Source of the DNA: Parvularcula sp.
Lineage (GTDB): Bacteria > Pseudomonadota > Alphaproteobacteria > Caulobacterales > Parvularculaceae
Reading direction: 5' to 3'
NCBI GenBank assembly: GCA_002704915.1
Contig: PAIP01000020.1
Location: 28,421 to 92,420, forward strand
DNA length: 64,000 nucleotides
Shown here: one piece after another, positions 1 through 64,000 of the stretch
Layout: each line of letters begins with the position of its first letter
Numbering within the stretch: position 1 is the stretch's first letter
Translations under genes and position numbers: made by a program
Notes under the pieces: model-generated
The model's input: the letters and a program-made list of their open reading frames with translations, nothing else
What the model was told of the DNA's origin: nothing
Database searches by the model: none

Positions 1-548
1 CGGAGCCGGAAATTGTCCTTGCAATTTCCCCGGCGGGAGAAGCTGTCGGCGCCGCCCTCGGCAATGACGTAAACCTGCGCGATGTTGAAAGCCGCAGCGC
101 GCTTCTGTTGGGAAAGGCCAAAGACAATAACGCATCCTGCGCCATCGGTCCTTTCATCAGGCTCTTTGATGACGATTTCCGGCTTGCGGATATCCGCACG
201 GCCGAGGTCACGGTGACAATCACCGGCGCGGACGGTTTCGAAACCACCGGCGTCAATACAATGAACGCCATGAGCCGCATGCCTCAATCGCTCGTGGCGG
301 CGACAATCGGCAATTTCCATCAGTATCCAGATGGTCTTATGCTTTTTCTGGGGACGACCTTCACGCCGACCTGCGACCGCGAGACCATAGGCGGCGGCTT
401 TACGCACCGGGAAGACGACCATGTGCGCATCGAAAGCCCTCGCCTTGGCGCCCTTGAAAACCGCGTCACCACGAGCGACAGGGCGCCGCCATGGCGGTAT
501 GGCGTCAGGGATTTGATGCGTTCGCTGGCGGCGAGACAGCTTCTGTAG
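1..548 (+). CDS. Fumarylacetoacetate hydrolase (FAH) family protein, probable 2-keto-3-deoxy sugar acid dehydratase; 5' end outside window
   Basis: Frame is open from the window edge (EPEIVLAISPAGEAVGAALGNDVNLRDVESRSALLLGKAKDNNASCAIGPFIR...) and continues to stop at 548; FAH-type C-terminus GFETTGVNTMNAMSRMPQSLVAATIGNFHQYPDGLMLFLGTTFTP. Confidence 0.8.
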   Translation, partial: EPEIVLAISPAGEAVGAALGNDVNLRDVESRSALLLGKAKDNNASCAIGPFIRLFDDDFRLADIRTAEVTVTITGADGFETTGVNTMNAMSRMPQSLVAATIGNFHQYPDGLMLFLGTTFTPTCDRETIGGGFTHREDDHVRIESPRLGALENRVTTSDRAPPWRYGVRDLMRSLAARQLL

Positions 549-628
549 AAGAAACGACTGACCGTAGAACGGCTGCGTTCCGGCGCACGGCTCTCATCAA
601 TGAAATCACGAAAAGACAGGAACAGGAT

Positions 629-2203
629 ATGACGGATTTAACCGGCGAACATTTTATCGGAGCTTCGCGCAGAAAATCGACCGACATCTTCTACGCTGTG
701 GATCCGTCGCGGGCTGAGCCGCTTGAGCCTGCTTTTTTCCGGGCGGGCCCTGACGACGTCGAAGATGCAACGAAAGCCGCTGCGCAGGCGGCGGAAGCTT
801 TCGACCGGATCGGCGCGGCGCAAAGAGCGCAATTCTTGGAAGCGATCGGCGGGCAGATCCTTGCGCTCGGCGATCAACTGGTTCAACGCGCGCATGAGGA
901 GACCGGCCTGCCCCGCGCCCGGATCGAGAATGAACGCGGCCGCACGATCGGTCAGTTGAATCTCATGGCGGCGGAGGCGCGAGACGGCGCCTGGATGTCG
1001 CTTCGCGCAGATCCCGCCCTCCCCGAGCGCAGTCCCATGCCGCGGCCGGACCTGCGCATGCGCAAGAAAAGCATTGGCCCGGTGGCGATTTTCGGCGCCA
1101 GCAACTTTCCGCTGGCGTTTTCAGTCGCCGGCGGAGACACAGCATCCGCCCTCGCGGCGGGTTGTCCAGTCATTGTAAAAGCGCATCCCGCTCATCCGGG
1201 CGTTTCGGAACTTGTAGCGTCAGCCGTCCTGAAGGCTGCTCAGGATACAGGCATGCCGGATGGCGTGTTCTCCCTGATTCAGGGCGATACGCACGAGACC
1301 GGCCAGGCCCTGGCCGCGGATCCGCGCATCAAGGCGATTGGTTTTACAGGGTCAAGACAGGGCGGTCTTGCCCTCATGAAAATTGCCGCGGAGCGCAAAG
1401 ATCCGATTCCTGTTTATGCGGAAATGAGCGCGATCAATCCGGTCATCATACTGCCGGGCGCGCTCAAACAAAATCCAACCGGGCTTGGAGAGGCTTTTGC
1501 AGCCTCCCTCACCCTCGGCGCTGGGCAGTTTTGCACCAATCCTGGCCTCGTCATCGCACTTGCAGGCCCTGACCTTGAGGCTTTTGTCGCCAGCACCGAA
1601 ACCGTCCTGAAAAAGACGGCGCAACAGACAATGCTGACCGCCGCCATCTGCGAAGCCTATGAAAGCGGGTTTAACAAGGCGAAATCGCAACCTGGCGTAG
1701 AGGCCTGGACTCCGAAAGACCTCGCGAACTCCAACCAATGTCAGCCCGCCCTCATTAAAACGACAGCCGCGACTGTCATGGAGAACGACGTGCTGCAGCG
1801 GGAGATATTCGGCCCCGCATCCATCATCGCAGCGTGCGAAACGCCCAGTGAAATCGAGTCGCTTTTGAGTCGCCTAGAGGGACAACTCACGATCAGCCTT
1901 CATTGCGCCGATGCAGATCTGCAGCAAGCCGCCCGCTTGTTGCCGTTCCTGGAAGAAAAGGCCGGCCGGGTCATCGCCAACGGCTGGCCAACCGGCGTTG
2001 AAGTCTGCCACGCCATGGTTCATGGCGGGCCGTTTCCTGCAACCTCCGACGGACGTACGACTTCGGTCGGAACGCTTTCCATCGACCGGTTTCTCCGCCC
2101 GGTTTGTTATCAGGATTTCCCATCGGCGCTGTTGCCGTCAGTGTTGCAGGACTATGCGCTAGAGGAAACGCCGCACAGGCGTGACGGGCGCTGGAGTTTC
2201 TGA
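629..2203 (+). CDS. NADP-dependent aldehyde dehydrogenase, alpha-ketoglutaric semialdehyde dehydrogenase type
   Basis: MTDLTGEHFIGASRRKSTD... with GPVAIFGASNFPLAFSVAGGDTASALAAGCPVIVKAHPAHPG, typical of class III KGSADH; start moved from 491 to the ATG at 629. Confidence 0.85.
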   Translation: MTDLTGEHFIGASRRKSTDIFYAVDPSRAEPLEPAFFRAGPDDVEDATKAAAQAAEAFDRIGAAQRAQFLEAIGGQILALGDQLVQRAHEETGLPRARIENERGRTIGQLNLMAAEARDGAWMSLRADPALPERSPMPRPDLRMRKKSIGPVAIFGASNFPLAFSVAGGDTASALAAGCPVIVKAHPAHPGVSELVASAVLKAAQDTGMPDGVFSLIQGDTHETGQALAADPRIKAIGFTGSRQGGLALMKIAAERKDPIPVYAEMSAINPVIILPGALKQNPTGLGEAFAASLTLGAGQFCTNPGLVIALAGPDLEAFVASTETVLKKTAQQTMLTAAICEAYESGFNKAKSQPGVEAWTPKDLANSNQCQPALIKTTAATVMENDVLQREIFGPASIIAACETPSEIESLLSRLEGQLTISLHCADADLQQAARLLPFLEEKAGRVIANGWPTGVEVCHAMVHGGPFPATSDGRTTSVGTLSIDRFLRPVCYQDFPSALLPSVLQDYALEETPHRRDGRWSF

Positions 2204-2260
2204 CGGCGCGACAAGCGCGGCGGCGCACAGGCCAGGAAAGCTGCGCCGCCGCGAGGACGG

Positions 2261-3691
2261 CTAGGAAACCGGCGCCATCCGGTTGGTCACGATCGTTTTC
2301 GAATTTGTATACTCGGCCAATCCGTGCAGCGAATTCTCGATCCCGATGCCCGATTGCTTGTGACCGCCGAACGCCACATGCGGGGAGAAGGTGTGGATTT
2401 CATTGATCCAGACCGTCCCCGCTTCGATCCGCTGCGCAATTTTCCGAGCCCGATCAGCATCCGCGCTCCAGATTGATGCGGCGAGCCCATACTCCGTGTC
2501 GTTTGCCCGGCGTATGACATCTTCCGTGTCACGGAATTTCAACAAGGGCAGCACCGGACCGAACGCTTCCTCGGTAACAACGCGACTGTCTTCAGGAGGG
2601 TTGTCGATAATGGTGACCGGCACGAAATAACCGGGGCCGTCCTCAATTTTACCGCCAAGCAAGAAATGGTGGCCGTTCTTTTTACTGTCGGCAAGCAGAT
2701 CCTTGAGCTTTTCGAACTGCATCGCGTTCTGAATGGGACCGAGATCGACGCCTTGCTGGAGGCCGTCACCGACTTTCACCGTCCTTGCATATGCGACCAG
2801 CGCTTCCGCGAGCGCATCATAGATATCTTCATGGATATACAATCTCTTCGCCGCCACGCAGAACTGCGCGCTGTTCTGAAACGCCGCCCAGAACAGTTCT
2901 TTGGCGGTCGCCTGCACATCCACGTCCGGCATGACGATCGCCGGGTCGTTTCCTCCCAGCTCCAGCGTAATCCGCTTCAGGTTACCCGACGCCGACGCCA
3001 TGATCTTGCGCCCGGTCGCCGTCGATCCGGTAAAGCTGATTTTCCGGATATCCTCGCATCGGGTCATCCATTCACCCAGTTCGTTGCCGCCGGATATGAC
3101 GTTCAGCACGCCCGCAGGAAGCACGCCGCGCGTAAGCTCCCCAAATTTCAGCGTACATAACGGCGTGAAGGGCGACGGCTTCAAAACAATCGTGTTGCCG
3201 GCGACGAGCGCCGGCGCGACCTTCCACACCGCTAACAACAACGGAAAATTCCACGGCGTAATGCCGCCTACAACGCCCAGCGGCATGCGCGAGGTTTCAA
3301 CCGTACGCCCGTCAGTGTTTTCAACCATGTCGGGTTCCAGCGCCTGCTTGGCGATTTCGCGGCACCATGCGACGGACCCGCCGATTTCCCATTCCGCCCC
3401 GGCGCGGGCTTTTCCTTGCTCCATCGTCAGCAAGCGTATGAAATCCTCCGCGTTTTGCTCAATCAGATCTCCGAGCTTCGAAACAAGATCCTGGCGCTCT
3501 CGCCAGGGTCTTTCGCTCCAGGCCGGAAACGCACGCTTCGCACTCGCAATAGCGCGATCGAATATCGCCCTGTCGGCATCGGGAACCGCCGCAATGACGG
3601 CCTCGGTCGCCGGATTGACGGCGTCGAATGTCTTCGCCGAACTCACACCCGCTCCGTCTATTGTCATCGTATAATCTGAAAAGAAATCCAT
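2261..3691 (-). CDS. NAD(P)-dependent aldehyde dehydrogenase family protein
   Basis: GVVGGITPWNFPLLLAVWKVAPALVAGNTIVLKPSPFTPL; ELGGNDPAIVM; catalytic NSAQFCVAAKRLYIHE. Confidence 0.9.
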   Translation of the reverse strand: MDFFSDYTMTIDGAGVSSAKTFDAVNPATEAVIAAVPDADRAIFDRAIASAKRAFPAWSERPWRERQDLVSKLGDLIEQNAEDFIRLLTMEQGKARAGAEWEIGGSVAWCREIAKQALEPDMVENTDGRTVETSRMPLGVVGGITPWNFPLLLAVWKVAPALVAGNTIVLKPSPFTPLCTLKFGELTRGVLPAGVLNVISGGNELGEWMTRCEDIRKISFTGSTATGRKIMASASGNLKRITLELGGNDPAIVMPDVDVQATAKELFWAAFQNSAQFCVAAKRLYIHEDIYDALAEALVAYARTVKVGDGLQQGVDLGPIQNAMQFEKLKDLLADSKKNGHHFLLGGKIEDGPGYFVPVTIIDNPPEDSRVVTEEAFGPVLPLLKFRDTEDVIRRANDTEYGLAASIWSADADRARKIAQRIEAGTVWINEIHTFSPHVAFGGHKQSGIGIENSLHGLAEYTNSKTIVTNRMAPVS

Positions 3692-3759
3692 TTTTCTTCC
3701 TCCACCGCTGAGATAAAAATCATTGTTGTTTCAGGACGAGCCGATCTCGCGCGCTCCGA

Positions 3760-5028
3760 TTACTCAAATATCTGTTTCGCTGTTCCGTATCTGAGCCACA
3801 TGCCCAGCGAAGCCAAACCGACAACCGCCGAACAAACGAAACCCGCCGAATAGCTGCCTGTCGCATCGATGCTCCAGCCGATCAGGGGAATGGCGATGAT
3901 GCCGGGAAAATTACCAAGCGCATTGGCGAAGCCGCCAACGAGGCCGCGATAGCGCACCGCCATATCCAACATGGCCGCGTCCGCGCCGGAAAAACAGAAT
4001 GCGAGGAATCCCGTCGCCGCGCAGGTGAACGTCACTGCGAGCAACGGCGAGGTTGCGAAGGGCGCGAGAAGAAGAAACACGACCCCGCCGCCAATCCCTA
4101 TCGACTGCATGATTTTGCGCACAAGCGTAGGGTCGATCCCTGAAACCAGCATCCTGTCCGCCCGGAGCGCACTCATATGAAGCATAAGCGTCATGGAAAT
4201 CCAGGGCAGCGCCGACAGGACCGCCGATGTCGTTATCGCTGCACCTTGCGTGGCGCTGTAGTAACTGGGCAGCCATGCAATAAATACGTACACGATCCAG
4301 TTTAGCCCGAACTTCGCCACCGCGGCGGCCCATAGCGCCGGATGTGTCAGAAAGCGCTGGAGCGAGGCTCGCGCGCCCGCGGCTCTTTTCGGACGGGAAG
4401 ATTCTTGCCCAGACGTGCTGGGTTTTCTTTGGATGCCCTTGCCCGTAATTACGATCCAAAGAAGCCCCCAAACAAAGCCAAGGCCGCCAAAGACGTAAAA
4501 CACTGCTTGCCATCCGACTGAAGCCGCCAGAAAGCCGCTCGCCATCAAACCGCCTGGCGCGCCGAGTGTGGCGCCGCTTGCGACGATGGCGATCAGGCGC
4601 GCTCTTTCATTGGCGCCGGCCCACGAGCCAACGAGACTGTAGGTGGCGGGAATCACTACCCCTTCAAAAGCGCCCAGAATAATCCGTACTGTGATTAAAA
4701 GCGCCAGTGAATGCGATGCCGCCGCCGGTGTGGCGAGCGTCGCAACAGAAAATCCAATCACACCGAGACTCACGACGGGGGCTGCCCCGAAGCGCAAAAC
4801 AAGCGCGCCGCCGGCAAGCTGTGAGGCGATATAGCCGACAAACACGGATCCCATCACCCAGCCCTTGGTGGTTTCCGTCCATCCGAACTCGGCCTGCATC
4901 GCAATCGCGGCGACCGAAAGATTGACCCTGTCGCAATAACTCAGAAACCAGGCCGCTGCGAGCGCGCTCGCCAGCAGCTTCGCCTTCGTTGCTGCGCCAG
5001 CCACGGATGGGGTTATCTCAGCCTGCAT
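3760..5028 (-). CDS. MFS transporter (ACS-like, organic/sugar acid carrier)
   Basis: Multiple TM segments; SYCDRVNLSVAAIAMQAEFGWTETTKGWVMGSVFVGYIASQLAGG pattern. Confidence 0.85.
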   Translation of the reverse strand: MQAEITPSVAGAATKAKLLASALAAAWFLSYCDRVNLSVAAIAMQAEFGWTETTKGWVMGSVFVGYIASQLAGGALVLRFGAAPVVSLGVIGFSVATLATPAAASHSLALLITVRIILGAFEGVVIPATYSLVGSWAGANERARLIAIVASGATLGAPGGLMASGFLAASVGWQAVFYVFGGLGFVWGLLWIVITGKGIQRKPSTSGQESSRPKRAAGARASLQRFLTHPALWAAAVAKFGLNWIVYVFIAWLPSYYSATQGAAITTSAVLSALPWISMTLMLHMSALRADRMLVSGIDPTLVRKIMQSIGIGGGVVFLLLAPFATSPLLAVTFTCAATGFLAFCFSGADAAMLDMAVRYRGLVGGFANALGNFPGIIAIPLIGWSIDATGSYSAGFVCSAVVGLASLGMWLRYGTAKQIFE

Positions 5029-6524
5029 CAGCGCTCCGATGAAACGATCATGTCCGGCGATTCTTCACGCACCCGCGCAAGCAACGCTGCGCCCGCCAAC
5101 AGGAGCAAAATGATCGACGAAAACCCCGCTTGCTGATTGTGAGAAACTGCGGTGACCGCCGTCACAAGCCCATGGCCGAGAAACGCAGTTGCTGTGCCCG
5201 ACAAGGCATACAATCCGAAAAACTGGCTCATCATTTGCGGTGGAGAGAGCTTCACCATCATGGTGCGGCTTGCACAGAAGACGACCGTCACCGTCACCGC
5301 CAAAGCCATATAGTTCACGATGAACAGCGCTTCAGGGAGCGTTCTGAAATAGGGGAAACTCCATAGCGGCGGCGCGGATTCGACATTAAAAATAAAGTAG
5401 ACATGCCGGGGCGTCATCGACGCAGCGCCGATCATAAAGAAGCAGCTCAACAGAACCGAGAAAAGGATAGCGCGTTTAGAGCCGATAGCCTTGTCGAGCC
5501 ATCCGCCAATGAAGCCGCCGGCAATTGAGAACGGTGAAAGCAAAATCGAGAAAAGGATCAGCGCGGTTAGATCCCATTTGAACACTCCGGCCGCAATGAT
5601 GCCGCTATAGGCGAGAATGGCTACCTGGCCGTCATTATAGAGCATGCGCGCAACGAGATAACGACCGATATTAGAAAGCTTTCGCGCCTGCTTCATCGTC
5701 GCCCAGAGTTGCTCCATGCCTTCTTTCACCGCCTGCCGCGTGCGTATCCCTGTCGCTGGAACATCGTAGGTCCACAACAGGAGAGGCGCCGTGAACAGGG
5801 CGACCCAGAGGCCGGAAACCGGACCTGCGATCCGGCTGTGCTGATAAGTCGATGGATCGAGTCCGAAAAGCGGCGCGTCTGGCAAAAACGGAATATCGAC
5901 GGCGCCAGATGCTGGAAGCGCCGCACAGAAAAGAACGGCACTCATGGCGAGAAAATTGCCAATATTGCCGGCGGCGACCCCATATCCGGAAAGCCAGCCG
6001 ATGTCGCGTCTGTGTGCGATGGCCGACAGCATCGCATTATGAAACACTTGCGAATACTCAAATGAAATCGTCAACACCGCAGCGATAATTGCGATATGCG
6101 TGACGGAAAGCCCGCCTTTGGCGCCCGGCATGGCGAACCACAGCGCGAAACAGCCCGTCGTCATGACGACAACGATGGCGATCAGCCACGGCTTGCGTCG
6201 CCCCATCCGGTCCGCAATTGCGCCTAGAAGCGGCGCTGTAAGGCCGATGCAAACCCCCGCGATGGTGTTGGCCAGTCCCCATATCTCCTGCCCCCGAACG
6301 GGATCGCCCACCACGGTGTTTGCAAAATACGGCGCAAAAACAAAGACGAATATGAGACCGATATAAGGGGTGCGGGCGAACTCAAACATGCCCCAGGCAT
6401 ACTGGCCCCGGCGATCGTCGCGTGCGTCAACGCGGTGCAATACCGGTTTGCTGGCCGTCGGAGAGAAAACCGCCGCCGCTTCAGCGGCACCCGGCATACC
6501 GGCCGCGGTTCGTTTCCCATGCAT
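5028..6524 (-). CDS. MFS transporter
   Basis: Multi-TM protein with AIADRMGRRKPW loop motif; stop overlaps start of the next gene by one base. Confidence 0.8.
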   Translation of the reverse strand: MHGKRTAAGMPGAAEAAAVFSPTASKPVLHRVDARDDRRGQYAWGMFEFARTPYIGLIFVFVFAPYFANTVVGDPVRGQEIWGLANTIAGVCIGLTAPLLGAIADRMGRRKPWLIAIVVVMTTGCFALWFAMPGAKGGLSVTHIAIIAAVLTISFEYSQVFHNAMLSAIAHRRDIGWLSGYGVAAGNIGNFLAMSAVLFCAALPASGAVDIPFLPDAPLFGLDPSTYQHSRIAGPVSGLWVALFTAPLLLWTYDVPATGIRTRQAVKEGMEQLWATMKQARKLSNIGRYLVARMLYNDGQVAILAYSGIIAAGVFKWDLTALILFSILLSPFSIAGGFIGGWLDKAIGSKRAILFSVLLSCFFMIGAASMTPRHVYFIFNVESAPPLWSFPYFRTLPEALFIVNYMALAVTVTVVFCASRTMMVKLSPPQMMSQFFGLYALSGTATAFLGHGLVTAVTAVSHNQQAGFSSIILLLLAGAALLARVREESPDMIVSSER

Positions 6525-6557
6525 TTATGAACGCCCCCCGGAGAATGACATTGGGGA

Positions 6558-7430
6558 TCAGCTATAAAGCGGCAGACCGCCGGAAGGCGCGTCCAGAAGT
6601 TGCACCGTGCCTGTTTCAACTTCGGTGACGAACCATTTTTTCCGTTGGGCGCCGTAGGCGAGATTGGTCGGCATGCTCCCTTCCACGGCCAGCCGGTCGC
6701 ACACTGCACCGCCGCGATCTACGACCGCGACCGCACCCTCCCCGAAGACGCAGGCGTAAAGAGATCCGTCACTTGCAAATTTCATCCCGTCAGGACCTTT
6801 AAACTCATCGGGATTGAAATGTTCGATGACATTAGCGAAAAGCGCGCGATCGCCGACCACGAGTCCATCTTCGCACTTATATTTGTAGACAGCCCCGCTC
6901 AGGGTTTCGTTGACATAGAGATGTCCTTCGGCGTCGACAGCAACGCCGTTCGTAAACTGAATTCCCTTGTCCACGAGCTCTGTGGCGCCGGTTCTGATAT
7001 CGACGCGATAAACGCGGCCGTCATAGTCCAGGTTTCGGTAGTTCGGGTTGAGCTCTCCATTCGGAGCAGCTTCCTCGATCTCGATGCCTGAATCGGTCAG
7101 ATAGAGATCGCCGTGAGGACCGAAAGCGAGATCGTTCAGAAATGTGAACCGCTTGCCCTCGCATGACGTCGCGACAGTTTCGCAATGTCCGTCAGAGGAA
7201 ATTCTGAGCAGCGCTTTCTGATGCGTTTCCGCGACCCAGATATTGCCGTCGCGATCCATCGCAAGTCCGTTGGGGCGACCCGTTTTCGCCACAACGCGCC
7301 TGGACGCGCCATCTGCGGATATATGGGTGACGCATCCGGTCTGGGGCGACATCTCGACGATGAGAAGGCTGCCGTCCTGCAATACAACCGGCCCCTCGGG
7401 GAACTCGACCTTATCAACAAACACCACCAT
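6558..7430 (-). CDS. SMP-30/gluconolactonase/LRE family lactonase
   Basis: EFPEGPVVLQDGSLLIVEM..., RPNGLAMDRDGNIWVAET, FLNDLAFGPHGDLYLTDSG, GPDGMKFASDGSLY. Confidence 0.85.
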   Translation of the reverse strand: MVVFVDKVEFPEGPVVLQDGSLLIVEMSPQTGCVTHISADGASRRVVAKTGRPNGLAMDRDGNIWVAETHQKALLRISSDGHCETVATSCEGKRFTFLNDLAFGPHGDLYLTDSGIEIEEAAPNGELNPNYRNLDYDGRVYRVDIRTGATELVDKGIQFTNGVAVDAEGHLYVNETLSGAVYKYKCEDGLVVGDRALFANVIEHFNPDEFKGPDGMKFASDGSLYACVFGEGAVAVVDRGGAVCDRLAVEGSMPTNLAYGAQRKKWFVTEVETGTVQLLDAPSGGLPLYS

Positions 7431-7832
7431 ATGCGCTTCGCGCCTCTCCGTCCCTGATCGCCGCTTTTGCGGCCTATTATTGTGGCGTTTTCGCCTTTTG
7501 GAGACCTGCCCCCAGAAGGCCGGGATCGCGGGTCATCACTAACTAACATTCCAGCATTCACTGTACAAGGCTATATGCAACGAATTTGAAAGGAAATTGC
7601 GTTAATTAATATGTTACATATCCTTCGCGAGCTGCTCTACGCGGAATTTGTAATTGTGCTCCCTATTTCGCGACTGTTGGGGCGCTCCGGCGCAGACTCT
7701 TTTCCCGCGCCAAGAACGCGAGCAAATTGGATGGCGCCATGAATACAAGGACAAGGTTGACGGAACTGTTTTTTGATCTGGTTCGCCGACATGCTAACAA
7801 TGCCTCAACCACACTAGGAACAAGAGACAAAC

Positions 7833-8525
7833 ATGGTCGCTTCGACAAAGCGAATTCAATCGGTCAATTCTGAACTGTCAAAAACAGAACGAGTCTATCA
7901 GATCCTCAGGCGCAGAATTCGCGAACTGGAGCTGCCGCCAGGATCGCGCCTGCAAAAGAACGACATCGCCGACGAACTCGGCGTATCCCGCGCGCCGGTG
8001 AATGAAGCCATCGCGAAACTGTCCGAGGAAGGTCTCGTAGACGTTTTTCCGCAAAACGGCAGCTTCGTGGCGCCAATTCGGCCAGAAGACATTCGCGAGA
8101 GCATGCTGATACGCACTGGGCTTGAAGTTGAGGCGGTCCGGCGCATCACCGCCATGCAGGACAACTCGGACTTGCTCGACAAACTCGACTCCAATCTCTC
8201 CCAGCAATCGAGGGCGCTCGAACACAACGATATCGCGTGGCTCGACTCCCTCGACGAGGAGTTTCACAATACTTTATATTCCGTCCTGAGCGCGCCGAGA
8301 GTTCACCGTCTCTTGGACACCTGTCGCGCGCTGCTTGACCGGCCCCGTTTCAAAACCCTCTGGGAAGCCGGCCGCCCCTTCGCGACGCTCAAGGAACACC
8401 AGCGCATCGTCGATGCAATCCGCACTGGAGACCCCGATTTTGCCGGCCAGGCCATGCGCCTGCATTTGCGCATGGTGGCGAAGTCAGTAGAGGGTGACGT
8501 CCCGAAACTGGAAGACGCCGACTAA
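7833..8525 (+). CDS. GntR family transcriptional regulator (FCD subfamily)
   Basis: Winged HTH IRELELPPGSRLQKNDIADELGVSRAPVNEAIAKLSEEGLVDVFPQNGSFVAPI plus helical effector domain. Confidence 0.9.
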   Translation: MVASTKRIQSVNSELSKTERVYQILRRRIRELELPPGSRLQKNDIADELGVSRAPVNEAIAKLSEEGLVDVFPQNGSFVAPIRPEDIRESMLIRTGLEVEAVRRITAMQDNSDLLDKLDSNLSQQSRALEHNDIAWLDSLDEEFHNTLYSVLSAPRVHRLLDTCRALLDRPRFKTLWEAGRPFATLKEHQRIVDAIRTGDPDFAGQAMRLHLRMVAKSVEGDVPKLEDAD

Positions 8526-8584
8526 CCGCCCTCATCACACGAGCTCCCACCCGGCTCCGCCGCGGCAGGGTCTGCGTAACGCCC

Positions 8585-10723
8585 TTATTCAGCGGTATGC
8601 GCCAGCACAGCTTCCGCGGCGCGCGCCTGCTCGCCGACATAGAGCCTGATCGCCTCGGCGTCTTCTTGCGAAAGCTTGTCGCCGAACCCGACCATGCCCT
8701 GCGCGCTCAAGCCGCCGTGTAGCACGACCTGTTCCCAAGCTTCCGGAGAAGACAGAATAGCCGACCGGCGCAGATCCGGGATGACGCCGGCGGACCATGC
8801 GCTGGCGCCATGGCAGCGCATGCAGTGACCCGCATAAAGACCGGCGCCGAGCGAAACCTGGGAGGACGGCGCCTCTTCCGCAGGCGGATTAAAAGGAACA
8901 ACCGGCGGTTCATAGTGCGGCAAGCTTGCGGTTCCGTCGAGCTTAAACACCAGCAGCCGTCCGTTGGGGCGGACATAAGGGTCTTTTACATAGGGCGAAA
9001 AAATACCCACTACGCCGCCAAAGCCGGCGAGCACGGCGACATATTGTTCGCCATCGATCTCGTAGCTGGCCGCGGCAGCTATCGCCCCACTCTGCCCGTC
9101 GAAGCTCCAAAGTTTTTTTCCATCGCTGGCCTTGTAAGCGGAGAACATGCCATTCGGCTCCCCCTGAAATATCAGATTTCCGCCCGTCGCCAGTATGCCG
9201 CCATAACCAATGCCGTCATGCTGAACGCGCCAGACAGTTCTCTGTTCCACTGGATCGAAAGCCGTAATCGATGCGCTCACCGTATCTATGGCCTGCTGGC
9301 GCTCCTCCACGCTTGCGGGACCCACATTGGTGGGCGATGCATTCCCCAAATTCCAATCGCCCAGATGATAGCGGAATCCCGGTTCATCCTGATAGCCGAA
9401 CATATGGTCCTGCGTGGGTATGTAAACGAGCCCCGTATCGGGACTGTAAGCCATGGGATGCCAGCTATGAGCGCCATAGGCGCCGGGCCGCGCGACAAAA
9501 TTCTCATCGTTGCCTGCAGACCATTTCGCCTCTTCGTTGACGATTGGACGGCCCGTTTTCGGGTCGATGCCCCTCGCCCAGTTGACGGATACAAAGGGCT
9601 GCGGCAGCGTCGCAAGCTCGCCATTCGAACGGTCGATCACATAGAAGAAACCATTTTTTGGCGCCTGCATCGCCACCTTCCGGGGCTCGCCGTCGATCGC
9701 GATATCGGCAAGTATGATCGGCTGCGTCGCCGTAAAATCCCACGATTCGGCAGGCGTTTCCTGATAGTGCCATTTGTAGGCGCCGGAGTCGGCGTCAAGC
9801 GCAACGATGGATGAAAGGAAAAGATTGTCTCCCTTGCCGTCGGAGCGGATCCTGTAATTCCACGGACTCCCATTCCCGACACCAATCAATATCTGATCGA
9901 AATCCTTGTCATAAACGATCGCGTCCCAGACGGTCCCGCCGCCGCCATATTTGTACCACTCTCCGAACCAGCTCGGCGCAGCTTTTTCTTTCATGACAGC
10001 GTCAGACGCCTCGCCGTCGGGACCCGCAGCCGGATCGCCGGGCACAGTATAGAAACGCCACGCTTTCTCTCCCGTCTCGACATCATACGCCGTGACATAT
10101 CCGCGAACGCCGTATTCCGCGCCGCCATTTCCGATGATGACCTTGTCTTTCGCGATGCGGGGCGCACCGGTGATCGTATAAGGCGTTTTTGGATCGAATG
10201 TCTGCGCGGTCCAGACGACGGCGCCCGTCTTGGCGTCTAGCGCAATAAGACGCCCGTCGAGCGCCCCAACGAAAACCTTTCCACCGGCCGCAGCCACGCC
10301 GCGGTTTGCGACATCGCAACAAGCGTCAAACCCTTTTTCTCCCGGCACTTCCGGATCGAAACGCCAAACCTGCTCTCCGGTCTTCGCATCGTATGCATAG
10401 ACTTTCGACCATGCGGTCGACACGTAAATGACGCCGTCAACGACGATTGGGTTCGCTTCCTGCCCCCGGTCGGTATCGAGGTCGGCGTACCAGGCAAGTC
10501 CCAGCCTCTCTATGTTCGCTTCGGTGATCTGATCGAGCGGGCTATAAAAGGTTTCCCCATAAGCGCCCCCAATGACGGGCCAGCCCGCCGAATCCGCCTG
10601 TTCCGTGGACGCACGGGTGCAAGAAGCAACGCCAAACGCCGCCAACAACGCAAAAGCGACTCGCCTTCCATATGTGCTTGCGGCCCCGAGCCGATCGAAT
10701 TTTTTTCTGATGCCCATCGCCAT
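8585..10723 (-). CDS. PQQ-dependent dehydrogenase with C-terminal cytochrome c domain (quinohemoprotein alcohol dehydrogenase type), predicted lipoprotein
   Basis: Beta-propeller W motifs, vicinal Cys FDACCDVANRG, heme site CMRCH near C-terminus, lipobox-like FGVASC. Confidence 0.88.
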   Translation of the reverse strand: MAMGIRKKFDRLGAASTYGRRVAFALLAAFGVASCTRASTEQADSAGWPVIGGAYGETFYSPLDQITEANIERLGLAWYADLDTDRGQEANPIVVDGVIYVSTAWSKVYAYDAKTGEQVWRFDPEVPGEKGFDACCDVANRGVAAAGGKVFVGALDGRLIALDAKTGAVVWTAQTFDPKTPYTITGAPRIAKDKVIIGNGGAEYGVRGYVTAYDVETGEKAWRFYTVPGDPAAGPDGEASDAVMKEKAAPSWFGEWYKYGGGGTVWDAIVYDKDFDQILIGVGNGSPWNYRIRSDGKGDNLFLSSIVALDADSGAYKWHYQETPAESWDFTATQPIILADIAIDGEPRKVAMQAPKNGFFYVIDRSNGELATLPQPFVSVNWARGIDPKTGRPIVNEEAKWSAGNDENFVARPGAYGAHSWHPMAYSPDTGLVYIPTQDHMFGYQDEPGFRYHLGDWNLGNASPTNVGPASVEERQQAIDTVSASITAFDPVEQRTVWRVQHDGIGYGGILATGGNLIFQGEPNGMFSAYKASDGKKLWSFDGQSGAIAAAASYEIDGEQYVAVLAGFGGVVGIFSPYVKDPYVRPNGRLLVFKLDGTASLPHYEPPVVPFNPPAEEAPSSQVSLGAGLYAGHCMRCHGASAWSAGVIPDLRRSAILSSPEAWEQVVLHGGLSAQGMVGFGDKLSQEDAEAIRLYVGEQARAAEAVLAHTAE

Positions 10724-10775
10724 TCCCCTCGTTTCCCGGTTTCCAATATTGGCGTAAAAGAATCGTCGCCAGCGC

Positions 10776-12482
10776 CTAGGCGGTTTTAGATTCTTTCAAA
10801 TTCAGCTCACGGATCATCGCGTTGCGAATTTCAAATTTCTGCACTTTGCCCGTCACCGTCGTCGGAAATTCCTGAACGAAGCGGATATAACGCGGAACCT
10901 TGTGCCGCGTTATGCGGCCCTCGCAATAGTCCCGAACGTCGTCTTCTCTCAACGAGGCCCCGCTTTTCAGTTGAATCCAAGCGCAAAGCTCCTCCCCGTA
11001 TTTCTCATCGGGCACGCCAACCACCTGCACGTCGGCAATCTGCGGATGACTGTGAAGAAACTCTTCAACTTCGCGCGGATAGAGGTTCTCTCCTCCGCGT
11101 ATCACCATGTCTTTCAACCGGCCGACTACATTGGCGTATCCGTCGGCGCCGATAACCCCGATATCGCCGGTGTGCATCCACCCGCCCCCATCAATAGCTT
11201 CCGCGGTGCGCTCCGGGTCGTCCCAATAGCCCAACATGACCGAATATCCGCGCGTACAAATTTCGCCAGGCGTTCCGACCGGAGCGGTTTGCCCGTTTTC
11301 GTCGATAATCTTCACTTCGAGATGCGGGTGAACGGCGCCGATGGTGGAAACGCGGCGTTCAGTCGTATCGTCTCGCATACTCTGGAAACTGACAGGACTG
11401 GTTTCGGTCATTCCGTAGGCGATGGTGATGTCCTTGATGTTCATTTCATCAATCACCCGCTTCATCACCTCAATAGGGCAAGGCGACCCGGCCATGCAGC
11501 CCGTGCGAAGCGAAGTCAGGTCGTATTTTGCAAAATCCGGATGGCCGAGCATGGCGATAAACATCGTGGGCACGCCGAACAGGCCGGTGCAGCGTTCTGT
11601 CTCTATCGTCTGCAGCGCGGCCAACGGATCGAAAATCGCGCTTGGATAAACCATGGCTGCGCCATGAGTGATGCACCCGAGATTTCCCATCACCATGCCA
11701 AAACAATGATAGAGCGGCACCGGCAGACACAAGCGATCGCCGCGGCCAAGCCCAAGGCGGCCTCCGACAAAGTATCCGTTGTTCAGGATATTCCGGTGCG
11801 AGAGCGTTGCCCCCTTGGGGTGTCCTGTCGTGCCACTCGTGAATTGAATGTTTATCGCGTCGTCTGGCTTCAGTTGCGACCCGATAGTTTTCACTTGCGC
11901 AAGCAGCGCAGGGTCATCGCATTGTTGCAGGCTCTCGAAAGGCGCCCAACCTGTCCTCTTTTCTCCGCCGATCTTGATGAGGCATTTCAGCGTGGGAAAC
12001 GCACTACTGGCAAGTCGGCCAGGCTCGCTATTTACGATCTCCGGAGCCAGCGACTCCATCATCTCCACATAATTGCTGGTTCGGAAACGCTCCGCCGCAA
12101 CAAGGGCTTTGATCCCGACCTTGTTTAAGGTGTAAGCAAGTTCGGAAGTTCTATAGGCCGGATTGATCGTCACCAGGATCAACCCCAGCTTCGCCGCAGC
12201 GAACTGCGTTAGGGTCCATTCCACGCAATTCGGCGCCCAGATGCCGATCCGGTCGCCGGTTGTCATACCGAGTGCGAGAAAGCTGGCGGCGAGCCTGTTC
12301 GCGCGATCCTCGAGCTCCGCGTATCGCCACCGAATGTTTTGCGGCGCGCTGATCACCGCCAACTCTTCGGGCCATTTTACCGCTGCTTCTTCGAGCGCAT
12401 CGCCAATCGTCATGTCAAGCAGCGGCGGCTCGCTGGCGCCGATGACATGGCTGAGATATTGTTCGGGCATTCTTGTTTCCAA
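10776..12482 (-). CDS. AMP-binding acyl-CoA synthetase (fatty-acid-CoA ligase-like)
   Basis: P-loop-like [61 protein letters not shown]. Confidence 0.9.
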
Positions 12483-12580
12483 AAAAGTGGCGCCGGGGCC
12501 TTGATGCGGCCCATTCTAGTCACGGCTTCGCTGGCGGCGTGCGAAGGGCGCCCGTTGCGCTCTTCGCACAAACCGTCGCC

Positions 12581-14266
12581 TCAATCTGCTTCTATACGTG
12601 TACGGAATAAGACAGTATGATAGGGAATCCAAGTGGACACATTCCAGATGATATCCACATCGTCACCGACCTCGTCGATCCATGGCTCGATGATGTTGGG
12701 ACCGTATAGCAATCCGTAATCCACATCTTCGTCGAGATTGGGATGCGCATAGTCCGGCGCGCAATTTGTTCCGGAGCAGTCCGGATGATAGAGAATTCCG
12801 CCCGACGCATATTCGCCGGTGGGCGGGCTAGCCAGCGGATTTCCCGGATAGAACACATCTTGCGGCGGCGACCAGGGTCCCCACGGATCGTCGGCGGTTC
12901 TCATACGGATCGCGCCATTGCCCACATCCACATCGTCACATTGGCTGGCGCCGATGAAAAGCTCGACGACGCCGCAGGTCTGAAAAACAAGCACCGGAAA
13001 TGTGGACATGCCTCCACCGTATAACATAACCCATTTGTCGAGGTGCTCGACCCAACGGATGCTCATCTGACCGACGATGTCATTCTGTTCATCCTGAAAT
13101 CCAGACATGGTGGAATCGAGATCGATTGGCACGGCGTCCGCTTCATCAGTGCTGAATGTCGGCACGCCTCCTGAGAAGCCTGTGAAATAGTTCACTGTCC
13201 AGTTGAAGGTGCTTCCGGTCGGCATGTCCACATAAGCAAAATAAAGACTAGCGGGCCGGCCATTGGCGGCGACGCCGACAAAGTTTGTTCTGCCGAACAG
13301 GAACACCCGCCTGTAGGCGCCGGAACTGCCGGCGACTTCGTAATCCTGGTTGGCGCTGCCCGCCCCATTTGCCGGCCGGAAGTCCTGCACCGTGGTCGTC
13401 GCCACATTCATGAACTTGTTCGTCACCCATTTCTTGCTGTTGGTGTAGAAACGCTCATCGGTCGTGCTTCGCACGCCGACCCGCAAGGTGAAGCCGCTGG
13501 AGAGGATGCGCCCGATATTTGTGGCGCTGTACATCGTGCTCGACGTGTCGGAACAAAATCCGGAGCCGATGATCGGCCACCCGAAGGCGTTCCGCATCGT
13601 ATCGTTGAAACATCCGAATGTCCCGTCTGTGCAGATGCCGGTGAAGCCCTGCTCGTCATCATATTCCTCGCCCCAAAAAGCGAGACCGCCGTCGCAGGTC
13701 ATGTCAGCGCCATTGCTGGTGCAATTCGAATTCGTGAGGCATCCCTGCGGCTTGGAATGAAGGAAAATTGCATACTCATTCGTCCCGTTGCTCCATCCCG
13801 CCACGGGCGTCTTGAAGGCGTCGAGCCAATGATTATCGATGTTAAGCGCTTTGGCCGTTGCCGTGCCCGGATGCTGGGCCAGCAACACGGTCGGCAGGTT
13901 CGTCGGGGAGATGAGCGAGGGATCGCTCCAGGCGCTGAGATCCAGCGATCCGAACGCATCGTCGAAGGTAAGTGCTGTATGACCGGACAACGGGCGATAA
14001 TTGGGATCGATCGGATCGCCGCTTTGCGTCTCGTGCGTGTCGCCGAGCAATACGCGCAGGTCACCGTCATGCACGTAAGTCCAGCCAAGATCGGTTCCCG
14101 AAAAATTGATGGTGATCGGCGCTGTATTGTCCGGATCGAGATTATCGGGACTGACAAAAGGCCCCAACACGGTCGTGCCACCGACAGTAGGATCGGCTAT
14201 CGCCGGACTAAAAGCGATACTTGCCGTCGCCAGGCATGCAGCGCATAGGCCGCTAATCTTCTTCAT
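12581..14266 (-). CDS. Secreted DUF4185-like / glycosidase-like beta-propeller protein, function unknown
   Basis: Signal peptide MKKISGLCAACLATASIAFSPAIA; repeated GDTHE.., LAFWGEEYDDE, WVMLYGGGMS, DPWGPWSPP blades. Confidence 0.55.
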   Translation of the reverse strand: MKKISGLCAACLATASIAFSPAIADPTVGGTTVLGPFVSPDNLDPDNTAPITINFSGTDLGWTYVHDGDLRVLLGDTHETQSGDPIDPNYRPLSGHTALTFDDAFGSLDLSAWSDPSLISPTNLPTVLLAQHPGTATAKALNIDNHWLDAFKTPVAGWSNGTNEYAIFLHSKPQGCLTNSNCTSNGADMTCDGGLAFWGEEYDDEQGFTGICTDGTFGCFNDTMRNAFGWPIIGSGFCSDTSSTMYSATNIGRILSSGFTLRVGVRSTTDERFYTNSKKWVTNKFMNVATTTVQDFRPANGAGSANQDYEVAGSSGAYRRVFLFGRTNFVGVAANGRPASLYFAYVDMPTGSTFNWTVNYFTGFSGGVPTFSTDEADAVPIDLDSTMSGFQDEQNDIVGQMSIRWVEHLDKWVMLYGGGMSTFPVLVFQTCGVVELFIGASQCDDVDVGNGAIRMRTADDPWGPWSPPQDVFYPGNPLASPPTGEYASGGILYHPDCSGTNCAPDYAHPNLDEDVDYGLLYGPNIIEPWIDEVGDDVDIIWNVSTWIPYHTVLFRTRIEAD

Positions 14267-14830
14267 TCGATTTTCCTCCCTGTGCCTGCTCTTTTGTGTC
14301 GGGCGGCGTATTCAGGACTGCTTGGCCGCAAGATATATGCGGCAACCCGAGAGCAGGCTTCGCAGTTTCAGTGAGGCCTTCTAACATGTTAATAACTCTA
14401 TTTCTAGTGATTATTTTCCCAAAAATAGGGCAGAAAGCTACCTCTAACATATTAGATATTGATCCGCTCACTGGGCTGTCACATGTCTTGTCCGCTGCCC
14501 GCGGCCACGTTCTCGGCCCTTTGCGCCTTACTATTTGCACGCTGTAAGGGAGGAAATTCCCCTTGGGCAAGGAAATCCACCAACTCAATTGGATGGGGTC
14601 CGGATCAGATTTTTAGCGAGAAAAGTGGAGAATATTCTGAGCGAGAAAGGGGAAACAAAGCGCAGAGCTTCGTGTGAATTTCGATGAGCGGGCGTGGACG
14701 CCGCCACTCTAGTATCAAGAGCTTAGAGACGGGCGCATACGGCTGGAATTATCTCTGAGCTGACTATTTATCAGCGGTTCACTGGTTCCAGTCCAGTTCG
14801 GGGAGCCCTTATCACATTGAATACAGCCGG

Positions 14831-16507
14831 TTAACAGTCCTCTTCAGCAGCGCAGACGGGAACGGCGTTGGTCCCAACCCTTAAGAACCATTGCTTCTCC
14901 TGCTTATTCAGTCGGCGCATATATTCTTCATTGAGCTCGAACATCCCGGGCATGGGATTTGCGCCGGCCACCGGATCATCGCCGAACAGCATATAAGCCC
15001 CGTCTTCGGCGTAGGATCGCCATTCAGGTCCGTTTGCGCTTTGCGGCTCGCCTGTTGCAGCAAAAGACGTCCAGTAATTCAGCATCGCCGCTGACAGAGC
15101 ACTGTCCTTTTCGCCTACCGGCACGGGCCAGTTGGGCGGATAGGCGTCTTTATCGCCGATCTTGCCGAAAACATAAGGCAGCTCGGCCGCATGGAAGGCG
15201 CACAGATCACGCGCGCGCGCCGCGGCGTCGCAACGGTCGAATACATACATGAAGGCCGGCTGTCCGCTTTCAACCTGTTTGCGCACGGCGCGCTCCACGC
15301 CCCAGGCGAAGAAATTGTCACGCAGGGCGTCGAGCATGGACTGCTCCATGTCTGATGATGGATAAAGCGCAAGGAAATCATCGGCGAGATCGCCATAGCG
15401 GCTCCTGATAGCCTCTTCATAAGCCGCCGCGCTTTCGGGAACCGGGGGCAGGAAGCGGCGATAGACCCGCGACTCGCCGCTGTTGAATCCCGCCAGCAGC
15501 GAAACCTTCGCCTGCCGGCCTTCGTCGAACGCTTCGATCAGTTGCGCGGGAAGAACATGCCCGTCGATAGTCCCCTGGCTGATGAACCCTTTCTGGGTGG
15601 CCGCTTCTGTTAGCTCCACCGCATCGAACGCCCGTAATGTCTCCAGATCTTCGGCGCCGACGGCAGCCGCCATTACACCACCGATCGCTTCCGCCGACGG
15701 CATGCCATGCGTGGGATTTGACAACTCCGGTATGGCGCGAATCCCCGTGCTTTGCGCGATAGCCTTGTGAAACAACCCTTCCGCAAGAGGACTGATCATC
15801 AGATATGTCACACTGAGCGCCCCAGCAGACTCCCCCATGATGGTGACATTGTCCGGATCGCCGCCAAACGCAGCGATGCTGTCGCGCACCCATTGAAGCG
15901 CCGCGATCTGATCGAGCAGCCCGTAATTACCCGAAACGCCCTCTGACGATTGTGCGCTCAGTTCCGGATGGGCAAGCCAGCCGAGAATACTGAGCCGGTA
16001 ATTGATCGATACGAAAACGGCGCCGCGCTCAGCGAAAGGCGAACCTTCATAAGTCGGCTGGGCGCTGCCCCCCATGCGCAAGGAGCCGCCGTGAATCCAG
16101 ACGATCACCGGCGCGTCCTCAGCCTCCGCGGGCGCCCAGATATTGAGCGACAAACAATCCTCGGACATGGACGCAGGCGGATCGTAATAGATGCTGTCCA
16201 TGGGCAGTTCCGGCTGAACGCAGCTCGGGCCGAAGGCGGTCGCCTCTCTTATTCCGTCCCAGCTTTCCGGCGGTTCTGGCGGAGTCCAGCGCTGCTCGCC
16301 GACAGGCGGCGCGGCATAGGGAATGCCTTTAAAAACATTCAGTCCTCCTTCCCTCGCGCCTTCGAGCTTTCCCTGTTCAATCTCGACAACGGGGCCCGTG
16401 GCGGACACTGGCCCCTCCGTTGACTGACTGCAGGACGCCAGCGGGAAAGCTGCCAATGCAGATAAGCTCAGTGCGCCTATGCAGCGCTGTGCAATTTGTG
16501 TCGTCAT
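14831..16507 (-). CDS. Type-B carboxylesterase/lipase family lipoprotein
   Basis: FKGIPYAAPPVGEQRW, EDCLSLNIWAP, VWIHGGSLRMGGS, nucleophile elbow GESAGA; lipobox PLASC. Confidence 0.9.
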   Translation of the reverse strand: MTTQIAQRCIGALSLSALAAFPLASCSQSTEGPVSATGPVVEIEQGKLEGAREGGLNVFKGIPYAAPPVGEQRWTPPEPPESWDGIREATAFGPSCVQPELPMDSIYYDPPASMSEDCLSLNIWAPAEAEDAPVIVWIHGGSLRMGGSAQPTYEGSPFAERGAVFVSINYRLSILGWLAHPELSAQSSEGVSGNYGLLDQIAALQWVRDSIAAFGGDPDNVTIMGESAGALSVTYLMISPLAEGLFHKAIAQSTGIRAIPELSNPTHGMPSAEAIGGVMAAAVGAEDLETLRAFDAVELTEAATQKGFISQGTIDGHVLPAQLIEAFDEGRQAKVSLLAGFNSGESRVYRRFLPPVPESAAAYEEAIRSRYGDLADDFLALYPSSDMEQSMLDALRDNFFAWGVERAVRKQVESGQPAFMYVFDRCDAAARARDLCAFHAAELPYVFGKIGDKDAYPPNWPVPVGEKDSALSAAMLNYWTSFAATGEPQSANGPEWRSYAEDGAYMLFGDDPVAGANPMPGMFELNEEYMRRLNKQEKQWFLRVGTNAVPVCAAEEDC

Positions 16508-16508
16508 T

Positions 16509-17840
16509 TCAGCCTCTCGCGATTGCGCGCTCTAACAAACGCTGGAACGCCGCCGTCGTTTCCGCAACGGCATCGGCGGAAACGCATCTTTCGTCGTCCT
16601 CATCGACGTGATGAAAGCGATGCACGCCGAATATGCCCGCGACCGGGCCATAACCCGCTTCGATTACATTGGTCAGCTCGCCCGCCGACAAGTCATCGCT
16701 CGCATAGGGCGCTTCGAGCCCGGCAAGTCCGGCGAATTCCTTCTGCGCAATGGGCAGCAGTTCAGGACTGACGACCAGATAACGCTGGGAATCGGTTCCA
16801 GGCAGCGGCGTCCGCCCGCCGACAGTGTCATGCCAGTCGCGCGAGGCGAGATTGGCGCCAAGATGCATCCAGAACGCCGTATCGGCGGGCGGCGGGGCGA
16901 CCTTATGGAGCAATTCTTCGGCGCCGAGATATTGATATTCATGGCCGCTATTGCACACGAAAGCCAGATCGTAATCTCTCGCTTCCCGGCTCGCCCAGCG
17001 CGCAAGGTGAAGCCAGGCGGCGACGCCGCCGCCGCGCTCGCCCGCACAGGTGAACCAGCCCGAACGCGGCGTCGAGACGACAAGCCACCGCCCCTTTCCC
17101 CGCTCCAGTTTTCCAACGAGATTGAAAGCCTGCCGGCGCCCGCCTTTGCCTGTGATTTTAAGCGTGGCCTTTTCGCCTTTCATGGCGGCGGCGAAGAACT
17201 GTGCGGCGTCTTGCGGCGCCATTAACGCAATGGGCGCTGGATATAAGGGCTCTCGGCCGTTGGTGTTGAGGGCAATCACCTTTCCGCTGGGCCCATTGGT
17301 GACAATGATGCAGGCGGCAGCGCCGCCGGCAAAGGCGGCGGCGACAGGTTTGCGAACAGGCTCCCAGAACATTGAAGACCAGCGCCCAAAGGGAAGATCG
17401 ATGAGCGCAATGGCGCCGTTTAATGACTGCGCGGCATGACCTTGCGCGTTCACCCGCACCAGCGGCGCCGTCAGCCCTTCCGCGGGCGTCGTCTGCACAA
17501 TCGGCTGAGGCCAGAGCGGCGCGCGGGCGTCACCGGTGGAAAGCTCGGCCTTGTCGGCATCAAACCATGGCGCGGAAAAATACTGGCGTTCGGTTTTAAG
17601 GCCGGCTTTTTCAAGCTCGTTTTCGAGCCAGGCGCCGCACGCCTCGTCGCCTGCGCCGCCGGACTGCTTGTTGCCGAAGTCGATATAACGATGCAGATCT
17701 TTAGCGACGCTCTCTTTATCCCCCGTTGAAGCTGCGGCGCTCGCGCCAGCGGACAGCATCGGCGCGGCAGCGGACGCGGCGAGGAACCGCCGCCTTGTGG
17801 TGACCATGCTTTCGCCCGGCGATATTTTCGCATTACTCAT
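16509..17840 (-). CDS. Tat-exported M28-like peptidase/hydrolase
   Basis: Twin-arginine signal TTRRRFLAASAAAPMLSAGASA; SGGAGDEACGAWLENELEKAGLKTERQ; start chosen at internal ATG 17840. Confidence 0.6.
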   Translation of the reverse strand: MSNAKISPGESMVTTRRRFLAASAAAPMLSAGASAAASTGDKESVAKDLHRYIDFGNKQSGGAGDEACGAWLENELEKAGLKTERQYFSAPWFDADKAELSTGDARAPLWPQPIVQTTPAEGLTAPLVRVNAQGHAAQSLNGAIALIDLPFGRWSSMFWEPVRKPVAAAFAGGAAACIIVTNGPSGKVIALNTNGREPLYPAPIALMAPQDAAQFFAAAMKGEKATLKITGKGGRRQAFNLVGKLERGKGRWLVVSTPRSGWFTCAGERGGGVAAWLHLARWASREARDYDLAFVCNSGHEYQYLGAEELLHKVAPPPADTAFWMHLGANLASRDWHDTVGGRTPLPGTDSQRYLVVSPELLPIAQKEFAGLAGLEAPYASDDLSAGELTNVIEAGYGPVAGIFGVHRFHHVDEDDERCVSADAVAETTAAFQRLLERAIARG

Positions 17841-19500
17841 CGATATTTCTCCGGAATGTTTCGGGCAGAAAGAGAATGCCGACAATCGCCGTCATGCCGG
17901 CGACGATCACAGGATACCAAAGCCCGTAATGGATATTTCCGGTCGCTGCGACCATGGCGAAGGCGGTCGTCGGCAGAAAGCCGCCGAACCAGCCATTGCC
18001 GATATGATAGGGAAGCGACATGGAGGTGTAGCGGATGCGTGCCGGAAACAGCTCCACCAGCATCGCCGCCAGAGGCGCATAGGCCGCCGTCACCATCAAC
18101 ATGATGGCGACGACAATCGCGATGACGAGCGGCCGGTTTATTTTTTCAGGGTCCGCCTCTTCCGGGTAACCGGCCTCGATCAGGCGAGCGCTGACGGCCG
18201 CCTGAAACCTGTCGATTTCAGCCGCCAGTTCATCTTCTTCGTAAGCTGACGGGTCGGGCGCGGTGATGGTCACGTCCCCCACATGCACTTCCGCCAGCGT
18301 TCCGGCGGGCGCGCGGGCGTTTTCATAATTGATCCCGTTGCGCGCGAGATAGGCCTTGGCGATGTCGCAGCTCGTTTCATCGAAGGTATTCTTGCCGATG
18401 GGATCGAACTGAAAAGAACATTCATCCGGATTGGCGACGACAGTCACTGGCGTTTTGCGAATGGCCTGCGCATAGTCCGGATTGGCTGCATAGGTGAGCG
18501 CCTTGAACAAGGGGAACAATGTGAGGGCCGCCATAACGCAGGCGGTCATGATAATTTTCTTGCGTCCAATCTTGTCACTGAGCCAGCCGAAGAAAACGAA
18601 GGTCGGGGTGGCGATGATCAACGCAATCACCAGAAGAATATTCGAGGTCGCCGGATCCACATCGGCGATCCGCTCCAGATAAAAGAGCGTATAAAACTGC
18701 CCCGTATACCCTATCACCGCCTGCCCGGCGACGCCGCCGAATAGGGCGATCAGCACGAATTTCAGATTCGACCAGCGGCCGAAGGATTCCGATAACGGCG
18801 CTTTCGAAGTCGCGCCCTCATCCTTCATTTTCTGAAATACCGGACTTTCCGCGAGTTGAAGCCTGATCCATAGCGAAACGCCAAGCAAGAAGATTGAGAA
18901 CAGAAAAGGCGCGCGCCAACCCCAGGACGAAAACGCCTCTTCGCCGATCAAACTCCTTATGCCGATTACAAGAAGCAGCGCCGTAAACAGGCCAATAGTG
19001 GCTGTCGTTTGAATGAAACTCGTGAAGAAGCCGCGTTTTCCTTCAGGCGCGTGTTCAGCAACATAGGTTGCCGCGCCGCCATATTCGCCGCCGACGGCAA
19101 GCCCCTGCAATAATCGCAACGTCACGAGAATGATCGGCGCCGCGATGCCGATCTGCTCGTAACTCGGCAGAAACCCTACCGCAAAAGTGGAAAGTCCCAT
19201 CAATCCCATGGTGACGAGAAAAGTGTTCTTGCGTCCGACCACGTCGCCGACCCAGCCGAACACGATTGAGCCGAAGGGGCGGACAGCGAAGCCTGCGGCA
19301 AAAGCGGCGAGCGCAAGGATAAACGCCGTCGTTTCGTTCACGCCGGAGAAGAATTGCGCAGAGATGTAACTGGCCAACAGACCGTAAAGATAGAAGTCGT
19401 ACCACTCGAACATCGTGCCAAGCGATGAAGCGGCGATGACTTTCACCTCATTCTGTTTCAGATCGTGCGCGGCGTCGGCCGCATGCGCCCCTGCAGTCAT
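17833..19500 (-). CDS. MFS transporter, MHS (metabolite:H+ symporter) family with a large soluble insertion
   Basis: SSLGTMFEWYDFYLYGLLASYISAQFF, RPFGSIVFGWVGDVVGRKNTF; long hydrophilic loop before TM11/12. Confidence 0.88.
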   Translation of the reverse strand: MTAGAHAADAAHDLKQNEVKVIAASSLGTMFEWYDFYLYGLLASYISAQFFSGVNETTAFILALAAFAAGFAVRPFGSIVFGWVGDVVGRKNTFLVTMGLMGLSTFAVGFLPSYEQIGIAAPIILVTLRLLQGLAVGGEYGGAATYVAEHAPEGKRGFFTSFIQTTATIGLFTALLLVIGIRSLIGEEAFSSWGWRAPFLFSIFLLGVSLWIRLQLAESPVFQKMKDEGATSKAPLSESFGRWSNLKFVLIALFGGVAGQAVIGYTGQFYTLFYLERIADVDPATSNILLVIALIIATPTFVFFGWLSDKIGRKKIIMTACVMAALTLFPLFKALTYAANPDYAQAIRKTPVTVVANPDECSFQFDPIGKNTFDETSCDIAKAYLARNGINYENARAPAGTLAEVHVGDVTITAPDPSAYEEDELAAEIDRFQAAVSARLIEAGYPEEADPEKINRPLVIAIVVAIMLMVTAAYAPLAAMLVELFPARIRYTSMSLPYHIGNGWFGGFLPTTAFAMVAATGNIHYGLWYPVIVAGMTAIVGILFLPETFRRNIDE

Positions 19501-19617
19501 GAACGTTTCTCTCCTGATTTCAGACCTTCGCCGGTCTGACGCCGGCTTCGTCCGCTTATGACGCATGACGCGCCTTTTTCTTTTCCGGCTTGCCGAAAAG
19601 CACAAACCGGCCTTTCG

Positions 19618-20505
19618 TTAGCCTGTCATGGAAACATCTCCCGCGCCGGCGCTCTCCAGTTCACGTTGACCTTGCGTGAAGCCGTATCGCGGCGCGATGT
19701 CGCTCGTCCTGTCGGTAATTTTATTCCAGGTCTCTATAATGCGGTCCGCGGCGCCATCTCCGCCGCCGATCAAGACGCCATCAGTGAGCGTGATGTGAGC
19801 AGAAGCAAAATGCCCGGCGCCGGCACAAAGGATAGCGCGGGTCGGCGCCTCTTCTGCAACCAGGGCGGCTATGCCGGGACTGACCAGCGCGGGATCGAGA
19901 CGGTCAAGCGCTTCCTTTGACAGGACACCGCCGGTCATCTGCGTCGCCGCAGTGGGCGCGAGACAGTTAACGCGGATATCGTATTTCTCCCCTTCGATGG
20001 CGAGGGTCTGCATCAGGCCAACGAGCGCCATTTTCGCGGCGCCGTAATTCGATTGTCCGAAATTGCCGTAGAGACCCGATGACGATGTCGTCATAACGAT
20101 CCGGCCGAACTGCTGCCCGCGCATCGTTTCCCATACTGCTTTTGTGCAAACTACGGCGCCCATCAGATGAACATCGACCACCAGCCGAAAATCATCGAGC
20201 TCCATCTTCGCGAAACTTCTGTCGCGCAGAATGCCGGCATTGTTGACGAGGATATCGACGCGCCCCCAACGCTCGACGGTCTTGGCGACCATCTCCGCGA
20301 TGCGGTCTTCGTCTGTCACAGAAGCTGGAAACGCCAAAGCTTCGCCGCCTAACGCACATATTTCGGCAGCGACTTTCTCCGCATTGTCCGCATCAAGATC
20401 ATTCACAACAATCCTTGCGCCATGACGCGCCAGCTCAAGCGCATGGCAGCGACCGAGTCCCCCGCCCGCGCCCGTGATGATTGCAACCCGGTTAGCCAGT
20501 TTCAT
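19618..20505 (-). CDS. Short-chain dehydrogenase/reductase (peroxisomal multifunctional enzyme 2 / 3-hydroxyacyl-CoA dehydrogenase-like)
   Basis: TGAGGGLGRCHALELARHGA, NNAGILRDRSFAKM, YGAAKMALVGLMQTLAIEG. Confidence 0.88.
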   Translation of the reverse strand: MKLANRVAIITGAGGGLGRCHALELARHGARIVVNDLDADNAEKVAAEICALGGEALAFPASVTDEDRIAEMVAKTVERWGRVDILVNNAGILRDRSFAKMELDDFRLVVDVHLMGAVVCTKAVWETMRGQQFGRIVMTTSSSGLYGNFGQSNYGAAKMALVGLMQTLAIEGEKYDIRVNCLAPTAATQMTGGVLSKEALDRLDPALVSPGIAALVAEEAPTRAILCAGAGHFASAHITLTDGVLIGGGDGAADRIIETWNKITDRTSDIAPRYGFTQGQRELESAGAGDVSMTG

Positions 20506-20597
20506 TTACTTACGCCCCTCCTGCCCGCTCATATTCGCTATCTTGTGAGTTAATTAAAAAGGTGTGACTTCGCCTTTGGCTGACACGTTTGTCAAAC

Positions 20598-21302
20598 CTA
20601 AACCGCTTTTTTCTTCTCAGCAGGTCGTTCTTTGCAAATGTTGTGAAAACCGGCCGCCATAAAGCGCGCCATGCGCGCCTTCACGGCCGCATAATCACTC
20701 GATTTACACAAACCTCCCGATAGCTTGTCGATCCGCCCTGTGCGCGCCAGCGTCAGCATCAAAGCGCCCGTCACGAAATGATAACCCCAGAATATGTCTT
20801 CTTCTGCAGCCTCAGGCAGCGCTTTCTTCAATATCTCGATCAGGCGCAATACAACCGGGTCGAAATGCTGGTCCATCATTACCGCGCCCCATTCCGGCGT
20901 GTTGGCGACCTGGGCGCTGAGCGCGCCGTAATTGCGCCAGCCCTCGCCCCCTTCAATGTAAAGATCGAGATCGGTGTCCAGAAAAGCGTGCAATGCGCCC
21001 TCGACAGTCGGTTTGCCGTCGGTCTCTTCGTCATAGGCTTCAAGCGCCTTCATGCGGCGCTCGCTCGTTACAGCAGCACGACGCGCAAAAACCTCATCGA
21101 ACAACTTCTGCTTGTCGTCGAAATAGTAATTCACAAGGGTGTGGTGGACTCCGACGCGCTTGGCCACGTCTTTTAACGTAACGCCATGCAAGCCATGCAG
21201 CGAAAAAAGATGTTCAGCCACATCGAGGATCTGCTCGGTGGTTTCCGCCCTTTTTTCGGCTTTTGTCTGACGTTTGCGCCGCGGATTACCGTCTGCTGGC
21301 AA
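20598..21302 (-). CDS. TetR/AcrR family transcriptional regulator
   Basis: N-terminal HTH TTEQILDVAEHLFSLHGLHGVTLKDVAKRVGVHHTLVNYYFDDKQKLFDEVFARR. Confidence 0.9.
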   Translation of the reverse strand: MPADGNPRRKRQTKAEKRAETTEQILDVAEHLFSLHGLHGVTLKDVAKRVGVHHTLVNYYFDDKQKLFDEVFARRAAVTSERRMKALEAYDEETDGKPTVEGALHAFLDTDLDLYIEGGEGWRNYGALSAQVANTPEWGAVMMDQHFDPVVLRLIEILKKALPEAAEEDIFWGYHFVTGALMLTLARTGRIDKLSGGLCKSSDYAAVKARMARFMAAGFHNICKERPAEKKKAV

Positions 21303-21656
21303 GATAGTCCCCTTCTTTTCGCTCTCATCTTTTGAAAATGGCGATTCTTGAATCGTTCATATAGCGCTGATGTCGAACCGCAACCGACAGACGCCGTTCG
21401 ATCGCTTCAACGCCATCCGCAACATCTCGTTCGGACGCGTAGCGTTCGCCGAGACTTATTCGCGCAGTCATCGCTCCGCACACCCTGTTTCCGGTCGCTT
21501 CAGACACAGATCGAAAGACCCTCTGCCTACGCCGCGCATCAATTTTCGCCCCCATGTTATTCACACACTTGTCAGTGAATATTTTTTCTCATAGGATCGC
21601 AAGGGTAAAAAATGGCTCGCTGGCGTTAAGACCGGCTGGCCGGGAGGGAAAATCTT

Positions 21657-23927
21657 ATGAAAACCGCGCTTTATGCGTCCGCGTCGGCGGCCGCCTTTTT
21701 TGCACTATCCGGCCAGGCAATGGCGCAGTCAGGCGCCGCAGAAACCGGCGCCGAGAGTAACTCCAGCGACACCATCGTCGTTACGGCCACCCGCCGCGAG
21801 GAGAGCCTTCAAGATGTGCCGCTTGCAATAACCGCCTTCAGCCAAGACGAGCTCAGCGAAAAAGGCATTGTCGGCTATGAGGGCATCGCCTTTGAGACGC
21901 CCGGAACAGTTCTCAATCAGCCGAGTGCGAACTTCAACAATTTCACCGTTCGCGGCATCACCACCAATGGATATGGCGCAAATCTGCAAAGCACGGTTAC
22001 GATCTATGTAGACGAGCTGCCGATTTCGGCGAACGGCAACTCCACAATTCTTGACCCAACGCTTTTCGACGTTGAGCGTGTGGAGTTCTTGCGCGGTCCG
22101 CAAGGAACCCTGTTCGGATCGGGCTCTCTGGCCGGCGCCATGCGGTTTCTGACGAAAAGCCCTGATCTCGATGAATTCGACACTGCGCTCGCCGTTGATT
22201 TAGGGCTTACGGACGATGACTCTGTTCGTCAACGCTACAATGGCATGCTGAATATCCCGCTTGTTGAAGACAAACTGGCGGTTCGCGCTGTCGGGTTCTA
22301 TCGACATGAAGAGGGCTGGGTCACAAATGTCGGCACCGGCATCGAAAACGCCAACACGCTTGTGAATTGGGGGGGGCGCGTCATCGCGCTTTGGGAGCCA
22401 AATGAGTGGGCGTCCTTGCGATTGATGGCGCTTCATGAAGAAAGCGATCCGGAAGATTCCTCTTTCATCAATCCCATGCGCGGCGGCGGCGATCGCGAAA
22501 CCCGGACGTCTCGGCGGCCAGACTTGTATGCAGGAAATCTCGACTCCTACAATGCCACACTGAACTTAGACTTGGGTTTCGCGGACTTTATTTCCTCAAC
22601 GACCTATGCGGAATTTGATCAGAAGTTCTACGTAGATCTTGATGCGACGTTTAACTTCTTTGTGCCTTTCGCGCTCGACGCTGACGCCTTTGCAGAATCC
22701 TTCGTCGAAGAGGCGCGCCTGGTCTCAAAGGGAGACAGCAAACTGCAATGGGTCGCGGGTCTGTTCTATTTCTCGCGTCAGTTTGACCTTGAATCCAACC
22801 AGCGCACCGACCCGGCTTTTCTTGCAGCGCAAGGGCTTACAGGACTGTCGGACGAATATTTCCTGAGGCGGCGCACCTCTAACGATTCGCATGAACTCGC
22901 CGGCTTCGGCGAGCTTACCTATCGGTTTTCGGACCAGTTTTGGCTCACAGCAGGGCTTCGTTACGGGACGACGAAAGTTCAGGGCTTCACTGAAGGCGGA
23001 TACACCAGCGACTACATCGCAAGAGCGCTTTCCTTCATGCCCGGTCCCATTACGATTACGCCAATTGCACCCGCCGAAGGCGCCGTGGGAAAGGAAAGCG
23101 GGCCATCCTATAAATTCAGCGCATCTTTCAAGCCGGCGGACAATGTCACCACTTATGCGACTTATTCCACCGGCTTTCGCACGCCTGTCGTCAATGCGCG
23201 CGCAGGGGTGCCCAGTTTCGCCGATCCGAACGATCCCTTTATCATTCCTGAGGGCGCCGATTCGGATAATTTAAGAAATTACGAGATTGGCCTGAAAGGC
23301 AATTGGTTCGATGGGAAACTCCAGACCAATGTCGCCGCTTACTATATCGACTGGAACGACATTCAGGTTCAGGCAAACCGCGTTTCCGATCAGGTGCAGT
23401 TCGCGACCAATATCGGCGGCGCACGCAGCATGGGTTTTGAATTTGAACTTGACGCCTACCCGACGAGAGGCCTGTCGATTGGCCTGAACGGTTCGGTTAA
23501 TGACACCGAGGTCAATGATCTCACAACCGCAGAAGCGGAAATTTCCGGGGCGGTGGAAGGAATACAGTTAGCATTCCCGACTTTCCAGGGATCAGTCTAT
23601 CTGAAATACGTGCATCCAATCACAGACAATATTAGTGCATTCTACACAGTGAATGCCCGCCATGTGGGCGACTACCCCAATCAATTTCCCTTTGTCCCGG
23701 GACAGCCTGGCGTGCCATCGCCCACATATACCACCACAGAAGCCTATCAGGCTGTGAACATGTCATTGGGCGCTAACATTGGGGATCACATCAAAGCTTC
23801 GCTCTATGTAGAAAACCTCACTGACGATCATTCGATCATTTACTCACACCCCGAAGCATTTGCGGATTCTCGCGCCAGCACGCTCCGTCCACGTACAATT
23901 GGGCTTCGGTTCAACTACGACTACTAA
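21657..23927 (+). CDS. TonB-dependent receptor
   Basis: Signal peptide, TonB box-like DTIVVTATRREESLQDVPLAITAFS plug, VERVEFLRGPQGTLFGSG, C-terminal aromatic barrel strand RTIGLRFNYDY. Confidence 0.93.
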   Translation: MKTALYASASAAAFFALSGQAMAQSGAAETGAESNSSDTIVVTATRREESLQDVPLAITAFSQDELSEKGIVGYEGIAFETPGTVLNQPSANFNNFTVRGITTNGYGANLQSTVTIYVDELPISANGNSTILDPTLFDVERVEFLRGPQGTLFGSGSLAGAMRFLTKSPDLDEFDTALAVDLGLTDDDSVRQRYNGMLNIPLVEDKLAVRAVGFYRHEEGWVTNVGTGIENANTLVNWGGRVIALWEPNEWASLRLMALHEESDPEDSSFINPMRGGGDRETRTSRRPDLYAGNLDSYNATLNLDLGFADFISSTTYAEFDQKFYVDLDATFNFFVPFALDADAFAESFVEEARLVSKGDSKLQWVAGLFYFSRQFDLESNQRTDPAFLAAQGLTGLSDEYFLRRRTSNDSHELAGFGELTYRFSDQFWLTAGLRYGTTKVQGFTEGGYTSDYIARALSFMPGPITITPIAPAEGAVGKESGPSYKFSASFKPADNVTTYATYSTGFRTPVVNARAGVPSFADPNDPFIIPEGADSDNLRNYEIGLKGNWFDGKLQTNVAAYYIDWNDIQVQANRVSDQVQFATNIGGARSMGFEFELDAYPTRGLSIGLNGSVNDTEVNDLTTAEAEISGAVEGIQLAFPTFQGSVYLKYVHPITDNISAFYTVNARHVGDYPNQFPFVPGQPGVPSPTYTTTEAYQAVNMSLGANIGDHIKASLYVENLTDDHSIIYSHPEAFADSRASTLRPRTIGLRFNYDY

Positions 23928-23930
23928 TCG

Positions 23931-25292
23931 ATGACGACGACCGGGTCGCCATCGCTGGAAACAGCCAGCACGCCCGCCCAAGGTCACGCCGCAACAGCGG
24001 CGCGGCCGGGCGGACGTGCCTGGTGGGTGCTCGGCGTCCTGTGCTTCGTCTATGTCCTGAATTTTCTTGACCGTCAGTTGATTTCCATATTGGCGAAACC
24101 GATTCAGGACGAATTGCAGATCAGCGACGGACAGCTCGGGCTCATCACCGGGCTTTATTTCGCTCTTTTCTATTGCGTCATCGCGCTCCCTGTCGGCTGG
24201 CTTGCGGACAAAACCAACCGCGTGCGCGTCTTGTCTTTCGCCTGTTTTTTATGGAGCGCCGCGACCATGGCTTGCGGCCTGGCGCGCAGCTATCCACAGC
24301 TTGTCGCCGCCCGCATAACGGTGGGCATCGGCGAGGCAGGCGGCGTGCCGCCCTCTTACGCCATCATCTCCGATTATTTTCCGTCGGGCATGCGCGGCCG
24401 CGCGCTCGGCCTTTACAATATGGGCCCGTCCATCGGCGCCGCCCTTGGCGTCGCTTTCGGCGCTTCCATCGCGGCGGCGTTCAGTTGGCGTGACGCTTTC
24501 ATTTCGATCGGCGTCGTCGGAATTTTGACGTCTTTCATCGTTCTTTTTTTCGTGCGCGAACCCAAACGCGGCGGCCTTGACGCAGCCCCAGGCGTTGATG
24601 CGCCCCTCCCCGCGCCGACGCCGGCAACAGAAAATTTCTGGGAAACATTTCGCACGTTCTTCGCGCGCCCTTCGCTGCGTCTCATCGCATTTGCGGGCGG
24701 CGCCACGCAATTCGTCACCTACGCCATCGTCAACTTCACAGTCCTGTTCCTGATGCGTGAAAAGGGAATGACACTGAATGAAATCGCTATCTACTACGCT
24801 CTTCTCATCGGTATCGCGACCAGCGCCGGGATGTATGTTTCCGGCCGCTTAGTGGACTGGCTGTCGCGGCGAAGCATGTCTGCCTACGCCTATGTGCCCG
24901 CGGCGGGTCTAACGCTCGCTGTCCCGTTTTTCATCGGTTTTGTCTGGGCGCCTGACTGGCCGCTCGCCATGGCTTTCCTCGCCGTGCCGACATTCTTCAA
25001 TTTTTTCTATCTTTCGCCCGCCGTGGCGTTAGTCCAGGAAGAGGTGAAGCCCAGCCAGCGCGTGCTTTCGGGGGCGCTCCTTTTGCTTGTTATGAATCTG
25101 ATCGGCCTCGGCTTCGGGCCGACCTATCTCGGCATGGCCAGCGATTTCTTCCGCAATGGTCATCCAGACAATTCACTGCAACTGGCGTTCTACACGCTTA
25201 TTCCGTTTTATATTCTGGCGATCGGGCTTTTTCTTTGGCTTGCAAGAGTCTTGCGCCGGGAAGGAACTGCCATTGGAGGACGCGCATCATGA
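23931..25292 (+). CDS. MFS transporter (spinster-like)
   Basis: FVYVLNFLDRQLISILAKPIQDELQISDGQLGLITGLYFALFY; GIGEAGGVPPSYAIISDYF. Confidence 0.9.
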   Translation: MTTTGSPSLETASTPAQGHAATAARPGGRAWWVLGVLCFVYVLNFLDRQLISILAKPIQDELQISDGQLGLITGLYFALFYCVIALPVGWLADKTNRVRVLSFACFLWSAATMACGLARSYPQLVAARITVGIGEAGGVPPSYAIISDYFPSGMRGRALGLYNMGPSIGAALGVAFGASIAAAFSWRDAFISIGVVGILTSFIVLFFVREPKRGGLDAAPGVDAPLPAPTPATENFWETFRTFFARPSLRLIAFAGGATQFVTYAIVNFTVLFLMREKGMTLNEIAIYYALLIGIATSAGMYVSGRLVDWLSRRSMSAYAYVPAAGLTLAVPFFIGFVWAPDWPLAMAFLAVPTFFNFFYLSPAVALVQEEVKPSQRVLSGALLLLVMNLIGLGFGPTYLGMASDFFRNGHPDNSLQLAFYTLIPFYILAIGLFLWLARVLRREGTAIGGRAS

Positions 25293-26944
25293 CTTTTCTA
25301 TCCCGTTTCATGACGGCTGCTCTATTCGCTTTTATCGCTGCATGCGCCCATGCCGCCGACGCCAGCCCGAACACCACCGTAATAAATGCGCCTGCAGGCT
25401 CCATTAGAGGCGTGAAGCGGGACGGCGTTCAATCCTTCAAAGGCATTCCTTATGCGGCGGCGCCAATCGGCGAGTTGCGCTGGAAACGGCCTGCGGCGGC
25501 GGCGGGCTGGGAAGGCGTGCTTGACGCAACCGAGTTCGGTCCGGCCTGCATGCAGTTTCGCGCCGACCCCACAAGCATTTACGCCGAGAATCTCGATGCG
25601 GTCAGCGAAGACTGCCTGTCGCTCAATATCTGGAAGCCGGAAGACGCCGAGAACGCACCGGTGTTCGTCTGGATTCACGGCGGCGCGTTGCGCGGCGGCG
25701 CAAGCAGCATGTCCATATATGACGGCGCAGCGCTCGCCGAACGCGGCGTCATCGTTGTGTCGATCAATTACCGCCTTGGCGTGTTCGGCTATCTGGCGCA
25801 TCCGGAACTGAGCGCGGAATCGCCCGACGGCGTTTCCGGGAATTACGGCCTTCTCGATCAAATCGCCGCGCTTGAATGGGTCCAGCGCAATATCGCAGCC
25901 TTTGGCGGCGACCCGGACAATGTGACCATTGCGGGCGAGTCCGCCGGCGCGCTCAGCGTGATGTATCTTATGGCCTCGCCCCCCGCCCGGGGACTGTTCC
26001 ATAGAGCAATCGCCCAAAGCGCCTATATGATTTCAACACCCTCGCTGAAAGAAGCGCGCTACGGCATGCCTGCGGCTGAGGCGGTCGGCGTCTATGTCGC
26101 CAGCAAGCTCGGCGCCGATGATATGGCGGCAATGCGCGAGATGGATGCGGATACGCTTTTAAAAAAATCGATCAAAGCGGGCTATGTCGCCTGGGGAACC
26201 GTGGACGGCGTCATTCTGCCCGATGAACTGGTGAACGTCTTCGACCGCGGCGAACAGGCGCCGGTTCCGATCCTTGCGGGCTTTAACAGCGGAGAAATTC
26301 GGTCTCTCCGGGCGCTTCTGCCAAAACCGCCGAAAAACGCCGAAGTTTATGAAACCGAGATCCGCGCGCGCTATGGCGAACTGGCCGATGCTTTCCTGGA
26401 GCAATATCCGCCCGACGATATTGAAGAAAGCATGCTCGCGACAACGCGAGACGCCATGTATGGTTGGACCGCCGAGCGTCTTGCCCGCAATCAGACGGAG
26501 ATCGGCGCAGAGGGCTATCTCTATATTTTCGATCACGGCTATCCAGCCGCAAACCGGCTCGGGCTGCACGCCTTTCACGCCAGCGAAATTCCCTACATGT
26601 TCGGAACCATCGACAACACGACGCCGACCTGGCCGGAAATTCCCAACACTGCTGTTGAGCGGAATTTGTCCGACGCAATGGTCGGATACTGGTCGTCTTT
26701 CGCGCGGGACGGAGCGCCGAGCGCTGAAGGCTATGCGGCCTGGCGCCCCTATTCCTCGGATGAAGCCTATATGTATTTTGAGGGCGAACCTGAAGGGGGC
26801 GCGAGGGATCTGCTTCCGGGCATGTACGAACTGCACGAAAAAGTCATGTGCCGGCGGCGCGCCGCGGGCGACATCGCATGGAACTGGAATGTCGGCGTCG
26901 CCTCGCCGCCTTTGCCGCCGCAGGCGCCGGGGGGCCAATGCTAG
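25289..26944 (+). CDS. Type-B carboxylesterase/lipase family protein, secreted
   Basis: Signal peptide MTFLSRFMTAALFAFIAACAHA; FKGIPYAAAPIGELRW, EDCLSLNIWKPE, GESAGA; ATGA overlap with preceding MFS gene. Confidence 0.9.
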   Translation: MTFLSRFMTAALFAFIAACAHAADASPNTTVINAPAGSIRGVKRDGVQSFKGIPYAAAPIGELRWKRPAAAAGWEGVLDATEFGPACMQFRADPTSIYAENLDAVSEDCLSLNIWKPEDAENAPVFVWIHGGALRGGASSMSIYDGAALAERGVIVVSINYRLGVFGYLAHPELSAESPDGVSGNYGLLDQIAALEWVQRNIAAFGGDPDNVTIAGESAGALSVMYLMASPPARGLFHRAIAQSAYMISTPSLKEARYGMPAAEAVGVYVASKLGADDMAAMREMDADTLLKKSIKAGYVAWGTVDGVILPDELVNVFDRGEQAPVPILAGFNSGEIRSLRALLPKPPKNAEVYETEIRARYGELADAFLEQYPPDDIEESMLATTRDAMYGWTAERLARNQTEIGAEGYLYIFDHGYPAANRLGLHAFHASEIPYMFGTIDNTTPTWPEIPNTAVERNLSDAMVGYWSSFARDGAPSAEGYAAWRPYSSDEAYMYFEGEPEGGARDLLPGMYELHEKVMCRRRAAGDIAWNWNVGVASPPLPPQAPGGQC

Positions 26945-28530
26945 ACGGCGCCATGCAGCCTTATGCGCTGACGCTCAACAAATTTCTCGACCACGCCGCA
27001 AAATGGCATCCGGACGTAGAGGTTGTAACCGCGCGTGAAGACGGCGAGCCCGATCGCGTTTCCTATGCGAAGCTGAAAACACGCGCACAGCGCGTTTCCG
27101 CTGCTCTCGCCAAACTCGGCGTTAAATTCGGCGACCGGGTGGCGACTCTTGCCTGGAATACGCAGGCACATGTCGAGGCCTGGTACGCGATCATGGGCAT
27201 GGGCGCGATATGCCACACGCTCAATCCGCGCCTGACCGCTGCTCAGATCGCCGTCATGGTCAGACAATCGGAACCAAGTGTCCTGATCATCAGCGCCGAC
27301 CTTGCTCAACTCGCAAATGCGATAGCCGAACAGGCGCCGTCTCTTTCAACAATTCTGATTATCGACGACGCGCTACCTTGCGGAGAGGCAGGCATACATG
27401 CTGTGTCGGCGGAGACGCTTGAATCATTGATCCAGGATGAAGACGGCGAGATCCCCTGGGGCCAGTTCGACGAAAAGACGCCCTCCGGCCTGTGTTTTAC
27501 GTCGGGCACGACAGGCTCGCCCAAGGGCGTCACCTACACACACCGATCAGGCTATCTTCATACCATGCGCCAGCTTCAGGCGGATGTGATGGGTGTAACG
27601 TCAGAAGATTCCATCCTGACCGTCGTACCCATGTTTCACGCCAATGCCTGGGGTCTTCCTTTCGCCGCGCCAGCCGCAGGCGCGAAGCTGGTGCTGCCGG
27701 GACGACGCAACGACGGCGGAAGCCTCGCGCGATTGATCAGATCTGAAAATGCGACGATTGCTGTTGGCGTCCCGACCGTCTGGCTCAGCCTGGTCGAACA
27801 TGTTGAAGCGAGCGGTGAAGACGTCCCGTCTTTGCAACGCATCATGGTTGGCGGTTCACCGCTTGCGCCCGCGCTGATGGACAGATTGGAAAGCAGCCTC
27901 GGCGTGACCGTTCAGACAAGTTGGGGGATGACGGAAATGTCGCCTCTGGGCGTCAGCGCACCGCCCTGTGCAAGCTCAAGAAACGCGTCTCACTCCGGCC
28001 GCCCGGCTGTCGGCGTCGATCTCCTCTTAACTGATGCGCACGGCGCGCCCCTCCCCGAACAAAGGAATGCCGAGGGCCGGCTGCATGTGCGCGGGCCGGC
28101 AGTCATTGACCGTTATTTCGGTCAGGAGCAGCGCGCCACAGACGCCGACGGATGGTTCGACACCGGCGACCTTGCGCGAATCGATGATCGCGGGAATCTC
28201 AGCATTACCGGCCGCGCCAAGGACCTCATCAAGTCCGGCGGCGAGTGGATCAATCCCGCTGAAATCGAAGCTATTGTGGGGGCGTTGCCCCAGGTTTTGC
28301 AGGCGGCGGTCATCGGCCGCGCCGATCTGAAATGGGGCGAGCGGCCGATCCTCTTTGTAGAATTGCGGGAATCGTCCTCGATCAGCGATGAGGAGCTGAT
28401 GGAGCCCCTACGCGGGCGTGTCGCACCTTGGTGGATTCCCGATGAAGTGGTCCGCCTGCAAAACATGCCCGTCGGCACGACGGGAAAAATTGACAAAATA
28501 CGCCTGAGAGCGGAATACGGGGAAGCATGA
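26938..28530 (+). CDS. AMP-binding acyl-CoA synthetase
   Basis: LCFTSGTTGSPKGVTYTHRS, SWGMTEMSPLG, DGWFDTGDLARID, SGGEWINPAEIE, GTTGKIDKIRLR; start set to 26938. Confidence 0.88.
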   Translation: MLDGAMQPYALTLNKFLDHAAKWHPDVEVVTAREDGEPDRVSYAKLKTRAQRVSAALAKLGVKFGDRVATLAWNTQAHVEAWYAIMGMGAICHTLNPRLTAAQIAVMVRQSEPSVLIISADLAQLANAIAEQAPSLSTILIIDDALPCGEAGIHAVSAETLESLIQDEDGEIPWGQFDEKTPSGLCFTSGTTGSPKGVTYTHRSGYLHTMRQLQADVMGVTSEDSILTVVPMFHANAWGLPFAAPAAGAKLVLPGRRNDGGSLARLIRSENATIAVGVPTVWLSLVEHVEASGEDVPSLQRIMVGGSPLAPALMDRLESSLGVTVQTSWGMTEMSPLGVSAPPCASSRNASHSGRPAVGVDLLLTDAHGAPLPEQRNAEGRLHVRGPAVIDRYFGQEQRATDADGWFDTGDLARIDDRGNLSITGRAKDLIKSGGEWINPAEIEAIVGALPQVLQAAVIGRADLKWGERPILFVELRESSSISDEELMEPLRGRVAPWWIPDEVVRLQNMPVGTTGKIDKIRLRAEYGEA

Positions 28531-28581
28531 CCTGAAAAGACGGGGCGCCTCCGGCGTTCCTCATCTACGGAGGAAATCGTT

Positions 28582-29283
28582 TTGCCGCCTGCCGCAAGAT
28601 CCAGACGCAAGAACACGACAAAAGCGGAACAACGGGCCGAGACGGTTGAACAAATTCTCGATACTGCAGAACAGCTTTTTTCAAAGCGCGGATTTTATGG
28701 CGTTACCTTGAAAGACGTCGCCAAGGGCGTCGGCGTCCATCACACCCTGATGCACTATTATTTCGGCGACAAGAAACAGCTTTTTGACGCCGTCTTCGAG
28801 CGCCGCGCGCCCGTTTCGGCTGAACGGCGGATGAAGGCTCTGGATGACTATGAAAAGAAGGTAAAAGACAAGCCGACCGTGGAAGGCGCCCTGCACGCTT
28901 TTCTCGATACAGATTTCGACCTTTATATTGAGGGTGGAGACGAATGGAAAAATGGTCTTGCCCTCACCGCCCAGATCGCAAACAGCCCGGAATGGGGTAC
29001 GGAAATCATGGGCAAACATTTTGACCCAGTGGTTTTGCGTTTGATCGACATTCTGAAAAAAGCGCTTCCGGACTGTCCCGAAGAGGATATTTATTGGGGG
29101 TATCACTTCGTCACCGGCGCGTTGATGCTGTCGCTTGCACGCACCGGCCGCATCGACAAATTGTCTGGCGGGCTGTGCAAATCGGACGACCTTCCCGCCG
29201 TAAAACAACGTATGGCGAAATTTATGGCGGCGGGGTTTCAATCCATTTGCCAAGACCGGAAAGCGCAGAACCGAAGTCAGTAG
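28582..29283 (+). CDS. TetR/AcrR family transcriptional regulator (TTG start), paralogue of the 20598-21302 gene
   Basis: HTH TVEQILDTAEQLFSKRGFYGVTLKDVAKGVGVHHTLMHYYFGDKKQLFDAVFERR; shares long blocks with the other TetR. Confidence 0.88.
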   Translation: MPPAARSRRKNTTKAEQRAETVEQILDTAEQLFSKRGFYGVTLKDVAKGVGVHHTLMHYYFGDKKQLFDAVFERRAPVSAERRMKALDDYEKKVKDKPTVEGALHAFLDTDFDLYIEGGDEWKNGLALTAQIANSPEWGTEIMGKHFDPVVLRLIDILKKALPDCPEEDIYWGYHFVTGALMLSLARTGRIDKLSGGLCKSDDLPAVKQRMAKFMAAGFQSICQDRKAQNRSQ

Positions 29284-29586
29284 TTCGCAGATGCGCAATG
29301 CTTGGATTTCGCTAACTTTTTGTTGATATAGCTGAACCGACGGTTAATCGGGCAATCAAAACCACTTCATTCCTCGAAAGCAGCATCTTTCTGCTATAAT
29401 CAAGTAACTTATATACAGCGCGATCATCACGATACGAACCGTTCAGATTTCTTACATTTTCGTGTGACTGCTGGTTTCCTGCTCTTATCAGGGTAGCGCT
29501 GCATTTATCGTTCGCATTCCACAATGCGTAATTAGAACTCGTTTACCAGGGAGTGATATTGTAACCACCAAGATGCCTACGGGGGA

Positions 29587-30624
29587 ATGATGACGACCAA
29601 TAAGGAAATCTCGCAGAAAGTTCTGCGAAAGCTGAACATGTGGGAAATTGATCCCACGCCTGAAAAATATGCGCTGTTGTTCGATCATTACAGCGGCGCC
29701 AACCCGGCTTTGTCTGCAGCCATGGAAAGCCAGTTCGCTGGAGGGACAAACCCCACAAGCAAACAGCTTGAGCGACTATACGCCAGATTTCTGGCCGACT
29801 ATTCCAATGACAATGACGAGCTTGAGAACCTCGCCAAATCGCTCGTGGTTCAGTCTTCCGGCCTGCAGGGCCTGGCGCACGCCCTCAGCTCATCGGCGAG
29901 TTCATTTGGCGCGGATATCCAGGCCGAAGTTGCAGGCGTTACCGACCTATCGGAATCAGACTGTGACGTTGGAGAAGTCATCAACAACCTGGTTGAACTC
30001 ACCAAACGAACCGTTCAACAGAATAAAATGCTGGAACGCAAACTTGACGCCGCCATTGAGGATATCGGCGAGCTGCATGACACGCTGAAGCGGGCTGAGG
30101 AGCACGCGCAAACCGATTTTCTCACAAAACTGCCGAACCGGCGCAAATTCGACGAGTTTCTAAGGGATAAAATTGAGGATTCGGCGTCGGATAATGAGCC
30201 TTTGTCTCTCATCGTCGGAGACGTCGACCATTTCAAAGTGTTCAATGACAAATACGGTCACAAGGTCGGGGATCAAGTCCTTGTGCTTGTCAGTAATATC
30301 CTCAGGAAAAATATCAAAGGAAAAGATCTAGCCGCGCGTTATGGCGGGGAAGAATTTGTGATTGCATTGCCAAATACAACCCTCGATCAGGCCGCTGCTC
30401 TGGCTGAACACATTCGGCGGGAAATCGCCAATCGTCCGCTTGCGCTCAGAAAATCCAACAAGGAAATCGGCAATGTCACCATCTCGTTTGGCGTGGCCGA
30501 ATGGTCAGCCGGTGAATCGGAAGACGCCCTTTTTGAAGCCGCGGACGCCGCCTTGTACGACGCAAAATCCGGCGGAAGAAATAAAGTCGCGAAAGCGGCG
30601 CTTCGCATGAGCCAAAGCGCCTGA
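29587..30624 (+). CDS. GGDEF domain diguanylate cyclase
   Basis: TDFLTKLPNRRKFDEFL, DVDHFKVFNDKYGHKVGDQVL, ARYGGEEFVIALP. Confidence 0.92.
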   Translation: MMTTNKEISQKVLRKLNMWEIDPTPEKYALLFDHYSGANPALSAAMESQFAGGTNPTSKQLERLYARFLADYSNDNDELENLAKSLVVQSSGLQGLAHALSSSASSFGADIQAEVAGVTDLSESDCDVGEVINNLVELTKRTVQQNKMLERKLDAAIEDIGELHDTLKRAEEHAQTDFLTKLPNRRKFDEFLRDKIEDSASDNEPLSLIVGDVDHFKVFNDKYGHKVGDQVLVLVSNILRKNIKGKDLAARYGGEEFVIALPNTTLDQAAALAEHIRREIANRPLALRKSNKEIGNVTISFGVAEWSAGESEDALFEAADAALYDAKSGGRNKVAKAALRMSQSA

Positions 30625-30698
30625 TAGTCAAATCTATTCAGGAACCGACCGGCTCTAAAATCTTTAACGCCGGCCGAAAATAAGCAAAGGCTCGCCGT

Positions 30699-32039
30699 TC
30701 ATGCTTTATGCATGTAAACAGCGCGTTCATGAGAAAAGGCCTTGAAACCGAAATATCCGTGATAGCTGCCGATGCCGCTATGATTGACACCGCCGAAGGG
30801 CAGTTTGTTTTCCAGATAATGAGAGAACACGCCATTGACGGTTACGCCGCCCGATGACGTGCGGGTCAACACCTTCTCCACCATCTCCTGATCCTTGCTA
30901 TAGATATACAACGCCAGCGGCTTATCGCGCGCCTCGATATAGCCAATCACCTCATCGAGGGACTCATAGGTCATCACAGGAATGACAGGCGCGAAAATTT
31001 CGTCCTGCATGATTTTCATCTGCGGGGTTACATCCGTCAGCATCGTCGGGTGAACCGTGAGATCGCTCTCCTCGAACTCTCCGCCCGCAGCGACAGTCGC
31101 TCCCTTCGCCACCGCATCGTCGAACATGCCTTTAACGCGCTCAAAATTCCTTTTGTTCACAATCTGCGCAATATTTTCCTTCTGAAGCTTTCCGTCGGCA
31201 TAGAGATTTTCCTTTACGCGAGCGGCAAAGCCCTTCGCCAGGGCGTCTTTTTTATCTTCCTTGACGAAGACATAGTCGGGAGAAATGCACGCCTGACCGC
31301 CATTGAACTGCTTGGCCTGTGCGAGATCCGCAGCCACCTTGTCGATATCGGCGCCTTCGTCCACAACCACCGGGGACTTGCCGCCGAGCTCCAGCGTCAC
31401 GCTCGACAGATTTTTAGCCGCCGCGTTCATGACGATCTTTCCAACGCGGGGCGAACCCGTGAAAAAGATGTGATTGAATGGAAGCTCCAGAAGAGCCTCT
31501 GCTACTGAAACCTCGCCTTCAAACAGCGCCACTTCGTTTTCGTCGAAGACGGACCGGACGATTTTGCCCGCCATGGCTGCGGTCGCCGGGCAAAGGTCAG
31601 TCAGCTTCACCATGGCGCAGTTGCCAGCCGCAATTGCCGCGGCAAGCGGACCGAAGGTCAGCCCCAAAGGAAAATTCCAAGGCCCTAGAATCAAACACAC
31701 GCCGCGCGCCTCATAAACGATCTTCGCCTTGTCATCGGGATTCGCCGAGGGCTGGACAATGGCGGGCTTCATCCATTCCTCAAGATTGTCGATATTGAGC
31801 TGAATATTACCCATAACGCCGCCGACTTCTGTCATGCGAATTTCGGCTTCCGGCTTGCGCGTGTCGGACTGAACTGCTGCGACAATGTCATCGGCATGCG
31901 CCTCAACGGCAGCCTTCAGTTTGGTCAACTTCTCTTTGCGTTGCTCTGCGGTGGAGGCTTTCACATTCCATTGGTTTTCGGTCTGCAGCTCAAAGATCCG
32001 CTGGAGTTCTTGCGTCGTGGTCTGAGGTGCGCCTGTCAT
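30699..32039 (-). CDS. Aldehyde dehydrogenase family protein (class 3-like)
   Basis: LILGPWNFPLGLTFGPLAAAIAAGNCAMVKL, FTGSPRVGK, ELGGKSPVVVDE, GGQACISPDYVFV. Confidence 0.92.
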   Translation of the reverse strand: MTGAPQTTTQELQRIFELQTENQWNVKASTAEQRKEKLTKLKAAVEAHADDIVAAVQSDTRKPEAEIRMTEVGGVMGNIQLNIDNLEEWMKPAIVQPSANPDDKAKIVYEARGVCLILGPWNFPLGLTFGPLAAAIAAGNCAMVKLTDLCPATAAMAGKIVRSVFDENEVALFEGEVSVAEALLELPFNHIFFTGSPRVGKIVMNAAAKNLSSVTLELGGKSPVVVDEGADIDKVAADLAQAKQFNGGQACISPDYVFVKEDKKDALAKGFAARVKENLYADGKLQKENIAQIVNKRNFERVKGMFDDAVAKGATVAAGGEFEESDLTVHPTMLTDVTPQMKIMQDEIFAPVIPVMTYESLDEVIGYIEARDKPLALYIYSKDQEMVEKVLTRTSSGGVTVNGVFSHYLENKLPFGGVNHSGIGSYHGYFGFKAFSHERAVYMHKA

Positions 32040-32203
32040 GAAAGCCTTCCTGTTCCAAATTGCTATTGCGGGCTAGTAACTCGATATCTAAAGGGAAAAT
32101 TTAACCCGTTGAACTCATTTGCATCAATCCTTCACTGGAGCGCTATTTTCAGTTCAGTTGGCGCAAGACGGCGCGCCAGAAAGCGCGGAGCTGAGCCGCT
32201 CGG

Positions 32204-33154
32204 CTATGTCCGCGCCATAACCGCCGCCCCGACAAGGGCGGCGCCATCTGTCACAATCACGCGAACCGGCACGTCTGCGAGATAGTCGCGCATGCGGCCC
32301 TTTGCGAGAAACTGCACGGTAAAGGCGCTTTTTAAAAAGAAGTCGCGGATCTGCGGAAGAATACCGCCGCCGAGCACAACGCCGCCACGCGCGCCCGTGG
32401 CGAGAGCCGCATCGCCTGCCGCGCGTCCTAGAAGGGAACAGAAAAGGTTCAGAGTCTTTTGCGCTGGTCCATCACCGTTTATTGCCGCTTCAGTGATTTT
32501 GTCAGCCTCGATCGGCGTAAAGGATGCTCCGTCGATGGCGCATAACGCCCTGTGCAGATTGACAAGCCCACGCCCGGAAAGAATGCGTTCCGCAGAGACG
32601 CGATCATGATCGCGCAGAATGAATTTCATAATAGCGATCTCTTCATCGCTTTGCGGCGCAAATCCTACATGTCCTCCTTCGGTGGGAATGACACGCACCT
32701 TTCCTTCGAATGGAACGATCAAGGCCTGACCAAGTCCCGTCCCCGGTCCCATGACCAGAATCGGAGCCACTGGATCGCCTTCGCCCGGTTTGACGTCGAG
32801 AAAGTTCTCCTTGCCGAGAGCCGGCACGCCGGCAGCCAAGGCTTCAAAGTCGTTGACCACGTGAAACTGCTCCACGCCCAGAGTCCTTTTCATGTCGGCG
32901 ACATCCAAGACCCATGGTGAATTGGTGAAATCCACGATTTCAGCAGTCACCGGTCCCGCTACAGCGAAACAGGCTGAAGCGGGCGCTGCGGCGGCCGCTT
33001 CCAGATAGGCGCCGGCGGCGTCACGAAGCGTCTCAAAATCTTCGGCGCGAAATTTTTTTACCTGACGAACAGAGACGGCGCCGTTATCCCGTTCAGCCAA
33101 AGCGAACCGAGCATTCGTGCCGCCAATATCCGCCACCAGAATAAGTTCCGCCAT
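32204..33154 (-). CDS. glk: Glucokinase
   Basis: VADIGGTNARFAL, ILVMGPGTGLGQALI, EGGHVGFAPQSDEE, GGVVLGGGILPQI. Confidence 0.9.
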   Translation of the reverse strand: MAELILVADIGGTNARFALAERDNGAVSVRQVKKFRAEDFETLRDAAGAYLEAAAAAPASACFAVAGPVTAEIVDFTNSPWVLDVADMKRTLGVEQFHVVNDFEALAAGVPALGKENFLDVKPGEGDPVAPILVMGPGTGLGQALIVPFEGKVRVIPTEGGHVGFAPQSDEEIAIMKFILRDHDRVSAERILSGRGLVNLHRALCAIDGASFTPIEADKITEAAINGDGPAQKTLNLFCSLLGRAAGDAALATGARGGVVLGGGILPQIRDFFLKSAFTVQFLAKGRMRDYLADVPVRVIVTDGAALVGAAVMART

Positions 33155-33234
33155 GGTGATGATCCGCTCGCTGCACCCTGCAAACCGGGCGGAGCCAGCA
33201 TATCACAATTACCCGGAGGTTCGACCGGCAGAGG

Positions 33235-33570
33235 CTACTCAAAGGCGAGTCCGGCTTCCCTCTCCTCTTGCCAGACAAGCCGCACAGGCGCCGGCGCGGC
33301 ATAACCGTCAATTACCAGTCGGAAACGCTCAGGCAGCGCGATAGCCCCTTCGAGAGCGATCATGGCGCCATCGTCTCTGATATTTTTGACGATGCATTTG
33401 ATCTCAGTATCCAAAACCGTCAGGACGAGGCCGAATTTGAACACATTACACCGCTCAGCCGCCCGCTCTCCTGGCGCCTCTGGCGGAAGATTTCTGATGC
33501 TGACCGGCGCGGCCGTTTTGATGGCCTTTAAACGGCGCACAACCTCGCCGTCAGGTGTGCTCTTGGACAT
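33235..33570 (-). CDS. PilZ domain protein
   Basis: CIVKNIRDDGAMIALEGAIALPERFRLVID...VRLVWQEEREAGLAFE pattern. Confidence 0.65.
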   Translation of the reverse strand: MSKSTPDGEVVRRLKAIKTAAPVSIRNLPPEAPGERAAERCNVFKFGLVLTVLDTEIKCIVKNIRDDGAMIALEGAIALPERFRLVIDGYAAPAPVRLVWQEEREAGLAFE

Positions 33571-33652
33571 GCGCGCGGACGTAACGCCGCCCGCGCGGCC
33601 ATGCCTTAACTCAGGTTAAGTCGCATTGTCAGATGTCGCGACCCACCTTCTA

Positions 33653-33826
33653 TTATTCAGCGGACTCTTTCAGCTTATTCGTCGCGGCGTCTGCGGCCGC
33701 CGTAATCGCGTCACCGGCTTTACCCAGCATGCTGTCTTCACCGTGATGAGCGGCGGCGACTTCCCCTAAGGCAAGTCCTGCTGTCGCGAGAATTAACACG
33801 GCCGCCATTACCCTGTTGCCAACCAT
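33653..33826 (-). CDS. Small secreted protein of unknown function
   Basis: MVGNRVMAAVLILATAGLALGEVAAAHH... signal peptide, then Ala-rich helix; short ORF. Confidence 0.4.
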   Translation of the reverse strand: MVGNRVMAAVLILATAGLALGEVAAAHHGEDSMLGKAGDAITAAADAATNKLKESAE

Positions 33827-34012
33827 TGGAGCACTCCTTCGTGGACAGCGGATTGAGACGCCGCTGCGCATCGCGCGAGAAGTCCCGCGCGCGCAATAGA
33901 TTTGCCGCCTTTGAAAATTTTCCAAGAGGACAAAAACGCCCAGATAGAAAATAACACTTAATCGCTATCCGGGCGCAATAATCGTTCCTATGGGAACTAT
34001 TTTATCAATCTT

Positions 34013-36271
34013 TTAGGCGCCGAATTTTTTCGAGGTCGGAAATCCTTTCGGCGCGATCTTTCCCGCTTGGGCGCGCTTGCCCAGGTAAGATTTCCAGTCG
34101 TCCACGGTCTGGGTGCGGCCCGACCGGTCGGTCCAAGTCAGTCCCTCTTTCTTTGAGAAAAGCTTGGCGTCGGACAGGCCGTCCTTTTGATATTTCTGCA
34201 GGACGACGCCCTTTCCGCGCGTCATTTCAGGCAATTCGGAAGCCGCGAACACGAGGAATTTCTTGTTGTCGCCGACAACCGCGACCATGTCCCCTTCGGC
34301 CGGGCGACAAACCGCGGCTTCCGCGCCTGCTGCAACATTCAGCACCTGTTTGCCCTTGCGGGTCGTGGAAAGACACTCGTCTTCCGGCGCAATGAAGCCA
34401 TGACCCGAGGATGACGCAACCAGGAACTTACGCCCGCCCTCATACAAGAAAGCCGCCACTACTGCATCGTCATTGCCCATATCGACCAACAGGCGGATCG
34501 GTTCGCCATGGCCGCGACCGCCCGGCAAGTTCGCTGTGTCAAGGGAATAGAATTTCCCGTTTGTGACGAAAAGCATAAGCTTGTCGGTTGTCTGGGCATG
34601 AACGATGAAGCCTTCGCGATCGCCTTCCTTGTATTTGATGGATTTCGTATCTTCGACATGCCCCTTCATGGTGCGAACCCAGCCCTTTTCCGAAAGGACG
34701 ATGGTGATCGGCTCTTTCTCCACCAAAATATCGAGGTCGATTTCGTCAATCTCGGGCGCATCGGTAATCTCCGTGCGCCGCCGGCCGAGATCGGATTTGG
34801 GGTCAAAAACCTTTTTCACCTCTTTAAGCTGATCGGCGATTTTCGCCCATTGCTTCTCGTCTGACTTGAGAAGGGCTTTCAGCTCCTTTTGTTCTTTCTT
34901 GAGATCGGCATGCTCGGTCTTGATCTCCATTTCCTCAAGCTTGCGCAGACTTCTCAGGCGCATATTGAGAATCGCCTCAGCCTGCGTTTCCGTGAGCTTG
35001 AAGGTCTTCATCAGTTCCGCTTTCGGATCGTCTTCGTAGCGGATGATGCGGATCACCTCATCGAGATTGAGATAGGCGATCAGGAAACCGTCGAGAATCT
35101 CAAGACGCCGGGCGATCTTGTCGAGCCGGAACTCGGCGCCGCGGCGCAAGACCTCCTTGCGGTGATCGAGATAGGACTGAAGGACATCGCGCAGGCCCAT
35201 CACACGGGGCGCGCCGTCTGCGCCAAGGACGTTGAGGTTGAGGGAGAAACGCGATTCGAGATCGGTCGCCTTGAACAGCGTTTCCATCAGCGCCGCCGGC
35301 TCGATATTGCCCGACTTCGGCTCGAGGATAAGGCGGATGTCTTCAGCGCTTTCATCGCGAATATCGGCAAGCGCAGGCAGTTTTCTCGCCTGCATCAGTT
35401 CCGCGATCTTCTCGATCAGCTTCGATTTTTGAACCTGATAGGGAATTTCGGTGACGACAATCTGGAATTTTCCGCGTCCGAGATCTTCCGTTTCCCAGCG
35501 CGCGCGCACGCGGAACCCGCCGCGGCCCGTGGCGTATGCCTCTTCCATGGACGCCGCATCCTCAATGCAGACGCCGCCCGTGGGAAAATCCGGCCCCTTC
35601 ACATATTTCAGCAATGTTTCCGTGCGGGCGTTCGGAGTCTTGATAAGATGCAACGACGCATCGATGAGCTCCGCCACATTATGCGGCGGGATCGAAGTCG
35701 CCATGCCCACGGCAATGCCGCTGGCGCCATTGGCGAGCAGATTTGGGAACGCCGCCGGCAGGACCACCGGTTCTTTCCCTTCGCCGTCATAGGTTTCGCG
35801 AAAGTCGACCGTGTCTTCGTCTATGCCGTCAAGAAGAAGCTGGGCGGCCTGCGTCAAACGGCTTTCCGTATAGCGCATGGCCGCGGCATTATCGCCGTCG
35901 ATATTGCCGAAATTGCCCTGCCCGTCGATCAGGGGCACGCGCACGGAAAAATCCTGCACCAGCCGCACCATGGCGTCATAGATCGCCTGGTCGCCATGGG
36001 GGTGAAAATTGCCCATCACCTCGCCCACGACTTTCGCCGATTTCTTGAAGCCGCCCGCCGGGTTCAGCTTCATCTGGCGCATGGCGTAAAGAATGCGCCG
36101 GTGGACCGGCTTCAACCCATCGCGCACATCGGGCAGCGCCCGCGCCGTGATGGTGGAGAGCGCATAAGCGAGATAGCGCTGGGACAGCGCCTCATCAAAG
36201 GGCTCGAGAAAAATCTCCTCGGGCTTCGGTTCCTTCGCGGGTTTGGCGGACTTGGTCTTGCTGCGTTTCAT
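34013..36271 (-). CDS. parC: DNA topoisomerase IV subunit A
   Basis: [46 protein letters not shown] active-site Tyr region; beta-propeller CTD. Confidence 0.95.
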
Positions 36272-36381
36272 AAAAAGCAGTCTCTAGCAGAGTCTGGCCG
36301 CTTCGCCAGTCCTTGCGGCCTAGCTGAGCGGCGCGCCTTCGCGGCATTTTCCCCAGCCCGGCAATCAGCTATGCCCTATCC

Positions 36382-37053
36382 ATGCTCGCTGAATTTTTCG
36401 CCCTGCCTCTGAAGATGCTGGCGCTCGCCACTGGCGCGCTAGGGTTTTCCACAGGGGCGTTTACCGAAGCCGCAATTTCGGGCCAGGCGCAAACCGCAGC
36501 CCTTATCATCGCCTTTCTGGCCGGCGTTTCAGAAATGCTCGGACAATCGGTGATTCTCGTCATAAACCGCGTAGCGCTCTACCGTTTTCTGGCGAGCCTG
36601 GCCTTCACCGGCTTTACCTATGTCTTTACGGCGCTCGCCTGGGCGCTGTCCGCCATTACGGTTGCGCCGCTCACACGGCTTGGGGTTCTCACACCGAACG
36701 AAATTGCAGGCGTCATCGGCGTTGTCTCGCTCGCTTTTGCGCCGCGGCTTCTGGGCGTCTTTTCCATTGCTCCCTATTTCGGACAAGCGCTCGGCAATAT
36801 CCTCGAAGCTTTCGCCCTAGCCCTTGCTGTTTTCGGGCTGCATGCGGGGTTTGGCCTGCCGCTTGCCGCGGCGGCATTCTGTGGCGGCGCCGGCTGGGTG
36901 CTGTCTTACGCCGTCAGGAGCTATCTCGGTCACTTATTGGCGAAACCGCTAAGGCGCGTGCGGGTTCTTGTGTCCGGGTCGGCGCTTGAAAAATCGCCTC
37001 AGCAGATTCTCGACGATCTGGCGCGCCGACTGAAGCTCGAGGACAACGCATGA
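36382..37053 (+). CDS. Multi-pass membrane protein of unknown function
   Basis: Predominantly hydrophobic ORF; ATGA overlap with the next gene supports translational coupling. Confidence 0.6.
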   Translation: MLAEFFALPLKMLALATGALGFSTGAFTEAAISGQAQTAALIIAFLAGVSEMLGQSVILVINRVALYRFLASLAFTGFTYVFTALAWALSAITVAPLTRLGVLTPNEIAGVIGVVSLAFAPRLLGVFSIAPYFGQALGNILEAFALALAVFGLHAGFGLPLAAAAFCGGAGWVLSYAVRSYLGHLLAKPLRRVRVLVSGSALEKSPQQILDDLARRLKLEDNA

Positions 37054-37973
37054 TTTCAGACGTCCTCTTCGCCGCACTGGGGCTCAGCGCCGCGGCATTG
37101 CTTTTGACCGCGGCCCTCTCGCCGCTTGAAACCTTGAGCTGGTGGGCGGGCTGGACGGAAGACGAACTGGGCGACATCACGCCGCCGCTGACTTCCCCGA
37201 CAGGCGACCGAAAACGCTACATCGTCTATCTTTCCGGCGTCGCTTCCCTGTCCGGCGAATTCCTGTTGCCTCGGGAAAAGGCGTTCATCCGCAGACTTCA
37301 TCAGAAGTTTCCCGATGCGGTGATTGTGTCAGACGTCTTTCCCTATTCGCCGCGCGGCATGCCACTCTTGGAAACGCCGCGCCTTTTCGACCGGGTATGG
37401 CGGCGGGCACAGATGTTGAAATTGCGAGAGCGGCAATCGCTATTGCACGCGCTGATCAATCTGCGGAATATCTTTCAGGTGATGGTGTCGGCGGATCATC
37501 GGTATGGCCCTATCTTCAACCAGGGCGCCGCAAGCGTTATTGAGAACGCGCTTATCAACCACGGCTATGTGCGCGGCTCTGGCGCCCCGGCCGCCATCAT
37601 CGGCTATTCCGGCGGCGCGCAAGTGGCCGTCGGCGCCGCGGCATTTCTCAAAGCACGGCTGCGCGCGCCCATCGACGTCATTTCTCTCGGCGGCGTCCTC
37701 GCTTCCGATCCGGGGCTGAATTACATACGCAAGCTTCATCACATTACTGGCGAAAGGGATATGATCGAGCGGGTCGGCGCGGTCATGTTCGCCGAGCGCT
37801 GGAAACTGATGGGCTATTCCAACTGGAATGCAGGCAAGCGTGACGGACGCATTGAGATACATCGATTGCCGACCATGCGTCACGCCGGGGTGAATGGCTA
37901 TTTCGGCCGACTGCCCGTGAACGGCGTGTCGAATGCTGAACGCACGCTGGAAGAGATAGCCAAGCTGATCTGA
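37050..37973 (+). CDS. Membrane-anchored alpha/beta-hydrolase-like protein of unknown function
   Basis: N-terminal TM, YIVYLSGVASLSGEFLLPREKAFI, nucleophile-elbow-like GYSGGAQ. Confidence 0.6.
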   Translation: MISDVLFAALGLSAAALLLTAALSPLETLSWWAGWTEDELGDITPPLTSPTGDRKRYIVYLSGVASLSGEFLLPREKAFIRRLHQKFPDAVIVSDVFPYSPRGMPLLETPRLFDRVWRRAQMLKLRERQSLLHALINLRNIFQVMVSADHRYGPIFNQGAASVIENALINHGYVRGSGAPAAIIGYSGGAQVAVGAAAFLKARLRAPIDVISLGGVLASDPGLNYIRKLHHITGERDMIERVGAVMFAERWKLMGYSNWNAGKRDGRIEIHRLPTMRHAGVNGYFGRLPVNGVSNAERTLEEIAKLI

Positions 37974-37990
37974 TCAGCACAAAAAATGAA

Positions 37991-38019
37991 CCGCAAGTTC
38001 GTTTTCACGAGACTTGCGG
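37991..38019 (-). terminator. Probable terminator between convergent genes
   Basis: 8-bp perfect stem CCGCAAGT / ACTTGCGG; on the minus strand followed by T-rich ttcattttttg. Confidence 0.5.
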
Positions 38020-38042
38020 CTCTCTTCTATTCCCGGGAGGGA

Positions 38043-41000
38043 CTAGAAATTCACGCGCGCGCCGAGCACGAAGCGCCGGCCAAGCACGTCATGCAATGAC
38101 GGGTTCGCCTGCTGCGTATATCCGAAAAATGCGCTGTAATAGGGCGTGATCGGAGGATCCTGATCGAGGACGTTGGTCATGTTGCCATAGAGTTCGATCC
38201 CGGAGCCCTCATCAAGCTCGTGGAAATAGCTGAGTCCGAGATCCAGATAGAACGCGCTGTCCACATGATTGCTGCCGATATCGACGCCTTCAGTCAGGCT
38301 GTTCTCAATCGTGCCGCCGCCAATATAACGGCCCTGCAGGAATGTGCGGAATGGCCCATACTCATAAGTGAGATTGGTCGTGAACTTGAATTCAGGCAGC
38401 GTATAAGCGATGCCGTCCGACTGTTGAAGGCCGACCTGCCCGGCTCGGTCAATCTTGTTCGTGCCGGCAAGCGTCTCGGAGTTCTCATCGAGCCAGGTTC
38501 CGAAGAAACGCCAGCCGATGGATTCGTCGCCGCCAAACAGGCTGACATCACGCTGGTAAGAAGTCTCAAGATCGATCCCGCTGATCTTCGCCTGATCGAC
38601 ATTGATGAACACATCGCCAATGAGAACGATGCGGTCTGTCACCGTATCGCGGCTGACGAGCTCGCAGAGGTCAACTGCGCCTTCTTCGCACCGATCGGCG
38701 ACCGCTTGCACGCCGAGCTGACCGATGGCGTCATCGATTTTGACCTGATACCAGTCCATGGCGATCGAGAAACCGTCGATATAGGACGGCTGATAGACAA
38801 AGCCCACAGTAATCGTGTCGGCTTTTTCCGGAGAGACTTCCGGATTGCCGCCCGAAAAACGCGTCACATTGATGACGCCGTCGCCGGGATAACGCGGATC
38901 GGTGATGGTCGCCGAACCGCCGGTTTTGTCGAACCGTTCCGACAGATTGGCGGCGCGCACATCGCGCGAATAGGTGCCGCGCAGGCGGAAGTCGCCCGTC
39001 ACCTGCCAGTCAAGACCGCCCTTCCAAGCCCAGATGCTGCCAGAGCCCGAGTAATCCGCCCAACGCGCAGCGCCGTGAAGTGTGAGTTGCTCCATCATCG
39101 GCGCATCGGCGACCAGCGGCACGAGCATTTCCGTGAACGCTTCCGTCACCGTGATTTTGCCGTTGATGTTGGAGACCTTCGAATATTGCAAGCCCACGGT
39201 GTTGCCGCAGTCCGGCGCACTGACGCCGCGCAAGCCCGCCGCAATGGCTTCCGGATCGGAATCGCACAGCACCGGGTGGCCATTGTCATGATCGGATGGG
39301 GGGTTGGTTGGATCGCGCACAATCTGGCGGATTTTTTCTTCACGGTGCGAGCCGCCAAACGCCATGGATATCGGCCCGGCGCCCCAGCCCTCGTAGATTT
39401 CACCGCTTGCCGACAGCTCGAAGAGATGCTGGCGCATATTGGTGATATTCACCTTCGCTTCCTGCGTTGTATAGGTGTCCGTAACACCGAGATCGAACCC
39501 GGTATCGGCGAAATAGATCGGCGTTGTAATCGTCTGGCCCGGTTCATAACCGACGACCCAGTCAACCGCCGCCGCCGACGCATTGCCCCGACCGAAAAGG
39601 TTCAGCGGTTCGCAGCCTTCAAAATAATCGTTGAACAGGCTCGTGCGGCAGACAATGTTGCCCATGCCATCATCTACGGCGTCAACGGCGGCGTGGATGC
39701 GGTCGACGCGCAAGCCTACCTGATACCATTTCCGCGTATTGCGACCGTACTGGTAATAGCCGTCCACGGACCAGCCATCCATGAATCCGCCATTCTCCAC
39801 CCTCCAGTTGAATCCGCCTGTAATAGAGTGCAGCACGCTGTCGTCATAGATCCGCATGTCAGCGCCGATATCTTCAAGGCTGCCCATGCGTTTCAGGGTG
39901 AAAGAGTCAATGCTCTCATCCATCATGATCTGCCGCACATCATCGGGCAGAAACGCGTTATCGGCGAAAATCGTGATTGCAGTCGGCGTGCCGTGGAGCG
40001 AACCGCGCGGATAGTTATACTGCGAGGTCTTGTTCTGGCCCCGTATATACTGCGCGTAAACCGTGAAGTTGTTCGCCAGTTCGTAATCCGCATAGGCGAA
40101 AATATTGTTGCGCTCGACATCCGGATAGAGCGACGGCGCCTCGGCGCCAAGATCGTCGCCGCTTCCACCATTGGCGATGGAATGGCGCGCCGGCGGAATG
40201 CCGAAGGGGAATTGCGATGGCGAACTGGTGACAAAGGGTTGAATCCCCGACCCGTCGGACAGAAATTCGGTCTGGTCAAGCGACGTTCCCGGCGCCACGA
40301 TAAGACCGTCAAAGCTTGAATTGCGCGACACCACATTCGGGACGAGCTGCGGCACGCCGCCCGCGTCATTGATCAGACCCCATCCCTGATACCAGTCGCG
40401 GTCTTCATAGCTGAAGACGCCATCCTGCTCGAAGATCTCACCAGAGACCTGGAAATGCCCGCGGTCGCCAAGGTCCGTTCCGAAGGCAAGCGAAACTTCA
40501 TAATTGTCGCTGTCGCCGCGCGTCGTCTGGCCCCACTGGCCATGCGCCTGCACGCCCGTAAAATCCGTATCGAGAATGAAGTTCGTAACGCCGGCGACAG
40601 CGTCCGTGCCGTAAGCTGCGGACGCGCCGCCGGTCACCGTTTCCATCCGGCTGATCATGGCTTCCGGGAAGGCGTTGATGTCAACACCCCCAAACGCCGT
40701 CGAGGAAATCATCCGCCGACCGTTGAGCAGGGTCAGCGTGCGGTTGATGCCGAGCCCCCGCATATTGAGGTTGCCGTAGCCGCCGCGCTCAAACCATGTT
40801 TCCGTGACGGAGTTTGGCGTCTGATTTCCGAAAAACTGCGGCAACTGCCCGACGCCTTCGATAAGGGCGCCCGGCGCCATTGTGCTCAAAAGCTCTGCAT
40901 CCACCGAGGTCACCGGGACAGGCGTCTGCATGCCTGTTTGTGCGATCCGGGTGCCCGTCACTGTGATAACGTCTGATCTGTCATTGGATGCTTCGTCCTG

Positions 41001-41111
41001 CGCCATCGCAGGCATTGCACTTAAGCTCACCATCGCCCCGGCGGCGCAGCAATAGAGTGTTCGTTTCAATTCAGCCGCCTTTGCGACGGACTTATCGCCC
41101 TTGGTTCTCAT
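38043..41111 (-). CDS. TonB-dependent receptor (large)
   Basis: Signal peptide; VITVTGTRIAQTGMQTPVPVTSVDAELL plug; ERGGYGNLNMRGLGINRTLTLLNGRRM; C-terminal VLGARVNF. Confidence 0.93.
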   Translation of the reverse strand: MRTKGDKSVAKAAELKRTLYCCAAGAMVSLSAMPAMAQDEASNDRSDVITVTGTRIAQTGMQTPVPVTSVDAELLSTMAPGALIEGVGQLPQFFGNQTPNSVTETWFERGGYGNLNMRGLGINRTLTLLNGRRMISSTAFGGVDINAFPEAMISRMETVTGGASAAYGTDAVAGVTNFILDTDFTGVQAHGQWGQTTRGDSDNYEVSLAFGTDLGDRGHFQVSGEIFEQDGVFSYEDRDWYQGWGLINDAGGVPQLVPNVVSRNSSFDGLIVAPGTSLDQTEFLSDGSGIQPFVTSSPSQFPFGIPPARHSIANGGSGDDLGAEAPSLYPDVERNNIFAYADYELANNFTVYAQYIRGQNKTSQYNYPRGSLHGTPTAITIFADNAFLPDDVRQIMMDESIDSFTLKRMGSLEDIGADMRIYDDSVLHSITGGFNWRVENGGFMDGWSVDGYYQYGRNTRKWYQVGLRVDRIHAAVDAVDDGMGNIVCRTSLFNDYFEGCEPLNLFGRGNASAAAVDWVVGYEPGQTITTPIYFADTGFDLGVTDTYTTQEAKVNITNMRQHLFELSASGEIYEGWGAGPISMAFGGSHREEKIRQIVRDPTNPPSDHDNGHPVLCDSDPEAIAAGLRGVSAPDCGNTVGLQYSKVSNINGKITVTEAFTEMLVPLVADAPMMEQLTLHGAARWADYSGSGSIWAWKGGLDWQVTGDFRLRGTYSRDVRAANLSERFDKTGGSATITDPRYPGDGVINVTRFSGGNPEVSPEKADTITVGFVYQPSYIDGFSIAMDWYQVKIDDAIGQLGVQAVADRCEEGAVDLCELVSRDTVTDRIVLIGDVFINVDQAKISGIDLETSYQRDVSLFGGDESIGWRFFGTWLDENSETLAGTNKIDRAGQVGLQQSDGIAYTLPEFKFTTNLTYEYGPFRTFLQGRYIGGGTIENSLTEGVDIGSNHVDSAFYLDLGLSYFHELDEGSGIELYGNMTNVLDQDPPITPYYSAFFGYTQQANPSLHDVLGRRFVLGARVNF

Positions 41112-41175
41112 GTTACACCTCCCAATGTGTTCTGTTTTTCGCCGCCGTTTTTTCCGGCGAACTCTTTCCTTAAAA

Positions 41176-42852
41176 TTACGGCTTCAGCCCGTTTTCTTCG
41201 CGGTAAGTCTCCCAAAGAGAGATCATCGCGTTCAGGCGTTCGCGTTCGTTACCGCTTAAATTGTTCTGTTCCTGCGGGTCGTCAGCGATGTTGTAGAGTT
41301 CCCAGGCCGCGTCATCGCCCTTCGCCGCGTCCCAGACGATCTTCCAATCTCCCTGCCGGAGTGCCCGGTGCCCATAAAGCTCCCACCCCACATAGGCGGC
41401 TTCGTCATGAACGGTCTTTTCGGGGGCTTTTAGAGTCGCCGCTAAAGATTTTCCCTTCATCGGCAAGATGGAACGTCCGCGATAGGCGGCGCCAGGATGA
41501 TCTGTCTCTGCGAAATCCAGAAATGTCGGCAGAATATCCATGACGGTGGCGAACCGGTCATTCCGCACGCCGCCTTCGACGAGCGTCGGATGATGAGCGA
41601 AAGCCGGCACATGGATGCCGCCCTCAAAGCCCGTCGACTTGGCCCGATAGAACGCAACCGAGCTCGCACGCGCCCAATTCGGCCCGTACATCACATAGGA
41701 ATCGGCGTCGCCCAGATTGTCATAAGAGTTGTCGCAGCATGCCGCGACCCATTCGGCGATGGCCGGGTTGTTGAGATCGCGACGCTTGTCTTCAGGACCG
41801 TTGTCCGACATGAAAAAGATGAAGGTGTTGTCGAACGCGCCAATCGATTTGAGATAAGTGATGAGTTCGCCGATATAGGCGTCGAGATCGCTCACCATCG
41901 CCGCGTAGATTTCCATCTTGCGCGCTTCGATGCGCTGCCGTTCCTCTGTCAGTTCCTGCCAGGCGGGCTGTCCTTCGACGGGCGGCAATCCTTCCGCATC
42001 TTCAGGGACGAACCCCAGTTCTTTCATGCGCGAGAAACGGCGCTGATAGAGCGCTTCATACCCATCGTCATACCAGCCTTTGAATTTTTCAATGGAAGCC
42101 CGCGGCGCCTGCAACGGCCAGTGGGGCGCCGTATAGGCGAGATAGGCGAAAAATGGCTGACCATCGCCGCGATCCGCCTCGATATATTCGATCATACGGT
42201 TTGTGTAGAAACGCGTTGTGTAGAAATCATCGCCAACAGTGACCAGGTCTTCGCCGTCGCGATAAGGGGCGAGGCCCGGCCCGTCCCATGAAAGCCCGCC
42301 GAGATGGGCCGCCCCGTCGATGGAAATGAATGATTTCTCAAATCCGCGCGCCCGCGGACCGGTTTCCACCGTTTCGCCCAGGTGCCACTTGCCCGCCATG
42401 TAGGTGCGGTAACCCGCATCCTTCAAAAGGTTCGCCATGCTGGCGACGCGAAAATTCAGATACGCTTCGTAACCGGGCTGGCCGATTTGAGCCGGGTTTT
42501 GCGGAGGATTCATTACACCCAAACCGGCAAGATGACTGTCCGTCCCGGACATCAACATGGCGCGTGTGGGCGAACATGCCATATTCGCGTAGAAATTGGT
42601 GAGCAGCATGCCGTTTTTCACGAGCGCATCGATATTCGGCGTCGGGATTTCGCTGCCGAAAACGCCGAGATCCGCATACCCAAGGTCATCGGCTACAATG
42701 AGCAGAATATTCGGGCGTTTCATCAGCACCGACGGCGCCGCGCTATCGAGCGAATCAGAGGGCTGCTCAAGTTCGGCTGTCTTCTGACAGCCGAAGATGA
42801 AGGCGGCAAAGATGCACCCGGCCACGAGGCGTACAAATCGGTGACGCAGCAA
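41176..42852 (-). CDS. Arylsulfatase (Cys-type, formylglycine-dependent), predicted lipoprotein
   Basis: PNILLIVADDLGYADLGVFG; active-site motif CSPTR; lipobox-like FIFGC; DNGPEDKRRDL. Confidence 0.92.
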   Translation of the reverse strand: MLRHRFVRLVAGCIFAAFIFGCQKTAELEQPSDSLDSAAPSVLMKRPNILLIVADDLGYADLGVFGSEIPTPNIDALVKNGMLLTNFYANMACSPTRAMLMSGTDSHLAGLGVMNPPQNPAQIGQPGYEAYLNFRVASMANLLKDAGYRTYMAGKWHLGETVETGPRARGFEKSFISIDGAAHLGGLSWDGPGLAPYRDGEDLVTVGDDFYTTRFYTNRMIEYIEADRGDGQPFFAYLAYTAPHWPLQAPRASIEKFKGWYDDGYEALYQRRFSRMKELGFVPEDAEGLPPVEGQPAWQELTEERQRIEARKMEIYAAMVSDLDAYIGELITYLKSIGAFDNTFIFFMSDNGPEDKRRDLNNPAIAEWVAACCDNSYDNLGDADSYVMYGPNWARASSVAFYRAKSTGFEGGIHVPAFAHHPTLVEGGVRNDRFATVMDILPTFLDFAETDHPGAAYRGRSILPMKGKSLAATLKAPEKTVHDEAAYVGWELYGHRALRQGDWKIVWDAAKGDDAAWELYNIADDPQEQNNLSGNERERLNAMISLWETYREENGLKP

Positions 42853-43152
42853 GTCTTCCTCCCGCTGCCGCGCGCTGCCTTGATGGCTAGTTTGTATGCT
42901 TGCACGCCGCAGACTGATGTCGCCGCCCTGCCCGGCATAACCGGCCGGACCAGAGCGTCTTTTCTAAATTTTGAGGGTCAACTGTTGCGCGCCGCGTTTC
43001 GCTATTGATGGGATGAACCGTGCGCCCTCACCGCGCGCCGTTCTTCACAAGCCGACTCCTCTTTGCATGCCCGCCGAATTGACGCAAAAATCGCCGCCAT
43101 GAAACGGAGTGCAGCGATGAAGCGTTACGGTTGCCAACAGGGCGCCCCTCAC

Positions 43153-43174
43153 ATGAATATGAACTCACATTCAT
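43153..43174. promoter_or_regulatory. Candidate TetR operator upstream of the 43208 regulator
   Basis: Imperfect palindrome ATGAATATGAA-CTCACATTCAT immediately followed by a TATAAT-like box at 43177-43182. Confidence 0.5.
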
Positions 43175-43207
43175 ATTATAATGTCAAGCAGGGGGAAGGA
43201 AACGCCC

Positions 43208-43825
43208 ATGTCGGAAAACGCTGAGCGTCTGCCCCAGCAGAACAGGAGCCGCGTGACCGCGGAACGCTTTATCGCCGCGGCTTTTAAAATGCTGGAAAAA
43301 CAAACCTTTGCCGAGCTCGCGGTCGGCGACCTCGCGCGCACGGCCAAGCGGTCGGTCGGGTCGTTTTACCAGCGCTTCGGCAGCAAGGAGGAGTTTCTTA
43401 AAGTCCTCATTGTGAATTTTCTGGAGACCGGGGTTGGCGATGCTGCAGCGTCGTCTTGGGAGGGCAAAAGCGCAAAAGAAGTCTACGCAAGTTTTCTTAA
43501 GGACACCTATTACCGCATCCTCAACCACCGAAATCTCTGGCATGCGGTGTTGGAGATGTCGGCAAGCGATCCAGGTTTCTGGTCGGTGTTTGGAAGTTAT
43601 CGCGAAAAACGTCTTGAGGACTTGGTCGCCGCGATTGAAAAGGCGCAAAAGAAAAAACTCTCGCAATCAGAGTTGCGCCGCCTTGCTGTCGCCGGCCAAG
43701 TTTTTAACAGCGTCATGAACAACCAGATTATCAACAGCCCGGGCCCGCTGGCGCTGGATGACGATGAGTTCCTGCCGACCATGGCGGAGATCGCCCTGAA
43801 TGTCGCCGATCTGAAAGGTCGATAG
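43208..43825 (+). CDS. TetR/AcrR family transcriptional regulator
   Basis: RVTAERFIAAAFKMLEKQTFAELAVGDLARTAKRSVGSFYQRFGSKEEFLKVLI; start set to ATG 43208. Confidence 0.88.
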   Translation: MSENAERLPQQNRSRVTAERFIAAAFKMLEKQTFAELAVGDLARTAKRSVGSFYQRFGSKEEFLKVLIVNFLETGVGDAAASSWEGKSAKEVYASFLKDTYYRILNHRNLWHAVLEMSASDPGFWSVFGSYREKRLEDLVAAIEKAQKKKLSQSELRRLAVAGQVFNSVMNNQIINSPGPLALDDDEFLPTMAEIALNVADLKGR

Positions 43826-43844
43826 GGTTTTGAAAAAGTAAAAT

Positions 43845-44849
43845 TTACTTATCCTTTATGGAATCGTAGGCGACGCGAAATCCGATATGATTGGTCCCGA
43901 GCCCCGTATCCTGCGCATGGCGGGCGGCAGGACGGTAGCGCATGCAGTAATTCTCGGCACACAGATAGCTTCCGCCCTTGATCACCCGCACCGGGGTTCC
44001 GGGATTGTGCGGATCATAGCTTTCCGCCGGCGCAGGCCCGACTGGATCTTCCGTTTCATCAATACGATGTCGCGGCGCATACCAGGTCGTCGTCCATTCC
44101 CAGACATTGCCGATCATGTCATAAAGCCCAAGCTCATTCGGCTCAAAACACCCTGTCGGCGCCACGCCTTCAAATCCGTCTTGCTTCGTGTTTTGAACCG
44201 GAAATATCCCCTGCCATGTATTGGCGTTGTCAGGCGGGCTCGTCTGCGCAGCCGCAGAGACGCGCCCTCCCCGCGCCGCATATTCCCATTCCGCTTCCGT
44301 CGGCAGGCGGCCCCCCGCCCATTCAGCAAAAGCGACTGCGTCTTTAAAGGCGATCTGTGTAGCCGGCTCCGACGGCGCCGCACGCGGTTTGTCCGGACCG
44401 CGCGGATAGCGCCAATTGGCGCCCGGTATATATTTCCACCAGCTCAACGCGCTGAGAGAAATATCTGGCGACGGCTGGAACACAGCTCCGCCGGGCTCTA
44501 GCGCCGCCGTAACATGGATGGCGAGCCCTTCCATAGTGGCAGCGTCCACCGGTTTTTCAGCGACGGTGACATAACCAGTCTCTTCAACGAAAGCGGAGAA
44601 CCGCGCTACGGTCACTTCGGCGGGATCCAGCCAGAATGAAGAGACCGTGACCTGGTGCGCCGGCCCTTCTTCCGGATACGCATCATCAGCGCCCATGATG
44701 AAATCGCCGCCTTTAATAAAAACAGGTTCGTCGGGCGCTATGCATGCGCTTGAATCAGCGCCGGCGCCGGACGTTCGACCGCCACAAGCCGCCGTGGCGA
44801 ACACCAGCGCCAGCAAAATCGATCTTTGTAAAACCGCTCGTACAAACAT
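43845..44849 (-). CDS. Formylglycine-generating enzyme (SUMF1/EgtB-type sulfatase modifying factor), predicted lipoprotein
   Basis: GGDFIMGADDAYPEEGPAHQVTVSSFWLDPAEVTVARF, LPTEAEWEYAARGG, GNVWEWTTTWY, GGSYLCAENYCMRYRPAAR with paired Cys; lipobox FATAAC. Confidence 0.9.
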   Translation of the reverse strand: MFVRAVLQRSILLALVFATAACGGRTSGAGADSSACIAPDEPVFIKGGDFIMGADDAYPEEGPAHQVTVSSFWLDPAEVTVARFSAFVEETGYVTVAEKPVDAATMEGLAIHVTAALEPGGAVFQPSPDISLSALSWWKYIPGANWRYPRGPDKPRAAPSEPATQIAFKDAVAFAEWAGGRLPTEAEWEYAARGGRVSAAAQTSPPDNANTWQGIFPVQNTKQDGFEGVAPTGCFEPNELGLYDMIGNVWEWTTTWYAPRHRIDETEDPVGPAPAESYDPHNPGTPVRVIKGGSYLCAENYCMRYRPAARHAQDTGLGTNHIGFRVAYDSIKDK

Positions 44850-45022
44850 CAATCCAAACCGATCCGCCTTATCAGAAACGGACGGTCCCAGCATCAGCGC
44901 TCAGCGTCAAGAGCAGGCTAATGGCCGCTTGTTTATTGGGGTTGAAATGCGTTTGTCTAGAACGAGCCCAAGATTTGAAAAGCTAGAAAAAGATGACTGC
45001 GGATGTTCATTCCTGTCTGCAC

Positions 45023-47221
45023 TCACAGTTCCGCCAGCACCTTGTCCAGGGTAGCGGGATAGTCCCGCACGCGAACGCCGCTCGCATTGTAAATCGCGTT
45101 GGTGACCGCCGCCGCGGCGCCGCAAAGCCCGAGTTCTCCGATACCCTTGCTGTGAATCGGCGACGCCCACTGATCTTTTTCTGGCAGAAGCATGACATCA
45201 ATCTGCGGAACGTCGAGATTAACCGGCAGATGATATTCCGCGAGGTCTCTATTGACGATGCGGCCGTCGCGCAGGTCGAAAACAAGCTCCTCGGTCAGCG
45301 CCATGCCGATGCCCCAGATCATGCCGCCATAGCATTGAGATGTGGCCGTCTTTTCGTTCAATATCCGCCCGGCTCCGAAAGCGCCAAGCATGCGCCGGAC
45401 GCGCGTTTCGCCAGTGACAGCGCTGACGGCGACTTCCGCGAAATAGGCGCCATAAGTCGCCTGCCGCACATCGTCCGATGTTTCACCGGGTTTGATGTGG
45501 CCGAGCGCCGACAATGTCTCATCGGATAAAATGTCTCGCAGGTTTTGCGTCTTGCCGCCCCCCGTGGCGTTGCCTTTTTCCAGTTTCAGCTCCGAGGCAT
45601 CACAGTTAATCAACTGCGCCAGTTTCTCGCGCAATTCCTGACAGGCGACATAAACCGATGAACCGGCGGATGAAGCGCCGAACGATCCCCCCGACCCTGA
45701 CGCCGGCGGGAAGTCCGTATCGCCAAGGCGGCATTCGATTTTCTCGGGCGCAAGGCCCAGCATGTCGGCGGCGATCTGGGTCAGGATCGCGTATGTGCCG
45801 GTGCCGATATCGGTCATGTCCGTTTCAATGACTGCGGTTGCGTCCGCATTCAGTATCACCCGCGCCTTGGACTCCATGAGCATATTGACGCGCGCCGCGC
45901 CGGCCATGCCCATCCCGATCATCCACTCACCGTCGCGCATGGCGCGCGGCGTCGGATTGCGTTTTTCCCAGCCGAACCGTTTGGCGCCTTCCTGAAGCGC
46001 TTCGGCAAAGCGCCGTGAAGAAAAGGGGCGGTCTTTTTCCGGATCACGCTCAGGAATATTCCGCAAGCGCAGTTCCACCGGATCGATTCCTGCGGTGTGC
46101 GCCAGTTCGTCCATGGCGTTTTCGAGCGCTTGCATGCCAATGGCCTCCCCCGGCGCACGCACCGAACCGGCGCATGTGCGATTAACGCGCGCAGCCTTTA
46201 AACCGAGGCTTCGATTCTCGCCGCCATAAACGAAATGCGTCGCCTGCAGCACCGGCTCGAGAAACGCTTCATCCGGCAAATTGGAAACCAGCGCCTCGTG
46301 GCCGAGTCCGATCAGCTTGCCTTCGCTGTCAGCGGCGAGCCGGACCCGTTGGCGCGATTCCGAGCGGCGCATGACCATGTCAAAGACCTGTTGCCGCGTC
46401 ATGGTGACCGATACCGGCCGTTCAAGATCCTTGGCAGCGATGGCGGCGGCCACCGCTTCAGGCGCGATGCCAAGCTTCGATCCAAACCCGCCGCCAATAA
46501 ATGGCGACAGTATGCGCACATTTTCCGCGCCCACGCCAAGCGCATCGGCGAGTTCGTTGCGGTTGAATTTTAGCATCTGGTAACTGCCGCGCAGAGTCAG
46601 CTTGTCGCCGTCCCAGCTTGCGATGGAACAATGGGGCTCCATGGCGGCGCTGTTGTGGCCCGGCGTGCGGTAGACACTATCGACTGTAAACGCAGCGTTT
46701 TTCATGGCTCTTTCAAGATCGCCCTGATGGAATTGCTGACCGTCGGGCTCCTCATGGGGCGCGTTCACGCCTTCGGGATCGAAAACGCCATCGTCGTCGA
46801 TACTGTATTCAACTACTAAGGATTGCGCCGCATGACGCGCCGCCTCGAAACTCTCCGCAACCACAAGCGCGATTGGCTGGCCGAAATAGGCGATCTCTTG
46901 CGCATTCTGGACAGGCGCCTCATTCGCCATGCCTTGGGCGGGATTGCGCAGAAACCGTTCATCCGCATAAACGCCGAGGACGTCTGGAAGCGCTTTCACT
47001 TCATCTTCGTTCAATGACTTGACCGCGCCTTTCGAAATCGTGGCGCGCACGAGAACGCCAAAAGCCTTATTCGGCATTTGCCATTCATGGGCGTAGGTAG
47101 CCCGCCCGGAAACCTTCAATGGACCATCGGGCCGATCCAGGGGCGCGCCGGTGAGCCGGTCGCCCGCTTTATCGAGCACGCATTCTTCGGCCGGGGCGTC
47201 CATGGTGAAAGTCCGGGTCAT
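45023..47221 (-). CDS. Xanthine dehydrogenase family molybdopterin-binding subunit (PaoC/YagR-like)
   Basis: GRATYAHEWQMPNKAFGVLVRA, PFIGGGFGSKLG, VRAPGEAIGM, GIGELGLCGAAAAVTNAIYNA. Confidence 0.92.
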   Translation of the reverse strand: MTRTFTMDAPAEECVLDKAGDRLTGAPLDRPDGPLKVSGRATYAHEWQMPNKAFGVLVRATISKGAVKSLNEDEVKALPDVLGVYADERFLRNPAQGMANEAPVQNAQEIAYFGQPIALVVAESFEAARHAAQSLVVEYSIDDDGVFDPEGVNAPHEEPDGQQFHQGDLERAMKNAAFTVDSVYRTPGHNSAAMEPHCSIASWDGDKLTLRGSYQMLKFNRNELADALGVGAENVRILSPFIGGGFGSKLGIAPEAVAAAIAAKDLERPVSVTMTRQQVFDMVMRRSESRQRVRLAADSEGKLIGLGHEALVSNLPDEAFLEPVLQATHFVYGGENRSLGLKAARVNRTCAGSVRAPGEAIGMQALENAMDELAHTAGIDPVELRLRNIPERDPEKDRPFSSRRFAEALQEGAKRFGWEKRNPTPRAMRDGEWMIGMGMAGAARVNMLMESKARVILNADATAVIETDMTDIGTGTYAILTQIAADMLGLAPEKIECRLGDTDFPPASGSGGSFGASSAGSSVYVACQELREKLAQLINCDASELKLEKGNATGGGKTQNLRDILSDETLSALGHIKPGETSDDVRQATYGAYFAEVAVSAVTGETRVRRMLGAFGAGRILNEKTATSQCYGGMIWGIGMALTEELVFDLRDGRIVNRDLAEYHLPVNLDVPQIDVMLLPEKDQWASPIHSKGIGELGLCGAAAAVTNAIYNASGVRVRDYPATLDKVLAEL

Positions 47222-48207
47222 AAAGGCGCCTCCATGCCGCAGCCTTCCGCCAGCACCGCCGTCAGCGTGCGCCGCGCCAGCGGAATTTTGAAATCATTCG
47301 ATCCCTGCCCCTTGGCATCGGCGAGAAGAATATCCGCCGCTTTCTCAAACAGTTCGAGAGAAGGACGTTCGCCGATCAGCACCTCTTCAACTTCCGGGTC
47401 ACGCCATGGTTTGGTCGCAAGACCGCCAAAAGCCAGGGCTGCGCTAGCAATTTTTTCGTCTTCCACATTTATGATGGCGGCGACGGAAACGAGTGCGAAA
47501 GCGTAAGAGGACCGGTCGCGTACCTTGCGGTAAAAATGACTTCCTTTGCGCGCCGGCGGCAATGTCACCGCTGTAATGAGGTCGCCCGGCTCAAGCACAT
47601 TGTCTTTTTCAGGTTCGTCGCCAGGACAACGGTGAAAATCGCGCACGGGAACGCTGCGCGTTTTACCTTCCGCCGAGAGAATCTCCACATCCGCATCAAG
47701 CGTCGCAAGCGCGACCGCCATATCGCCCGGATAAGTTGCGATGCAGGCTTCGCTCGTACCCAGAACAGCGTGAATTCGGTTGAAACCGTTCATAGCGTGA
47801 CAGCCGGAGCCCGGCTCCCGCTTGTTGCAGGGCATCACCGGATCATAGAAATAATAGCATCGCGTGCGCTGGCAGAGATTGCCGCCGGTCGTCGCCTTGT
47901 TGCGCAACTGACCGCTCGCCCCGGCCAGGATGGCGCGGGAAAGAACGCCGTAATCCCGTCGCACCGTATCATGCGCGGCGCAGTCGCTGTTTGTAACGAG
48001 CGCGCCGACACGGAGCCCTCCGTCATCAGTCGCGCTGATCTCGTTCATGTTCAGCCGGCCGATATCGACTAGCTTGTCCGGCGTCATGACTTCGAGCTTC
48101 ATGAGGTCCAGGAGGTTCGTGCCGCCCGCGATGAAACTGCCGCCCTGCGCAACCGCCTCAGCGGCGCCCGCAGCGTCATGGGAGCGGACATAGTCGAAGG
48201 GCTTCAT
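47218..48207 (-). CDS. Xanthine dehydrogenase family FAD-binding subunit (PaoB/YagS-like)
   Basis: AQGGSFIAGGTNLLDLMKLEVMTPDKLVDIGRLN; Cys-rich QRTRCYYFYDPVMPCNKREPGSGCHA (extra 4Fe-4S insertion); start set to MKPFDYVRS. Confidence 0.92.
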   Translation of the reverse strand: MKPFDYVRSHDAAGAAEAVAQGGSFIAGGTNLLDLMKLEVMTPDKLVDIGRLNMNEISATDDGGLRVGALVTNSDCAAHDTVRRDYGVLSRAILAGASGQLRNKATTGGNLCQRTRCYYFYDPVMPCNKREPGSGCHAMNGFNRIHAVLGTSEACIATYPGDMAVALATLDADVEILSAEGKTRSVPVRDFHRCPGDEPEKDNVLEPGDLITAVTLPPARKGSHFYRKVRDRSSYAFALVSVAAIINVEDEKIASAALAFGGLATKPWRDPEVEEVLIGERPSLELFEKAADILLADAKGQGSNDFKIPLARRTLTAVLAEGCGMEAPL

Positions 48208-48713
48208 TCGGTCTCCTTCGCGATCTGGCGAATGGCGCGCACAATGTTGGGATAAGCTGCGCAGCGGCAAAGATTGCCGCTCATGCGCTCGGAGATTTCC
48301 TCATCCGAAAGCTCCTTCAAGTCATCAAGCGTTTCGGAAACATAGCTTGGCCAGCCGGTCTGCGCTTCCTCGATCATCCCCATAGCCGAACAGATCTGGC
48401 CTGGCGTGCAATAGCCGCACTGAAAGGCGTCATGCGCAACAAAAGCGGCTTGCAGAGACGAAAGTTCCTCCGGCGCGCCGAGGCCCTCTATCGTCACAAT
48501 CTCGTCCCCGTCATGCATGCAGGCGAGCGTCAGGCAGCTATTGATGCGGCGGCCATTCACCATCACAGTGCAGGCGCCGCACTGGCCGTGATCGCACCCC
48601 TTTTTGGAGCCTGTCAGGCCGAGATGGTTGCGCAGCGCATCGAGCAAAGTCGTGCGCGAATCAGCTTTAAGCGTGTGCTCCTCGCCATTGATATGAAGAG
48701 ATGTTGTCTGCAT
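48204..48713 (-). CDS. (2Fe-2S)-binding subunit of molybdenum hydroxylase (PaoA/YagT-like)
   Basis: GSKKGCDHGQCGACTVMVNGRRINSCL, FQCGYCTPGQICSA, GNLCRCAAYPNI; start set to MQTTSLHIN. Confidence 0.92.
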   Translation of the reverse strand: MQTTSLHINGEEHTLKADSRTTLLDALRNHLGLTGSKKGCDHGQCGACTVMVNGRRINSCLTLACMHDGDEIVTIEGLGAPEELSSLQAAFVAHDAFQCGYCTPGQICSAMGMIEEAQTGWPSYVSETLDDLKELSDEEISERMSGNLCRCAAYPNIVRAIRQIAKETE

Positions 48714-48879
48714 TGGCCCCTCTCGCATGAGCTATCCAGTGCTAACCCCGCCACCACGGAAAGGTTGCGCCTTGCCTGTCACGTTGCTTTTCATATTAGA
48801 AAATAAGATGTCAGGCGGGCGCTGTTATTGGCGGGACCCAGTCGGAGGCGCGCTTGAAGCGAAGTGTCAGAGAGGCGGA

Positions 48880-48937
48880 ATGGTGGAGGGGGCTGGATTC
48901 GAACCAGCGTACGCAAAGCGGCCAGATTTACAGTCTG
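48880..48937 (-). repeat. att-like partial tRNA-Tyr (3' 57 nt), distal island boundary
   Basis: Exact copy of 51677-51734 (atggtggagggggctggattcgaaccagcgtacgcaaagcggccagatttacagtctg); D-arm and 5' acceptor strand missing. Confidence 0.92.
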
Positions 48938-49130
48938 TGAATGGCCGTATCAGGACGTCTCAAGCCGTTTCAAAACCCCAATAAGAATATTGGCTTACAC
49001 AGTTTTTAGTCTCACCCTGTCTTTCCGAATATCAGGAAATCTCAGTAAGAAATGCACCAAAAATGAACCAAAATTTTAGCGACAGCGTGTCTTCAACTTG
49101 CCGGACGAGCGGTTTCGGCCTTGGCAGCCT

Positions 49131-49420
49131 CCATCCGTCGGGCGTCGTAGGTGAGCGAGCCGCCGTTGATCGTATCCTACTGGTTGAGGCCATTGGGCGA
49201 ATAATTGTCCGTGCCCAATGAGGTCTCGGACCAGTAATAGCCGCTGGTCACCGTGCGCCCGGTGATCTGGCTCGCCGGGTTGTAGCCGTCCAGCGCGAAG
49301 GAAAAATCGCCCGCCGGCCCCGGTCCTGCCCCGGGCAGCTCGTGGCTCACTTCCGTCAGCCGCGACAGCCCGTCATGGTCGTAGCTTGTCGCCGCGCCGT
49401 TCGCCCAGGCGATGGCGCCT
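49131..49420 (-). pseudogene. RHS/YD-repeat core fragment, displaced
   Basis: Minus-strand translation AWANGAATSYDHDGLSRLTEVSHELPG...GYNPASQITGRTVTSGYYWSETSLGTDNYSPNGLNQ*DTINGGSLTYDAR; in-frame TAG at a usual YD tyrosine position. Confidence 0.75.
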
Positions 49421-49498
49421 ATAGTTAGCGAAAGTCGCTATAGTCATAATCTCTTGCATTGATTCATAACGTACAAAATGGTTTGAACGTTATATTAT

Positions 49499-49975
49499 CT
49501 ATGATGCCATAGTAGAATTTACGTCATACCACCAAAAATCTGAATTCCAGTCCTCTAATAGTTGCCTTGCGGTTTCACGATAATGCTGCTCATGCTTTTT
49601 AAAAAAAGGTTTGAGAGATTCATACAGCAATCTTTTTTTGTCTTCGTTTATATTAATTCCAATCCTCTCATGTAGAAAAACATTATCAAGAATCCAAAAA
49701 ACCTGAAACATTTCCTCAAATTCAAATTCAGAAAAGTGAGGATCAATTATTCGAAGGACGTAGTCTATTTTTTCATCGAGCACATCAGCGATTCCAATTG
49801 AGTTTACAATCCTTCGGTATCTCTCTTTGAGGCAATCAACTTCTTCAAAAGAAATCGCTTCCAAGCTTCTGTAAACTTTTCTAAGGATGGACGGAATATC
49901 TTTCCGATTAACCTTGCCAGCATTTAGCTTATTAAGCTCCGCATCAATTCGTTTGTATACAAGCGATGTGGTCAT
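49499..49975 (-). CDS. Putative immunity protein for the adjacent RHS C-terminal toxin
   Basis: 158-aa helical, charged, visibly AT-rich ORF; its ATG directly follows the toxin stop codon (ccaTAAATGacc). Confidence 0.65.
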   Translation of the reverse strand: MTTSLVYKRIDAELNKLNAGKVNRKDIPSILRKVYRSLEAISFEEVDCLKERYRRIVNSIGIADVLDEKIDYVLRIIDPHFSEFEFEEMFQVFWILDNVFLHERIGININEDKKRLLYESLKPFFKKHEQHYRETARQLLEDWNSDFWWYDVNSTMAS

Positions 49976-51058
49976 TTATGGATTCCAAGTAAATCCGGGC
50001 AACCTTCTTAACTCGTCTAAACCACCTTCTGGACGAAAATGAGTATGAATTCTAGGCTTTTTGCCAAGCTGGCTTGTGGCGGTAAACAATCCGGTCCCTT
50101 CGTTAAAGTAGCCAATTCTTTGCTCATCTGTAGATCTATCCCTATATTTAAATTTCTTACCATTCTGAATTGTATCCCGTGCGCTTATGTCATACTGCTT
50201 AGCATTTTTCACTCCTATATCATCTCCGTGCTTTTTGAAATGGCCACGCAATCCAGGACCATCAACGCCTTGGCGGCTTTTTTGCCATTTCGCTTGCTTT
50301 GCAACACCGGTAAAGTGTCTTGAGCGAAATGCAGCAGAAGCAACATCGTCGCCAAGCCGAGACGCAACTCCAAAACCAGTAGCATAAGGAGCGGCTGTCC
50401 CGGCAGCGTCTGCTAGTATTGCTGTTATATTTTCCTGACGGTTTGCACCGCCATTAAAAAACTCATCATAGCCAAGGGCGCCCACGTCATAGAGCAGGAA
50501 GCCAACGTCCAAAATTGTATCTAACGGAATATTGCCCGAAGGGTCTGAATATTTGAGTGGGTCATTGAATGCATACGCATACATGTTCATGTCGGCTTCG
50601 TAGCCGATGGGGTCGATCTGGAGGAAACGGCCCGTGTCGGGGTCGTAGAGGCGGGCCTTGTAATTGTAGAGCGCCAGCTCATAAAGCCAGGTCTGGCCGG
50701 TGTAGCGGAAGGTTCCGTCATTATTGGCGTGCTGGCGCCCGAAGGCGTCATAGAGGTTCGACGTCACCAGCGCGCCGGTCGACGCGTCGAGATAGGCCGA
50801 GACGCTGCCGCGCTCGTCCGCGAGCATCGTCACGGCGTCCGGCGCCCCCGCCGCGGCGAGGCATTTCTGGGTCGCCCCCGCCCCGCCATTCTCGCACAGG
50901 ATCGGATTGTCGGTCCCACCGCCATGGGCGTAGCGCCGGAGCAGCGTTCCGCCGCCATTATATTCCGCGATGAGATTGTCCCCGTCATAGAGGAAGCGCC
51001 GCCCGCCGGTCGCGGTGACGGAGAAAAGCCGGTCCGCGGGATCGTATTTGAAGGTCAC
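49976..51058 (-). CDS. RHS repeat protein C-terminal fragment with polymorphic toxin tip (5' truncated; RHS homology extends to about 51160)
   Basis: YDPADRLFSVTATGGRRFLYDGDNLIAEYNGGG..., LYNYKARLYDPDTGRFLQIDPIGYEADMNMYAYAFNDPLKYSDPSGN hallmark, followed by unrelated C-terminus GLRGHFKKHGDDIG...HTHFRPEGG. Confidence 0.85.
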   Translation of the reverse strand: MTFKYDPADRLFSVTATGGRRFLYDGDNLIAEYNGGGTLLRRYAHGGGTDNPILCENGGAGATQKCLAAAGAPDAVTMLADERGSVSAYLDASTGALVTSNLYDAFGRQHANNDGTFRYTGQTWLYELALYNYKARLYDPDTGRFLQIDPIGYEADMNMYAYAFNDPLKYSDPSGNIPLDTILDVGFLLYDVGALGYDEFFNGGANRQENITAILADAAGTAAPYATGFGVASRLGDDVASAAFRSRHFTGVAKQAKWQKSRQGVDGPGLRGHFKKHGDDIGVKNAKQYDISARDTIQNGKKFKYRDRSTDEQRIGYFNEGTGLFTATSQLGKKPRIHTHFRPEGGLDELRRLPGFTWNP

Positions 51059-51150
51059 CGCGCCGGAGTTCGCCGAGACCGGGCGGTTTACCGCGTCATA
51101 GACATAGGTGTTGACCCCGTCCGCGGTGAGGTTCCCCCGGGCGTCGTAAG

Positions 51151-51615
51151 TCAGCGAGCCGCCGCAGCGTCCAGCCCATCGAGAAGATAGAGACGGTAGT
51201 CCGGAATGGATGCGGCTTTGCCTTCAGATTCCATCGCCTCAATCACAAACTCGAACAGGTCCTTCACAGACCCTTTGCGGGTTAGCCCTCCTGGCCGTGG
51301 ACGCCCGCCACCGGCAGCCCTCGGATCGGCAAGCAACTCAGTCGCCTTCCGGCGAGCATCCGTGAGCGACACAGTCGGATAATGACCAATCGAAATCCGT
51401 TTCCGGCCAGACGACGGGCCAATCAGTACAGAGAATGTTTTCCGGCGCTTGCCTATGCGCACCCAAAGATTGGGGCATCCGAGATCAACAAACTCGGTCG
51501 TTTTGTCGAACGGTCCAGCTGTGCGGAGCCACCGGTCAGTGAAGGTGCGTTGGGCCACTTTCAAAGCCTCTCGAGAAGCACCAAAAAATGTACCAAGAAT
51601 TCGCACACACCCCAA
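51151..51615 (-). pseudogene. Tyrosine recombinase/integrase, N-terminal fragment only
   Basis: Arm-binding domain KRRKTFSVLIGPSSGRKRISIGHYPTVSLTDARRKATELLAD and core-binding start; runs into RHS sequence and stops without the catalytic domain. Confidence 0.8.
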
Positions 51616-51677
51616 GTCAGCCGATGACCTATTGAAGATTTTAATATATTATATAATTAAATCAATCTTCTAGAAGA

Positions 51678-51762
51678 TGGTGGAGGGGGCTGGATTCGAA
51701 CCAGCGTACGCAAAGCGGCCAGATTTACAGTCTGGTGGATTTAACCACTCTCCCACCCCTCC
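51678..51762 (-). tRNA. tRNA-Tyr (GTA), CCA encoded
   Basis: RC ggaggggtgggagagtggttaaatccaccagactgtaaatctggccgctttgcgtacgctggttcgaatccagccccctccacca; acceptor GGAGGGG/CCCCTCC, long variable arm, TTCGAATC T-loop. Confidence 0.97.
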
Positions 51763-51958
51763 ACGAGGCGCCGGAAACCAATCCCTAAAGGGACCGTATT
51801 TCAGCGGTGACAGCCTTGGAAAACCGGGCGCGCCCGGCTCCTCCGCTATCGGGAGAACGGGGTCTATAGCGGCGCTGCGCCCGCTTCGCAACAGCCGCAG
51901 CGGCGGACCCCGTGAAATTCCTGTTTCCCCTTCAATAAGAACCGGCTAGGCCGTCTTC

Positions 51959-52786
51959 ATGACACAGAAGACCCAGCCCCGAGCGAAGAAAAACGCGCCC
52001 GCCAGGAAGCGGGCGAAATCCGGCGGGCCGCGTCAAGGACGGGCGAAGGCTGCCGACGGCGCGGTCTGGCTTTACGGACGGCATGCAGTAGCGGCGGCCC
52101 TCGCCAATCCGGCCCGCAAGATCAAGCGCGTTCTCGCCACCAAAAACGCGGCGGACTGGCTTGAACAAGCCGGCGCCGAGGAGGCGGCCCTTGCGCGTCT
52201 TGAAGACATGAAACCCGACGCTATCGACCGGCTTTTGCCTGACGGCGCCGTGCATCAGGGACTGGCGGCGCTGGCGGAGGAGCTCCCACGTGCGCGCCTT
52301 AAAGAAGTTTGCGCGCCGGCCGAAGCCGGGCGCCCGGTCCTTGTGCTCGACCAGATCACCGATCCGCAGAATATCGGCGCCCTCTTCCGCTCCGCCGCCG
52401 CCTTCGGCGCGAAAGCGGTGATCGTCCAGGAGCGCAGAACGCCGCCGCTATCCGGCGCGCTCGCCAAAGCCGCCGCAGGCGCTGTCGAGGTCGTGCCATG
52501 CGTCCAGGCCGTCAATATCGCCCGCGCCCTCGAAGCGCTGAAAGACCTCGGCTATCACTGTGCGGGGCTCGCCGGCGAAGCAGACGCGTATATTGCGGAT
52601 TTTCCGCCAGCGCCGTTGGCGCTTGTCATGGGCGCAGAAGGCGCAGGACTGCGCCAGCTTGTGGCTGCGACCTGCGACAAACTCTACCGCATCCCGATCG
52701 CGCCCGGGATCGAAAGCCTGAATGTCTCCAATGCGGCGGCGATTTCCCTTTACGAGGCGCGGCGGGCGCACAGACCGGAAAAATAA
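51959..52786 (+). CDS. rlmB: 23S rRNA (guanosine-2'-O)-methyltransferase, TrmH/RlmB family
   Basis: VWLYGRHAVAAALANPARKIKRVLAT, VLDQITDPQNIGALFRSAAAFGAKAVI, LVMGAEGAGLRQL, IPIAPGIESLNVSNAAAISLYE. Confidence 0.93.
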   Translation: MTQKTQPRAKKNAPARKRAKSGGPRQGRAKAADGAVWLYGRHAVAAALANPARKIKRVLATKNAADWLEQAGAEEAALARLEDMKPDAIDRLLPDGAVHQGLAALAEELPRARLKEVCAPAEAGRPVLVLDQITDPQNIGALFRSAAAFGAKAVIVQERRTPPLSGALAKAAAGAVEVVPCVQAVNIARALEALKDLGYHCAGLAGEADAYIADFPPAPLALVMGAEGAGLRQLVAATCDKLYRIPIAPGIESLNVSNAAAISLYEARRAHRPEK

Positions 52787-52852
52787 CCGCGCTGGCCGTT
52801 GCCTCCCGGGATCACTATCCTCGCATCTGCGCCGACAAGAGGAGAAAGCACG

Positions 52853-53977
52853 ATGTTCGGACGTTCGCTAAAGCTCTTTCGCATTTTCGGCTTTAATGTC
52901 CGCGTCGACATAAGCTGGACGTTCCTTGCGCTGCTGATCGCCACCTCGCTCGCGCTTGGTTTTTTTCCAAACGTCTATGAAGGCTGGCCGGCGTCGACCT
53001 ATTGGTGGCTGGCGATCGCCGGCGTCATCGGTGTTTTCTTCTCCATCGTCATTCATGAATTGTCGCATTCGCTGACGGCGCGTGTTTTCGGCGCCGGCAT
53101 GACAGGGATCACGCTGTTCATGTTTGGCGGAGTCGCTGAAATGGAGCACGAGCCGGAAACCGCGAAGGCCGAATTTTTCACCGCCATCGCCGGCCCCGCG
53201 ATCAGCATCGTGCTCGGCGTTCTCTTTCTCTGGCTTGCATCTTTCGGCGGCGAGACCCCCACGCCCATGATTGCGCTTGCCGATTATCTGGGAAGGCTCA
53301 ACTTCATCCTCGCCATCTTCAACCTGCTGCCGGCTTTTCCCATGGATGGCGGGCGCGTCTTGCGAGCCATCCTATGGGCAGTGAAGGGAGATTTGCGCTG
53401 GGCGACGCGCTGGGCCTCGGGCCTTGGCGGACTTTTCGGTTTCGTCCTGATGGGGGCAGGTCTCTTCGCCGCGGTTTCCGGGGCTTTTGTCGCGGGACTT
53501 TGGTGGATCCTGATCGGCATGTTCATTCGCGGCGCCGCTCAAGGCTCCTATCAACAGATGGAAGTGCGGCGGCTGATGGGCGGCGTCACCGTGCGCGACC
53601 TCATGCACGCCGATGCAGACAACGTTTCGCCGTCCATTACCATTGGCGAACTTGTGGACCGGCATGTCTATCAGCGTCAGCAAACGGCGTTTCCTGTCGT
53701 CGAGAACGGCGCTTTTATCGGTGTTGTGGACACCGCCCATGTCAAAGCCTCACCGCGCGCCGAGTGGGACCGGCTGATGGTGCGCGACATCATGTCGAAA
53801 CCGGAAGAGGCGCCCGTGACCGGGCCCTCGCAGGACGCGATCATCGCCTTGCAAGCCCTCCATGACGGCGGCGCCGATACGCTTATTGTCGTCGAAAACG
53901 GCCGCGTTCTCGGCACGTTGTCGAAAGCCGACGTCATGAAACTCTTGAGCCTGAAAATGGACCTTGAAGCGGCGTAG
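52853..53977 (+). CDS. Site-2 protease family zinc metalloprotease with CBS domains
   Basis: VIHELSHSLTARVFG (HExxH), NLLPAFPMDGGRVLRA, C-terminal CBS pair; start set to 52853. Confidence 0.9.
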   Translation: MFGRSLKLFRIFGFNVRVDISWTFLALLIATSLALGFFPNVYEGWPASTYWWLAIAGVIGVFFSIVIHELSHSLTARVFGAGMTGITLFMFGGVAEMEHEPETAKAEFFTAIAGPAISIVLGVLFLWLASFGGETPTPMIALADYLGRLNFILAIFNLLPAFPMDGGRVLRAILWAVKGDLRWATRWASGLGGLFGFVLMGAGLFAAVSGAFVAGLWWILIGMFIRGAAQGSYQQMEVRRLMGGVTVRDLMHADADNVSPSITIGELVDRHVYQRQQTAFPVVENGAFIGVVDTAHVKASPRAEWDRLMVRDIMSKPEEAPVTGPSQDAIIALQALHDGGADTLIVVENGRVLGTLSKADVMKLLSLKMDLEAA

Positions 53978-54017
53978 CGCCGGGTTAAAGTCGCAACGTC
54001 ATAGAGGAGAGAGAGAG

Positions 54018-54644
54018 ATGGCGAAACCGGTTCTTTATTACTGCCCCCGCACGCGCGCTGAGACGGCGATGTGGATGAGTGAGGAGCTTGGCGGGGTCTG
54101 CGACATCAAGATCGTTAATCTTAAAACCGGCGACCACAAAAAGCCGGAGTTTTTGAAGATCAATCCCATGGGCAAAGTGCCGGCGCTGACGCATGACGGC
54201 GTAACCGTGACGGAAAGCGCCGCAATTTGCGTCTATCTCGCTGATGCGTTTGCGGACAAGGGGTTTGCGCCGGCGTTGAACGACCCCAAACGCGGCGCCT
54301 ATTATCGCTGGACGTTCTACGCCCCCTCCTGCATAGAGCCGATGATGCTCGACAAGCTCGGCGGGGTGAAGCGCGAAAACTCCATGGCCGCCGGTTACGG
54401 CTCGGAAGAAGATGTTTTGAAATCTCTCGACGTTGCGCTCTCTGCCGGGCCTTACATTCTCGGCGATAATGTGACCGCCGCCGACATCGTCATGGGATCG
54501 CTCTTGAATTTCGCAACTATGTTTGGCGCTATCGAAAAGAAGGGCAAAATCGCAGACTATATCGATCGCATGACGGCGCGACCGGCCTACGCCAAAATGC
54601 AGGAGATCAGCGCCAAATACGCCGCCGATCTCGGGTATGAGTAA
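54018..54644 (+). CDS. Glutathione S-transferase family protein
   Basis: KPVLYYCPRTRAETAMWMSEELG, FLKINPMGKVPALTHDGVTVTESAAICVYLAD; start at 54018 after RBS-like agaggagagag. Confidence 0.9.
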   Translation: MAKPVLYYCPRTRAETAMWMSEELGGVCDIKIVNLKTGDHKKPEFLKINPMGKVPALTHDGVTVTESAAICVYLADAFADKGFAPALNDPKRGAYYRWTFYAPSCIEPMMLDKLGGVKRENSMAAGYGSEEDVLKSLDVALSAGPYILGDNVTAADIVMGSLLNFATMFGAIEKKGKIADYIDRMTARPAYAKMQEISAKYAADLGYE

Positions 54645-55027
54645 TGAGCGCCGAGATCCATCACGCCTCCTGCCAGTGCGGCGCCGCGCGCGCGGAAATG
54701 ACCGGTGCGCCGAAATTCGTCGGCAATTGCCATTGCGACGCCTGCCGCAGAGCAACCGGCGGTGCGGTCTCCACCTGGGTAGGTTTCGATGACAATCAGG
54801 TGAAATGGCTGACGAACGCGCCGTCCTTTTACGCCAGCTCGAAGGGCGTTCAGCGTGGCTTTTGCGCGAAATGCGGCACACCCCTCACCTATGCCGGCGA
54901 GAAATGGGCGGGCGAAACCCATTTCCTGATCGGCGTGATGGAGAAGCCGGAAAACTACACCCCGCAAGGCGAAGTTTTCGCCGATGAAGCGCTTGCCTGG
55001 GCGCAACATATCGAAAAGAAGACGTAA
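54644..55027 (+). CDS. GFA family (glutathione-dependent formaldehyde-activating enzyme-like) protein
   Basis: CQCGAARAEMTGAP, NCHCDACRRATGG, GFCAKCGTPLTY zinc ligands. Confidence 0.9.
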   Translation: MSAEIHHASCQCGAARAEMTGAPKFVGNCHCDACRRATGGAVSTWVGFDDNQVKWLTNAPSFYASSKGVQRGFCAKCGTPLTYAGEKWAGETHFLIGVMEKPENYTPQGEVFADEALAWAQHIEKKT

Positions 55028-55675
55028 ATGGCTTTTGAGGCCGTCATTTTCGATTTCGGCGGCGTCTTCACGACGTCGCCCGTGCAGAATTTCGCCGAGT
55101 TCGAACGCCGGCATGGGCTGCCCGAAAAATTTATCGGCGAAGTCATCAAGACCAACCACCATGACAATTCCTGGGCGCGGTTCGAGCGGTCGGAAATGTC
55201 GCTTGAGGATTTTGACGCAGCCTTCGCCGAGGAAACGAAGACAGCCGGCTTTGAAATTCGCGGCCGCACACTCGTCGATCTTCTGAAGCTGCACTTCAAT
55301 CATGAAATGATCGACGCCCTCGCCCGTGTGAAAGCGGCGGCTTACAAAACAGGCTGCATCACCAACAACCTGCCGAAAATCGATTCCAAAGGCATGCTGG
55401 CGCCAGGCGAAAGCCGCGACGTGGTGGAGCAGATTCACGCTAACTTCGACCATATTATTGAATCGTCAAAGTCCGGCGTGCGGAAACCGGAGCCGCGCAT
55501 TTACGAAATGATGTGCGAGGCGCTTTCCGTTCCGCCTGAAGTCTGCATTTTCCTCGACGATCTCGGGGTCAATCTGAAGCCCGCCCGCGCCATGGGCATG
55601 ACGACGATCAAAGTTCCCATCGGCGATGTGGGGCCGGCGGTTGAGGAGCTCGACCGCCTGCTCTTCCCGGCCTGA
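55028..55675 (+). CDS. HAD-IA family hydrolase
   Basis: FEAVIFDFGGVFTTSP, SSKSGVRKPEPRIYEMM, CIFLDDLGVNLKPARAMGMTTIKV. Confidence 0.9.
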   Translation: MAFEAVIFDFGGVFTTSPVQNFAEFERRHGLPEKFIGEVIKTNHHDNSWARFERSEMSLEDFDAAFAEETKTAGFEIRGRTLVDLLKLHFNHEMIDALARVKAAAYKTGCITNNLPKIDSKGMLAPGESRDVVEQIHANFDHIIESSKSGVRKPEPRIYEMMCEALSVPPEVCIFLDDLGVNLKPARAMGMTTIKVPIGDVGPAVEELDRLLFPA

Positions 55676-55747
55676 GCGCTGCGCCCAGACATTGCGACGG
55701 GCGCCGCAGAGGCGCACAATAGGTGAAAACCCAAAGGGAAGCGCGCC

Positions 55748-57397
55748 ATGCCTCATTACCGCCCCCGCTCCGAGCTTGAGACCCATGAGGTCACGAACCA
55801 GCCGCCGCCATTTGAGGATGTGAACCTCTTCGAACGCGACACAGCCCTGAAAGAAACCCTGGAGCAGCGCGGCGGCGCGCCTCACATGAAACAATTGTCC
55901 GCCTACGGCGCATCGCTCGGGTCGGCGGAGATGGCCGAAAACGCCCGGCTGGCGCATCAGAACCCGCCGAAACTCGTCAGCTTCGACCGTTACGGTCATC
56001 GGCTCGACGAAGTCGAGTTTCACCCCGCCTATCACGCGCTGATGGATCTCGGCCTCTCCTCCGGCTACGCCTCCATCGCCTGGACAGCAAAGGAAGGCGG
56101 TCATGTCGCCCACGCCGCCATGGTTTACATGCAGGCGGGCGGCGAGCCCGGCGTCGGTTGCCCCATGACGATGACTTACGCCGCCGTGCCCGCCCTGCGT
56201 CACGAACCTGACGTCGCCAGGGAATGGGTCCCGCGCATCACCGCCGGCGCCTATGACAAGCGGTTCATTCCCGCAAGCGAAAAACGTGCCGCAACCATTG
56301 GCATGGCCATGACGGAGAAACAGGGCGGCTCCGACATTCGCGCCAACACGACCGTCGCGACGCCGTTGGGCGGGAATGAATACGAACTTGTCGGCCACAA
56401 ATGGTTTTGCTCTGCGCCCATGTGCGACGCCTTTCTGACGCTGGCGCGCACGGATGCGGGGATCACCTGTTTCCTCGTGCCGCGCTGGCGCGCCGATGGC
56501 GCCCGCAACGCCTTTCACATCATGCGCCTCAAAGACAAGCTCGGCGACCGCTCCAACGCCTCGTCGGAAATCGAATATCACGGCGCTTACGCCGTGAAAG
56601 TCGGCGAGGAAGGACGCGGCGTCAGGACGATCATCGACATGGTGCAGCACACGCGGCTCGACTGCATCGCCGGATCCGCCGGCGGGATGCGCGCCGCGCT
56701 GGCCCAAGCGTTGTGGCACACGGCGCACCGTTCGGCGTTCCAGAAAAAACTCATCGATCAGCCAGCCATGGCCATGGTGCTCGCCGACCTTGCACTGGAA
56801 ACCGAGGCCGCGACCGCCCTCGCCCTGCGGATCGCAGAGAGCTTCGACAAAACCGACGATGCACGCCAGGCAGCGTTCATGCGGCTTGCAACGCCGATTG
56901 CCAAATACTGGATCTGCAAACGCCAGCCCGGCGTCGTTTACGAATCGCTTGAATGCCATGGCGGCGCGGGGTTTGTGGAGGAAGGGCCGATGCCGCGCCT
57001 CTTCCGGCAGTCGCCGCTCAACGCCATCTGGGAAGGATCCGGCAATGTCATCGCGCTCGATATTCTGCGCGCCCTGGGACGCGAGCCCGGCAGCCTTGAA
57101 GCGGTTCGCGCAGAATTGCTGGCGGCGCGCGGCGCCAATGCACATCTCGACCGTCATCTTGCTTCGCTCGATAACTGGCTGAAGCCCGGCGAACTGAATG
57201 AAGGAACGGCGCGGCGGTTCGCCGAAGACATGGCCCTTGCGCTTTCGGCGGTCGCGCTGTCGCAAACCGCGGCGGATTTCGTTTTTGAGAGCTATTGCGA
57301 AGCGCGTCTTGCACCCGAAAAGCGTTCTTATGCCTATGGCGCTGCGGCGGGGAGTATCGACGCGCGCAAAATAACCGAACGCGCAAGACCGCAATGA
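55748..57397 (+). CDS. aidB: Acyl-CoA dehydrogenase family protein, AidB-like
   Basis: THEVTNQPPPFEDVNLFERDTAL, TEKQGGSDIRANTT, GHKWFCSAPMCDAFLTLA, RLFRQSPLNAIWEGSGNVIALDILRAL. Confidence 0.87.
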   Translation: MPHYRPRSELETHEVTNQPPPFEDVNLFERDTALKETLEQRGGAPHMKQLSAYGASLGSAEMAENARLAHQNPPKLVSFDRYGHRLDEVEFHPAYHALMDLGLSSGYASIAWTAKEGGHVAHAAMVYMQAGGEPGVGCPMTMTYAAVPALRHEPDVAREWVPRITAGAYDKRFIPASEKRAATIGMAMTEKQGGSDIRANTTVATPLGGNEYELVGHKWFCSAPMCDAFLTLARTDAGITCFLVPRWRADGARNAFHIMRLKDKLGDRSNASSEIEYHGAYAVKVGEEGRGVRTIIDMVQHTRLDCIAGSAGGMRAALAQALWHTAHRSAFQKKLIDQPAMAMVLADLALETEAATALALRIAESFDKTDDARQAAFMRLATPIAKYWICKRQPGVVYESLECHGGAGFVEEGPMPRLFRQSPLNAIWEGSGNVIALDILRALGREPGSLEAVRAELLAARGANAHLDRHLASLDNWLKPGELNEGTARRFAEDMALALSAVALSQTAADFVFESYCEARLAPEKRSYAYGAAAGSIDARKITERARPQ

Positions 57398-57677
57398 CGC
57401 TTCCATAGGCGGCGGCTCCTGTTCCAACTTCGAAAGCAGGATAGCGCCGCCCCGGAGGTGGTGGATAACTATTCACCAAACCTCAAAAAATGATGTTTTT
57501 TCGCCTTTAAGGATATATTTCGCGCGAGCACACTCGCCTTATGGATGCGCGGTGTTTTACGCCGAGAAAACGCGCGTGACGGGTGAACGCAATCCGAGAT
57601 ATTCCTTTAAATATCCTTCAAGAGCCGATTTCTAGGATCACCCCGCAACGCCAATAACTATCGGGGACGGATGCGTG

Positions 57678-58082
57678 ATGTCGCGTAAAATTGAAATATC
57701 CCACTATGCCGCGATCCCGGCGATTCTCACGCTCGCCGGCGTTGCTTTCGTCATGAAGCCGGAAGAGATGCGGCGCGACCCTGTGCTCGAAACGCAAGCG
57801 ATATTCGGCATGGCCGCCAAATATGAAGTCATGTATGCGCGTTGCATTGAGGAAAGGGACAAAGCGGGCCTCAACGCTGCAAGCATGAGCAAGGGCTTTG
57901 TTGGCGGTTTCTCACAACAGTTCCCTGCGCGCAGCGATGAAGACGCCGCCCGCTTTGTCTTGACGGTCCGGCCGCAATGCGACGTCGCCAGTCTTTATCG
58001 TCTGGATCGGCAAATGGCAGGACAGAACCGCTATCGCCGTATCAGGATCGAAGTCCCGGGGGCGACATTATCGTCGGCATGA
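57678..58082 (+). CDS. Hypothetical protein
   Basis: Open frame with N-terminal hydrophobic segment HYAAIPAILTLAGVAFVM; no recognisable family. Confidence 0.45.
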   Translation: MSRKIEISHYAAIPAILTLAGVAFVMKPEEMRRDPVLETQAIFGMAAKYEVMYARCIEERDKAGLNAASMSKGFVGGFSQQFPARSDEDAARFVLTVRPQCDVASLYRLDRQMAGQNRYRRIRIEVPGATLSSA

Positions 58083-58527
58083 AGTCGATCTCCGCACAAG
58101 CGTCGCCGCCCATAAGCGCGCACGCCTTGCCATAGGCTCTTTCTGCTTCGTCGCGACTCTTTTTGACGCCTTTGCCATTCTGATACATACGCGCAAGCCT
58201 GAGACATCCCTGCCCATAATCATTTTCGCACGCCAATCGGAAATAGCGGTGCGCCTGTCCATCATGGCGATGCAGGCCGTCGCCCTTCACCGGCAGTCCC
58301 CACAAATCCTTGCGAATTTCGTAGGCGTCTCCGAGCGCATAGCATGCCTCCCCTTCGCCGGTGGCGCAGGCGATTCGCCATTCCTCCAGCTCTTTCTGAC
58401 GCATGTCGGTTTCGGCGTATACCGGCGCAAGAAGGCACAATAGCCCCGCGCCCGCGCGCCATAGAGCACGCACGCTGAACCGGCCATGGCCGTTCTGGCG
58501 ATGGAAATGCGGCATCAAATCCCTCAC
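58042..58527 (-). CDS. Sel1-like repeat protein, secreted
   Basis: Signal-like WRAGAGLLCLLAPVYA; ACATGEGEACYALGDAYEIR..., ACENDYGQGCLRLARMYQNGKGVKKS, ACALMGGDACAE repeats. Confidence 0.75.
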   Translation of the reverse strand: MRDLMPHFHRQNGHGRFSVRALWRAGAGLLCLLAPVYAETDMRQKELEEWRIACATGEGEACYALGDAYEIRKDLWGLPVKGDGLHRHDGQAHRYFRLACENDYGQGCLRLARMYQNGKGVKKSRDEAERAYGKACALMGGDACAEIDFMPTIMSPPGLRS

Positions 58528-58656
58528 TATCGGACACCACGCAACAGGCCCGATACATCACACGGGAATCTCCACCGAACCCTTAAACAAAATCTCTGCT
58601 TTCAAGGGGTTCATGATTACCGGAAAGGTAACCATAGCTTTCGATACCCATCCCAA

Positions 58657-59889
58657 CTACGACGCCCGCCATTTCAGCGAGAGCCTGTCGATGCTCGGGA
58701 CGATGCCCGGCGCCATGACGGGCGGATCGCTTTCGTCCAGTTCGAAATCAGGGATGCGCGCGAGCCATTCCTCAAGGAAAATGCGCAACTCCTGCTGGGC
58801 GAGGACTATTCCGATGCAGCGGTGAGGTCCATGACTCAGGGTCGTATGATCATGGGCGTTGCGGCGATCGAAATTAACCGTAAGCGGATCATCGAACACG
58901 CGCTCGTCGAGCCCGCGCACAGCAGACGGCATCAGGATGGCGTCCCCGGCTTTTAACGGCGCGCCGTAAAACTCCATGTCCTTCACAACAATGCGGCCGA
59001 TATTGGAAACGCCGAAGCGACGCAGGAATTCGGCCGTGGCCAGCGGAATACGCTGGGGCTCGTCGACCAGCGTCTTTCGCTGCTCCGGATTCTGCGCCAG
59101 ATACCAGGCGATCCAGGTCATCGTTGTGGCGACCGTATCGAGCCCGCCGCCAATGAGCCCGCTGGCAAGACCGATGGCGAGCTCCCGGGTCAGCCTGCTT
59201 CCATCATCCATTTCCGTATGGATCGCCTTGCTCAACACATCATCGCCCGGGGCCGCCGTTCGTCGATCAACAAGGTCTTCGATATAGGCGTTCATCTTCT
59301 CGCGCACCGCGGCTCGCTCTTCCTGATCTACGGAACGAATGCCCGTACTGACCCAGTAAATCAGCTTCTCGCGATGCTCCAGCGGCAGGTCCAGCATGCG
59401 CAGGACGATGATCATGGGCAGGTGCTTGGCGAAATCCGCTACAAATTCGCAATGGCCGCGCGGCGCAATATTCTCAACCAACTCAACGCCAAGCACGCGC
59501 GCCTCATCCGCCCAGCGCTTTATCGCCTTCGGCGTGAACGCCGGCTGTAGAAGCTTGCGCAACTGCGTATGTTCCGGCGGATCATATTCAAGCGGCACGC
59601 CGCGCGGACGGCCCGGCGGCATGCCTATGAAAACCTCGCGGGAAGAAAAACGTTCATAGTCGGCGAGCACTTCGGGAATGATGCGCCCGTCCGTCACCAC
59701 CCAGTGCCCGCCGTAATGCGGCGTCCAGACGACCGGCGGCCGGCCGATCAGCCGGCCGGTTTCGACGATGGGATCGGAGCCCGGCGGCCCGGGCCGCATG
59801 AAATCGTATTCGACGACAATGTCGGGAGGCAAATCGCGCGCAACGCCCTGACCCGACGAAACAGCATTCTCGCTCATCATATTCTCCAT
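58657..59889 (-). CDS. Cytochrome P450
   Basis: I-helix GGGLDTVATTM, ExxR FLRRFG, heme-binding LSHGPHRCIGIVLAQQEL. Confidence 0.92.
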   Translation of the reverse strand: MENMMSENAVSSGQGVARDLPPDIVVEYDFMRPGPPGSDPIVETGRLIGRPPVVWTPHYGGHWVVTDGRIIPEVLADYERFSSREVFIGMPPGRPRGVPLEYDPPEHTQLRKLLQPAFTPKAIKRWADEARVLGVELVENIAPRGHCEFVADFAKHLPMIIVLRMLDLPLEHREKLIYWVSTGIRSVDQEERAAVREKMNAYIEDLVDRRTAAPGDDVLSKAIHTEMDDGSRLTRELAIGLASGLIGGGLDTVATTMTWIAWYLAQNPEQRKTLVDEPQRIPLATAEFLRRFGVSNIGRIVVKDMEFYGAPLKAGDAILMPSAVRGLDERVFDDPLTVNFDRRNAHDHTTLSHGPHRCIGIVLAQQELRIFLEEWLARIPDFELDESDPPVMAPGIVPSIDRLSLKWRAS

Positions 59890-59898
59890 ACGGATACT

Positions 59899-60165
59899 TT
59901 ACGGCGCAGGGAAACAGGCGGCCATGGCATTCTTCATGTCATCGCTTGCGCGCGCATCCCAGTCGTCCTCGCTTTCTAGGCTCAGATAGAGCGCCTGATC
60001 CTCATCCGACAGGTAGTCTTCAAAACACGCGCAGCCGCCATCCGGATCTTCCAATCCCATTTCATCGATGACGGCGGTGCAGAATTCAGCGACCTCGCCA
60101 GCATTGGCGGCGCTGGCGAGCACCGAACTCGCAAAGATGGACGCGATAAGTGTTTTCTTGATCAT
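59899..60165 (-). CDS. Small secreted protein of unknown function
   Basis: Signal peptide MIKKTLIASIFASSVLASAANA, then Cys-containing acidic domain. Confidence 0.6.
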   Translation of the reverse strand: MIKKTLIASIFASSVLASAANAGEVAEFCTAVIDEMGLEDPDGGCACFEDYLSDEDQALYLSLESEDDWDARASDDMKNAMAACFPAP

Positions 60166-60349
60166 AGGTGTTTCCTCCCGTCACGCGTGATTATTTTGAA
60201 TAGATACGCAACTGAGCGCGCCGCTTATTCAGCGTTCCGCACGGGGAAACAGCGTACAACCAAAGAAGCCAGCGGCCCATTTAGCGAACGTTGCGATACT
60301 GCAATTACTGCTGACCGCAGGCGCAGCGGATTTTTCAATTTCGTGAAAA

Positions 60350-60426
<77 letters not shown>

Positions 60427-60629
60427 ACCCGGCGGCAGGCGCTGAACGCCCCCCGCGAGAGCGGCGGACTATAGTGCGCCCGCCAAAAAGGGAAACCCGC
60501 AAAAAGCTGAAAATCCAGCCGCCGCTCTCTCTTCGCGCGGTTTCTACTATTTTTGTCTTTTTATCGTATTTTCTTGACATAAAGTCGTATATGCTAGATT
60601 TTCATGCCAAGCTCAAACGGATATGGCTC

Positions 60630-60995
60630 ATGAAATACAAACCCATCTGGATTGCCGCCTTCTTGTTTCTCTATGGCGTTCACGCAGCCGCCATGCTCGC
60701 GGGGAAAGGCGCGTTCGCGCCGCCGCTGTCTGACGGCGTCGTTGAGGCAGCCGCCCTGATCTCGCTGGCCGGCCTTTTTCTACTGACGGGCGCCTATATC
60801 GCGCTGAGCGATGAGGTGCAGCGCGGTATCGCGCTCACCGCAGCCGGGATCAGCGCCCTGACAACCGCGGGCGTATTTTACCCCATCGACGCTCTGGCGC
60901 TGGCGCCGGGCCCGCTCTTCGCAAAACCCTGGGCGTTTCTTTTCGCCATCTTTTTGATCGCATACGGAGCATTGCAATGGCGCGCCCGGTCGTAA
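60630..60995 (+). CDS. Small multi-pass membrane protein
   Basis: MKYKPIWIAAFLFLYGVHAAAML... hydrophobic; 3' end overlaps the XRE regulator gene. Confidence 0.6.
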   Translation: MKYKPIWIAAFLFLYGVHAAAMLAGKGAFAPPLSDGVVEAAALISLAGLFLLTGAYIALSDEVQRGIALTAAGISALTTAGVFYPIDALALAPGPLFAKPWAFLFAIFLIAYGALQWRARS

Positions 60996-61192
60996 ACCGC
61001 CTGCGCGAGTTGCGGGCGCGAAAACGCTGGACCCAGGCCGATCTCGCCAAGGCGGCAGGAGTTTCCCGCCAGGCGATCAACACGATCGAAAACGGAAAGC
61101 ACGATCCCAGCGTCACCCTCGCCTATCGCATCGCCGCAGCCCTCGACACCAATATCGAAGAAGCCTTTATCTTCACGTCCGGAGAAAATTGA
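60977..61192 (+). CDS. XRE-family HTH transcriptional regulator
   Basis: VNRLRELRARKRWTQADLAKAAGVSRQAINTIENGKHDPSVTLAYRIAAALDTNIEEAFIF. Confidence 0.92.
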   Translation: MARPVVNRLRELRARKRWTQADLAKAAGVSRQAINTIENGKHDPSVTLAYRIAAALDTNIEEAFIFTSGEN

Positions 61193-61199
61193 GTCGATC

Positions 61200-62324
61200 A
61201 TGCGCACCCTTCTCTCTTTTGTCGTCATCGGCTCGCTCATCGCCGCGGGTTATTTCTGGCATGTGAACCGACAGGCGCCGGCGGTGAAGCCGCAAACGCC
61301 GCAACCGCCTTTTTCCTATGACGTTGACGACGTCACGGTAACTGCGCGGGACGGCGTCACGCTCGCCGGGACTATCACCACACCGCAAGGAGACGGACCT
61401 CATCCCGCCGTCATTCTCCTGTCCGTGGCGGGCCCTGACGACCGTGACCAGTCCTATCGCGGGCACAAAAGCTTTCAGGTCATCGCCGATGCGCTGGCGC
61501 GGCAGGGCGTCGCCGCCGCGCGTTTCGATGATCGCGGCGCCGGGGGCTCCGGCGGCGATTATTTTGCGGCGGATTGGAACGCGCTCAAAGAAGACGCCTT
61601 GGCGATAAAAAACATGCTCACCGCCGATCCAAGAATTGACGACATGAGAATCGGATTCGCCGGCATGAGCGAAGGCGGCGCAATCGCGGCCATGGCGGCG
61701 CGCGATGCGCCGGATGCCGCTTTCGTGATCCTGTTGTCGGCGCCCGGCTTGCCCGGCCAAGCAGCGCTGAAGCTGCAACTGGAAAACACGCTAAAAGCTT
61801 ACGGCATCTCAGGCGAAGAGGCTGATCGCTATCGCGTTCTCTTCACAGAGTTTATTTCCATCGTCACCAGCGATCCGCAGGCGGAGGAAACACGCACGCG
61901 CCTTGAGGCTTTTCTCAAGGGGCCAGGCCGCGCCCTGATCCCGCCATATGGCTTCATGCCAAAAACCGTGGAAGGTCAGATCGATCTCTTCCTGGGACCC
62001 TGGTATCAATCGAACCTTCATTTCGATCCAGCGCCCGTTTACGGCGCGCTTGCATCGCCTGTTCTCGCCATCGGCGGCGGCCTCGATCCCATCGCGCCGC
62101 CCGCGCATCACTTGAAAGCCATTGAAGCCTTGCTCGCGCAAGCGCCTACAGACGATTTTTCCGTAGAGCGTCTCGACGGTCTCAACCATCTCCTTCAGGA
62201 GGCTGATACGGGATTGCCGACAGAATACGCCAAGCTCGACAATACCATCTCTGAAGACGCGCTGGCGTTGATCGCAGACTGGCTTGAAAGAAGGGGCTCG
62301 GGACGCCGACCGGGACTTGAGTGA
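61200..62324 (+). CDS. Alpha/beta hydrolase, membrane-anchored or secreted
   Basis: VTARDGVTLAGTITTPQGDGPHPAVILLSVAGPDDRDQSY, RFDDRGAGGSGGDY, IGFAGMSEGGAIAAM. Confidence 0.88.
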   Translation: MRTLLSFVVIGSLIAAGYFWHVNRQAPAVKPQTPQPPFSYDVDDVTVTARDGVTLAGTITTPQGDGPHPAVILLSVAGPDDRDQSYRGHKSFQVIADALARQGVAAARFDDRGAGGSGGDYFAADWNALKEDALAIKNMLTADPRIDDMRIGFAGMSEGGAIAAMAARDAPDAAFVILLSAPGLPGQAALKLQLENTLKAYGISGEEADRYRVLFTEFISIVTSDPQAEETRTRLEAFLKGPGRALIPPYGFMPKTVEGQIDLFLGPWYQSNLHFDPAPVYGALASPVLAIGGGLDPIAPPAHHLKAIEALLAQAPTDDFSVERLDGLNHLLQEADTGLPTEYAKLDNTISEDALALIADWLERRGSGRRPGLE

Positions 62325-62328
62325 AGCT

Positions 62329-62829
62329 CTACTCGTTCTCGCTCTCAATCGCCTCAAGCGCCAGGGACGCCTGATCGAGCGCGTCCTGAACGCCCTCAAG
62401 GCGCGTCAGCAGCGCCGTCAGGGAGCGGCGCATTTCCGGCGTCAGGCAGGCGGCCTTTTGCGCTTCCGGCTCGCCGAGCTCAAGCGTTTCCGGTTTGGCC
62501 GGCGGATCGCCGTCCTCCTCAAGGCGCGGCCGGATATCCGTTGGCTCCCCGGCGGCTGCGCGCCGGCCAAGCTCGGAAATATATTTGACGCCTTCATCCT
62601 TGAAGATCTTCTGAACGCCTTTGGTGGTGTAGCGCTGTTCGTAAAGGAGCACGCGAATGCCGCGCAGAAGATCGAGATCGAGCGGACGGTAATACCGGCG
62701 CCCGCCAGCGCGGCGCATGGGCCGCACCTGTCCGAACACTTCCTCCCAGTGACGCAAGACATGCTGGGGAACGTCCAGCTCTTCAGCGGCTTCAGAGATC
62801 GTGCGGAACGCTTCGGCAGATTTCGCCAC
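62329..62829 (-). CDS. MerR family transcriptional regulator
   Basis: [69 protein letters not shown]. Confidence 0.92.
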
Positions 62830-62868
62830 GGGGAGAGCGCCTTCGTCAGCTCGGAACTTGTTGTCAGC

Positions 62869-63186
62869 CTATTCGGCGGCTTTGGACTGCCGATGAGTGT
62901 TGTTTATCTGATCTTTGAGCACATGCGAGGCGCGGAAAGTGATGACCCGCCGCGGCTCGATCGGCACTTCTTCGCCCGTCTTCGGATTGCGGCCCATTCT
63001 GAGCTTCTTGTCGCGCACTGAAAAGGTGCCGAAGGATGAAATCTTGACGGTTTCGCCTTTCTCAAGCGTCTGCGCGACTTCGTCCAAAATGCGTTCGACA
63101 AAGGCGGAAGATTCGTTCCGCGAAATGCCGAGAGAGCGATAGACCGCATCGGTCAGGTCCGCCCTGGTAATGGTTTTTCCGGCCAT
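62869..63186 (-). CDS. ihfA: Integration host factor subunit alpha
   Basis: [73 protein letters not shown]. Confidence 0.94.
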
Positions 63187-63304
63187 AAATTGCCTACCCG
63201 CGTCAATCCCCAGAAGGACCCAAGGTTAACGGCTAGACGCCTCATCGGTCAATAAGTCTTTGAAATATATTGCCTGTTTTTTAGCCGCCGGCTCAAATCA
63301 GGCG

Positions 63305-64000
63305 TCAGGCGCGCATCAGCGCAGCGCCCCAGGTGAGCCCGCCGCCCATAGCTTCGAAGAGCACAAGATCGCCTTTCTTGATTCGCCCGTCCTCCACGCC
63401 GGCGCAATAGGCCAGCGGGATCGACGCCGCAGACGTATTTCCCTGCCCGGCGATGGTGGACACGACCTGATCGGGCCGTAAATCGAGCTTTTTGACGACA
63501 CCCTGAATGATGCGCTCATTGGCCTGGTGAGGCACAAACCAGTCGATTTCGGTCACTTCTACTTTGGCTTCGGCGCAGACTTTCACCATGGCGTCGGAGA
63601 TCCGGTTCACCGCTTCGCGGAAAACCTTGTTGCCCTGCATGCGCACATGGCCGACCGTCCCGGTGGAGGAGACGCCTCCGTCCACATATAAAAGATCCAC
63701 CATGCGCCCGTCGCAGCGGATATAGCTCGCCTTGACGCCGCGCTCACCCGTTTCTTCCGCAGGCTGAGCTTCGAGCACAAAGGCGCCGGCGCCGTCCCCG
63801 AAGAGAACACAAGTTCCTCGGTCCTGCCAGTCGAGAATCCGCGAGAAAGTCTCCGCCCCTATGACGAGCGCGCGCTTGTGTTGACCCGACGCCAGAAATT
63901 TTTCCGCAGTCGCCAGGGCGTAGATAAAACCGGTGCAGACCGCCTGGATATCGAAAGCCGCGCCCTCTCCGGCGTCGAGCTTCGCCTGGACGATGGCCGC
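63305..64000 (-). CDS. fabH: 3-oxoacyl-ACP synthase III, N-terminus outside window
   Basis: Frame open to the right edge: [102 protein letters not shown]. Confidence 0.93.

Follow-up and report, generated by a model that had tools for sequence, protein, structure and literature searches.

A probable orphan toxin module with a colicin D-like RHS tip in an island remnant at a tRNA-Tyr gene

Gene content

The window analysed here is a 64,000-nt stretch of a Parvularcula sp. contig. Within it an RHS C-terminal fragment, the variable tip that ends this fragment and a 158-aa ORF follow one another, all on the minus strand. The RHS fragment (49976..51164, tip included) starts abruptly at a junction with an integrase gene remnant, and both the N-terminal delivery region and the full RHS repeat shell are missing: the frame is open from 51223 to 49976, which is 415 codons from stop to stop and sets the upper limit of the fragment. 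Counted from an internal GTG at 51058, ORF 49976-51058 encodes 360 aa and contains the RHS hallmark DPIGYEADMNMYAYAFNDPLKYSDPSGN together with the tip quoted in a first-pass annotation of this DNA. The order given there, hallmark and then variable tip, is borne out: the RHS repeat-associated core TIGR03696 (50534..50752, minus; NCBIfam E=2.9e-21, residues 103-175 of the 360-aa ORF) comes directly before the variable region, which opens with a pre-toxin linker read from the sequence and lacking a Pfam match (50258..50533, minus). The tip proper (49979..50257, minus) is assigned below, from HMM, AlphaFold2 (AF2), Foldseek and invariant columns, as a colicin D-like RNase toxin domain of the BECR fold.

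No base separates the toxin stop from the start codon of the 158-aa ORF (49499..49975, minus), a putative immunity gene, the border reading ...CCA TAA ATG ACC.... GC content is ~0.32-0.44 across the tip and this ORF (~0.32-0.40 in the ORF stretch) against mostly 0.57-0.69 in the flanks, so that the abutment with an AT-rich ORF is as first described. The 158-aa ORF was open in 0 of 20,000 mononucleotide shuffles.

The island remnant

The first-pass annotation gave no strand, and it lacked the features that frame these genes: a tRNA-Tyr gene, a pair of 58-bp repeats, an integrase fragment and a second RHS fragment. The tRNA-Tyr gene (GTA anticodon; 51678..51762, minus; ARAGORN) is the integration target. 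One direct repeat copy forms the attachment site at this gene (51677..51734) and the other the distal attachment site (48880..48937); the copies are identical at 58/58 positions, and the islet between them measures 2,739 bp (2.74 kb). Next to the tRNA gene lies the N-terminal fragment of a tyrosine integrase with an Arm DNA-binding domain (51151..51615, minus; Pfam PF13356, E=1.3e-8). It corresponds to approximately the first 133 of the 412 residues (the first third) of a relative's full integrase, is broken where the RHS fragment begins (~51160-51165), and over the shared part is 62-67% identical to full integrases found at tRNA-Tyr in two other genomes, G021 and G006. The second RHS repeat fragment (49134..49423, minus) is a pseudogene with an in-frame TAG at 49177-49179, and matches 51133-51164 at 88% (repeat D3). 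The marks of a tRNA-integrated island are seen here: attachment repeats, one of them in the tRNA gene, and an integrase, albeit cut.

In G021 and G006, ~40 kb separate two copies of the tRNA-Tyr repeat (G021:C11:129812-169769 and G006:C40:30923-70710), with a full integrase by the tRNA gene. To judge from the sequences, this repeat region is likely an island hotspot in the genus. In the stretches read of these two regions, nothing related to the window's RHS fragment occurred. A third repeat copy, 93% identical, lies elsewhere in the window's own genome (G000:C70:309361-309418; ~9362-9419 of locus L076), and the 18 kb read around it held no relative of the integrase fragment.

The simplest reading of the sequence would be that large deletions shrank the island to its present remnant. 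We also considered that an RHS cassette had jumped into the integrase gene, and rejected this because the sequence from the second RHS fragment to the distal repeat has no match to the integrase C-terminus, making deletion the simpler account.

Fold and family of the tip

As a single sequence the tip matched nothing convincing in Pfam, PHROGs, NCBIfam, PADLOC or PDB; matches to glutamine synthetase and protein G were taken as chance. Searching with tblastn gave no match in plasmids and one weak match in phages (E=9e-3), which opened up a family located C-terminally in phage Mu F-like minor head proteins. Profiles run against 399 genomes, together with further scans, extended it to an RHS protein of Xenorhabdus griffiniae, a Hazenella protein, a PAAR/S-type pyocin protein, a pre-toxin TG protein and short forms that look membrane-anchored. 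No close homologue of the window tip was found in 385 genomes of the same class, plasmids or viral contigs, and pattern scans with it gave no relatives in genome and viral contigs. The tip is absent from 59 other sampled relatives, and the sampled genomes of the same genus hold no relative of it.

An HMM was built from twelve relatives, leaving out the window tip, and run against the 1,230 six-frame ORFs of the window. The tip scored E=7.8e-10 and the next-best ORF E=3.8; the score of 38.9 bits compares with a maximum of 8.5 bits among 2,000 shuffles of the tip. Against PDB the profile matched 8ey4_A at E=1.5e-25, followed by colicin D (1tfo/1v74) at a sub-threshold E of ~0.11. The link from tip to known structures passes through intermediate relatives at ~17-35% identity.

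AF2 on the tip alignment (pLDDT 80.5) predicted two helices, four strands and a closing helix (H15-24, H33-46, E48-54, E59-66, E71-76, E84-88, H93-99). The model, with its N-terminal helices and then a four-stranded antiparallel meander, agrees with the BECR layout as defined in PMC3482391. Foldseek against PDB placed the CdiA toxin 8ey4_A first (probability 1.00), with colicin D structures at 0.95 (1tfo), 0.89 (1tfk), 0.72 (5znm) and 0.69 (1v74), the Pseudomonas CdiA-CT 6d7y at 0.69, the colicin E5-type 3ao9 at 0.54 and HigB lower down; the top four matches are all BECR RNases. Since the Foldseek E-values are weak (best 1.8e-3; TM 0.52-0.62), the case for the assignment depends on fold, profile and motif all agreeing. 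The motif-based BECR call of the first-pass annotation is upheld by the relatives-only HMM, the AF2 topology and the Foldseek ranking, and the comparison with BECR toxins that it had proposed as a check recovered the 8EY4 CdiA toxin, colicin D and colicin E5. Within the BECR fold, the colicin D-like clade is the narrower assignment.

With residues counted from 50299, the predicted active-site codons on the minus strand are H20 (50240-50242), H24 (50228-50230), D27 (50219-50221), Y36 (50192-50194) and T86 (50042-50044). Alignment A2 shows no variation at H20, H24, Y36 or T86, and A4 none at T86. The profile alignment sets H24 on H611 and D27 on D614 of colicin D, both reported to be essential (PMC3482391). 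Tox-Colicin D of the polymorphic toxin systems is defined by Hxx[ED] and a [TS] residue, and RHS and phage MuF architectures are named for it (Zhang et al. 2012, PMC3482391). The window tip has these motifs, as H24-G-D-D27 and as T86 on strand 4, in an RHS architecture; it differs in reading THFR where TxxK is expected (R for the usual K of TxxKP), and the 158-aa ORF falls outside Pfam and NCBIfam families. It also has H20 in place of one lysine of the [KH]K pair before the catalytic His. The tRNase domain of colicin D with ImmD (1TFO, 1TFK, 1V74, 5ZNM) resembles the tip in fold, in the positions of the catalytic His and Asp and in the order of elements, although in sequence the two are joined only by the sub-threshold match given above. 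Colicin D is a plasmid bacteriocin. By analogy with the family we infer RNase activity with tRNA as target; the tip is most likely a tRNase.

Relatives of the tip and their partner genes

Domains of the tip type are found at the end of RHS proteins, of PAAR/pyocin proteins and of phage MuF-type head proteins, and in most of these relatives a small ORF follows the toxin. The closest layout is that of Xenorhabdus griffiniae (L018), where an RHS core precedes the same type of tip and a small ORF is adjacent, although the protein there is a 1535-aa RHS protein and the window holds a fragment. Hazenella coriacea (L019) likewise has this type of tip and an adjacent small ORF. The partners in these two, of 123 and 124 aa, are related to each other (33% identity). 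In the phage and PAAR relatives the ORF after the toxin is of the Cys_rich_CPCC type, as is 8ey4_I, the bound immunity partner of the solved 8EY4 toxin. The 123/124-aa ORFs differ from the CPCC type and have no visible relation to the 158-aa ORF. The CdiA-CT/CdiI pair of E. coli O32:H37 (PDB 8EY4) is like the window's module in that its toxin domain belongs to the sequence family of the tip and has an immunity partner, and unlike it in being a CDI toxin rather than an RHS tip and in its CPCC-type CdiI, which is unrelated to the helical 158-aa ORF.

Three secreted-looking alphaproteobacterial proteins (L015, L016 and L017, in G053, G748 and G710) carry a domain of the tip type from which both conserved histidines are missing, with for example RAFDRNG or RSFERNG in place of the His motif; the TMFKP motif is retained. 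Their sequences suggest that these are perhaps domesticated, non-catalytic versions of the domain. L015 and L016 each lie near an apparent UbiB-type kinase gene.

The 158-aa ORF

The 158-aa protein is predicted to be all-helical (single-sequence model, pLDDT 67), and a fold search with this model gave no meaningful match. It belongs to no family in Pfam, NCBIfam, PHROGs or PADLOC, has no sequence match among solved immunity proteins and none in plasmids or phages. With a single Cys and no PF14206 match, it lacks the cysteines of the CPCC type. The 385 genomes of the same class yielded one credible relative, L047 in G060, a 76-aa fragment cut at its start by a contig end; comparing the two directly gives 30% identity across 67 residues with E=2e-10. 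An Imm10 gene lies ~0.9 kb downstream of L047, a neighbourhood that supports an immunity role, short of proving a pairing with the window's tip. Weak matches in G092, G220 and G317 were set aside for an internal stop. None of these three genomes nor G060 holds a relative of the tip, no further relatives turned up when plasmids and viral sequences were scanned with the L047 fragment, and homologues of tip and ORF together were not found elsewhere.

Three things argue that the 158-aa ORF is probably the immunity gene: its position, the same gene order in relatives of the tip (there with other immunity families) and the partial homologue near Imm10. Its product would then probably be a helical immunity type distinct from the partners of the relatives and so far uncatalogued.

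Delivery genes in the genome

That no delivery gene is visible had been noted for the window, and this extends to the genome, in which neither a complete RHS gene nor VipB (a type VI sheath component) was found. The genome has only two RHS core matches and one RHS_repeat match. The assembly is a draft of 85 contigs, 98.95% complete, in which repetitive RHS genes can be missed, so that the absence of a complete RHS gene is not certain. The other RHS core match, on contig C1, also looks split into short frames. On C1 (L055, G000:C1:55342-55641) lies a second RHS C-terminal fragment with another tip. Downstream of it, an ORF of 137 aa that includes a hydrophobic segment may encode an immunity protein; a match to Y1 transposase there is weak (E=0.0038) and falls below the cut-off.

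In Salmonella, orphan rhs-CT/rhsI modules have a full 'main' rhs gene upstream and can be revived by recombination with it (Koskiniemi et al. 2014, PMC3967940). Like these, the module consists of an RHS C-terminal fragment that has neither start nor export signals and adjoins an immunity gene, here a putative one; it differs in that no main rhs was found and an integrase fragment and tRNA-Tyr lie upstream instead. The earlier proposal of a stored orphan module is better restated as an island remnant at tRNA-Tyr, since the genome yielded neither a complete RHS gene for it to recombine into nor VipB.

Interpretation

The locus is best explained, with good though not full confidence, as an orphan polymorphic-toxin module consisting of an RHS C-terminal end, a colicin D-like BECR ribonuclease tip (most likely a tRNase) and its cognate immunity gene, lying in an island remnant at tRNA-Tyr. 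Computation establishes the fold, the family, the gene order and the island remains. On a complete, delivered RHS protein such a tip would enter the cytosol of a neighbour and cleave RNA there, His24 acting with the help of His20, Asp27 and Thr86, and the 158-aa protein would bind and block it in the producer and its kin. The window's own toxin is probably not exported, since its RHS gene lacks the N-terminus and the integrase is cut; if any part is still useful, it would most likely be the immunity gene. The tip appears to be a distant new RHS-borne member of a known colicin D-like type, and the module one of the known orphan RHS tip kind.

Two doubts touch the identity of the parts. The 158-aa ORF might be an unrelated passenger, as its lack of any catalogued family and its dissimilarity to the immunity genes of the tip's relatives would allow; we think this improbable given the TAA-ATG abutment, the low GC common to tip and ORF, the gene held by relatives at the equivalent place and the homologue near Imm10. 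Slightly more improbable still is a BECR-fold tip that has lost its activity, in the manner of L015-L017. Relatives without both histidines do exist, and the tip departs from the usual residues at TxxKP and, relative to the lysine of colicin D, at H20, but H20, H24, Y36 and T86 are all present and a D occupies the E/D position.

Two further readings concern present use rather than identity and are compatible with the orphan-module explanation. One, to which we give not quite an even chance, is plain decay: a recently stranded island piece without present function, whose frames are open because little time has passed. The truncated integrase, the stop in the second RHS fragment and the lack of tip relatives in the sampled genus point this way, and the intact 58/58 repeats fit a young event without proving one. 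Nearly as plausible is that island and delivery were lost, the toxin part became a fossil that is no longer translated and the 158-aa gene alone was kept, against neighbours with the same tip. Transcription may then come from the old integrase promoter, which is now upstream and runs in the same direction; the start of the integrase and the RHS fragment share a strand within one short stretch. The missing complete RHS gene agrees with such retention, as does the decay of the neighbouring RHS fragment beside the open tip and 158-aa ORF. Against it, the toxin frame is just as open, promoter-like sites were no commoner than in shuffles in a promoter scan, and the searches gave no close relatives on which selection could be measured. 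A still more specific proposal, unlikely as a whole, is that the 158-aa ORF founds an uncatalogued family of helical immunity proteins (C-terminal EDWNxDxWW) whose target is a divergent colicin D-like RNase borne on RHS, and was kept as a free-standing gene under the former integrase promoter after deletion of the surrounding island.

The tip family gave no match to a Pfam model, nor the window tip to one of NCBIfam, though the structure of one member is solved. The family is carried by RHS, CDI, PAAR/pyocin and phage head proteins, and the immunity types paired with it number at least three and are apparently unrelated. From the window come a divergent RHS member and a candidate new immunity family. 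The module is moreover a concrete test case for whether immunity genes outlive toxins in decaying islands.

Other carriers of the tip domain

Short proteins with an intact HFEKHGHEF-type domain, some with an N-terminal hydrophobic segment, were found at L020, L021 and L012. In L020 and L021, from metagenome-assembled bacteria, an ORF of 135-143 aa comes next, making them possible candidates for further toxin/immunity pairs. Two Neisseria gonorrhoeae records of ~2.17 Mb within the plasmid collection (NZ_CP119142.1 and NZ_CP119140.1) match the phage-type domain by tblastn at ~53% identity, at places with no annotated feature. On a plasmid of Ligilactobacillus salivarius (L009), a 184-aa phage head-type toxin fragment and its CPCC partner gene lie beside the gene of a tyrosine recombinase, so that here too a pair is stranded outside a phage.
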